Positions 1-36,300 of a DNA stretch of 36,300 bases are shown in pieces. Every line of letters begins with the position of its first letter. The stretch's first letter is position 1. Below the pieces are notes generated by a model. That model searched no databases and was not told the DNA's origin. It saw only the letters and a list, made by a program, of their open reading frames with translations. The stretch lies in the NCBI GenBank assembly GCA_030526045.1, contig JAUNDN010000026.1:1-36300 (forward strand), in the 5' to 3' direction. A program made the translations under genes and the position numbers. The stretch is from Bacillota bacterium. GTDB lineage: Bacteria; Bacillota; Clostridia; Lachnospirales; Lachnospiraceae.

Positions 1-1
1 G

Positions 2-622
2 TTTGCGGCAATTCGTGACGTGGTATCCTCGTCACGTTTCCGAGAATCCAGGATTAATGCAATATATAGCCAACATTATATTTACAAAACATACGAGGAA
101 CTGGTTGATGCACAAAGAAACTATTGTCAAATGATATTAAAAGAAAATCGTTTTAATAAATTGTTATCAAGTGGGAACCCAATTATTGTTGGATTCTTGT
201 ATGGCAAGTTTATTGAAATTGAAAAAATGGGAATTGAAATTGAATATAAAGTTAATGCGAAGAATTTGGATATAGAGATCCCTGTTCATAAAATAGTAGA
301 AATATTAGGCGACTTGCTAAATAATGCGGTGGAAGCATTAATGGTAATGGACGGGAAGAGAAACCTTTATATTGGCATGGAAGATAATAATACTATAATT
401 GAGGTTAGAAATAGGAGTCCATATATAGATTATAGTGAAATTATGACTTTTTTTATAAAAGGGTATAGTAAAAAAGGAGATGGCAGGGGATTGGGATTAT
501 ATAATGTAAAGCAGATTTGTAATGAAAATGAATTAGATATTATATGTCAAAATATAGAAGAAGGGGGAGTAAATTGGTTGACTTTCAGGGTGGTAAAGAA
601 AAAAGGAACCATTAGGCTTTAA
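2..622 (+). CDS. AgrC-like sensor histidine kinase, C-terminal part (5' end outside window)
   Basis: The reading frame is open from base 2 to the stop at 620-622, so the gene starts upstream of the window; the GTG at 20 is not a credible start. The visible ~206 residues end in a GHKL ATPase domain: an N-box-like DLLNNAVEAL (last helix of the dimerisation/ATP region) and a glycine-rich lid GDGRGLGLYNVKQI near the C-terminus. There is no receiver domain and no classical HPK1 H-box in the visible part. This matches the cytoplasmic end of the AgrC/ComD-type peptide-pheromone kinases. The gene converges on the minus-strand agrD-like gene with only 19 bp between stop codons, which supports a role as receptor for that peptide. 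Its response regulator is not in the window. Confidence in the family is high; the assignment as the cognate agr receptor is inferred from position. Confidence 0.8.
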   Translation, partial: FAAIRDVVSSSRFRESRINAIYSQHYIYKTYEELVDAQRNYCQMILKENRFNKLLSSGNPIIVGFLYGKFIEIEKMGIEIEYKVNAKNLDIEIPVHKIVEILGDLLNNAVEALMVMDGKRNLYIGMEDNNTIIEVRNRSPYIDYSEIMTFFIKGYSKKGDGRGLGLYNVKQICNENELDIICQNIEEGGVNWLTFRVVKKKGTIRL

Positions 623-631
623 ATGGTTCCT
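594..631 (-). terminator. Intrinsic terminator of the agrBD transcript
   Basis: A perfect 10-bp stem (AGGAACCATT at 604-613 with AATGGTTCCT at 622-631, 8-nt loop) is followed on the minus strand by a T-rich run (complement of 594-603). It lies just past the agrD stop and overlaps the last codons of the convergent kinase gene. The plus strand has no T-tract, so it should act mainly on the minus-strand transcript. Confidence 0.75.
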
Positions 632-641
632 CTTAAGATTA

Positions 642-767
642 TTATTCTGTAGGATACTTGTATTCTCCAAAAAATATAATGCTTGTAATATCAAAACTTA
701 CCCAAGCACCCCAAGCCATTGCAGCCGTAAGCAATGGTGCACTGATCTTAACAAGCCAATTCTTCAT
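642..767 (-). CDS. agrD: AgrD-like cyclic autoinducer peptide precursor
   Basis: A 41-codon gene starts at ATG (765-767), preceded by AAAGGAGAAC, and ends with TAA at 642-644. It overlaps the end of agrB by 20 nt, the usual agrB-agrD arrangement. The product has the three parts expected of AgrD: an amphipathic N-terminal helix (MKNWLVKISAPLLTAAMAWG), a central peptide ending in D-I-T-S-I-I-F-F, and an acidic, proline-containing tail G-E-Y-K-Y-P-T-E. There is no cysteine anywhere. The only residue placed to close a five-membered ring is Ser29, giving a predicted S-I-I-F-F lactone. Serine lactones are known in the Staphylococcus intermedius group, whereas most AgrD peptides use Cys thiolactones. 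AgrB would cut after Phe33. Exact peptide ends are inferred. Confidence 0.8.
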   Translation of the reverse strand: MKNWLVKISAPLLTAAMAWGAWVSFDITSIIFFGEYKYPTE

Positions 768-1311
768 ACTTATGTTCTCCTTTCATCTTTCGTATTTTTG
801 CAGCAACGAGCTGCAAAGTGTGTAATATAATCACCCAGAATCCTACTGTTATATAGGGATTCTCAGGAACTATATACGTGAGTGTCAGGTAAAAGAAAAT
901 AATAATGAATGACTGTAACCGTACCCGTTTCGTAACCTTTTCACTTAAGGGACGGCGGACTGCCGAGGTCACAGGCCCGATATAGTAGTTGCTGAGGATG
1001 CACAGGAAAAGAAGAATCATCTGCAACAATTTATTGACCGGAATCAAGGGCATTACCATTAGGGATAAAAACATATATAAAAGAGATACGAAAAAGCAGC
1101 CGAGATAGGTGCGGCAGTGAAGTCCTCCGGTAGAAGAACGCAAAAGCATCATCACAGCTACCGCAAACAGATATAAGCCTAATTCATTTCTGAAAATAAA
1201 TCCCATGATCAGCAATTTGCTGGTTTCTGCAGCAACTGTTTTCCCGGTAAATGCAAGCTGGGCAATTTGATAATCACTGAATCCATACTGTTCCCTTAAA
1301 AATTTCTGCAT
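748..1311 (-). CDS. agrB: AgrB-family accessory gene regulator protease
   Basis: This 187-residue polytopic membrane protein matches the AgrB family, membrane cysteine proteases that remove the AgrD C-terminal tail and cyclise the autoinducer. The diagnostic motif is R-S-S-T-G-G-L-H-C at residues 58-66. Catalytic His65 and Cys72 are seven residues apart, the same spacing as His77/Cys84 of S. aureus AgrB. Hydrophobic segments lie at about 34-55, 70-90, 95-112, 134-150 and 155-171. The start at 1309-1311 has an AAAGGA ribosome site. The last residues (E-E-L-A-C) are read from the first codons of agrD. It is divergent from an XRE regulator across an intergenic region full of inverted repeats. 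Confidence 0.9.
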   Translation of the reverse strand: MQKFLREQYGFSDYQIAQLAFTGKTVAAETSKLLIMGFIFRNELGLYLFAVAVMMLLRSSTGGLHCRTYLGCFFVSLLYMFLSLMVMPLIPVNKLLQMILLFLCILSNYYIGPVTSAVRRPLSEKVTKRVRLQSFIIIFFYLTLTYIVPENPYITVGFWVIILHTLQLVAAKIRKMKGEHKYEELAC

Positions 1312-1330
1312 ATCCGTAAATCCTTTCCCT

Positions 1331-1367
1331 ATGAACTGAGTTCATTTTAAGATGAATTTTGGTTCAT
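1331..1367. promoter_or_regulatory. Paired palindromes upstream of agrB (candidate operator)
   Basis: ATGAAC-TGA-GTTCAT (1331-1345) is a perfect 6-bp palindrome. It is followed by the imperfect copy ATGAATTTTGGTTCAT (1352-1367); the two share ATGAA...TTCAT half-sites and lie 21 bp apart, about two helical turns. They sit 20-56 bp upstream of the agrB start codon, in the likely promoter or leader. No binding protein can be named from sequence; the neighbouring XRE protein or a LytTR-type AgrA are candidates. Confidence 0.45.
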
Positions 1368-1380
1368 ATTGCCGAAATTA

Positions 1381-1471
1381 ACTGAATGCATCAAATTTTC
1401 CTATTTTTGAACAAAAATGAGCAAAAAAAGCCCAAAATCATTCAAAAATAGGAAAAAAATGATAATTCAGT
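1381..1471. repeat. Large inverted repeat between agrB and the XRE gene
   Basis: Two 31-bp arms (1381-1411 and 1441-1471) face each other across a 29-bp spacer. The outer 7 bp (ACTGAAT / ATTCAGT) and inner 16 bp (TTTTCCTATTTTTGAA / TTCAAAAATAGGAAAA) are perfectly complementary, while the 8 bp between them do not match at all. Two separate conserved blocks at fixed spacing suggest protein half-sites more than an RNA hairpin. It lies 70 bp upstream of agrB and 102 bp upstream of the XRE start. Confidence 0.55.
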
Positions 1472-1572
1472 AAAAAATCGGATCAAAAAGAAAATGCGTG
1501 GTAAAATGCATCTAAGCGCGCTCGTGAACAATATGTAAGTCTAAGAGGAACAAAAGAGAAAAGAGGAATTGC

Positions 1573-1959
1573 ATGAAAACGGGTTTACAGGTAAGTAAAT
1601 TCTCATATCCGTATAAGGAAGTGGGATTCAGAATCAGAAATTTGCGGGAAGCAAATGGATATACCAGGGATGCACTTGCTGCGAGGATTGAAATATCCAC
1701 AAAATTTTTATATGAAATTGAAATGGGTAAAAAGGGTTTCTCGGCAGAAGTTCTTTTCCGCCTGTCTCAGACGCTGGCGATCAGTACAGACTATCTGCTT
1801 ACAGGAGTCGATGGGAGTGTGGGAAGCAGGGGCTGTGTCATCCCAAGGAAAATGGTGGATACAATCAAATGCTTCAGTCCCTATCAGATGGGGAATCTCC
1901 AGAAGGTACTGCAGACCATGCAGGAAATGTGTACGATGGAAAAACAAAAGCATCTTTAA
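1573..1959 (+). CDS. XRE-family helix-turn-helix regulator
   Basis: This 128-residue protein has an N-terminal HTH_3/XRE DNA-binding domain at residues ~15-75. IRNLREANGYTRDALAARI forms the first helices and turn; STKFLYEIEMGKKGFSAEVL contains the recognition helix; LAISTDYLLTG is the typical end of the domain. The remaining ~50 residues are a short helical tail with no recognised sensor. ATG 1573 is preceded by AGAGGAA. It is divergent from agrB and the only regulator visible in this corner of the window, so it may control the agr genes or itself through the intervening inverted repeats; that link is inferred. The gene is followed by the tandem-repeat array, and its transcript could run on to the terminator at 2384-2419. 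Confidence 0.85.
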   Translation: MKTGLQVSKFSYPYKEVGFRIRNLREANGYTRDALAARIEISTKFLYEIEMGKKGFSAEVLFRLSQTLAISTDYLLTGVDGSVGSRGCVIPRKMVDTIKCFSPYQMGNLQKVLQTMQEMCTMEKQKHL

Positions 1960-1992
1960 AGCTGTTGCATTACAGGGGCAAATTTATATTTG

Positions 1993-2300
1993 GGGCATAG
2001 GAGCAGGGAATGACGAAAAAGGCCACGCGGAGAAAGAGCGAGGCGTGGTGCAGAAGCTAGAAATAGTGAAAAAAGCCACGCGATGAAAGAGCGTGGTGGG
2101 GTTGTAAGAGCTGGAAATAACGAAAAAACCACGCGCCAAAGAGCGAGGCGGGGCGCAGGAGAAGATAAGCGATGAAAAAAACCACGCGCCAAAGAGCGGT
2201 GCGGGGCACAGGAGGAAGAAAGTGTCCAAAAAGCCACGCGGCCGAGAGCGAGGCGGGGCGCAGGAGGGGAAAAGTACAAAAAAGCCACGCAACGATAAAT
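1993..2300. repeat. Degenerate ~53-nt tandem repeat array, about six copies
   Basis: The core GAAAAA-CCACGC recurs with CCACGC starting at 2023, 2076, 2129, 2182, 2234 and 2285, giving periods of 53, 53, 53, 52 and 51 nt. Each full unit continues with AAAGAGCGAGGCGGGGCGCAG, strongly purine-rich on the plus strand. Several units can fold locally (CCACGC with GCGTGG in units 1 and 2). The period is not a multiple of three, and stop-free stretches occur in all three minus frames, so the array is unlikely to be coding. Two more degraded copies lie at 23813-23912. It fills the 458-base gap between the XRE gene and the next gene, together with the terminator. Confidence 0.8.
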
Positions 2301-2366
2301 TCGCTTGACGAGGAGATAAACAATTTACTAATAAGAAGAGATAAACAAATGTCAGTTTATTCACGA

Positions 2367-2419
2367 CTTCGTCTACAGTCTGAGGGGCAAATCACCAAGT
2401 GATTTGCCCCTTCGTTTTT
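2367..2419 (+). terminator. 16-nt conserved element plus intrinsic terminator
   Basis: CTTCGTCTACAGTCTG (2367-2382) is followed after one A by a perfect 12-bp hairpin (GGGGCAAATCAC 2384-2395, GTGATTTGCCCC 2399-2410, loop CAA) and then TTCGTTTTT. It should stop plus-strand transcription coming through the repeat array. The 16-mer matches CTTTGTCTACACTCTG at 24064 in 14 of 16 positions, and that copy too abuts a terminator hairpin. Confidence 0.8.
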
Positions 2420-2789
2420 AGCTTACCATTCCGCCCAGCATGCCGCTGCCTGCACAAAGAATAAGAACAGTAAAGAAATTCCCGGAAGCAGACATCCCGT
2501 GATTGACGATGAGCGAAACAATGAGCAGAACGATAAAGTAAAGACTCCCCAGCAGAAGTCCCCATAGATATTTCCGACTGCCCTCCCGTTTGCCGGTGAG
2601 AAATCCGGCAAAAAAGGTCACAATGATGTAAATGGCAACGATACAGACAGACACGATCTTTTCTGAGAGCCCGAAACGGTACAGCATCAGTGCCAGTAGC
2701 AGGAGCAGACCGGTGGTGAGAAGATAGGAAAGGAGCAGGCATTTGAGGATGAAGGTGAAACGGGCACTTACGTTTATTTTATTGAGCAT
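2418..2789 (-). CDS. Small four-helix membrane protein, TIGR04086-like
   Basis: This 123-residue protein is almost entirely hydrophobic, with four predicted membrane helices at about 11-36, 45-65, 74-92 and 100-120. A short polar loop, TGKREGSRKYLWG, sits between helices 2 and 3. The pattern matches the TIGR04086 (YrzE-like) family of clostridial membrane proteins, often found near yajC, the SCIFF genes and secDF. That is consistent with scfA, scfB and secDF lying 1.6 kb away, although this copy is on the opposite strand. Function is unknown. The start at 2787-2789 follows a GGAGGTCCC ribosome site. The family call rests on recalled sequence pattern and context, so it is moderate. Confidence 0.6.
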   Translation of the reverse strand: MLNKINVSARFTFILKCLLLSYLLTTGLLLLLALMLYRFGLSEKIVSVCIVAIYIIVTFFAGFLTGKREGSRKYLWGLLLGSLYFIVLLIVSLIVNHGMSASGNFFTVLILCAGSGMLGGMVS

Positions 2790-2947
2790 GGGACCTCCGT
2801 TACTCTATGTAGAGATTTTTATGAATTCTTTATAGTATATTCATATGTGTCTGCTTGACAGAGAATGCTATGATATTGTAATATTTGCGTAAGCTGTCTG
2901 CAAACTGGCAGCAATCATAATAAGAAGAATAAGGAGTGAGTTTTATT

Positions 2948-4288
2948 TTGGATACCGATGGTGTCATACAATTGTTTGCGTTGTTGATTTTATTGTTTTT
3001 GTCTGGCTTTTTCTCATCTGCGGAGACGGCCTTGACGACAGTCAACAGGGTGCGCCTTAAAACACTGGCGGATGAAGGCGATAAGAGAGCCCAGACTGCG
3101 ATGAAGGTACTTGATAAGTACGGAAAGATGCTGAGCGCGATCCTGATCGGAAACAATATTGTAAATATTTCAGCATCCGCACTTGCTACTACATTGGCAA
3201 TCAGAATTAATCTGGCAGTAGGAATAGCAACAGGTATATTGACGGTGGTGGTACTTTTGTTTGGTGAAATCATGCCCAAGAACCTGGCAATGGTCTATTC
3301 GGAGAATCTGGCCCTTGGTTACGCGGGCGCGATTGCAGCAATCATGAAGCTGTTAACACCGGCAATTTTTATTGTAGATAAGCTGGCAAACGGCATGATG
3401 AAGCTGTTACATATTGATGCAAATAAGAAAACAGCCATGACGGAAAATGAACTGCGTACCTACGTGGAGGTCAGTCATGAGGATGGAGTCATTGAATCGG
3501 AAGAGCGGGAAATGATCTACAATGTGTTTGACTTCAGTGATGCAGTTGCCAAGGATGTTATGATTCCAAGAATTGATATGGCAACGATTAGTGAAGATGC
3601 CCATTACGATGAGGTCATGGAGCTGTTTAAGGAATGCATGTATACCCGAATTCCCGTTTACAGCGGTGATAAGGATAACATGATTGGACTGATCAATATC
3701 AAGGACTTCATACTGGTTGAAGATCGGGAAGCCTTTCAAATCAGTGGTATCATGCGCCAGGCCCATTATACATATGAATTTAAGAAGACGGCAGATCTGC
3801 TTGTTGAAATGAGAGAGAAGCGGGTAAATGTTTCTTTTGTGCTGAATGAATATGGCGCGACCGTCGGTATGATCACAATGGAGGATCTTCTGGAAGAAAT
3901 TGTCGGTGAAATCCGCGATGAGTATGACGAGGATGAAGAAGAGCTGATCCAGCAGGTGGACGAGAGAAGCTACCTGGTTGAGGGCAGTATGAAGCTCAGT
4001 GATATTAATGATGAGCTGGGAACAGAACTGGAATCTGAGGACTATGATTCACTCGGTGGTCTGATCATTGAAAATCTTGACCGCCTTCCGGAAGACGGGG
4101 AGACAATAGAGACAGAGCAAGGAATCACTCTTCAGGTAAAGGGAGTTAATCAGAACCGAATTGTGAAGGTACTTATGACTCTTCCGGAAAAGAAAACAGA
4201 GGATGAACAAAAGGAAGACGGGGAAAGTGAACCGGACGATCATCTGAATGAGCCTGACGATATGCCAAAGGAGAATCAGGAAGATTAA
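2948..4288 (+). CDS. CNNM/HlyC-CorC family membrane protein with CBS domains
   Basis: The ~446-residue protein has the standard three-part layout. An N-terminal CNNM (DUF21) membrane domain carries SGFFSSAETALTTV and FGEIMPKNLAM. A cytosolic CBS pair spans about residues 205-335 (VAKDVMIPRIDMATI, RIPVYSGDKDNMIGLI). A C-terminal CorC_HlyC domain (~350-430) carries YLVEGSMKLSDINDELG. Relatives are linked to Mg2+ or other divalent-cation export; 'hemolysin' in older names is not functional evidence. The last ~30 residues are highly acidic. The TTG at 2948 is preferred because AAGGAG (2931-2936) lies 11 nt upstream; the in-frame GTG at 2936 overlaps that site. Substrate is not known. Confidence 0.85.
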   Translation: MDTDGVIQLFALLILLFLSGFFSSAETALTTVNRVRLKTLADEGDKRAQTAMKVLDKYGKMLSAILIGNNIVNISASALATTLAIRINLAVGIATGILTVVVLLFGEIMPKNLAMVYSENLALGYAGAIAAIMKLLTPAIFIVDKLANGMMKLLHIDANKKTAMTENELRTYVEVSHEDGVIESEEREMIYNVFDFSDAVAKDVMIPRIDMATISEDAHYDEVMELFKECMYTRIPVYSGDKDNMIGLINIKDFILVEDREAFQISGIMRQAHYTYEFKKTADLLVEMREKRVNVSFVLNEYGATVGMITMEDLLEEIVGEIRDEYDEDEEELIQQVDERSYLVEGSMKLSDINDELGTELESEDYDSLGGLIIENLDRLPEDGETIETEQGITLQVKGVNQNRIVKVLMTLPEKKTEDEQKEDGESEPDDHLNEPDDMPKENQED

Positions 4289-4323
4289 ACTTCCCACGGA
4301 AAGGATTTTTTTCATAAAATACT

Positions 4324-4351
4324 TTTCCAAATTCCCCAACTATGCTATACT
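4324..4351 (+). promoter_or_regulatory. Candidate promoter of scfA
   Basis: TTTCCA (4324-4329) and TATACT (4346-4351) are separated by 16 bp and lie 52 bp upstream of the scfA start codon. The -10 match is good (5/6), the -35 moderate (4/6). The region 4289-4402 otherwise holds only the scfA leader and ribosome site GGGAAGGAG. Confidence 0.5.
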
Positions 4352-4402
4352 ATATGAAAAATAAGCAAGCAAGCCTGCTTATGCAGGGAAGGAGATATTA
4401 TT

Positions 4403-4546
4403 ATGAAGCGTATTAAGACATTAGTTACAAGAGATTTAAAGGAATCCATGAAAAAGGGCGGTTGCGGAGAATGCCAGACATCCTGCCAGTCAGCCTGCAA
4501 GACTTCCTGTACAGTAGGTAACCAGAGCTGCGAAAAAGTGAAATAA
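4403..4546 (+). CDS. scfA: SCIFF ribosomal peptide precursor (six cysteines)
   Basis: This 47-codon gene encodes the SCIFF peptide, a ribosomally made peptide conserved across Clostridia. Its cysteines are turned into a thioether (sactipeptide-type) link by the adjacent maturase. All six cysteines are present at residues 21, 24, 28, 32, 36 and 43, after a basic leader with the family-typical start MKRIKTLVTRDLKESMK. A strong GGAAGGAG site precedes ATG 4403. A hairpin separates it from scfB, so precursor transcript probably exceeds maturase transcript. The biological role of SCIFF is not established. Confidence 0.95.
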   Translation: MKRIKTLVTRDLKESMKKGGCGECQTSCQSACKTSCTVGNQSCEKVK

Positions 4547-4570
4547 GTACAAAAACAGGATAGTGAATGT

Positions 4571-4594
4571 AAGCAGCGGCTTTCGTCGCTGCTT
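4571..4594 (+). terminator. Attenuating hairpin between scfA and scfB
   Basis: AAGCAGCGGC (4571-4580) pairs with GTCGCTGCTT (4585-4594) over 10 bp with one G-U pair and a TTTC loop. Only a weak T-tract (ATTGTATGTAT) follows. It probably lets part of the transcription continue into scfB and secDF. Confidence 0.6.
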
Positions 4595-4616
4595 ATTGTA
4601 TGTATCCGTAGAATCC

Positions 4617-4635
4617 ATTCCATCTAAGATGGAAT
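4617..4635 (+). other. Second hairpin in the scfB leader
   Basis: ATTCCATC (4617-4624) pairs with GATGGAAT (4628-4635) across a TAA loop, 43 bp before the scfB start. No T-tract follows. It may be an mRNA-stability or processing structure separating scfA from scfB. Confidence 0.4.
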
Positions 4636-4677
4636 TGGGGATTCGCAGAATTCGCGGGAGTTGGAGAGGAAGGAAAA

Positions 4678-6087
4678 GTGGTACATCAGTATAAGAATAA
4701 CGGTTACAATATTGTCCTTGATGTCAACAGTGGCTCCGTTCATGTGGTAGATGATGTGGTGTATGATATCATTCCGATTGTAGAGGAAGGACTAAATACC
4801 GATACAGATACGGAAGCAATCGAGGGCAGTGTCCTTGAGAAACTGAAGGGGAAGTATGAGCCTTCCGATATAAAGGATGCTTTTGAACAGGTGATTGAGC
4901 TTAAGGAGGCAGGACAGCTCTACGCGCCTGATATTTATGAAAATTATATTATTGATTTCAAAAAGAGAGAGACAGTGGTGAAGGCGCTCTGCCTGCATAT
5001 TGCCCATGACTGCAATCTGGCATGTAAATATTGCTTTGCGGAAGAAGGAGAGTATCACGGCAGACGAGCGCTAATGAGTTATGAGGTCGGTAAGAAGGCT
5101 TTGGACTTTCTTGTCAAGAATTCAGGAAACCGTGTGAATCTGGAGGTTGATTTCTTCGGAGGAGAGCCGCTGATGAACTGGCAGGTTGTGAAGGATCTGG
5201 TGGCATACGGCAGGAGCCTGGAGGAGCCTTATCATAAGAAATTCCGGTTTACACTGACTACAAATGGTGTTCTGTTAAACGATGAGGTCCTGGAATTTGC
5301 AAACAAAGAAATGTCCAACATTGTTCTCAGTATTGATGGCAGGAAGGAGATCCATGACCTGATGCGTCCCTTTAGGAAGGGGCAGGGAAGCTATGATCTG
5401 ATCGTTCCCAAGTTCCAGAAGGTTGCTAAGAGCCGTGATCAGATGAACTATTATGTGCGGGGAACCTTTACCAGAAACAATCTGGATTTTTCCAGGGATG
5501 TGATGCATCTGGCGGATCTGGGCTTTCGGCAGATATCTGTGGAGCCGGTAGTGGCGCAGCCCACAGATGATTACGCACTGCGGGAGGAGGATATTCCTAC
5601 ATTGCTTGAGGAATATGACCGTTTGGCAGTTGAACTTTTGAATAGAAGAAAAGAAGGAAAAGGTGTTAATTTTTTCCATTTTATGATAGACTTGGAGGGC
5701 GGACCCTGTGTAGCCAAACGCTTATCCGGCTGTGGCTCGGGAACGGAATATCTGGCAGTCACACCATGGGGAGACTTGTATCCCTGCCATCAGTTTGTTG
5801 GCAAGGAGGAGTTCCTGATGGGAAATGTGGATGAGGGTATTACACGAACCGATATCAGGGATGAATTTAAGACCTGTAATGTTTATGCCAAGGAAAAGTG
5901 CAGAAACTGTTTTGCAAAATTCTATTGCAGCGGAGGATGTGCTGCCAATTCCTATAACTTCCATGGGCATATCAACGATGCTTATGATCTTGGCTGTGAA
6001 TTACAGAGAAAACGTGTTGAATGTGCAATTATGATAAAAGCAGCATTGGCTGATTTAGAAGGAGAAGAAGAAAATGAAGAAGAATAA
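4678..6087 (+). CDS. scfB: SCIFF thioether maturase, radical SAM/SPASM protein
   Basis: This 469-residue radical SAM enzyme installs the thioether bond in the SCIFF peptide. An N-terminal RiPP-recognition-like region (~1-95) precedes the radical SAM core with Cys112-x3-Cys116-x2-Cys119 (C-N-L-A-C-K-Y-C). FFGGEPLMNW follows as the GGE SAM-binding motif. A C-terminal SPASM domain holds many cysteines, including CGSGTEYLAVTPWGDLYPCH and CRNCFAKFYCSGGC, as needed for two extra [4Fe-4S] clusters. Length and cysteine layout agree with the CteB/ScfB family. The GTG start at 4678 has an AGGAAGGA site. Its end overlaps secDF by 14 nt, suggesting translational coupling. Confidence 0.95.
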   Translation: MVHQYKNNGYNIVLDVNSGSVHVVDDVVYDIIPIVEEGLNTDTDTEAIEGSVLEKLKGKYEPSDIKDAFEQVIELKEAGQLYAPDIYENYIIDFKKRETVVKALCLHIAHDCNLACKYCFAEEGEYHGRRALMSYEVGKKALDFLVKNSGNRVNLEVDFFGGEPLMNWQVVKDLVAYGRSLEEPYHKKFRFTLTTNGVLLNDEVLEFANKEMSNIVLSIDGRKEIHDLMRPFRKGQGSYDLIVPKFQKVAKSRDQMNYYVRGTFTRNNLDFSRDVMHLADLGFRQISVEPVVAQPTDDYALREEDIPTLLEEYDRLAVELLNRRKEGKGVNFFHFMIDLEGGPCVAKRLSGCGSGTEYLAVTPWGDLYPCHQFVGKEEFLMGNVDEGITRTDIRDEFKTCNVYAKEKCRNCFAKFYCSGGCAANSYNFHGHINDAYDLGCELQRKRVECAIMIKAALADLEGEEENEEE

Positions 6088-8326
6088 GGCAATTATTATC
6101 TTGCTGATATTTTTACTGCTTCTTGGAGGCTTTGGCTATACAGCGGCAGTTGGTATTGGCGCAGATGGTTACGGCTCAGCCGGCAGTATTAACCTTGGGC
6201 TTGATCTTGAAGGCGGTGTCAGCATCACTTATCAGGTAGTGGGTGAGGAATCTCCCAGCAGTGAGGATATGGCAGATACCATTTATAAGCTGCAAAAGCG
6301 TGTAGAGGGGTACAGCACCGAGGCTGTTGTGTACCAGGAGGGGGATGACCGTATTAATATTGAAATCCCGGGTGTTTCTGATGCAACGGCGATTCTGGAG
6401 GAACTTGGAAAGCCCGGTTCACTGTTCTTTATTGCAGAGCATGATCCGGACGGAAACTTGAACTATGTATATGCAGGGACAGATCAGGAAGGCAACTATG
6501 TCTATACCCTGAATAAGACGATCGAAGCACTTCAGGAAGACGGTTCCATTGTACTGGTAGGTACAGATGTTAAGGATGCACAGGCAGGACAGATCACAGA
6601 CTCCATGCAGAATAATGCCTTTGGTGTGAGCCTCGTAATGACCCAGGAAGGAACAAAGAAGTTTGCCGATGCAACGACCAAGGCATTTGCGAACGGTGAA
6701 TCCATTGCAATCTACTATGACGGAAAGATTATCAGTGCACCCAATGTCAATTCGGCAATTACGGACGGACAGGCACAGATAACAGGCAACTTTACCCATG
6801 AAGAAGCAGAACAACTGGCTTCCACCATCCGTATCGGTGGATTGAAGCTGGAGCTCGAAGAACTGCATTCCAAGATTGTAGGAGCACAGCTCGGAGAAGA
6901 GGCGATTGCAACCAGCATTAAGGCAGCAGCAGTGGGATTTGCATTTATTGTTGTTTTTCTGATTGCAACTTATTATGTTTCCGGTCTGGCAGCCAGTCTT
7001 GCACTTGGACTGTATGTGGAATTGATCATTTTCCTTCTGGATGCGTTTGAAGTAACTCTGACGCTTCCGGGTATTGCAGGTATCATTCTTTCCATCGGTA
7101 TGGCTGTGGATGCAAACGTTATCATTTTTGCCCGTATCAGGGAAGAGATTGCAAAGGGTAAGACGGTGAAATCAGCAATTGATACCGGATATAAAAAGGC
7201 AGCCTCCGCAATTGTGGATGGTAATGTCACAACATTACTGGCAGCGGCGGTTCTTGGTATATTGGGCTCCGGTACAATTAAGGGCTTTGCAATCACCCTG
7301 GCTCTTGGTATTGTGCTGTCTATGTTCACAGCTATGGTAGTGACCAAGTTGTTGATGAGGGTATTGTTTGCAATAGGCCTTCAGAACGTGAAGTTTTACG
7401 GAACAGCTAAGGATAGAAAGGCAATTGCTTTTACCTCCAAAAAGAATCTTTTCTTTGTCTTATCACTTCTGGTGATTGTGGCAGGCTTTGTATTTATGGG
7501 GGTAAATAAAGCGCAGACAGGCAATACGCTGAATTACAATCTTGAATTCGTGGGTGGTACTTCAACTAATATCACCTTTAACGAGAACATGTCACTTGCG
7601 GACATTGATGCACAGGTAGTGCCTTTGATTGAGGATATTACAGGAGACGGTAACGTACAGACACAGAAGATCGAGGGAACCAATGAGGTTATCTTCAAGA
7701 CACGTTCTTTAAATCTGGAAGAACGGGATGCCTTTAAGAGTGTTATGGCAGAGCATTTTGGTGTGGATGCCGAAAAGATTACGACAGAGACGATCAGTTC
7801 TACCATCAGCGGTGAAATGAAATCGGATGCCATTCTGGCAGTGGCAATTGCAACGCTTTGTATGCTGATCTATATCTGGCTGCGGTTTAAGGATATCCGT
7901 TTTGGCGCAAGCTCTGTGATTGCATTATTACATGATGTGTTGGTAGTGCTTGCATTCTATGCTGCAGTGAAGGTTCCCGTGGGAACTACCTTTATTGCAT
8001 GTATGCTGACGATCGTAGGTTATTCCATCAACGCTACCATCGTAATATTTGATCGTATCCGTGAGAATTTGCGTTTGATAGGTCCGAAGGAATCCTTAGA
8101 GAATATGGTAAACGAGAGTATCACACAGACACTTTCCAGAAGTATTTTTACTTCCCTGACTACCTTTGTTATGGTGGCAGCGCTTTATCTGTTTGGTGTT
8201 TCATCCGTGAAGGAATTTGCCCTTCCGCTGATGGTAGGTATTCTTTGCGGAACCTATTCCTCTGTGTGCCTGACAGGATCACTGTGGCTGGTACTTCGTA
8301 AGGTATTTAAGCAGAAAGCAGAGTAA
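6074..8326 (+). CDS. secDF: Fused SecD-SecF protein translocase subunit
   Basis: This 750-residue fusion of SecD and SecF uses the proton-motive force to pull translocated proteins from SecYEG. The SecD half starts with one membrane helix, then LGLDLEGGVSITYQV (motif D1) and the periplasmic P1 domain (~40-280). Five helices follow, including the Gly-rich GIAGIILSIGMAVDANVIIF block with the proton-path Asp and the adjacent AR-R-E-E. The SecF half starts near residue 455 with its own helix, NLEFVGGTSTNITF, a short external domain and five helices including IVGYSINATIVIFDRIRE. Both halves appear complete. ATG 6074 lies inside the end of scfB with AGAAGGAGAAG upstream, so the two are probably co-translated. 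A hairpin terminator follows. Confidence 0.95.
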   Translation: MKKNKAIIILLIFLLLLGGFGYTAAVGIGADGYGSAGSINLGLDLEGGVSITYQVVGEESPSSEDMADTIYKLQKRVEGYSTEAVVYQEGDDRINIEIPGVSDATAILEELGKPGSLFFIAEHDPDGNLNYVYAGTDQEGNYVYTLNKTIEALQEDGSIVLVGTDVKDAQAGQITDSMQNNAFGVSLVMTQEGTKKFADATTKAFANGESIAIYYDGKIISAPNVNSAITDGQAQITGNFTHEEAEQLASTIRIGGLKLELEELHSKIVGAQLGEEAIATSIKAAAVGFAFIVVFLIATYYVSGLAASLALGLYVELIIFLLDAFEVTLTLPGIAGIILSIGMAVDANVIIFARIREEIAKGKTVKSAIDTGYKKAASAIVDGNVTTLLAAAVLGILGSGTIKGFAITLALGIVLSMFTAMVVTKLLMRVLFAIGLQNVKFYGTAKDRKAIAFTSKKNLFFVLSLLVIVAGFVFMGVNKAQTGNTLNYNLEFVGGTSTNITFNENMSLADIDAQVVPLIEDITGDGNVQTQKIEGTNEVIFKTRSLNLEERDAFKSVMAEHFGVDAEKITTETISSTISGEMKSDAILAVAIATLCMLIYIWLRFKDIRFGASSVIALLHDVLVVLAFYAAVKVPVGTTFIACMLTIVGYSINATIVIFDRIRENLRLIGPKESLENMVNESITQTLSRSIFTSLTTFVMVAALYLFGVSSVKEFALPLMVGILCGTYSSVCLTGSLWLVLRKVFKQKAE

Positions 8327-8374
8327 AGACAGCCGTATGAATGGACGGCAGATAAATAAATGTTTGGAAAAGGT

Positions 8375-8406
8375 GAAAAGCGTTCTGAGTTTTCAGAGCG
8401 CTTTTC
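8375..8406 (+). terminator. Hairpin after secDF
   Basis: GAAAAGCG-T-TCTG pairs with CAGA-G-CGCTTTTC (8375-8406), 13 bp including one U-G pair. The stem itself ends in CTTTTC and a short pyrimidine run follows. It likely ends the scfB-secDF transcript; recJ starts 62 bp later. Confidence 0.6.
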
Positions 8407-8467
8407 CTTCATAAGTGATACCTGTGTGATAAGAAATGCGCACTCTTTTTAGGTGCGGGGAGAGTAA

Positions 8468-10258
8468 ATGGCAAAGTGGATGGTAGCTGCCAAGAAGGCA
8501 GATTTTGAACAAATTGCAAGAGAATATCAGATTACCCCTGTTCTGGCAAGACTTTTGCGCAACAGAGAAATCATTTCCGATGAGGATATCAGAAAATTTC
8601 TGCATGGAAGCATGGACGATCTGAATGACCCGCTTATGATGAAGGACATGGAAAAGGCAGCAGGGATTATTAGCGGCAAGATCAGGCAGGGAAAACGGAT
8701 CCGTGTCATCGGAGATTACGATGTGGATGGGATCTGCTCTTCTTACCTCTTAAAAAAAGGTATTTTAAGTCTCGGCGGAATGGTGGATGTAGTGATCCCT
8801 CACAGGATGAAGGACGGATATGGGCTGAATGATAGCCTGATCGAGGAAGCTTACAAAGACGGGATTGACACGATCGTAACCTGTGACAATGGAATTGCGG
8901 CAGCGCCCCAGATACGCCTTGCGAAGGAAAAGGGGATGACCGTAGTCGTTACAGACCACCATGAGGTACCCTATGAGGATACCGGGGAAGAAAGAAACTA
9001 TCTTTTGCCGGAGGCGGATGCAGTGGTAGATCCCAAGCAGCCGGCATGTGAGTATCCCTTTAAGCAGATTTGCGGGGCTGTGGTTGCGGGGAAACTGGTG
9101 CATGTGCTGCTGACGCTTTTTGACGGGACAGAAGCTGATGAAGAGGAAAGACAGGAATTAAAAGAGGAGCTTCTCATATTCGGAGCACTTGCGACGATAT
9201 GTGATGTGATGGAGCTGCGGGATGAGAATCGCATTCTTGTGAAGGAAGGCTTAAAGCGCATGGCTAAGACCACTAACCTGGGACTGAAAGCACTTCTTAG
9301 GGTAAACGGAATTGACGGGAGGGAGCTTGGCCCCTATCATGTTGGCTTTATCATCGGTCCCTGTATGAATGCTTCCGGCAGGCTGGATACGGCACGCAGA
9401 GCGCTGGAGCTTTTTGAATGTACAGACAATAAGGAAGCGGTTACGATCGCGGAAGATCTGAAAAGTCTGAACGACAGCCGGAAGGTGATGACTGAGGAAG
9501 GGGTAAAAGAGGCGATCCGCCAGGTGGAAACTACGGCTGTGGGTAAGGACCGGGTGCTTGTGATTTATCTGCCGGATTGTCATGAGAGCCTTGCCGGAAT
9601 CGTCGCTGGGAGAGTGAAAGAAAGATATGGGAAGCCTGCTTTCGTCCTGACAAAGGGTGAGGAGGGGATCAAGGGAAGCGGTCGGTCCATTGAGAGCTAT
9701 TCCATGTATGAGGAGATGTCCTCCTGCAAGGAACTGTTTACGAAATACGGTGGTCACAAAATGGCAGCAGGCTTGTCTCTTCCGGACGAACAGTCGATTG
9801 ATTTGTTTCGGAAAAGACTAAACAAGAATTGCAAACTGACCGATGAAGATTTAGAAGAGACCTTGCATATTGATGTAGCAATGCCTCTTTCCTATGCCGA
9901 CAGGAACTTTATTCGGGAGTTATCCCTGCTTGAGCCCTTTGGTATGGGAAATCCAAGACCGCTTTTTGCAAGAAAAGGAATCTCCCTTTTATCAGGGAGA
10001 AAGCTGGGAAAGAACCGGAATATGGGAAAATACCGGATAGCAGATGAAAATGGCAATAGCTATGAAATGATTTATTTTGGTGACGGGGAAAAGCTGGATG
10101 CATTTCTGATCGGGCGATACGGCGAAGAGACCGTTAAGAAGCTTTATGAAAAGGGGATCGCGCAGGGAACGGTCACGATCAGCATGGCGTATTATCCGGA
10201 TATCAATTATTTCGGCGGACGGGAAACAATACAGATCATCATGCAGGATTACTGCTGA
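8468..10258 (+). CDS. recJ: Single-stranded-DNA exonuclease RecJ
   Basis: This 596-residue 5'-3' ssDNA exonuclease acts in recombinational and mismatch repair. The DHH phosphoesterase domain has DYDVDG at residues 83-88 (metal ligands), the following HRMKDGYGLN and DHH at 163-165. The DHHA1 domain has GSGRSIESY and GGHKMAAG at 428-435. A C-terminal OB-like domain follows (~460-596, LLEPFGMGNPRPLF). Length is that of the shorter clostridial RecJ without the extra C-terminal domain of the Bacillus protein. ATG 8468 follows GGGGAGAG. Confidence 0.95.
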   Translation: MAKWMVAAKKADFEQIAREYQITPVLARLLRNREIISDEDIRKFLHGSMDDLNDPLMMKDMEKAAGIISGKIRQGKRIRVIGDYDVDGICSSYLLKKGILSLGGMVDVVIPHRMKDGYGLNDSLIEEAYKDGIDTIVTCDNGIAAAPQIRLAKEKGMTVVVTDHHEVPYEDTGEERNYLLPEADAVVDPKQPACEYPFKQICGAVVAGKLVHVLLTLFDGTEADEEERQELKEELLIFGALATICDVMELRDENRILVKEGLKRMAKTTNLGLKALLRVNGIDGRELGPYHVGFIIGPCMNASGRLDTARRALELFECTDNKEAVTIAEDLKSLNDSRKVMTEEGVKEAIRQVETTAVGKDRVLVIYLPDCHESLAGIVAGRVKERYGKPAFVLTKGEEGIKGSGRSIESYSMYEEMSSCKELFTKYGGHKMAAGLSLPDEQSIDLFRKRLNKNCKLTDEDLEETLHIDVAMPLSYADRNFIRELSLLEPFGMGNPRPLFARKGISLLSGRKLGKNRNMGKYRIADENGNSYEMIYFGDGEKLDAFLIGRYGEETVKKLYEKGIAQGTVTISMAYYPDINYFGGRETIQIIMQDYC

Positions 10259-10271
10259 TAGAAAAGAGGAA

Positions 10272-11201
10272 ATGATGATTACAACAGTGACACTAAATCC
10301 GGCAGTGGATAAAACCTATACAGCCGCAAGGCTTCTGCTTGGGCAGGTAAACCGGATGGACAGCGTAAAGAATATTGCCGGCGGAAAGGGCATCAATGTT
10401 TCAAAGGTGCTCAGACAGTATGATTATCCGGTAAAGGCATTGGGCTTTATGGGAGGCTACACAGGACGGTTTATAGAGGATTATGCAAAAGAAATTGGCA
10501 TACAGTGCCATTTTACCCATGTGGAGGGAGAGACCAGAAGCAGTATCAACATTCTTTCCCAGGATGGCTATGTGACTGAGGTACTTGAGCCCGGACCAAC
10601 AATCTTAGAGGCGGAGCTGGCAGTTTTTTTGCAGGATTTTGACAGGGAAATTTCCGACAGTAACCTGGTGATTCTCTCCGGCAGTGCGCCGGCAGGTGTC
10701 CCTTCCTCCATTTACGGAGAATTGATACAAAGGTCAAAGAAACAGGGAAAGAAGGTGCTCCTCGACACCAGCGGACCGCTCCTTAGAGAAGGGGTGGCGG
10801 CAAAGCCCTTTATGATTAAGCCGAATGTAAAGGAATTGGAAATCCTGGCAGGCCGGAGGCTGAAAAATCTGGAGGAGATTGCAGATGCGGCAGTTTTTCT
10901 GAACAGGCAGGGAATCGAGCATATTCTGGTATCCATGGGGGCTAAGGGCCTTCTCTATGTGCGGGAAGGAGAAGTGATCCATGCGAAGGCGCCAAAGATC
11001 AGAGCGGTAAATACCGTTGGCTGCGGAGACAGCACGGTTGCTGCCTTTGCAATGGCTCTTGAGAGCGGTCTTTCCGGCGAAAGTATGCTGAAGCTGTGTA
11101 TCGGCATATCGGCAGCAAATGCGTCAACACTGGAGAGCGCAGTGATTCCCAAGGATCTGGCAAAGGAATTGGAAGAGAAAGCGAAAATTGAGATTTTATA
11201 A
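10272..11201 (+). CDS. PfkB-family 1-phosphofructokinase / tagatose-6-phosphate-type kinase
   Basis: This ~309-residue ribokinase-fold sugar-phosphate kinase is of the FruK/LacC group. It opens with the family start MITTVTLNPAVDKTY, has NIAGGKGINVSKVL as the substrate-binding loop, and carries VNTVGCGDSTVAAF with catalytic Asp253. The start at 10272 (or the adjacent ATG at 10275) has an AAAGAGGAAA site and fits the family; a longer in-frame extension would overlap recJ by over 100 nt and is rejected. There is no PTS transporter or DeoR regulator beside it, unlike a fructose operon, so the substrate (fructose-1-P or tagatose-6-P) cannot be set from context. A GC-rich hairpin follows directly. 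Confidence 0.85.
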   Translation: MMITTVTLNPAVDKTYTAARLLLGQVNRMDSVKNIAGGKGINVSKVLRQYDYPVKALGFMGGYTGRFIEDYAKEIGIQCHFTHVEGETRSSINILSQDGYVTEVLEPGPTILEAELAVFLQDFDREISDSNLVILSGSAPAGVPSSIYGELIQRSKKQGKKVLLDTSGPLLREGVAAKPFMIKPNVKELEILAGRRLKNLEEIADAAVFLNRQGIEHILVSMGAKGLLYVREGEVIHAKAPKIRAVNTVGCGDSTVAAFAMALESGLSGESMLKLCIGISAANASTLESAVIPKDLAKELEEKAKIEIL

Positions 11202-11203
11202 GT

Positions 11204-11235
11204 GCGAAAGCCCCCGGGGATGCCGGGGGCTTCGC
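11204..11235 (+). terminator. GC-rich hairpin after the PfkB gene
   Basis: GCGAA(A)GCCCCCGG pairs with CCGGGGGCTTCGC with one bulged A. It begins three bases after the stop codon. The stem is very stable but only AATTCTT follows, so termination may be partial. The remaining gap to murE holds a small palindrome (GATAGT...CTATC, 11254-11275) and a likely murE promoter. Confidence 0.7.
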
Positions 11236-11374
11236 AATTCTTATGAGGGGGGAGATAGTGAGTTGTTCAACTATCTTGATATTTATCATAAAAGGTAAAT
11301 GTGTATAAAATGTGTCCGATTTATGATGAAAATCTAAAATCCTCTTAAGAATCAATTAAGTACCTCATAAAAAT

Positions 11375-11403
11375 TTGAAAAACAACTATTTTCATGATAT
11401 CTT
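11375..11403 (+). promoter_or_regulatory. Candidate promoter for the murE operon
   Basis: TTGAAA (11375-11380) and TATCTT (11398-11403) are separated by 17 bp, 67 bp upstream of murE. Both boxes match 4 or 5 of 6 positions. It is the best candidate in the 234-bp gap after the PfkB terminator. Confidence 0.4.
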
Positions 11404-11469
11404 ATTATATGGAAAACTGTGCCATCCGGGGAGTCTTTTATGACGAACCTGGGCAGGAAGGGGTAGATT

Positions 11470-12948
11470 ATGTTCAAATGTGAAGAACTGCTACAGGGAA
11501 TTACCTATGAATGCGTGAGAGGAACCACGAATAGAGAAGTCAGCGAGGTTGTATGCGATTCCAGAAAAGTTACAAAGGACAGTCTGTTTATCTGTATTTG
11601 CGGATACAATGTAGACGGACACGAGTATGCGGCGGAGGTTGTCTCAAAGGGGGCAGCGGTTCTGGTGGTACAAAAGGATGTGGAACTGCCGGCGGATGCT
11701 GATGTGACCGTCATTCAGGTGGAGGATACCCGTTATGCCATGGCATTTATCTCAGCCGCTTATTTCGGACACCCGGCAGACCGGCTGAAGGTAATCGGGA
11801 TCACCGGAACAAAGGGAAAGACTACGACAACTTACCTGATCAAGTCTATTTTGGAGAAGGCTGGCTATAAGGTAGGATTGGTGGGAACCATAGAAACGAT
11901 AATCGGAGATAAGCATATCCCCGCAAATAATACGACACCGGAGTCCTTCCTGCTCCAGAAATATTTTAAGGAGATGGAAGAGGCGGGTTGTCAGATCGTG
12001 GTGATGGAGGTGGCATCCCAGGGGCTGAAGCTCCACAGAACCCAGGGCTTTACCTTTGAGATTGGTATTTTCACCAATTTGGAGCCGGATCACATCGGAC
12101 CCAATGAGCATAAGGATTTTGAAGAGTATCAGTTCTGTAAAGGACTTTTGTTTAAGCAGTGTCGTCTGGGAATTGTCAATAAGGATGATGCCCATGCGGA
12201 AGCAGTGTTGAAAGATCATACCTGTGCGCTTGAGACCTATGGTTTCGATCCATCGGCAGATCTTTACGCAGAGGATCTTAAGCTGGTCAACAAGCCGGGA
12301 GAGCTGGGCATTGATTTCCATGTGAAAGGAAAGATGGATTTTGAAGTGGAAGTACCCACGCCGGGAAGATTCAGCGTGTACAATGCACTCACGGCTATTG
12401 CGGTGTGCAGACACTTCAAGGTAGAGGTGGACCAGATACAGAAGGCACTCCTTGGAGCTCATGTAAAGGGCAGGATCGAGATGGTGCCGGTTTCGGATCA
12501 ATTTACGCTGCTCATTGATTATGCCCATAATGCCATGAGTCTTAAGAGTCTTTTGACAACTTTAAAGGAGTATCAACCTAACAGATTGGTGTGTGTGTTC
12601 GGCTGCGGTGGCAACCGTTCCAAATTGAGACGTTTCGAGATGGGAGAGGTCAGTGGTACTTATGCAGACTTCACCATTATAACCTCGGATAACCCGCGGT
12701 TTGAGGAGCCTCTTGACATCATGGCAGATATTAAGACAGGTATCAGCAAGACAACCGGCACTTATATTGAGATCTGTGACAGAAAGGAAGCAATTGCGTA
12801 CGCGATCGATCACGGACAGCCGGGAGATATTATTGTGCTTGCCGGCAAGGGACATGAGGATTATCAGGAGATCAAGGGTGTGAAATACCCCATGGATGAG
12901 AGAGTCCTGATCACACAGATACTGAAGGAGCGACGCGGTACTGTATGA
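11470..12948 (+). CDS. murE: UDP-N-acetylmuramoyl-tripeptide synthetase MurE
   Basis: This 492-residue Mur ligase adds the third residue to the UDP-MurNAc-dipeptide in the cytoplasm. The N-terminal nucleotide-binding domain includes VVCDSRKVTKDSLFICI. The ATP loop GITGTKGKTTTTY lies near residue 110, and the central domain has NNTTPES and the ligase motif GRFSVYNALTA. DNPR at residues 407-410 is the motif that recognises meso-diaminopimelate, so a DAP-type wall is predicted. murE sits at the head of the murE-priA-def-fmt run, outside the dcw cluster at 30 kb. A second copy could exist downstream of the window. The stop overlaps priA (ATGA). Confidence 0.92.
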   Translation: MFKCEELLQGITYECVRGTTNREVSEVVCDSRKVTKDSLFICICGYNVDGHEYAAEVVSKGAAVLVVQKDVELPADADVTVIQVEDTRYAMAFISAAYFGHPADRLKVIGITGTKGKTTTTYLIKSILEKAGYKVGLVGTIETIIGDKHIPANNTTPESFLLQKYFKEMEEAGCQIVVMEVASQGLKLHRTQGFTFEIGIFTNLEPDHIGPNEHKDFEEYQFCKGLLFKQCRLGIVNKDDAHAEAVLKDHTCALETYGFDPSADLYAEDLKLVNKPGELGIDFHVKGKMDFEVEVPTPGRFSVYNALTAIAVCRHFKVEVDQIQKALLGAHVKGRIEMVPVSDQFTLLIDYAHNAMSLKSLLTTLKEYQPNRLVCVFGCGGNRSKLRRFEMGEVSGTYADFTIITSDNPRFEEPLDIMADIKTGISKTTGTYIEICDRKEAIAYAIDHGQPGDIIVLAGKGHEDYQEIKGVKYPMDERVLITQILKERRGTV

Positions 12949-15176
12949 TAGAAGGCAGATATGCGAATATTATTATAGATATTTCTCATGAAAAGGTGGA
13001 TCGGCCTTTTCAGTATAAAATACCGGAAAACCTGAGAGGAAAGCTGAAGGAGGGAATGTGTGTGCAGATTCCCTTCGGAAATGCCAACCATCTCCGTCAG
13101 GGATATGTGGTGGAGATCACAGACCGGGCGGAATTCCCGGACGAAAAGCAGAAGTTGATTAAGGGAGTGGTCAGCGGGAAAATGACGGTGGAGGCGGATG
13201 CGATCAAGCTGGCCGCATGGATGAAGGAGACCTACGGCTCTACCATGATAGCCGCGCTGAAAACGGTGCTTCCGGTAAAGCAGACGGTGAAGCTTAAGGA
13301 AAAGAAAAAGATCTGTCGGCTCTTAACAGTGGAGGAAACCCGCAGTGAACTGGGGGAAGCGTTGCGGAAGCACCAGAATGCCAAGGTGCGGGTACTGGAG
13401 GAGCTTGTGAGGGAATCGGTTCTTCCCTATGAGCTGGTTACCGGGAAGCTTAATGTATCGGCTGCAACGCTTAAGAGCCTGCAGAGCACTGGCATCATTT
13501 CCATAGAAAGTGAAAGCTATTACAGAAATCCCGTGAAGCTGGATACGACAAGGGAAGCAGGCAGAATGCTTTCAGAGGAACAAAGCGGAATCCGAGAGAA
13601 GGTGCTTGAGGATTTTGATCAGGGAGTCCGGAAGACTTATCTGATCCATGGTATTACGGGAAGCGGAAAAACAGAGGTCTATTTATCCCTGATTGAGGGA
13701 ATGATAAAAAGAGGAAAGCAGTGCATCGTACTGATTCCGGAAATAGCGCTGACCTTTCAGACTCTGCTGCGTTTTTACAAACGGTTTGGTGACAGGGTAT
13801 CGGTCATGAACTCTACGCTTTCGGCGGGAGAAAAATATGACCAGTGTGAGCGGGCGAGAAAAGGAGAGCTTGATGTGATCATCGGTCCCCGTTCCGCTTT
13901 GTTTGTTCCCTTTCCCAATCTGGGAATGATCGTGATAGATGAGGAGCATGAGCCCAGCTATAAAAGCGAGACCATGCCAAAGTATCATGCCAGGGAAACC
14001 GCTGAATATTTAGCTTCCATAAAGAATGCCAGTCTGGTGCTGGGCTCGGCAACACCGTCTCTGGAATCCTATTATCGGGCAAAGGAGGGCAGATACGAGC
14101 TGTTTACCTTAAGCCGCAGGCTTACCGGAGGAAGTCTTGCACCGGTATCGATCGTGGATCTTAGGCAGGAGCTGCGAAGCGGTAACCGCTCCATCTTCAG
14201 CAGAAAGCTTCAGGAACTGATGGGGGAGCGGCTGCAAAGGAAGGAGCAGATCATGCTCTTTTTAAACCGGAGAGGCTATGCCGGCTTTGTTTCCTGCAGA
14301 AGCTGCGGTCATGTGATGAAGTGTCCTCATTGCGATGTATCCTTATCCCAGCATTTGGGCGGGAAATTGATGTGTCACTATTGCGGATATGAAACCGTTG
14401 ATCCAAAGAAGTGCCCGGAATGCGGGTCCCCTTATATTCTTGGTTTCAAGGCAGGAACCCAGCAGATTGAACAGCAGCTTTATAAGCATTTCCCGGGAAT
14501 CCGTGTTCTTCGTATGGATGGAGATACCACCCAAAAGAAGGGCAGCTACGAAAAGATACTGACTGCTTTCTCGGAGGGAGAAGCAGATGTGCTTGTGGGA
14601 ACCCAGATGATCGTGAAGGGGCATGATTTCCCCAATGTGACGCTGGTAGGCGTACTGGCAGCAGACCTGTCACTGAATGAAAGCGATTACCGCGCGGGTG
14701 AGCGTACCTTCCAGCTCCTTACCCAGGCGGCGGGAAGAGCCGGAAGAGGCAGTAAACCCGGAGAAGCGCTGATACAGACATACAGACCGGAACACTATAG
14801 CATTGTCCGGGCAGCACAGCAGGATTATGAGGCATTTTATGAGGAGGAAATCCTGTATAGAGAGCTTGGTGAATATCCGCCGGCATCCCACATGTTGGCT
14901 GTTCTCATAACTGCCAGGCAGGAAGAGGAAGGCGAAGAACTGTCCAGACGGCTGAAGGAAAGCATAGACGGACAAAAGAAAGAAATAAAACTGATCGGAC
15001 CTGCAAGGGCATCTATCGGAAAGATTAACGATTTATTCCGATTTGTGATATACTGTAAATCATCGGATTATCAAGTGCTGATTGAAATGAAGGACAGCAT
15101 GGAAGCGCTGATTCAGACTATGGAATTAAAAAATGAAACGGTACAGTTTGATTTTGATCCCATGGACAGCTATTAG
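12945..15176 (+). CDS. priA: Primosomal protein N', replication-restart helicase PriA
   Basis: This 743-residue superfamily-2 helicase reloads the replisome at stalled forks. The N-terminal DNA-binding domain is followed by Walker A GITGSGKT (236-243) and Walker B DEEH (332-335). A zinc-binding insertion at ~450-495 has eight cysteines in CxxC pairs (CRSCGHVMKCPHC, CHYCGYE, KKCPECG). C-terminal helicase motifs include GTQMIVKGHDFPNVTLVG and QAAGRAGRG. The ATGA overlap with murE indicates coupling. It runs into def with a 25-bp gap. Confidence 0.95.
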   Translation: MIEGRYANIIIDISHEKVDRPFQYKIPENLRGKLKEGMCVQIPFGNANHLRQGYVVEITDRAEFPDEKQKLIKGVVSGKMTVEADAIKLAAWMKETYGSTMIAALKTVLPVKQTVKLKEKKKICRLLTVEETRSELGEALRKHQNAKVRVLEELVRESVLPYELVTGKLNVSAATLKSLQSTGIISIESESYYRNPVKLDTTREAGRMLSEEQSGIREKVLEDFDQGVRKTYLIHGITGSGKTEVYLSLIEGMIKRGKQCIVLIPEIALTFQTLLRFYKRFGDRVSVMNSTLSAGEKYDQCERARKGELDVIIGPRSALFVPFPNLGMIVIDEEHEPSYKSETMPKYHARETAEYLASIKNASLVLGSATPSLESYYRAKEGRYELFTLSRRLTGGSLAPVSIVDLRQELRSGNRSIFSRKLQELMGERLQRKEQIMLFLNRRGYAGFVSCRSCGHVMKCPHCDVSLSQHLGGKLMCHYCGYETVDPKKCPECGSPYILGFKAGTQQIEQQLYKHFPGIRVLRMDGDTTQKKGSYEKILTAFSEGEADVLVGTQMIVKGHDFPNVTLVGVLAADLSLNESDYRAGERTFQLLTQAAGRAGRGSKPGEALIQTYRPEHYSIVRAAQQDYEAFYEEEILYRELGEYPPASHMLAVLITARQEEEGEELSRRLKESIDGQKKEIKLIGPARASIGKINDLFRFVIYCKSSDYQVLIEMKDSMEALIQTMELKNETVQFDFDPMDSY

Positions 15177-15201
15177 ACATAAAAGAAAAGAGGAAAGAAG
15201 T

Positions 15202-15687
15202 ATGGCAATCAGGAACATAAGAGAAATCGGAGATCCGGTTTTGAACAAGAAATGTAAGGAAGTTAATGAATTGACAGACCGTACCCGGGAGCTCATCGAT
15301 GATATGTTTGACACGATGTATGAGGCGAACGGAGTGGGGCTTGCGGCTCCGCAGGTTGGAATCTTAAAAAGAATCGTTGTCATTGATGTGACCGGTGAGG
15401 ATCCGATTTTGCTGATCAATCCGGTAATCATGGAAAGCAGCGGTGAGCAGAGAGGGTATGAGGGCTGCTTGAGTGTTCCGGGTAAGAACGGTATTGTAAC
15501 CAGACCAAACTATGTAAAGATCAAGGCTTACAATGAAGAAATGAAGCCCTTCGAGCTGGAGGGAACAGAGCTGCTTGCAAGGGCGATCTGCCATGAACTG
15601 GAGCACCTTGACGGCCATCTTTATGTAGATCGGGTAGAAGGAGATCTGGTAAACACAGCTGATCTTGTGGATCAGGATTATGAATAG
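15202..15687 (+). CDS. def: Peptide deformylase
   Basis: This 161-residue metal enzyme removes the formyl group from nascent protein starts. All three motifs are present: GVGLAAPQVG, EGCLSVPG (metal-ligand Cys) and HELEH at residues 131-135 (two His ligands and catalytic Glu). ATG 15202 follows GAGGAAAGAAG and gives the normal family start MAIRNIREIGDPVL; an in-frame start at 15133 would lie inside priA. It pairs functionally with fmt, 18 bp downstream. Confidence 0.96.
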   Translation: MAIRNIREIGDPVLNKKCKEVNELTDRTRELIDDMFDTMYEANGVGLAAPQVGILKRIVVIDVTGEDPILLINPVIMESSGEQRGYEGCLSVPGKNGIVTRPNYVKIKAYNEEMKPFELEGTELLARAICHELEHLDGHLYVDRVEGDLVNTADLVDQDYE

Positions 15688-15705
15688 GAAGAGGTTTGAT
15701 TTAAC

Positions 15706-16647
15706 ATGAAGATTGTATATATGGGAACCCCGGATTTTGCAGTGGCACCCCTTGAAGCAATCATCAGGGCAGGACATGAGGTTACTGCCGTGGTGACGCA
15801 GCCGGATAAGCAAAAGGGACGGGGCAAGGAAGTACAGATGACACCGGTTAAGGAGTGTGCTTTAAGGCACGGTATTCCTGTCTTTCAGCCGGTAAAGATC
15901 AAGGAACCGGAGGCAGTAAGTAAGCTTCGGGAATACTCTGCAGATATTTTTGTGGTTGCAGCTTTTGGTCAGCTGCTTTCAGAGGAAATTCTGACTATGC
16001 CGAAGTTTGGCTGTATCAATATTCATGCATCCCTGCTCCCGGCATACCGTGGGGCGGCACCCATTCAGTGGGTGATCTTAAACGGGGAGAAGGAAACCGG
16101 CGTGACCATTCAACAAATGGCAAAGGGTTTGGATACCGGCGATATGCTTTTGAAAAAGAAGGTTGTCATCGATCCCAAGGAAACCGGTGAGAGTCTGCAT
16201 GATAAGCTGATGGCAGCCGGGGCAGAGCTGTTGGTGGAAGCGCTCCCTCTGATTGAGGAAGGAAAGCTGGTTCCCGAAAAGCAGGATGATGCCCTTTCCT
16301 GTTATGCATCCAAATTGACGAAAGCAATGGGGCTGATCGACTGGAATAAGGATGCGGTAACGCTGGAACGGCTTGTGCGGGGCCTTAATTCCTGGCCAAG
16401 TGCTTACACCTACTATAAGGGAAAGACCTTGAAGATCTGGGAGGCAGACGTTCTTGACGAAGAGGCATCGGGTAAGCCGGGAACCGTGGAACGGGTACAA
16501 AAGGATTCGATTGACGTTGCCACAGGAAAAGGACTTCTGCAAATCCGTTCTCTTCAGCTGGAAGGGAAAAAGCGGATGGCAGTTAGGGATTTTCTCCTTG
16601 GCTATGAGATAAAGCCCGGTCAGTATCTGGGTGAAGAAGGGCTGTAG
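15706..16647 (+). CDS. fmt: Methionyl-tRNA formyltransferase
   Basis: This 313-residue enzyme formylates initiator Met-tRNA using 10-formyl-tetrahydrofolate. The N-terminal formyltransferase domain starts MKIVYMGTPDFAVAPLEAI. It carries the signature HASLLPAYRGAAPIQW (from His107) and KGLDTGDML with the catalytic Asp. The C-terminal tRNA-binding OB domain runs from ~205 (LVRGLNSWPSAYTYYKGK). Length is standard. The def-fmt pair and the following rsmB form a classic bacterial translation cluster. Confidence 0.96.
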   Translation: MKIVYMGTPDFAVAPLEAIIRAGHEVTAVVTQPDKQKGRGKEVQMTPVKECALRHGIPVFQPVKIKEPEAVSKLREYSADIFVVAAFGQLLSEEILTMPKFGCINIHASLLPAYRGAAPIQWVILNGEKETGVTIQQMAKGLDTGDMLLKKKVVIDPKETGESLHDKLMAAGAELLVEALPLIEEGKLVPEKQDDALSCYASKLTKAMGLIDWNKDAVTLERLVRGLNSWPSAYTYYKGKTLKIWEADVLDEEASGKPGTVERVQKDSIDVATGKGLLQIRSLQLEGKKRMAVRDFLLGYEIKPGQYLGEEGL

Positions 16648-16688
16648 TATGCCATAACGAATGAGTGTAGAAAGCAGGAGGTTGCAAA

Positions 16689-17411
16689 ATGTTTGGTTAT
16701 TTTTATGACCCTACTTATTTTTTGGTGATAATCGGCGCTGTGCTTTGCATGTGGGCCAGTGCAAGAGTGAACTCTACCTACCGTAAATATTCAAGAGTGC
16801 GTGCAAGAGGCGGGCTTACGGGAGCAGAGGCGGCACAGAGAATCCTGCAGATGTCAGGGATCAATGATGTTCAGATCCAGCACATTGCAGGAGAACTGAC
16901 CGATCATTATGATCCGTCCAAAAAGATACTTCGTCTTTCGGATACGGTCTATGATTCCCGCTCCGTAGCAGCCATAGGCGTGGCAGCTCATGAATGCGGG
17001 CATGCGCTGCAGCATAAGGAGGGATATGTGCCCATGAAGATCCGCTCGGCACTTGTACCTGCTGCCAATATCGGCTCCAGACTGGGGTTGCCGCTGGTAA
17101 TCCTGGGATTGGTTCTCGGAATCGGTTTTGATCTGCCGGGAGGCGGTTATTTTTCCCTGGCACAGATCGGTATCTGGGTGTTTACCCTGGCGGTGGCTTT
17201 TCAGGTGGTGACACTTCCGGTAGAGTTTAATGCATCGGGGAGAGCCCTTCGGATGCTTGGCGATTACGGTATCATGAATGGGGATGAGGTGGACGATTGC
17301 AAGCATGTGCTCGGAGCAGCGGCGCTTACCTATGTGGCAGCAGCGGCATCCTCCATCCTGCAGCTTCTTCGTCTGGTGCTGCTTGCGGGAAACAGGCGCA
17401 GGGATGATTAA
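16689..17411 (+). CDS. YugP-family membrane zinc metallopeptidase
   Basis: This 240-residue membrane protein of the DUF/peptidase family is typified by Bacillus YugP. A first helix (~5-24) precedes a cytosolic or juxtamembrane stretch with HECGH at residues 101-105 (VAAHECGHALQHKEGY), the zinc-ligand motif. Three or more helices follow (~119-142, 155-180, 215-235). Physiological substrate is unknown. Position between fmt and rsmB is the usual one in Clostridia. AGCAGGAGG precedes ATG 16689. Confidence 0.9.
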   Translation: MFGYFYDPTYFLVIIGAVLCMWASARVNSTYRKYSRVRARGGLTGAEAAQRILQMSGINDVQIQHIAGELTDHYDPSKKILRLSDTVYDSRSVAAIGVAAHECGHALQHKEGYVPMKIRSALVPAANIGSRLGLPLVILGLVLGIGFDLPGGGYFSLAQIGIWVFTLAVAFQVVTLPVEFNASGRALRMLGDYGIMNGDEVDDCKHVLGAAALTYVAAAASSILQLLRLVLLAGNRRRDD

Positions 17412-17429
17412 CAGCGAGGTTTGGATATT

Positions 17430-18824
17430 TTGAACAATGTAAGAGAACTGGTTCTTGATATGCTGATGGAAATACTGGAAAATGGTGGGTACAGCCATCT
17501 GGTTATCAGGGACGTACTGGATAAATATGATTACAGTGATCCTAAAGAAAAAGCCTTTGTGAAAAGGGTTACAGAGGGTACCTTGGAACGACTGATTCAG
17601 ATCGACTATGTTCTGAATGCGTTTTCCAAAGTACCCGTTTCTAAGATGAAGCCGCTGATCAGGAATTTGATGAGAATGAGTGTATACCAGCTGCTTTTTA
17701 TGGAACGTATTCCGGACAGCGCCATCTGTAATGAGGCGGTAAAGCTCGCAGGGAAAAGAGGCTTTCGGGGGCTTTCCGGTTTTGTGAACGGTGTTCTTCG
17801 CGGGATTGCAAGGAATCGGGACAATATCAGCTATCCGGACAAGAACGAAGATCCCGTCAAAGCTTTTTCCATCCGTTATTCCATGCCCGACTGGCTGGTA
17901 GAGCGATGGATTGCCTGCTACGGAAGAGAAAAGACACAGGCAATTTTGGAAGGATCGCTGAGGGAACATCCCGTCACGGTAAGACTGCGGGAGGATCTTT
18001 CGAAGAAACAGACAGAAGAATGGCTAGCAGAGCTTGGAAAACAGGGCATTTCCGTGCAGCAGCATCCCTATCTTTCTTACGCTTACAGGCTATCCGGGGC
18101 AGAAGGAATAAAGAGACTTCCGGGATACGAGGAAGGGCTGTTTGTCGTGCAGGATGTGAGTAGCATGCTGGTGGCTGAAATTGCATCAGGGCTTCTCGAA
18201 ACAGTGGATGCGGAGAAGGAAAACCGCACTGAAAATCCATTGGTGCTAGATGCGTGTGCCGCACCCGGCGGAAAATCTCTGCATATGGCAGAGAAGCTTG
18301 CCGGCAGAGGCAAAGTGATTGCCAGGGATCTGACAGAGTATAAGGCCTCGCTGATCAGAGATAATAAACAGAGAATGAATTATGATCATTTAGAAGTACA
18401 GGTACAGGATGCCACGGTTTTGGATGAAGCAATGATTGAGAAAGCGGATGTGGTGCTGGCGGATCTTCCCTGCTCGGGACTGGGCATCATGGGGAAAAAA
18501 CGGGATATCAAATACCGTATCAGGCCGGAAAGCTTACAGGAGCTTGAGGCGCTTCAGAAGCAGATCCTTCATGTGGTATGGCAGTATGTGAAGCCGGGCG
18601 GTATTCTGGTTTACAGCACCTGCACCATCAATCCTGCGGAAAATGAACAGATGGCAGACTGGTTTGCACAAACACATCCTTTTTCCCTGCAAAGTCTTGA
18701 GGCTTTTCTTCCGGGTGCACTAAAGGGTGAAGGTATGGAGGGAAAGCTCCAGCTTTTCCCGGGAATCCATGAAACAGATGGTTTTTTTATAGCAGGCTTC
18801 AGAAGAAAACAGGAAAATGAATGA
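17430..18824 (+). CDS. rsmB: 16S rRNA (cytosine-967-C5)-methyltransferase
   Basis: This ~464-residue enzyme methylates C967 of 16S rRNA. It has an N-terminal NusB-like RNA-binding domain (~1-140) and a C-terminal SAM domain. DACAAPGGKSLHMAEKL binds SAM, LPCSGLG holds the proton-abstracting Cys348, and YSTCTINPAENE holds the nucleophile Cys398. The start TTG 17430 is preferred: the GAGGT site at 17416-17420 is at normal distance and the product begins MNNVRELVLDML like other RsmB. The in-frame TTG at 17421 would sit one base from that site. The stop overlaps rlmN (ATGA). Confidence 0.93.
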   Translation: MNNVRELVLDMLMEILENGGYSHLVIRDVLDKYDYSDPKEKAFVKRVTEGTLERLIQIDYVLNAFSKVPVSKMKPLIRNLMRMSVYQLLFMERIPDSAICNEAVKLAGKRGFRGLSGFVNGVLRGIARNRDNISYPDKNEDPVKAFSIRYSMPDWLVERWIACYGREKTQAILEGSLREHPVTVRLREDLSKKQTEEWLAELGKQGISVQQHPYLSYAYRLSGAEGIKRLPGYEEGLFVVQDVSSMLVAEIASGLLETVDAEKENRTENPLVLDACAAPGGKSLHMAEKLAGRGKVIARDLTEYKASLIRDNKQRMNYDHLEVQVQDATVLDEAMIEKADVVLADLPCSGLGIMGKKRDIKYRIRPESLQELEALQKQILHVVWQYVKPGGILVYSTCTINPAENEQMADWFAQTHPFSLQSLEAFLPGALKGEGMEGKLQLFPGIHETDGFFIAGFRRKQENE

Positions 18825-19870
18825 AAGGGTATAAGGGTAGAATGGTTGACATAAAATCGCTGACCTTGGAGGAACTGAAGAAGGAAATGGAACGGATTGG
18901 CGAAAAGCCCTTCCGTGCAAAGCAGCTCTACCAGTGGATGCATCAGAAGCTTGCAAGAGGTTTCGATGAGATGACAAACCTTCCTGCCGCGATGAGGGAC
19001 AGATGTGCTGCTTTATATGAATATACAGCGGTAAAGCAGGTGAGAATGCAGGAGTCGGCAATTGACGGGACCAAAAAGTTTCTGTTTGAGCTTCGGGACG
19101 GAAGCCTGGTGGAGAGTGTATGGATGAAATACAAGCATGGAAACAGCGTGTGTATTTCCTCACAGGTGGGCTGCAGGATGGGCTGTGCCTTCTGTGCCTC
19201 CACACTGGACGGACTGGAGCGTTCTCTGCTCCCTTCTGAAATGCTGGACCAGATTTATGCCATTACACTGCTTACAGGTGAGCGGGTTTCCAATGTGGTA
19301 GTCATGGGAACAGGAGAGCCCCTTGACAATTTCGAGAATCTCCTGAAGTTTTTGGAGCTGCTTACCGATGAGAACGGATTACATATCAGTCAAAGAAATG
19401 TTACCGTTTCTACCTGCGGTCTGGTGCCGCGGATGAGGGAGCTGGCTGATAATAAGCTTCAGATTACACTGGCACTTTCCCTTCATGCCACAACCGACGA
19501 AAAACGCAGAAAACTGATGCCTATTGCCAATAAATACTCGATTGCCGAGCTGATGGAGGCATGTGCCTATTACTTTGAAAAAACGGGAAGAAGAATCACC
19601 TTTGAGTATGCATTGGTGGGCGGAGTGAATGACACGAAAGAGGACGCAAGGGAGCTGACGGAGCTTATCCGGAGTCTTAACTGCCATGTAAATCTGATAC
19701 CGGTCAACCCGATCAAGGAGCGTTCCTTCGTGCAGTCGGAAGGGGAAGCAATTGCTGCATTTAAAAATAAACTTGAAAAAAACGGAATTAATGTTACTAT
19801 TAGAAGGGAAATGGGGAGAGATATAGACGGTGCCTGCGGACAGCTCAGGAGAAGACAAAAGGCACTGTAG
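18821..19870 (+). CDS. rlmN: Dual-specificity 23S rRNA/tRNA adenine-C2 methyltransferase
   Basis: This 349-residue radical SAM enzyme makes m2A in 23S rRNA and some tRNAs. An accessory N-terminal domain has LTLEELKKEMERIGEKPFRAKQ. The [4Fe-4S] motif is Cys118-x3-Cys122-x2-Cys125 (VGCRMGCAFCAST). VVVMGTGEPLDNFENLL is the SAM-binding motif. Cys339 in GRDIDGACGQL is the second-turnover cysteine, so the enzyme appears complete. ATG 18821 overlaps the rsmB stop; ATG 18842 with upstream AAGGGTAG is an alternative start. Confidence 0.95.
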   Translation: MKGYKGRMVDIKSLTLEELKKEMERIGEKPFRAKQLYQWMHQKLARGFDEMTNLPAAMRDRCAALYEYTAVKQVRMQESAIDGTKKFLFELRDGSLVESVWMKYKHGNSVCISSQVGCRMGCAFCASTLDGLERSLLPSEMLDQIYAITLLTGERVSNVVVMGTGEPLDNFENLLKFLELLTDENGLHISQRNVTVSTCGLVPRMRELADNKLQITLALSLHATTDEKRRKLMPIANKYSIAELMEACAYYFEKTGRRITFEYALVGGVNDTKEDARELTELIRSLNCHVNLIPVNPIKERSFVQSEGEAIAAFKNKLEKNGINVTIRREMGRDIDGACGQLRRRQKAL

Positions 19871-19884
19871 CAGGAGGTAACAAC

Positions 19885-20619
19885 GTGATACGATCTTTTT
19901 CTGTGACAGATATAGGGAAAAAGAGAAAACTGAATCAGGATTATGTCTACGTTTCTGAGGAACCAATCGGAAATCTGCCCAACGTTTTTATTGTAGCGGA
20001 CGGCATGGGAGGACACAATGCAGGGGATTATGCATCCAAATGCACGGTAGAGACGATGGTCAGAGAAATCAAAGGCTGCTTCGACAAGAATCCGATAAGG
20101 ATTCTGGGCAAAGCGATCCGTGTGGCAAACGATCAGATCAGAAGGCGCGCCAGAGAGGATGAGAGCCTTTATGGTATGGGGACAACGGTAGTTGCAGCAA
20201 CCTGCCTTGGACATTATCTTCAGGTTGCCAACGTGGGAGACAGCAGACTTTACATTATCGGCAATGAGATCAGACAGATCACGCGGGATCATTCCCTGGT
20301 GGAGGAAATGGTAAGACTTGGGGGAATTGACCGCAATGCCGCGAGAAATCATCCGGATAAAAATATCATTACCAGAGCCGTCGGCGCGACGGATACGGTT
20401 GAAATTGATTTTTTCCATGAGGAGTTGCATCCGGGAGATATTGTTTTGATGTGCTCGGACGGACTTACCAATATGCTGGAGGATGAAGAAATCGGAAGGA
20501 TTCTCAGGGAGCCGGTTTCGATCGAAGAGAGGGCACAGCAGCTGGTGGAAGCAGCTAACAACAATGGCGGCAAGGATAATATTGCAGTCATAATCATGGA
20601 TGCGTTCGCGAAAGAATGA
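19885..20619 (+). CDS. prpC: PP2C-type Ser/Thr protein phosphatase
   Basis: This 244-residue PPM/PP2C phosphatase partners and counteracts the PrkC kinase encoded 18 bp downstream. Metal-binding motifs are in order: VADGMGGHNAGDYAS (~35-49), VGDSRLYII, LMCSDGLTNML and GGKDNIAVIIM near the C-terminus. No membrane helix is seen, so it is cytosolic. GTG 19885 follows GCAGGAGGTAACAAC, a strong ribosome site. Confidence 0.95.
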   Translation: MIRSFSVTDIGKKRKLNQDYVYVSEEPIGNLPNVFIVADGMGGHNAGDYASKCTVETMVREIKGCFDKNPIRILGKAIRVANDQIRRRAREDESLYGMGTTVVAATCLGHYLQVANVGDSRLYIIGNEIRQITRDHSLVEEMVRLGGIDRNAARNHPDKNIITRAVGATDTVEIDFFHEELHPGDIVLMCSDGLTNMLEDEEIGRILREPVSIEERAQQLVEAANNNGGKDNIAVIIMDAFAKE

Positions 20620-20637
20620 TGAATTAAAGAGGTAGAT

Positions 20638-22782
20638 ATGATTAAAATAGGAATGATAATCGGAGACAGATACGAGATACTGGAAAAAATCGGAACCGGC
20701 GGCATGTCTGATGTCTATAAGGCAAAGGATCATAAGCTGAACCGTTTTGTTGCGGTTAAGGTTTTAAAGCAGGAATTTTCGGAAAATGCCAATTTTGTAT
20801 CCAAATTCAGAATTGAGGCGCAGGCGGCAGCAGGGCTGATGCACCCCAATATTGTCAATGTATATGACGTAGGGGAAGAAAACGGAATCTACTATATTGT
20901 TATGGAACTGGTAGAGGGAATTACCCTTAAGAAATACATCGAAAAAAAGGCAAGACTGTCCGTCAAGGAGGCAGTCAGCATTGCCATTCAGGTGAGCATG
21001 GGTATTGAAGCTGCTCATAATAATCACATCATTCACAGAGATATCAAACCCCAGAACATCATAATTTCCAAGGAAGGTAAGGTGAAGGTCACAGACTTTG
21101 GAATTGCCAAGGCTGCCACCAGCAATACGATAACCTCCAATGTGATGGGTTCTGTTCATTACACCTCGCCGGAGCAGGCAAGAGGTGGTTATTCAGATGA
21201 AAAAAGCGATATTTATTCCCTGGGTGTTACCATGTTTGAAATGCTCACAGGCCGTGTACCCTTTAACGGTGAAACTACGGTGGCGATTGCCATCAAGCAT
21301 ATTCAGGAGGCAATGCCTTCTCCGAGAGAGTATGTATCGGAGATACCGGTCAGTGTCGAGCAGATCGTTTTTAAATGCTGTCAAAAGAGTCCTGACAGAC
21401 GCTATCAGTCCATGGGAGAACTGATCGTTGATTTGAAGCGATCCCTGATGACACCGGATGAGGATTTTGTGAAGGTGGTTGATTCCGATGAGGAAGGTTC
21501 CACCAAGGTGATCAGTGACAGTGATATGGCGAGGATCAAAAAGCAGACGCAGAGCAGAGATTCCATGGATGAGGCATTGCATCTTCGCAAGGAAAAGGAT
21601 GTCAAGAAAAACGTTAAGAAGAAGTATGTCGTTGAGGAGCCGGAGGAGGAATATGAGCCGGACGATGAGGACGAGGACGACGATGATGATTATGATCCCA
21701 AAATGGATAGGATCACCACTGTTCTTGCTGTGATTGCGGCAATCCTGATTGGCTGTATCGTGTTATTCCTGGTAGGAAAAGCGCTTGGCGTGTTCCAGTT
21801 TGGAGCAGGGAAGGAAAAAACAGAAGAAGAGCAAATTGAAGAAAACCTCCAGGTGGAAATGATTGAGGTAATCGGAAAGAATATTGATGAGGTAAAGGTA
21901 TCTCTTCTGAATCTTGGTTTGACACCGGAGATTGAATATAAGGAAAGTACCCAATACGAGCAGGGAATTGTCATGGATGCCAACGTGGCTGCCGGTACCA
22001 TGGTTCCGGAGGGCAGCAATGTTGTTTTGACGGTAAGTGCCGGATCAGAGGGAATTGAGGTTCCCGATGTAGTAGGGCTATCCGAGGCAGAGGCGGTTGC
22101 AAATCTTGGTAAAAAAGGATTTGTTGTGAATAAGACAGAGGGAAATGATGCCTATATTAAGGCAGGAGATATCATTACCCAGTCACCAAAGGCAGGAACT
22201 ATGGCACCCAGCGGAAGTGCCGTTACCATCTGCATCAGCTTAGGTCCGGATCAATCCAAGGTCAGAGTACCCGATGTGGTTGGCAGAAGTGAAGAGGAGG
22301 CAATGGCAATGCTGGTGGAGGCAGGACTGCAGCTTGGTGTGGTTTCTGAGGTCAACAATGAAAACGCAGAGCTGACCGGTCTGGTATGCTATCAGAGCTA
22401 TTCCGTGGGCTCTTATGTAGAGGAAGGAACCCCGGTGGATGTGAGCGTCAGCCTTGGCCCCATTCAGGCGACCTATCGGTTTTCAGACAGCATCGCGGCG
22501 CCTACGCAGGAGGAGGATCCGAATTATAAGTCAGGAACGCTGGTAACAGTGACGCTGGTGGCAGATGACGGTACCCAGCTTCTGAGCACCCAGACAACAT
22601 CCTTCCCGATTCAGCAACAGAATATTACGGGAATCAGGACAAACACAGGATATATTCTTTTCCAATATGTCAATCAGACAGAGGCGACCAGTGTGACGAA
22701 TGAGGATGGAACAGTGACAACAGTAGAGGGCACGACAGAGACAAAGGAGATTACCCGTCCGGTCCAATTTGTAGCGGAGTAA
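20638..22782 (+). CDS. prkC: PASTA-domain Ser/Thr protein kinase PrkC
   Basis: This 714-residue membrane kinase senses muropeptides or lipid II and controls growth, wall synthesis or spore germination. The cytosolic kinase domain (~11-270) has the Gly loop IGTGGMSDVYKAKD, Lys41, the catalytic loop HRDIKPQN (Asp135) and DFG (Asp153). A highly acidic juxtamembrane stretch of ~14 Asp/Glu (~335-355) precedes a helix at ~360-382. Three extracellular PASTA repeats follow (~405-465, 466-540, 541-612), the second and third opening VPDVVG. A ~100-residue C-terminal Thr/Gln-rich domain follows that is not PASTA. Gene pairing with prpC and rsgA is standard in Firmicutes. Confidence 0.95.
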   Translation: MIKIGMIIGDRYEILEKIGTGGMSDVYKAKDHKLNRFVAVKVLKQEFSENANFVSKFRIEAQAAAGLMHPNIVNVYDVGEENGIYYIVMELVEGITLKKYIEKKARLSVKEAVSIAIQVSMGIEAAHNNHIIHRDIKPQNIIISKEGKVKVTDFGIAKAATSNTITSNVMGSVHYTSPEQARGGYSDEKSDIYSLGVTMFEMLTGRVPFNGETTVAIAIKHIQEAMPSPREYVSEIPVSVEQIVFKCCQKSPDRRYQSMGELIVDLKRSLMTPDEDFVKVVDSDEEGSTKVISDSDMARIKKQTQSRDSMDEALHLRKEKDVKKNVKKKYVVEEPEEEYEPDDEDEDDDDDYDPKMDRITTVLAVIAAILIGCIVLFLVGKALGVFQFGAGKEKTEEEQIEENLQVEMIEVIGKNIDEVKVSLLNLGLTPEIEYKESTQYEQGIVMDANVAAGTMVPEGSNVVLTVSAGSEGIEVPDVVGLSEAEAVANLGKKGFVVNKTEGNDAYIKAGDIITQSPKAGTMAPSGSAVTICISLGPDQSKVRVPDVVGRSEEEAMAMLVEAGLQLGVVSEVNNENAELTGLVCYQSYSVGSYVEEGTPVDVSVSLGPIQATYRFSDSIAAPTQEEDPNYKSGTLVTVTLVADDGTQLLSTQTTSFPIQQQNITGIRTNTGYILFQYVNQTEATSVTNEDGTVTTVEGTTETKEITRPVQFVAE

Positions 22783-22785
22783 TTT

Positions 22786-23661
22786 ATGCAGGGAAAGATC
22801 ATTAAAGGGATTGCGGGATTCTATTATGTTCATACAATGGCAGGCATAATAGAATGCAAGGCGAAAGGAATATTCCGCAAGGATAAGATCAAGCCCCTTG
22901 TGGGGGACAATGTGGTAATAGAACTGATGGATGAGGAAGCTCTTACGGGAAATATTGTTGAGATTCTTCCCAGAAGGAATGCACTGATCAGACCGGCATC
23001 GGCAAACATTGATCAGGCATTGGTAATCTTTGCAATTGTCAAGCCTGATCCAAACTACAATCTGTTAGACCGATTCCTGATCACCATGGAGCAGCAGAAG
23101 CTTCCCTGCGTTATCTGCTTTAATAAGAAGGATATTGCAACGGATGAAGAGAAAAACGAGCTCACTGCAGCTTACAGCGGGTGTGGTTATGAAGTTTTAT
23201 TTGTCAGCGGAACCCAAAATGATGGTATTGAGGAAATAAAAGCCCGCCTTAAGGGCAAAACTACCGTGGTGGCAGGTCCAAGCGGTGTGGGTAAATCCAC
23301 CATTATCAATGCACTTTGCCCTCAGGCGAAGATGGAGACCGGGGAGATCAGCCGTAAGATCGAGCGTGGCAGACATACCACCAGACATGCTGAATTGTTT
23401 GCTCTTTCGAATGACACCTTTATCATGGATACACCGGGATTCACTTCCTTAAGTCTCGGGGAGATGGAGAAGGAAGAACTGCAAAGCTTTTATCCGGAGT
23501 TTGCAGAATATGAGAAGGAATGTAAATTCGGCGGCTGTGCGCATATCAGCGAGCCTGTATGCGGAGTGAAGGAAGCCCTTGCAGAGGGAAAGATCAGCAA
23601 GGTGAGATATGAGAATTATGTTCTCCTGTATGAAGAACTAAAGAATAGAAAAAAATATTAA
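22786..23661 (+). CDS. rsgA: Ribosome small-subunit GTPase RsgA
   Basis: This 291-residue circularly permuted GTPase assists late 30S assembly. An N-terminal OB domain (~1-65) is followed by permuted motifs: NKKD (G4) precedes GPSGVGKS (G1, from residue 164) and DTPGFTSL (G3). The C-terminal zinc-binding domain has CKFGGCAHISEPVC. It lies 3 bp after prkC. In many relatives rpe and a thiamine pyrophosphokinase gene follow; here a hairpin and an accessory island follow. Confidence 0.95.
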   Translation: MQGKIIKGIAGFYYVHTMAGIIECKAKGIFRKDKIKPLVGDNVVIELMDEEALTGNIVEILPRRNALIRPASANIDQALVIFAIVKPDPNYNLLDRFLITMEQQKLPCVICFNKKDIATDEEKNELTAAYSGCGYEVLFVSGTQNDGIEEIKARLKGKTTVVAGPSGVGKSTIINALCPQAKMETGEISRKIERGRHTTRHAELFALSNDTFIMDTPGFTSLSLGEMEKEELQSFYPEFAEYEKECKFGGCAHISEPVCGVKEALAEGKISKVRYENYVLLYEELKNRKKY

Positions 23662-23681
23662 TTATATCGGTATACACGATA

Positions 23682-23701
23682 GGCAGTCCTTTTGGGCTGC
23701 C
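23682..23701. terminator. Hairpin after rsgA
   Basis: GGCAGTCC (23682-23689) pairs with GGGCTGCC (23694-23701), 8 bp with one U-G pair and a TTTT loop. It has no T-tract on the plus strand. On the minus strand it directly follows the conserved 16-mer at 23703-23718, as at two other places in the window. Confidence 0.55.
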
Positions 23702-23812
23702 ACAGAGTGTAGACAAAGCATGTTTATGAAACGGTAAAGAATTTGTCGAAGAGACAAACCCTAATTAGCGAGTTTTTCTGCGTGTGATGACAGAACATAT
23801 CCATATATAGAC

Positions 23813-23912
23813 TGCACTTTCGATAGGTACGGGGCTTAGAAGCGAGAAAGGGCTGAAAAAGCCACACATTCGAGAACGGGACGGGGTATATAAGCAAGGA
23901 GATGTGATATTT
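23813..23912. repeat. Two degraded copies of the ~53-nt repeat family
   Basis: The stretch contains GGCTTAGAAGCGAGAAAGGGC followed by GAAAAAGCCAC and CGAGAACGGGACGGGG. These run in the same order as GCAGAAGCTAGAAATAGTG, GAAAAAGCCACGC and GAGCGAGGCGGGG of the array at 1993-2300. Homology is judged by eye and is imperfect. Confidence 0.5.
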
Positions 23913-24015
23913 GCCCCGAAGTCAGGAATAGGCTGTACGTAGAACTTGAAGCACGGCCATATAGTGCCATAATGTGAATAATGAAACAAAAATGACATTT
24001 AAAGTTGAAGGTTAA

Positions 24016-24061
24016 AATAATACAGCTATACACATTCGTTAATATACATAGCTGTATTATT
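24016..24061. other. AT-rich 14-bp hairpin
   Basis: AATAATACAGCTAT (24016-24029) is perfectly complementary to ATAGCTGTATTATT (24048-24061) across an 18-nt loop. It lies two bases inside the right end of the 377-bp element. Confidence 0.5.
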
Positions 24062-24079
24062 AACTTTGTCTACACTCTG

Positions 24080-24131
24080 AAACGCCTATGCGTTTTCCTT
24101 GCCATTTGCAGGAAATGTATAGGCGTTTTTG
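24080..24131 (+). terminator. Intrinsic terminator at the island entrance
   Basis: AAACGCCTAT (24080-24089) pairs with ATAGGCGTTT (24119-24128). An inner stem TTTTCC/GGAAA lies within the loop, and GTTTTTG forms the T-tract. It abuts the 16-mer at 24064-24079. It should block read-through from the rsgA operon into the island. Confidence 0.75.
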
Positions 24132-24138
24132 TTTCTTA

Positions 24139-24639
24139 TTAACGATTCTTTGCTTTTATGAATGGCAACATAATCTCTTTTAGTTGTTTTTTTGCTTTTA
24201 AGACCTGTTCTCGCTCAAGTGACTCTGTTGGGGAATATAGAAGATCAATAATAGATTTTAGAAGTGTTGTATCTGATATTTCCTCAGCTGTAATCTCGGA
24301 ATTGGTAGATAGGTCTATCTGTTCAGTATTGAACAGTGTGTGATTATATATAGAATCGGATAAAACATCCAATTCTTTATCTAGTCTAAGTAATTCACGA
24401 CTAAATGCAGATAAAGTTCTTGTAGGGGATGGAAGCGGAGTTGTTGAATATAATGTCAGTTCTATGGCATTTCCAACAATAGAGTTTATTGAAATTTTTT
24501 TCCCATCTCGTTTGAAACTTACTCCTTGAGTACAGTTATTTGCAGCGGTTGTAAATATCGAAGTCATTTCTTCAATCTGTTCATAATTTATTGCAGATTT
24601 TCTGTTAGCAGGTAAAAGTCTAAATCCATATAGTTCCAT
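24139..24639 (-). CDS. Hypothetical protein, 166 residues
   Basis: This is an AT-rich minus-strand gene of unknown function in the accessory island. The start at 24637-24639 (MELYGFRLLPANRK) is chosen because GGAGG sits 5 nt upstream; a longer start at 24651 would place that site inside the coding region. No membrane helix or signal peptide is seen. The N-terminal half has mixed character (GKKISINSIVGNAIELTLYST). The C-terminal half is helical and charged, ending LEREQVLKAKKQLKEIMLPF. A near-consensus promoter lies upstream, back to back with a plus-strand promoter facing the AbiE remnant. No family is recognised. Confidence 0.65.
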   Translation of the reverse strand: MELYGFRLLPANRKSAINYEQIEEMTSIFTTAANNCTQGVSFKRDGKKISINSIVGNAIELTLYSTTPLPSPTRTLSAFSRELLRLDKELDVLSDSIYNHTLFNTEQIDLSTNSEITAEEISDTTLLKSIIDLLYSPTESLEREQVLKAKKQLKEIMLPFIKAKNR

Positions 24640-24672
24640 AACAACCTCCATATGTAGAATTTTTGTAAGAAT

Positions 24673-24701
24673 ATTATATCAAATAGAATTATTTTAAACA
24701 A
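24673..24701 (-). promoter_or_regulatory. Promoter of the 24139-24639 gene
   Basis: Read on the minus strand, TTGTTT (24696-24701) and a perfect TATAAT (24673-24678) are separated by exactly 17 bp, about 33 bp upstream of the start codon. Confidence 0.7.
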
Positions 24702-24716
24702 GATAGAATAATAATG

Positions 24717-24745
24717 TTGACGAACACAAATAATTATATTAGAAT
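24717..24745 (+). promoter_or_regulatory. Promoter facing the AbiE remnant
   Basis: TTGACG (24717-24722) and TAGAAT (24740-24745) are separated by 17 bp, each 5/6 to consensus. It is 15 bp from the divergent minus-strand promoter. The leader from ~24752 to 24923 (172 nt) holds only small possible hairpins (GGCCG...CGGTC at 24882-24900) and ends in the strong ribosome site AAAGGAGG. Confidence 0.65.
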
Positions 24746-24926
24746 TATCATAACAAAGACAGACTAATAGTAACTTACAAAAGGTTATACAGTGTATACA
24801 TATGGCCTAAGAAGCCAGAAAGGTAAAGAATATGAAGAAGATATAGAAATGGGGAGATTGTAAGAAAATGATATTGAAATGGCCGTTTCTTTTACCGGTC
24901 TACTAATTTTAAAGGAGGTTATTATG

Positions 24927-25272
24927 ACAAACGTTTATAACAATGAAGATTAGCGTAACTGTACCTACTGGATATAATGCTTCCCATTTAAAGGCTGATA
25001 ATGTACAGGTTCGTTATTCACCAAAGGCAACATATGAATTAGGTGTATGCGAAGTAGTGTCCAGTAGTGGTAATAAGGTAAGAGTATATGACAAAGAAAG
25101 AAGCATTTGTAATCTTATAGTGGAGAGAAATAAAGTAGAGGTGCAGAATTTTCAGACTGCGATTAAGGAATATATGTCTTTGAAGGATAAAAAGATTTCT
25201 AGGTTGATTGAATATGCAGAAAAACTTGGTATTCGAGATGAAGTAATGAAATATGTGGAGGTGCTTGTATGA
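24927..25272 (+). pseudogene. 5'-truncated AbiEi-like antitoxin (type IV toxin-antitoxin)
   Basis: Residues from the ATG at 24943 (MKISVTVPTGYNASHLK) match the C-terminal half of AbiEi-family antitoxins. Other family features are VYDKERSICNLI, the conserved KDKKISRLIEYAEKLGI and the end VMKYVEVLV. Intact AbiEi proteins are ~195-200 residues with an N-terminal winged helix; here only ~115 residues remain. Family-like sequence (Q-T-F-I-T) extends upstream of 24943 to a stop at 24925-24927, so the start was lost by deletion. A perfect AAAGGAGG site now serves ATG 24924, which reads only nine codons in another frame. The 109-residue piece could still be made from ATG 24943. Confidence 0.75.
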
Positions 25273-25331
25273 TCCATACATCAAAGCAGTTAAACATAGA
25301 AGAGTTAAATGAATTACCTGAATATAAGTAA
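25269..25331 (+). pseudogene. Remnant of the AbiEii toxin start
   Basis: ATG 25269 overlaps the AbiEi stop (ATGA), as in intact abiEi-abiEii operons. The first residues M-I-H-T-S-K-Q-L match the usual AbiEii beginning. After ~8 codons the sequence departs and stops at 25331, so the nucleotidyltransferase toxin is gone. Both genes of the pair are therefore decayed. The following 25332-25489 stretch holds no recognisable gene. Confidence 0.6.
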
Positions 25332-25489
25332 AAAGTAAAGGTAAAGGCATAAGGGCATAAAGTAGTATAAAAGGGCTAAAGGTTTTCTCGAAGTAAACCG
25401 ATATATTAGGTAAAATAGAATTATTATCAAATTTTTCATAAGAGCGAAACGGATTTCGACTTACTTTTCTCAAGGATTGAGATGCTTAT

Positions 25490-25525
25490 GATATAGTATT
25501 GGTGTACTATATCTTCTTTTATTTT
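25490..25525 (+). terminator. AT-rich intrinsic terminator
   Basis: GATATAGTA (25490-25498) pairs with TACTATATC (25505-25513) across TTGGTG, followed by TTCTTTTATTTT. It would end the AbiE-remnant transcript. Confidence 0.55.
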
Positions 25526-25592
25526 CAGCATATCTTTTCTGACAGTATTTCCCAATCCTAATAGCATTATGAACGTAGAAAAGGTGGCCTCT

Positions 25593-26429
25593 ATGATTAC
25601 CGGAACTATAAAAAATGTTGTAAAATTGCAGTTTCTCGAAAATAAGTGGCAACAAAAGAAGAATGATATTAATGCGAAAAAGCCGATTAAGGAAATGACA
25701 CAGGAAGAGAGAATGCTTGCTGATTTTCAGAAGCAGGTTGAAAAAGAACGCGAGAGCAATTTACATGCAGATCTATACAACAAATTGAAGTCTGGCGGAA
25801 AACTAACATCCGAAGAAATATCATATCTTGAACAGAATGATCCGGAGGCACTTAGAAAATACCGCGAAGATCAGGCCGAGAAAAAAGCCTATGAGCGAGA
25901 ACTTAAGAACTGTAAGACCAAGGATGAAGTAGATCGAGTAAAAATGAATAAGCTTGGCAATTTTGCTGCGCAGGCGAAAAAGATTACTACTGATCCATAT
26001 ATCCCTTTAGACAAAAAAGTTGAGCTTATGAATCAACTTAATGATAAATTATGCCGAGTAAATCAGGCGCATATGGAATTTCTTGATTCACAGCAATATA
26101 GAGATATGCCGACTGAAGCTGAGCTTTTAAAAGAAAGAACAGAGGAGATTACCGAGATGCAAGAGGATATGCAGGAAGAGGTAATGGATTCTATTTCAGA
26201 TGCTGACGGTGATATCGAAGAAAAAGTTGCTTCAGATAATGAAAGCGAAGAATTAGCTGAAACGAATTTAGTATCCAAAGAAAAACGAATCCCAAGAAAA
26301 GAAACCGAGAACGCCGATAATAACACTGACTTAGATGATGGAATGAACTTTGAAACGTTAAGTGAAGCTATACTTAGATTTGTTTCTTCTGCAGGAAGTC
26401 GTGAAAGTAAGATAGATATTAGTTTGTAA
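25593..26429 (+). CDS. Acidic coiled-coil protein of unknown function
   Basis: This ~278-residue soluble, highly charged protein is rich in Glu and Lys with long predicted helices. It recalls a family of uncharacterised clostridial proteins with the pattern GGKLTSEEISYLEQNDPEALRKYRE followed by LKNCKTKDEVDRVKMNKLGNF and a Q-Y-R-D-M-P element. The C-terminal third (~195-255) is strongly acidic and low in complexity. ATG 25593 has AAGGTGG five bases upstream; the in-frame ATG at 25569 has no ribosome site. No membrane segment, signal peptide or catalytic motif is seen. Function and any link to neighbouring mobile-type genes are unknown. Confidence 0.7.
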   Translation: MITGTIKNVVKLQFLENKWQQKKNDINAKKPIKEMTQEERMLADFQKQVEKERESNLHADLYNKLKSGGKLTSEEISYLEQNDPEALRKYREDQAEKKAYERELKNCKTKDEVDRVKMNKLGNFAAQAKKITTDPYIPLDKKVELMNQLNDKLCRVNQAHMEFLDSQQYRDMPTEAELLKERTEEITEMQEDMQEEVMDSISDADGDIEEKVASDNESEELAETNLVSKEKRIPRKETENADNNTDLDDGMNFETLSEAILRFVSSAGSRESKIDISL

Positions 26430-26456
26430 CATTTTTCTATAAACAGGAAACTTTGT

Positions 26457-26627
26457 GTGTACTACACATTGTTTTATATATTGGGTACGATTTTGGATAA
26501 GTATTTTGCTGCACAAAGGGTCAAAATATCCAAGAATCAAAAGGTAGAGGCTTTGGCAAATAAAGCACAAGCGTTAATGTATCAATATGGGGAATATCAG
26601 GACAGAGAATCGACTTTTCAAAACTGA
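26457..26627 (+). CDS. Possible small protein, 56 residues
   Basis: A GTG at 26457 preceded by CAGGAAACTTT opens a 56-codon frame. It has a hydrophobic start (M-Y-Y-T-L-F-Y-I-L-G-T-I-L) and a basic/polar remainder containing KISKNQKVEALANKAQAL. It follows the coiled-coil gene by 27 bp and precedes another short frame by 8 bp. It may be a small membrane-anchored protein or a fragment of a decayed gene; no family is recognised. Confidence 0.35.
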   Translation: MYYTLFYILGTILDKYFAAQRVKISKNQKVEALANKAQALMYQYGEYQDRESTFQN

Positions 26628-26635
26628 AGGGGGAT

Positions 26636-26779
26636 ATGGTTTTGTCCACAGCTTCATTAAAAGAATTGTATAGAATCGAAATTTTTGGAGACCGTGTTGC
26701 ATTATTACTAAGAAGTCCGTTGACAAAACAGGTTATTTATCATACTATAATTGTACAAAAAGTAATTGATTTTTGGTGA
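26636..26779 (+). CDS. Possible small protein, 47 residues
   Basis: ATG 26636 follows AAGGGGGAT and encodes 47 residues with alternating hydrophobic and charged character (LYRIEIFGDRVALLLRSPLT), ending V-I-D-F-W. Tight spacing with the preceding small frame is operon-like. No homologue is recognised; it may be a gene remnant. Confidence 0.35.
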   Translation: MVLSTASLKELYRIEIFGDRVALLLRSPLTKQVIYHTIIVQKVIDFW

Positions 26780-26805
26780 ACAGAATAATTCTATTAATTA
26801 TGGAA

Positions 26806-26816
26806 TATAATATTAT
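26806..26816 (+). promoter_or_regulatory. -10 element(s) of the tandem-hairpin RNA
   Basis: A perfect TATAAT (26806-26811) overlaps into TATTAT (26811-26816) immediately before the first RNA repeat at 26818. No good -35 box is placed 16-18 bp upstream, so the strength and exact start are uncertain. Confidence 0.45.
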
Positions 26817-26817
26817 G

Positions 26818-26934
26818 GTCGGGTATGAGACTTGAAACCATGCCGAGTGGTCGGAATGGAGACCTTAAACCTATTCGAGTGTAGAGTAAACTACTAAAAA
26901 TCAAAAGAGGAGTGACTTGGTCATTCCTCTTTTT
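26818..26934 (+). ncRNA. Tandem-hairpin RNA, candidate type III-like RNA antitoxin
   Basis: Two directly adjacent 32-nt units (26818-26849, 26850-26881) share GTCGG at the start, GAGAC...AAACC in the middle and CGAGTG at the end. Each folds into a 7-bp stem with one bulged G. The outer two and innermost pairs are the same. The four pairs between change from G-C, U-G, A-U, U-A in unit 1 to A-U, A-U, U-A, G-U in unit 2, so pairing is kept although sequence is not. The loop (AGAC-Y-U-K-AAAC) is nearly constant. A short third hairpin GTAG-AGTAAA-CTAC (26881-26894) repeats part of the loop sequence. An intrinsic terminator ends the RNA. No known riboswitch consensus fits. The antitoxin role is inferred from layout with the next gene. 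Confidence 0.6.
26903..26934 (+). terminator. Intrinsic terminator between the RNA and the downstream gene
   Basis: A 14-bp stem (AAAAGAGGAGTGAC with GTCATTCCTCTTTT, one G-U pair, loop TTG) with a run of five T at its end. It lies 6 nt before the AGGAGG ribosome site of the next gene, so that gene depends on read-through. Confidence 0.85.
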
Positions 26935-26950
26935 CTACATAGGAGGTTTA

Positions 26951-27568
26951 ATGTGTACTGTAAGTTTTAAAGAAAGAGTAAAGAATGAGGCGATAGCAAA
27001 TGCAAGCTTATATAAATCCAATTTTATAGATTATGAATATTTGGTATGTTCAGAAGCATTTAATAATGGCTATCATGTCATAAAATCCGATAAGGGTAAT
27101 TATCTGCATCTTATTGGAATACATACCACATTATCTGCAGAAGATTTTTTTGATAAGTGTAATGAGGGTACATTGGGTGAAGCGGATTTTGATTTTGTAA
27201 AACCAAACAAATCTGAAAAATCCGTAAAAGGTTCTGTGAGAGAAAAAATTACAGTTTTGCCAGATATGGTGCGATTATTTGGACAGAGATTGATTGCTGA
27301 GGATAATTTCAAGAAGAATAAAGTAGAGTGTGCATTTGCAACATCTGATAATAGCTGTACCTTGGGATTTGCTGTTTCTGGTCGTCCGAAATCTTTGCTA
27401 AAAGGAAATGAGTTGGAATCAAGAAAGGCAAAGCCTGTTGATTTGATTTTTCGCAAACGAAGAAGTTGTGTAGGGACATATGATGAACTTATTTTCGGAA
27501 ATAAGGCGGATGTCGCGAAGTATAAAGAGAAGATAATGGATTACATTTCAAAAGATTTTATGGAGTAA
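26951..27568 (+). CDS. PBECR4-like (BECR-fold nuclease/toxin-like) protein
   Basis: This 205-residue protein starts at ATG 26951 with a perfect AGGAGG five bases upstream (spacer TTTA). It is soluble and has no signal peptide. The segment NYLHLIGIHTTLSAEDFFDKCNEGTL, here split as NYLHLIGIHTTL and SAEDFFDKCNEGTL, resembles the H-L-x-G-I plus FF-x-K-C-x-x-G-T-L pattern I recall for PBECR4 proteins, a BECR-superfamily ribonuclease-like group from mobile elements. Downstream CAFATSDNSCTLGFAV and GRPKSLLKG fit the same picture. Candidate active-site residues (His57 and later Arg/Lys/Ser) are inferred only. It is separated from a tandem-hairpin RNA by a terminator, the order seen in type III toxin-antitoxin loci. 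It does not look like ToxN by eye. Confidence 0.55.
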   Translation: MCTVSFKERVKNEAIANASLYKSNFIDYEYLVCSEAFNNGYHVIKSDKGNYLHLIGIHTTLSAEDFFDKCNEGTLGEADFDFVKPNKSEKSVKGSVREKITVLPDMVRLFGQRLIAEDNFKKNKVECAFATSDNSCTLGFAVSGRPKSLLKGNELESRKAKPVDLIFRKRRSCVGTYDELIFGNKADVAKYKEKIMDYISKDFME

Positions 27569-27681
27569 GAAAGAATAAACCTTAAAGTTGAAAAATGGCT
27601 CTAATTGTGATAGCATAATAAATTGTGTGAAGTTTTTTCGTGAATTCAAGAATGGTACGTTAACCAAAGGTCAAAAACACA

Positions 27682-27707
27682 AAAACCCCGTAAAATCAAG
27701 GTTTTTA
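27682..27707 (+). other. Hairpin directly upstream of the ychF ribosome site
   Basis: AAAAACC (27682-27688) pairs with GGTTTTT (27701-27707) around a 12-nt loop and touches the AAGGAGG site (27708-27714). It may be a weak terminator for the toxin-like gene or a leader structure. The rest of 27569-27681 shows no clear feature. Confidence 0.35.
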
Positions 27708-27724
27708 AGGAGGAATATAGAATT

Positions 27725-28822
27725 ATGAAACTAGGAATCGTCGGTCTGCCCAACGTTGGCAAAAGCACCTTATTTAACTCTCTGACAAAGGCAGGAGCGG
27801 AATCAGCAAACTATCCCTTCTGTACCATCGATCCCAACGTGGGCGTGGTAGCAGTGCCGGATGAGCGGTTAAAGCTTTTGGGAGATATGTATCACTCTAA
27901 GAAGGTTACACCTGCCGTGATTGAATTTGTGGATATTGCCGGTCTGGTGAAGGGCGCTTCCAAGGGGGAAGGTCTTGGAAACCAGTTCCTGAGCAACATC
28001 AGGGAAGTGGATGCCGTGGTGCATGTGGTGCGTTGCTTTGAGGACACGAACGTGATTCACGTAGATGGAAGCATCAATCCCATGCGTGATATTGAAACCA
28101 TTAATCTGGAATTGATCTTTTCCGATATTGAGATTCTGGAAAGAAGAATTGCCAAGACAGGCAAGGCAGCCAGAATGGATAAATCTCTTGCCAAGGAGGC
28201 AGCACTGCTGGAGGCACTGAAGGCACATCTTGAGGAAGGAAAGCTTGCAAGAAGCTTTGTGACTGAGGATGAGGATGAGCTTGCACTTCTGAACTCCTAT
28301 AATCTGCTTACCTATAAGCCGGTCATTTTTGCGGCCAATGTGGCAGAGGATGAGCTTGCCGATGACGGCGCAGGTAATGCCGGTGTACAGGCGGTAAGAG
28401 AATTTGCAAAGGAAACAGGCAGTGAGGTGTTTGTGATCTGCGCCCAGATTGAGCAGGAGATATCCGAACTGGATGATGAAGAAAAGGCAATGTTTTTGGA
28501 GGATCTGGGACTGAAGGAATCGGGGCTTGAAAAGCTCATCAAGGCAAGCTATAACTTGCTTGGACTTCAAAGCTTTTTGACTGCCGGAGAGGATGAGACC
28601 AGAGCGTGGACGATTAAGATCGGCACGAAGGCACCTCAGGCAGCAGGGAAGATACATACCGATTTTGAGAGAGGCTTTATTAAGGCGGAGGTTGTCAATT
28701 ATAAGGATCTCTTAGAACAGGGGTCTCTTGCAGCAGCCAGGGAAAAGGGTCTGGTCGGTATGGAAGGAAAGGATTATGTCGTGAAGGACGGCGATGTGAT
28801 TCTTTTCCGCTTCAATGTATAG
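27725..28822 (+). CDS. ychF: Redox-regulated ATPase/GTPase YchF
   Basis: This 365-residue OBG-family P-loop protein prefers ATP and binds ribosomes. [19 protein letters not shown] is the G1 motif at the N-terminus and [20 protein letters not shown] the G3 region. A coiled-coil insertion lies at ~125-200, and a C-terminal TGS domain includes [22 protein letters not shown] and [10 protein letters not shown]. Length and motifs are complete. The return to housekeeping-type codon use here marks the right border of the island. It lies 18 bp before lgt. Confidence 0.96.
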
Positions 28823-28840
28823 CAGAAAGGCTGATAAATC

Positions 28841-29704
28841 ATGGACTTGATGGACATTGCATTCCCCAATCTTGGGATTTACCTGAAGAACGTGCCCAAA
28901 AGCTTTGAGGTGTTTGGGTTTACGATAGCACTTTATGGAGTGATCATCGGAATCGGCGTGATTGCCGGTATCCTGATGGCAGCAAGACAGGCAAAGGTAT
29001 CGGGACAGAATCCTGACCTTTATTGGGACTTTTCCATTTATGCCGTGATTTTTTCCGTTATCGGTGCCAGAATTTATTATGTGATCTTTAATTGGGATCG
29101 TTATCGAAATGATCTTATGAGCATAATCAACACCAGGGAAGGCGGCATGGCAATTTATGGCGGCGTGATCGCGGCTTTCCTTACTGCATTTATCTACGCC
29201 AAGGTAAAGAAGCAGAACTTTTTCCTTTTGGCAGATACCGGTGTTGTGGGACTTGCACTGGGACAGGCTATCGGCAGATGGGGAAACTTCACCAACCGTG
29301 AGGTCTTTGGGGAATATACGGATAACCTTCTGGCAATGCGTCTTCCCATCGCGGCAGTCAGGGCAAGTGATATTTCGGAATCGATTGCGGCGCACGTGAC
29401 AGAAGGTGTCAACTATATTCAGGTACATCCCACATTCCTTTATGAAAGCCTTTGGAACCTTGCATTGATGTTCCTGATGATTGCATACTTTAAGCACAGG
29501 AAATTTGACGGTGAAGGAGCGCTTCTGTATCTGGGCGGTTATGGTCTTGGAAGAGCCTGGATCGAGGGGATCAGAACGGATCAGCTTTTTATTCCCGGAA
29601 CTGAGCTTCCAGTGTCGCAGGTGCTTGCGATCGTATTGCTGATCGGTTCTGTGATCTGTGATATCGTAGTGAGAATTCATTTAAAAAAGAAAAAAAATAA
29701 ATAA
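28841..29704 (+). CDS. lgt: Prolipoprotein diacylglyceryl transferase
   Basis: This 287-residue membrane enzyme moves diacylglycerol from phosphatidylglycerol to the lipobox cysteine of prolipoproteins. About seven membrane helices are visible. Conserved motifs are GGMAIYGGVIAAF, the Lgt signature AIGRWGNFTNREVFG, HPTFLYESLWN and GRAWIEGIRTD with the essential Arg. A ~40-residue loop carries the extracytoplasmic domain. ATG 28841 is preceded by AGAAAGG. Confidence 0.96.
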   Translation: MDLMDIAFPNLGIYLKNVPKSFEVFGFTIALYGVIIGIGVIAGILMAARQAKVSGQNPDLYWDFSIYAVIFSVIGARIYYVIFNWDRYRNDLMSIINTREGGMAIYGGVIAAFLTAFIYAKVKKQNFFLLADTGVVGLALGQAIGRWGNFTNREVFGEYTDNLLAMRLPIAAVRASDISESIAAHVTEGVNYIQVHPTFLYESLWNLALMFLMIAYFKHRKFDGEGALLYLGGYGLGRAWIEGIRTDQLFIPGTELPVSQVLAIVLLIGSVICDIVVRIHLKKKKNK

Positions 29705-29717
29705 ATTTTTTTGGGAC

Positions 29718-29769
29718 TTTTACTATATCTAGTGATTGGAGAATGAGAGAGACACCAGATATGGTAAAA
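29718..29769 (+). other. Long imperfect hairpin after lgt
   Basis: The 17-nt arms at 29718-29734 (TTTTACTATATCTAGTG) and 29753-29769 (CACCAGATATGGTAAAA) pair at 16 of 17 positions when U-G is allowed, with an 18-nt loop. It precedes the strong terminator at 29793. It may protect the ychF-lgt mRNA 3' end, or be an operator-like palindrome. Confidence 0.45.
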
Positions 29770-29792
29770 ATGAGAAAAAACCAGTGTTTTAG

Positions 29793-29824
29793 CGCCTTGC
29801 GGGCATCCGCAAGGCGTTTTTTTT
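29793..29824 (+). terminator. Strong intrinsic terminator after lgt
   Basis: CGCCTTGCGG (29793-29802) pairs perfectly with CCGCAAGGCG (29807-29816) across GCAT, followed by eight T. It separates ychF-lgt from the division cluster. Confidence 0.92.
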
Positions 29825-29862
29825 GCTTGCTTTCAGAGTAAATTTGGGTTAAAATGTATCTA

Positions 29863-29911
29863 AAAGTGGTGGAAAGTGGTAGGAAGTGTTATATTCGTGG
29901 GTGAAAGTGGT
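29863..29911 (+). promoter_or_regulatory. MraZ-box array upstream of the division cluster
   Basis: AAAGTGGT occurs at 29863, 29873 and 29904, with GAAGTGTT at 29883; the first three are spaced exactly 10 bp. This matches the AAAGTGK direct repeats that MraZ binds upstream of dcw operons (established in Mollicutes, with related TGGG repeats elsewhere). A possible promoter is TAAAAT (29850-29855) just upstream or TATATT (29889-29894) within the array. The 292-bp gap after lgt contains, in order, the long hairpin, the terminator and this array. Confidence 0.75.
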
Positions 29912-29996
29912 AGATTATCATCCAAACTTTCCGTGGCAGACCACTCAATACAGATTTGGCAGGATAAGCAAACCGGTGACCTGAAGGAATGGGTGA

Positions 29997-30434
29997 ATGC
30001 ATATGTTTATGGGGGAATACAACCATACAATAGATGCTAAGGGCAGACTTATCATTCCTTCTAAGTTCCGCGAGGTCTTAGGTGATGAATTCGTGGTGAC
30101 AAAGGGAATGGACGGCTGTCTGTTTGTGTTTGATCATCCTGAGTGGCAGGCTTTTGAAGAGAAATTACACGGATTACCAATGATAGATAAGGAAGCAAGA
30201 CAGTTTACCCGTTTTTTTCTGGCCGGTGCAGCCAGCGTAGAGGTGGACAAGCAGGGAAGGGTTCTGATTCCCGCAGTGCTTCGTGAATTTGCAGGAATCA
30301 CCAAGGATGCAGTTCTGGTCGGCGTCGGAAGCAGAGTGGAAATCTGGAGCAAGGAAAGATGGGAAGGAACTGTTACCTACCAGGATATGGAAGAGATTTC
30401 CAGACACATGATTGAACTGGGAATTGGAATTTAA
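29997..30434 (+). CDS. mraZ: Transcriptional regulator MraZ
   Basis: This ~145-residue protein has two AbrB-like SpoVT domains and forms a ring-shaped DNA-binding oligomer that autoregulates the dcw cluster. Domain 1 holds GEYNHTIDAKGRLIIPSKFRE and domain 2 VEVDKQGRVLIPAVLREF; each has the DxxGRxxIP core (D-A-K-G-R-L-I-I-P and D-K-Q-G-R-V-L-I-P). ATG 29997 has AAGGAA at normal distance; ATG 30003 would give the very common MFMGEYNHT start and is equally possible. Confidence 0.94.
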   Translation: MHMFMGEYNHTIDAKGRLIIPSKFREVLGDEFVVTKGMDGCLFVFDHPEWQAFEEKLHGLPMIDKEARQFTRFFLAGAASVEVDKQGRVLIPAVLREFAGITKDAVLVGVGSRVEIWSKERWEGTVTYQDMEEISRHMIELGIGI

Positions 30435-30449
30435 TCATTGAGGATAACG

Positions 30450-31394
30450 ATGGCTTTTTCACATAAATCAGTGTTGCTGAACGAGACAATTGAAGGATTG
30501 AAGATAAAACCGGATGGTGTCTATGTTGACGGAACGCTGGGCGGTGGCGGACATTCCTTTGAGATTGCAGCGAGGCTTAATGAGAAAGGCAGACTGGTCG
30601 GAATTGATCAGGATGAGGCAGCAATCGAGGCAGCGGGCAACAGGCTTTCAGAGTTTGGAAGCAGGGTTACGATTGTGAGAAGCAATTACAGAAATACAAA
30701 ATCGGTTCTTGCCTCATTAGGCATTACGGGTATTGACGGTATGATGCTGGATCTGGGAGTTTCCTCCTACCAGCTGGATACTGAAGAAAGAGGATTTTCC
30801 TATCGGTTTGATACCCCTCTTGATATGAGAATGGATCAAAGACAAAGCCTTACGGCAAAGAACATTGTCAACGAATACAGTGAGACGGAATTGTTCCATG
30901 TGATTCGTGATTACGGCGAGGATAAGTTTGCAAAGAATATTGCCAGGCACATTGTGAAGGCGAGAGAAACGAAAGCGATTGAGACTACGGGAGAGTTGAA
31001 CGAGATTATCAGGGCAGCAATTCCCGCAAAGATGAGGGCGGAAGGAGGACATCCCTCCAAGAGGACCTTTCAGGCAATCAGAATTGAGTGTAACAGAGAG
31101 CTGGAGGTCTTGAAGGAATCCATGGATGAGCTGATCGGACTTTTGAATCCGGGTGGACGGCTTTGCATCATCACATTTCATTCGTTGGAGGATCGAATCG
31201 TAAAGACGGCATTTAAGAGAGCAGAGAATCCATGTACCTGCCCACCGAATTTTCCGGTATGTGTTTGCGGAAGGACAAGCTTAGGAAGGGTGGTAAGCAG
31301 TAAGCCCATCTTACCGGGTGAAGAAGAGCTTCTGGAAAATGCAAGATCAAAAAGTGCCAAGCTTAGAATTTTTGAAAAGTCCGGTAAAGCATAA
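30450..31394 (+). CDS. rsmH: 16S rRNA (cytosine-1402-N4)-methyltransferase
   Basis: This ~314-residue SAM enzyme (MraW) methylates C1402 in the decoding centre. It starts [17 protein letters not shown], the family norm, from ATG 30450 with GAGGAT upstream; the in-frame TTG at 30438 adds only four atypical residues. [12 protein letters not shown] is the SAM-binding motif; [15 protein letters not shown] and [15 protein letters not shown] are family blocks. Near the C-terminus are [12 protein letters not shown] and a CTCP...CVCG segment. Second gene of the dcw cluster. Confidence 0.95.
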
Positions 31395-31414
31395 GCACCG
31401 GCAGGAGGTTAGAA

Positions 31415-31912
31415 ATGGCGGTAACAGCTAGAGAAAGACACAAAAATGCATATCGAAGCAGCATTTATGTGCAGGGAAATACTGCCGCCAGAAGACAGGT
31501 AGAGCGCACAAGAATGTATGCATTACCGGCGCAGAGGACGATGCCGGAGAGAAAGACTGCTCATAACGTGCGCAGAAACAGGGAACGTGCTCTTTATATG
31601 AATGTAGGTTATGTACTGTTCCTTGTTACAGCTATGGTTACAGCAGCAATTATTCTCACAGGATATCTGAGACTTCAGTCCGACATTACCAACAGTATCA
31701 AGCATATTTCTCAGATGGAAAGCAGGCTGAATGAACTGAAGCTTGAAAATGATGAGAATTATAGTAGAATAACAGGTAGCGTAAATCTTGAAGAGGTAAA
31801 AAGAGTAGCGATTCAGGAACTTGGTATGCGCTATGCAGAGGAAGGTCAGATAGTCACTTTTGATGGCGAGGGCAGTGACTATGTAAGACAAACCGGAGAG
31901 ATACCGGATTAA
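31415..31912 (+). CDS. FtsL-like cell-division protein
   Basis: This 165-residue single-pass membrane protein has a basic cytoplasmic N-terminus of ~60 residues and one helix at ~62-86 (GYVLFLVTAMVTAAIILTGY). An extracellular coiled coil follows (~88-120, ISQMESRLNELKLENDENYS) and a septum-initiator-like end, LEEVKRVAIQELGMRYAEEGQ. Position between rsmH and the PBP gene is that of ftsL, whose sequence is poorly conserved. The GGAGG site before ATG 31415 is strong. FtsL together with DivIC activates the septal synthase. Confidence 0.8.
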   Translation: MAVTARERHKNAYRSSIYVQGNTAARRQVERTRMYALPAQRTMPERKTAHNVRRNRERALYMNVGYVLFLVTAMVTAAIILTGYLRLQSDITNSIKHISQMESRLNELKLENDENYSRITGSVNLEEVKRVAIQELGMRYAEEGQIVTFDGEGSDYVRQTGEIPD

Positions 31913-31925
31913 AGTAGGTGTTGAC

Positions 31926-34157
31926 TTGAGTAATAACAGAAAAAACAGCAAATTCACAATTAAGATGCAAAAGAAGCTGGTAGTACTGTTCATATTAGTA
32001 CTGCTGGCTTTTGTGGGATTATCCTATCAGCTTTTTTCTATTACCAGAGATAACGGGGAACAGTACAAGAAACAGGTCTTATCCCAACAAAAGTATGACA
32101 GTGTTACACTTCCTTATAAGAGGGGATCTATTCTGGATGCAAACGGAAGCATTCTTGCATCCAGCGAAAAGGTATACAATGTAATTCTGGATGCGGTTGC
32201 GGTTTCGGAAAAGGAGGAATATCTGGAGCCTACCCTGGAAGCACTCAGAACGCAGGTCGGAATTGACAGCTCCTCGGTGCGTTCCTATATTGCAGCGAAC
32301 GGAGAAACCTCCCGTTATTATGTGCTTGCAAAGCGTAAAGAGTATGAACAGATTCAGGGACTGATGGAACTGATTAATGAGGAAGGCTCTTTGGTTAAAG
32401 GGATCTGGTTCGAAGAGGAGTATAGGCGAAGCTATCCGGGTGGATCGCTTGCCTGTGATGTCATCGGCTTTACGACCAATGACAATGTGGGCTCTTATGG
32501 GCTGGAGGAATATTATAATGACGTTCTCTCGGGTACAACAGGTAGAGAATACGGTTATATGAATGATGACGCTACTCTGGAGAGAACGACCATTCCGGCA
32601 GAGGATGGGAACAGCATTGTGACGACAATCGATGCGAATATTCAGAGCATTGTGGAAAAGTACTTAAAGAAATTTGATGAGCAGTACCGAAATAACCGTC
32701 ATGAAGGAAACGGTGCAAATAACACAGGTTGCATCATAATGGATGTGAACAGCGGAGAGGTACTTGCTATGGCAAGTTATCCTACCTTTGACCTGAATGA
32801 TGTCAGGAATATGGATGCGCTCATCGGAATGCGGCTTCTGGATGCAGAGGGAAAGAAGACGGAAGAATATATCAACGAAGAGAATCTTTCCACTCTTGCA
32901 CAGGACCCGAATGTGATGTATCAGAATCTGAATGCACTCTGGAAAAACTTCTGTATCAGTGATACCTACGAGCCAGGATCCGTATCGAAGCCCTTTACCG
33001 TAGCGGCGGGAATAGAGAGTGGAAGCATCACAGGAAATGAAAGCTATTATTGTGAAGGAGAGTTACATGTGGGCGATCATGATATCGCCTGCCATAACAC
33101 TTTTGGAGATGGTTACCTGACGGTGACGGAGGGAATTGAGCGCTCCTGTAATGTAAACATGATGTATGTTGCGATGGCAACCGGAGTAGATACATTTACT
33201 GAGTTCCAGCATATTTTTAACCTCGGATTAAAAACCAATATCGATCTGGCAGGAGAGTCGAGAACGGCAAGTCTGGTCTATTCCAAGGATACGATGGGTC
33301 CCACAGACCTTGCTACCAACAGCTTTGGACAGGGCTACAACGCAACCATGATTCAGATGATGGCAGGCTTCTGTTCATTGATTAACGGTGGATATTATTA
33401 TGAGCCTCATATGGTAAAAAAGATCGTCAGTCCATCCGGGGCTACAGTGCAAAATATCGAGCCAAGATTGTTGAAACAGACGATTTCGGAGACCACCTCG
33501 GCAAGAATTAGGCAGATGTGTAACCAGGTTGTAGTCGGAGAAAACGGTACCGGTAAAACCGCAAGACCGGCCGGCTATATGATTGGTGGTAAGACAGGGA
33601 CGGCGGAGACGTTGCCCAGAGGAAATAACGAGTATGTGGTATCCTTTATGGGATATGCGCCTGCAGATGATCCACAGATAGCCATATATGTGGTAGTGGA
33701 CAGAGCCAACAACTGGCCTCAGGATGATGCCAAGTATGCTACAAGAATTGTGCGCAACATCTTAACAGAGGTGCTTCCTTACATGGGAATCTTCATGACT
33801 GAGGAGCTGTCGGAAAAGGAGATTGCGGAGCTTGAGGAATTGCAGATTGAGATCATGACACCGCCGGAGTCGGAGGAAACGCAGGAGGATGCGAAAGAAG
33901 AAGGAAGCGTAGAAGGCAGTGGACAGGAAGGAACCGGAGAGGAAACAGAAGGAGCGGGAACGCAGGAGGGCGTACCGGAGGAAAAGAGCGAGCCCTGGAA
34001 GGAATTCCCCATTGATCCTGCAACAGGATATGCAGTTGATCCTAGTACCGGAGACTATGTAGATCCGATTACGGGATATGTGTATGGAAGCAGCTTTGAG
34101 GAAGGAGAATCAGAACCTTCTGCCGGAAATAACGGAGAGGAAGGGCAGACTGAATAA
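31926..34157 (+). CDS. Class B penicillin-binding protein (septal transpeptidase, PBP2B/FtsI type)
   Basis: This 743-residue class B PBP cross-links septal peptidoglycan. A short cytoplasmic tail and membrane helix (~17-38) are followed by the PBP dimerisation domain (~55-215) and the transpeptidase domain. SVSK lies at 352-355 (nucleophile Ser352), SCN at 407-409 and KTGT at 556-559, all intact. The C-terminal ~110 residues are unusual: a Glu/Gly-rich linker, then about three tandem copies of a ~9-residue DPxTGxYV unit in place of PASTA domains. Start TTG 31926 has AGTAGGTG upstream. Confidence 0.9.
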   Translation: MSNNRKNSKFTIKMQKKLVVLFILVLLAFVGLSYQLFSITRDNGEQYKKQVLSQQKYDSVTLPYKRGSILDANGSILASSEKVYNVILDAVAVSEKEEYLEPTLEALRTQVGIDSSSVRSYIAANGETSRYYVLAKRKEYEQIQGLMELINEEGSLVKGIWFEEEYRRSYPGGSLACDVIGFTTNDNVGSYGLEEYYNDVLSGTTGREYGYMNDDATLERTTIPAEDGNSIVTTIDANIQSIVEKYLKKFDEQYRNNRHEGNGANNTGCIIMDVNSGEVLAMASYPTFDLNDVRNMDALIGMRLLDAEGKKTEEYINEENLSTLAQDPNVMYQNLNALWKNFCISDTYEPGSVSKPFTVAAGIESGSITGNESYYCEGELHVGDHDIACHNTFGDGYLTVTEGIERSCNVNMMYVAMATGVDTFTEFQHIFNLGLKTNIDLAGESRTASLVYSKDTMGPTDLATNSFGQGYNATMIQMMAGFCSLINGGYYYEPHMVKKIVSPSGATVQNIEPRLLKQTISETTSARIRQMCNQVVVGENGTGKTARPAGYMIGGKTGTAETLPRGNNEYVVSFMGYAPADDPQIAIYVVVDRANNWPQDDAKYATRIVRNILTEVLPYMGIFMTEELSEKEIAELEELQIEIMTPPESEETQEDAKEEGSVEGSGQEGTGEETEGAGTQEGVPEEKSEPWKEFPIDPATGYAVDPSTGDYVDPITGYVYGSSFEEGESEPSAGNNGEEGQTE

Positions 34158-34192
34158 AGGAAGCACAAAAGAAGAAATAGACGTTTGAGAAT

Positions 34193-34242
34193 AACCTCAT
34201 AGAATGGGTAATAGATTATAATAATACCTTTTCTATGAGGTT
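34193..34242 (+). promoter_or_regulatory. Hairpin that buries the ribosome site of the next PBP gene
   Basis: AACCTCATAGAA (34193-34204) is perfectly complementary to TTCTATGAGGTT (34231-34242). The stem can extend by GGTA/TACC past a small internal loop. The right arm contains GAGG (34237-34240), the only ribosome site for ATG 34246. The loop contains TATAAT (34217-34222), without a clear -35. Confidence 0.6.
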
Positions 34243-34245
34243 TCT

Positions 34246-35976
34246 ATGATAAAGAACAAAACCTATACCAGAAAGAAGATTGTTACAACATTTTTTGCAA
34301 GCTTTCTGGTTTTTCTGGTTCTGGCAGGCAGACTGGTATACCTGATGGTATTTCAATCGGATTATTATACAGAGCAGGCGAAAAAACTTCATGAAAGAGA
34401 AAGAAGCATTAAGGCTGCCCGGGGAAGGATTCTTGATGCCAACGGAATTGTGATTGCAGACAATAAGACGGTCTGTACGATTTCCGTCATTCATAATCAG
34501 ATTAAGGATCCTGACAGGATTGTAGAGGTGCTGAGTAAGGAATTAGATCTATCAGAGGAATATGTCAGAAAACGGGTGGAAAAGTATTCTTCGATTGAAC
34601 GAATCAAGAGTAACGTGGATAAGGAAAAAGGAGATGCTATCCGGGTCTATAAGCTGGAGGGAGTCAAGGTTGATGAAGACTATAAGCGCTATTATCCATA
34701 CGGAGAGCTTGCGTCCAAGGTGCTCGGCTTTACAGGAGGTGATAATCAGGGAATTATCGGTCTGGAAGTAAAATATGAAGAATTCCTGAAGGGGGAAGAG
34801 GGAACGATCCTTACTGTCACAGATGCACGGGGGGTGGAAATCGACGAAGCCGGTGAGGAACGGGTGGAGCCGATTGCCGGGAATGATTTGTATACCAGCC
34901 TGGATGTAAATATTCAAAGCTATGCAACCCAGCTGGCAAAGCAGGTGATGGAAACCAAGCAGGCTGAGCGTGTTTCCATTCTGGTGATGAATCCTCAAAA
35001 CGGTGAGATCATGGCGATGGTGGATGTACCGGAATTTGATCTGAATGATCCCTATGCTCTACCGGAAGGGACAGATGCGGAGACTCTTTCAGAGGAAAAG
35101 AAGCAGGAACTTTTGAATCAAAAGTGGCGTAACGGTTGTATTAATGATACCTATGAGCCGGGTTCGACCTATAAGATTATTACAGCCGCAGCAGGACTGG
35201 AATGCGGTGTGGTTACCACTGAGGATCAATTTAGTTGTCCCGGATTTATCATGGTGGAGGACAGGCGGATCAGGTGCCATAAGACAACCGGACATGGAGC
35301 AGAAGATTTTGTTAAGGCAACCATGAATTCCTGTAATCCTGTGTTTATTACAGTGGGGCTGCGCCTCGGTGTGGAAAGATATTATGATTATTTTACACGG
35401 TTCGGACTGCTTGACAGGACCGGGGTGGATCTGCCCGGCGAGGCAGGAACCATTATGCATAAAATGGAGGATATGAAGGCAGTAGAGCTTGCGACAGTGT
35501 CGTTTGGCCAGTCCTTTCAGATCACACCTATTCAGCTTGCGACGACGGTTTCTTCCATTATAAATGGAGGAAACAGAGTGACGCCCCATTTAGGCGTCAT
35601 GACAGCGGACAGAAATGAAACAGAGCTTTTAAGGTTCTCATATCCTGTCACGCAGAATATTGTATCAGAGGAAACCTCTGCGACTATGCGGATGATTTTG
35701 GAGCAGGTGGTGGAGAACGGAACAGGAAAAAACGGTTATGTGGAGGGAGCCAGAGTAGGCGGCAAGACGGCTACAAGTCAGACCCTTCCCAGAGGCAGCG
35801 GAAGATACATTGCCTCCTTTATCGGCTTTGCACCGGCAGATGACCCACAGGTGCTTGCACTTGCCATTATCCATAACCCTAAGGGAGTCTATTATGGAGG
35901 TCAGGTTGCGGCACCGGTGGTGAGGCAGCTTTTTGAAAATATTCTTCCTTATTTGGAGAAAAAGGATTATAATTGA
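34246..35976 (+). CDS. Second class B penicillin-binding protein (SpoVD/PBP2-like)
   Basis: This 576-residue protein has an N-terminal helix (~12-35), a dimerisation domain (~55-200) and a transpeptidase domain. STYK lies at 307-310 (nucleophile Ser307) and SCN at 362-364. The third motif reads K-T-A (507-509) where most PBPs have K-T-G. No PASTA domain is present, unlike Bacillus SpoVD. It lies directly before mraY, the usual spoVD position, so a sporulation or second division transpeptidase is possible; the two paralogues cannot be assigned to vegetative or spore roles from sequence alone. Translation may be controlled by the upstream hairpin. Confidence 0.88.
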   Translation: MIKNKTYTRKKIVTTFFASFLVFLVLAGRLVYLMVFQSDYYTEQAKKLHERERSIKAARGRILDANGIVIADNKTVCTISVIHNQIKDPDRIVEVLSKELDLSEEYVRKRVEKYSSIERIKSNVDKEKGDAIRVYKLEGVKVDEDYKRYYPYGELASKVLGFTGGDNQGIIGLEVKYEEFLKGEEGTILTVTDARGVEIDEAGEERVEPIAGNDLYTSLDVNIQSYATQLAKQVMETKQAERVSILVMNPQNGEIMAMVDVPEFDLNDPYALPEGTDAETLSEEKKQELLNQKWRNGCINDTYEPGSTYKIITAAAGLECGVVTTEDQFSCPGFIMVEDRRIRCHKTTGHGAEDFVKATMNSCNPVFITVGLRLGVERYYDYFTRFGLLDRTGVDLPGEAGTIMHKMEDMKAVELATVSFGQSFQITPIQLATTVSSIINGGNRVTPHLGVMTADRNETELLRFSYPVTQNIVSEETSATMRMILEQVVENGTGKNGYVEGARVGGKTATSQTLPRGSGRYIASFIGFAPADDPQVLALAIIHNPKGVYYGGQVAAPVVRQLFENILPYLEKKDYN

Positions 35977-35988
35977 GAGGTGCAGGCA

Positions 35989-36300
35989 ATGACAGGCAAT
36001 GATATTATCATGCCCATATTGATATCCTTTGGACTCAGTGTGGTACTTGGTCCGCTGATCATCCCATTCCTAAAAAAGCTGAAGGTAGGGCAGACGGTAA
36101 GAGACGATGGCCCCCGCTCCCATTTGAAGAAATCAGGGACGCCTACCATGGGAGGTATTCTGATTCTGGTGAGTGTGGCAGTTACAGCGGTACTGTATGC
36201 AAAGGATTACCCGAGGATCGTACCGGTTCTTTTCCTCACACTGGGATTCGGACTGATCGGTTTCCTGGATGACTATATCAAGGTGGTTCTGAGGCGTTCC
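35989..36300 (+). CDS. mraY: Phospho-N-acetylmuramoyl-pentapeptide transferase, 5' part
   Basis: The first 104 codons run off the window's right edge in frame. The product makes lipid I at the membrane. Visible features are the first helix (ILISFGLSVVLGPLIIPFL), QTVRDDGPRSHLKKSGTPTMGG (written here as QTVRDDGP, RSHLKKSGTPTMGG), a second helix, and FLDDYIKV with the first catalytic Asp pair. ATG 35989 follows GAGAGGTGCAGG, 12 bp after the previous stop. Confidence 0.95.
   Translation, partial: MTGNDIIMPILISFGLSVVLGPLIIPFLKKLKVGQTVRDDGPRSHLKKSGTPTMGGILILVSVAVTAVLYAKDYPRIVPVLFLTLGFGLIGFLDDYIKVVLRRS

What the first reader, a model, noticed from the sequence alone, without database searches (positions are those of the whole stretch)
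26806..27568. Possible new RNA-antitoxin-type locus: tandem covarying hairpins, terminator and BECR-like gene
Seen: a TATAAT, then two abutting 32-nt repeats, a third partial hairpin, a 14-bp intrinsic terminator, then AGGAGG and a 205-codon gene. The two repeats keep loops and flanks (GTCGG, GAGAC, AAACC, CGAGTG). Their stems differ at four pairs, all still paired, so selection is on RNA structure. Known: type III toxin-antitoxin loci (ToxIN, CptIN, TenpIN) have exactly this order, and their toxins share a BECR-like ribonuclease fold. Inferred: the RNA neutralises the encoded protein. The protein looks PBECR4-like rather than ToxN-like, so this may be a distinct type III-like family.
Basis: partly seen in the sequence, partly recalled or inferred. 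Interest (0 to 1): 0.87.

Follow-up and report, generated by a model that had tools for sequence, protein, structure and literature searches.

The report
RNA-guarded PBECR4 toxin with phage decoys
A gut-bacterium gene for a predicted RNA-cutting toxin is preceded by small repeated RNA knots that probably hold it in check, and phages carry the same RNA knots without the toxin, probably to disarm it.

Summary
In detail: two abutting 32-nt units (26817-26880), a half-unit, a 14-bp terminator, then a 205-codon gene. The gene is Pfam PBECR4 (E 5.8e-16), not ToxN-like. Of 38 homologue loci found by protein search, 35 carry the same RNA upstream; two of the others are contig-cut, one is a distant relative with another RNA. 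Forty-five distinct units support an H-type pseudoknot: 75 cells changed on both sides against 18.6 in shuffles. Other PBECR4 clades follow other RNAs: a second tandem pseudoknot, or the Rfam family drum; RNA class follows the protein tree. The RNA can survive a short or lost gene; no intact window-type gene was seen without it. Eight viral contigs carry the window-type array and no PBECR4 anywhere on the record, one array between tRNA genes. Best reading: a type III-like toxin-antitoxin family with an unrelated toxin, countered by phage-borne solitary antitoxin RNAs. Toxicity, binding and RNA cleavage are untested.

The parts
26720..26748 (+). likely promoter TTGACA-N17-TACTAT for RNA and gene
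   Evidence: 1 found, 1.6 expected by chance; promoter-like pairs upstream of 18 of 36 class A loci
26817..26848 (+). RNA unit 1 (32 nt), H-type pseudoknot: S1 26817-26820/26829-26832, S2 26822-26827/26839-26844, linker to 26848
26849..26880 (+). RNA unit 2 (32 nt), same pseudoknot: S1 26849-26852/26861-26864, S2 26854-26859/26871-26876, linker to 26880
26881..26902 (+). terminal half-unit: S1 hairpin GTAG/CTAC and A-rich tail, no S2
26903..26934 (+). intrinsic terminator, 14-bp stem and T run, between RNA and gene
   Evidence: sequence; fold
26941..26946 (+). ribosome-binding site AGGAGG
   Evidence: sequence
26951..27568 (+). PBECR4-family protein, 205 aa, predicted RNase toxin; invariant His53 and Gly56
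   Evidence: Pfam PF18813 E 5.8e-16; His and Gly 62 of 62 aligned proteins

Best explanation
This is a type III-like RNA-protein toxin-antitoxin locus. A transcript starting upstream carries two 32-nt H-type pseudoknots and a half-unit and mostly ends at the intrinsic terminator, so RNA is made in excess; read-through makes a little PBECR4 RNase. Each pseudoknot (or the array, perhaps cut by the RNase in its A-rich joints) binds PBECR4 and covers its active site. When a phage stops host transcription or turns over RNA, the RNA runs out, the freed RNase cleaves RNA and the infection aborts. Phages answer by carrying the same array without the gene, keeping the RNase locked. Shown here: anatomy, pseudoknot covariation, close linkage, clade-matched RNA classes, one-sided decay, solitary arrays on viral contigs. 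Inferred: promoter use, toxicity, binding, neutralisation, RNA cleavage, abortive infection, the decoy role.
For: 35 of 38 protein-first loci have the units. Pseudoknot on 45 distinct units: 94.5% of cells paired vs 80.8% shuffled, 75 vs 18.6 cells changed on both sides, covariation 0.503 vs 0.211, 0 of 500 shuffles as high; slid versions 34-53% paired. S2 alone, which the finding pattern constrains least, 92.1% vs 76.0%. A further unit outside the finding pattern (L032) has S1 changed on both sides at pair 2-15 and forms all 11 pairs. Array model R1 in 280 genomes of the family: 8 hits, 6 directly upstream of PBECR4. Tree of 62 PBECR4 proteins: class A RNA one clade (100/98), class B one clade (99/87); all labels 5 changes, the minimum, shuffled mean 26.2. 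RNA is kept where the gene's frame is short or lacks its start (L025, L035, L036, L037, L038, L040, L041) or the gene is lost or cut short (L126, L127, L148). Arrays on 8 viral contigs without PBECR4 over the whole record; phage terminase, portal, PhoH, head protease, holin and tape-measure genes on five of them, one array between tRNA-Asn and tRNA-Asp; 13 of their 16 units keep at least 6 of 7 S2 pairs; reversed control pattern 0 hits.
Against: No experiment; no toxicity, binding, processing or expression data. Units were collected with a pattern that fixes three S1 pairs (GTC/GAC), so S1 is independently supported mainly by pair 1-16 and the L032 unit. One shuffle measure, the number of pairs with any change on both sides, is not exceptional (6 against 5.0, 184 of 500 shuffles). 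The outer S2 pair fails in 12 of 45 units. Two of 8 array hits in whole genomes lack PBECR4, and R1 was built with the window's and some other hits' own sequences. Ten of 23 drum hits have no PBECR4 beside them. Three of 16 solitary phage units keep only 3-4 of 7 S2 pairs. The viral records are fragments, so a gene elsewhere in the virus is not excluded.
Confidence: 0.8

Rival explanations
1. The RNA is a cis-acting leader: PBECR4 or another factor binds the pseudoknots and controls read-through at the terminator (autoregulation), without neutralising the protein.
For: RNA lies immediately 5' of the gene, ends in a terminator, and is co-oriented in the classes examined.
Against: Arrays persist on viral contigs with no PBECR4 gene to control and at host loci where the gene is gone. 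Units are tandem and covary as free-standing pseudoknots.
Confidence: 0.08
2. The RNA is an activating cofactor or scaffold, PBECR4 being an RNA-dependent effector, and phage copies are competitive decoys of an active complex rather than antitoxins.
For: Close pairing and clade-matched RNA; phage copies fit a decoy of either kind.
Against: One-sided decay: RNA survives loss of the gene, and no intact class A gene was seen without RNA where upstream DNA was held, which fits an inhibitor better than a cofactor.
Confidence: 0.08
3. A member of an existing type III family (ToxIN, CptIN or TenpIN).
For: Same gene order and tandem pseudoknots.
Against: PBECR4 against ToxN profile probability 0.1-0.2% where two ToxN sets give 100%; PBECR4 profiles find no PDB chain at E 10 while a ToxN query finds ToxN and AbiQ entries; Pfam PF18813, not PF13958.
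Confidence: 0.02

Closest known systems
Type III toxin-antitoxin systems ToxIN / CptIN / TenpIN (AbiQ)
   Same: Order of tandem short repeats, terminator, then toxin gene; repeats of 34-36 nt (ToxI) or 45 nt (CptI) forming H-type pseudoknots; very short first loop and A-rich long loop as in CptI (PMC5086642 and PMC4627078, passages).
   Different: Toxin family: PBECR4 (predicted BECR-type RNase) against MazF/Kid-fold ToxN; no profile similarity. The window RNA matches no Rfam family.
AbiF / RCd22 (C. difficile type III-like system)
   Same: Non-coding RNA with two repeated motifs upstream of a toxic protein, neutralised by RNA-protein contact (PMC12373285, passages).
   Different: That toxin is an Abi_2/AbiD/F protein with structural links to Cas13 ancestors; the window protein matches only PBECR4 in Pfam and the RNA has no abiF match.
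PBECR domains (Iyer et al. 2017)
   Same: Family name and predicted activity: metal-independent RNases of phages and mobile elements, five of six families with a helix histidine (PMC5512222, passages).
   Different: The passages read suggest host or phage mRNA or crRNA as targets and say nothing of an upstream RNA partner; they do not describe the Pfam family PBECR4 by that name.
drum RNA, Rfam RF02958
   Same: Occupies the same place upstream of other PBECR4 genes.
   Different: 112-position model, not a short tandem repeat; the window RNA is not drum.
Phage RNA anti-CRISPRs (Racrs) and pseudo-ToxI phage escape
   Same: Solitary phage copy of a defence system's repeat RNA (PMC10651486, start of abstract in a listing; pseudo-ToxI in PMC5086642, passages).
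   Different: Here the copied RNA is a predicted antitoxin of a family with no paper found in the library, and it occurs on metagenomic viral contigs, not as spontaneous escape mutants; function untested.

Membership tests
Type III toxin-antitoxin (ToxIN/CptIN/TenpIN) | Tandem nucleotide repeats upstream of the toxin gene | tested here: met
   complete units in 35 of 38 protein-first loci, 1-3 each; spacing 32 or 33 nt in all multi-unit loci parsed but two, L033 34 and L034 35
Type III toxin-antitoxin (ToxIN/CptIN/TenpIN) | Rho-independent terminator between repeats and gene | tested here: met
   a loose script found a terminator-like hairpin in 35 of 36 class A loci; in the 36th, L019, a stem is seen by eye
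Type III toxin-antitoxin (ToxIN/CptIN/TenpIN) | Repeat unit is an H-type pseudoknot | tested here: met
   covariation on 45 units plus one outside the pattern; three S1 pairs are fixed by the finding pattern; no 3D structure
Type III toxin-antitoxin (ToxIN/CptIN/TenpIN) | Toxin homologous to ToxN/CptN/TenpN (MazF/Kid fold) | tested here: not met
   by sequence and profile; the fold itself was not modelled
Type III toxin-antitoxin (ToxIN/CptIN/TenpIN) | RNA neutralises a toxic endoRNase by direct binding | not testable with these tools
   needs bench work
Pfam PBECR4 (PF18813) | Match above the gathering score | tested here: met
   59.8 bits against 27; all 8 members of alignment A1 match
drum RNA (RF02958) | Window RNA matches the covariance model | tested here: not met
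AbiF system | Abi_2 protein with abiF RNA motif | tested here: not met

The most novel reading that the evidence does not exclude
PBECR4 is a superfamily of RNA-neutralised toxins across Clostridia, partnered clade by clade with at least three RNA classes: the window's tandem pseudoknot, a second tandem pseudoknot, and drum RNA, an Rfam family that would thereby get a function as antitoxin. Phages carry solitary copies of these RNAs as RNA-only counter-defence, including an array set among tRNA genes of a large viral contig.
Probability: 0.6. Interest if true: 0.93.

Novelty: new variant of a known kind. Interest (0 to 1): 0.87.

Why it matters
[quoted passage not shown]), and suggest that phages keep RNA-only antitoxin decoys in natural genomes. 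The paper library held no hit for PBECR4 and none linking drum RNA to a protein; that library lacks most subscription papers, and the 2017 paper that I recall as describing drum was not held.

Tried and rejected
Known Rfam family for the window RNA: none at gathering score, only three weak unrelated matches at E up to 5. Plain tandem hairpins: single-sequence folding is unremarkable; the pseudoknot is supported instead. Close relatives of the window protein in the named phage and plasmid collections: no match by tblastn at E 0.001. Solitary drum RNA in IMG/VR by two exact patterns: 0 hits, although drum without PBECR4 occurs in phage-like places of genomes (L082, L093, L096). Sequence relation to ToxN: none. 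Dropped before counts: 8 chance regex matches, 4 class B units caught by the class A regex, unit 1 of L034 (longer third loop) and the duplicate loci L001 and L070; identical units were counted once, and one of the 45 is the relic unit L031:10357. Loci L002-L005 repeat the contigs of L013, L021, L022 and L029. In the tree proteins under 140 aa (L025, L038, L041) were left out. In one search two units of L059 with a longer S2 arm were left out of the 20 counted and two that agree over 25 nt were merged. L129 is the same place as L007. In one search the minus-strand loci were printed on the wrong strand; one search corrected this.

Full report
What is there. The window (contig 74 of a 2.68-Mb, 85-contig genome; G000) has at 26817-26880 two abutting 32-nt units, then a half-unit, a 14-bp terminator with a T run, a strong ribosome-binding site and a 205-codon gene.

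The protein. It matches Pfam PBECR4, E 5.8e-16 over residues 17-143. NCBIfam gives only a match far under its cut-off, PADLOC none, PHROGs one weak unnamed family. Profiles of it find no PDB chain at E 10, whereas a ToxN protein of the same genome finds ToxN and AbiQ entries. hhalign gives 0.1-0.2% between each of four PBECR4 classes and ToxN, and 100% between two ToxN sets; between PBECR4 classes it gives 99.3% (A-B, C-D), 92.2% (B-C) and 84.7% (A-C), but only 16.3% (A-D) and 30.2% (B-D). So it is not a ToxN relative by sequence. Iyer et al. 2017 (PMC5512222, passages) predict PBECR domains to be metal-independent RNases, five of six families with a helix histidine; His53 and Gly56 are invariant in 62 of 62 aligned PBECR4 proteins here.

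The RNA goes with the protein. Searching by protein only, 35 loci in bacterial genomes and 3 in viral contigs were found. Of these 38, 35 have at least one complete unit within 320 nt upstream; L039 and L042 begin 117 and 71 nt before the match, and L043 is a distant relative with a different RNA. Loci carry one to three units, then usually the half-unit, and a terminator. Searching by RNA, the array model R1 hit 8 of 280 genomes of the family; 6 hits lie directly upstream of PBECR4, one ends at a region with a transposase-like gene and one has an insertion in the terminator with no PBECR4 nearby. R1 was built with some of these sequences, so their being found is partly by construction; their position is not.

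Structure. On 45 distinct 29-nt unit cores, S1 (1-4 with 13-16) and S2 (5-11 with 23-29) form an H-type pseudoknot with no nucleotide in loop 1, one in the junction and six in the A-rich loop 3. Cells paired 94.5% (shuffled 80.8%), cells changed on both sides 75 (18.6), further pair types 23 (16.4), covariation 0.503 (0.211), each reached by 0 of 500 shuffles; the fifth measure, pairs with any double change, is 6 against 5.0 and is reached by 184. Slid versions pair 34-53%. The units were found with a pattern that fixes GTC/GAC, hence pairs 2-15, 3-14 and 4-13, so the fairer test is S2 alone: 92.1% against 76.0%, covariation 0.631 against 0.288. Pairs 9-25, 10-24 and 11-23 are kept in 45 of 45 with three or four pair types each, and 1-16 in 43 of 45 with six. 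Stepping through the arrays for units outside the pattern gave one, in L032, with A-U at 2-15 and all 11 pairs formed. The outermost pair 5-29 fails in 12 of 45.

Other PBECR4 genes have other RNAs. Pfam searches gave PBECR4 in 29 of 391 genomes of the class and 51 of 280 of the family. Of the 30 loci fetched in the first, 20 were given to Rfam and 8 of these carry drum RNA (RF02958) directly upstream. Of the 19 new loci fetched in the second, 9 carry drum and the other 10 (one of them the place of L007 again) a second tandem RNA, class B, with units GUUG-S2-CAAC-A-rich-S2'. In 20 class B unit cores, S1 is largely set by the finding pattern; S2 pairs 8-22 and 9-21 hold in 20 of 20, 6-24 in 19, but 7-23 in only 11 and 5-25 in 9. 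From the drum side, 23 hits in 18 of 391 genomes: 12 lie directly upstream of a PBECR4 match, one more before what looks like a PBECR4 remnant, and 10 have no PBECR4 beside them, some in phage-like surroundings. Some PBECR4 loci (L055, L065-L067, L071-L073) have an upstream stretch that fits none of the three classes. On a tree of 62 PBECR4 proteins class A is one clade (100/98) and class B one clade (99/87); class C (drum) is one group but for L072, whose RNA looks drum-like by eye and was labelled apart; the four unclassed rows are scattered. The six labels together need 5 changes, the least possible, shuffled mean 26.2. Labels were set from the upstream RNA by pattern, Rfam or eye.

One-sided decay. 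Seven class A loci have an array before a gene whose open frame is short or lacks a start (L025, L035-L038, L040, L041), three have the array and no intact gene (L126, L127, and L148, where the start of a PBECR4-like frame soon meets a stop), and L031 holds a second, internally deleted copy. No intact class A gene without RNA was seen where upstream DNA was held. Antitoxin kept after toxin loss, and not the reverse, is what a toxin-antitoxin pair predicts; metagenome assembly errors may account for some short frames.

Solitary arrays on viral contigs. A two-unit pattern hit 12 IMG/VR contigs: three with PBECR4 (L045, L149, L153), L148 with the broken one, and eight with none (L147, L150, L151, L152, L154, L155, L156, L157; L154's stretch is identical to part of L157, so seven distinct arrays). 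A profile search of the whole records found no PBECR4 in these eight, nor in L148's and L159's, while the two control records (of L149 and L153) matched at 2e-71 and 1e-59; the records may be fragments. The same pattern reversed hit no contig. On five of the eight, tested genes match phage terminase, portal, PhoH, head protease, holin or tape-measure families; the one L150 protein tested matched none, and L151 and L154 were not tested. L150's array sits between tRNA-Asn (4870-4945) and tRNA-Asp (5049-5124) on a 129.5-kb contig. Of the 16 units, 13 keep at least 6 of 7 S2 pairs and 3 keep 3-4. One class B array also stands on a viral contig without PBECR4 (L159). With no PBECR4 gene beside it to control, the RNA should act in trans; the simplest use for a phage is to keep the host RNase bound. 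Phage pseudo-ToxI escape mutants (PMC5086642, passages) and RNA anti-CRISPRs (PMC10651486, start of abstract in the listing) are precedents.

Conclusion. [quoted passage not shown] That PBECR4 is toxic, cuts RNA, binds and is blocked by the pseudoknots, and that phage copies are decoys, are inferences. No paper in the searchable library names PBECR4, and the searches made found none that links drum RNA with a protein; papers outside it were not checked.

Noticed in passing
window 24943-25272 +: 109-aa ORF matching only the C-terminal half of AbiEi antitoxin models (PADLOC best E 8.7e-34); perhaps a relic of a type IV system next to this locus. No partner gene was looked for beyond.
   Followed up: no
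window 25569-26429 +: 286-aa ORF upstream of the RNA with no Pfam, NCBIfam or PADLOC match and only a PHROGs match at E 0.45.
   Followed up: no
G000 contig 6, 23092-23589 (locus L113): The same genome also carries a true ToxN-family gene (PF13958, E 1.2e-43).
   Followed up: partly
L015, L017, L018, L021: PBECR4 frames run on into extra C-terminal regions: about 300 aa in L015/L017/L018 and an HD-like region (by eye) in L021.
   Followed up: no
L082, L093, L096: drum RNA in prophage-like surroundings (by eye) without PBECR4, a possible parallel to the solitary class A arrays.
   Followed up: partly
L031 10357-10400: Relic of a second copy: unit 1 and part of unit 2 run straight into what looks like the 3' end of a PBECR4 reading frame.
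   Followed up: partly
L065-L067, L071-L073, L055: PBECR4 genes whose upstream stretch fits none of the three RNA classes; possibly further RNA classes or drum variants.
   Followed up: no
class B terminal units (e.g. L006, L049): Last unit of class B arrays has a purine-A mismatch in the middle of S2 while inner units mostly pair.
   Followed up: no
control genome Lactococcus lactis: The only one of 14 named control genomes with a PBECR4 match; its upstream sequence was not looked at.
   Followed up: no
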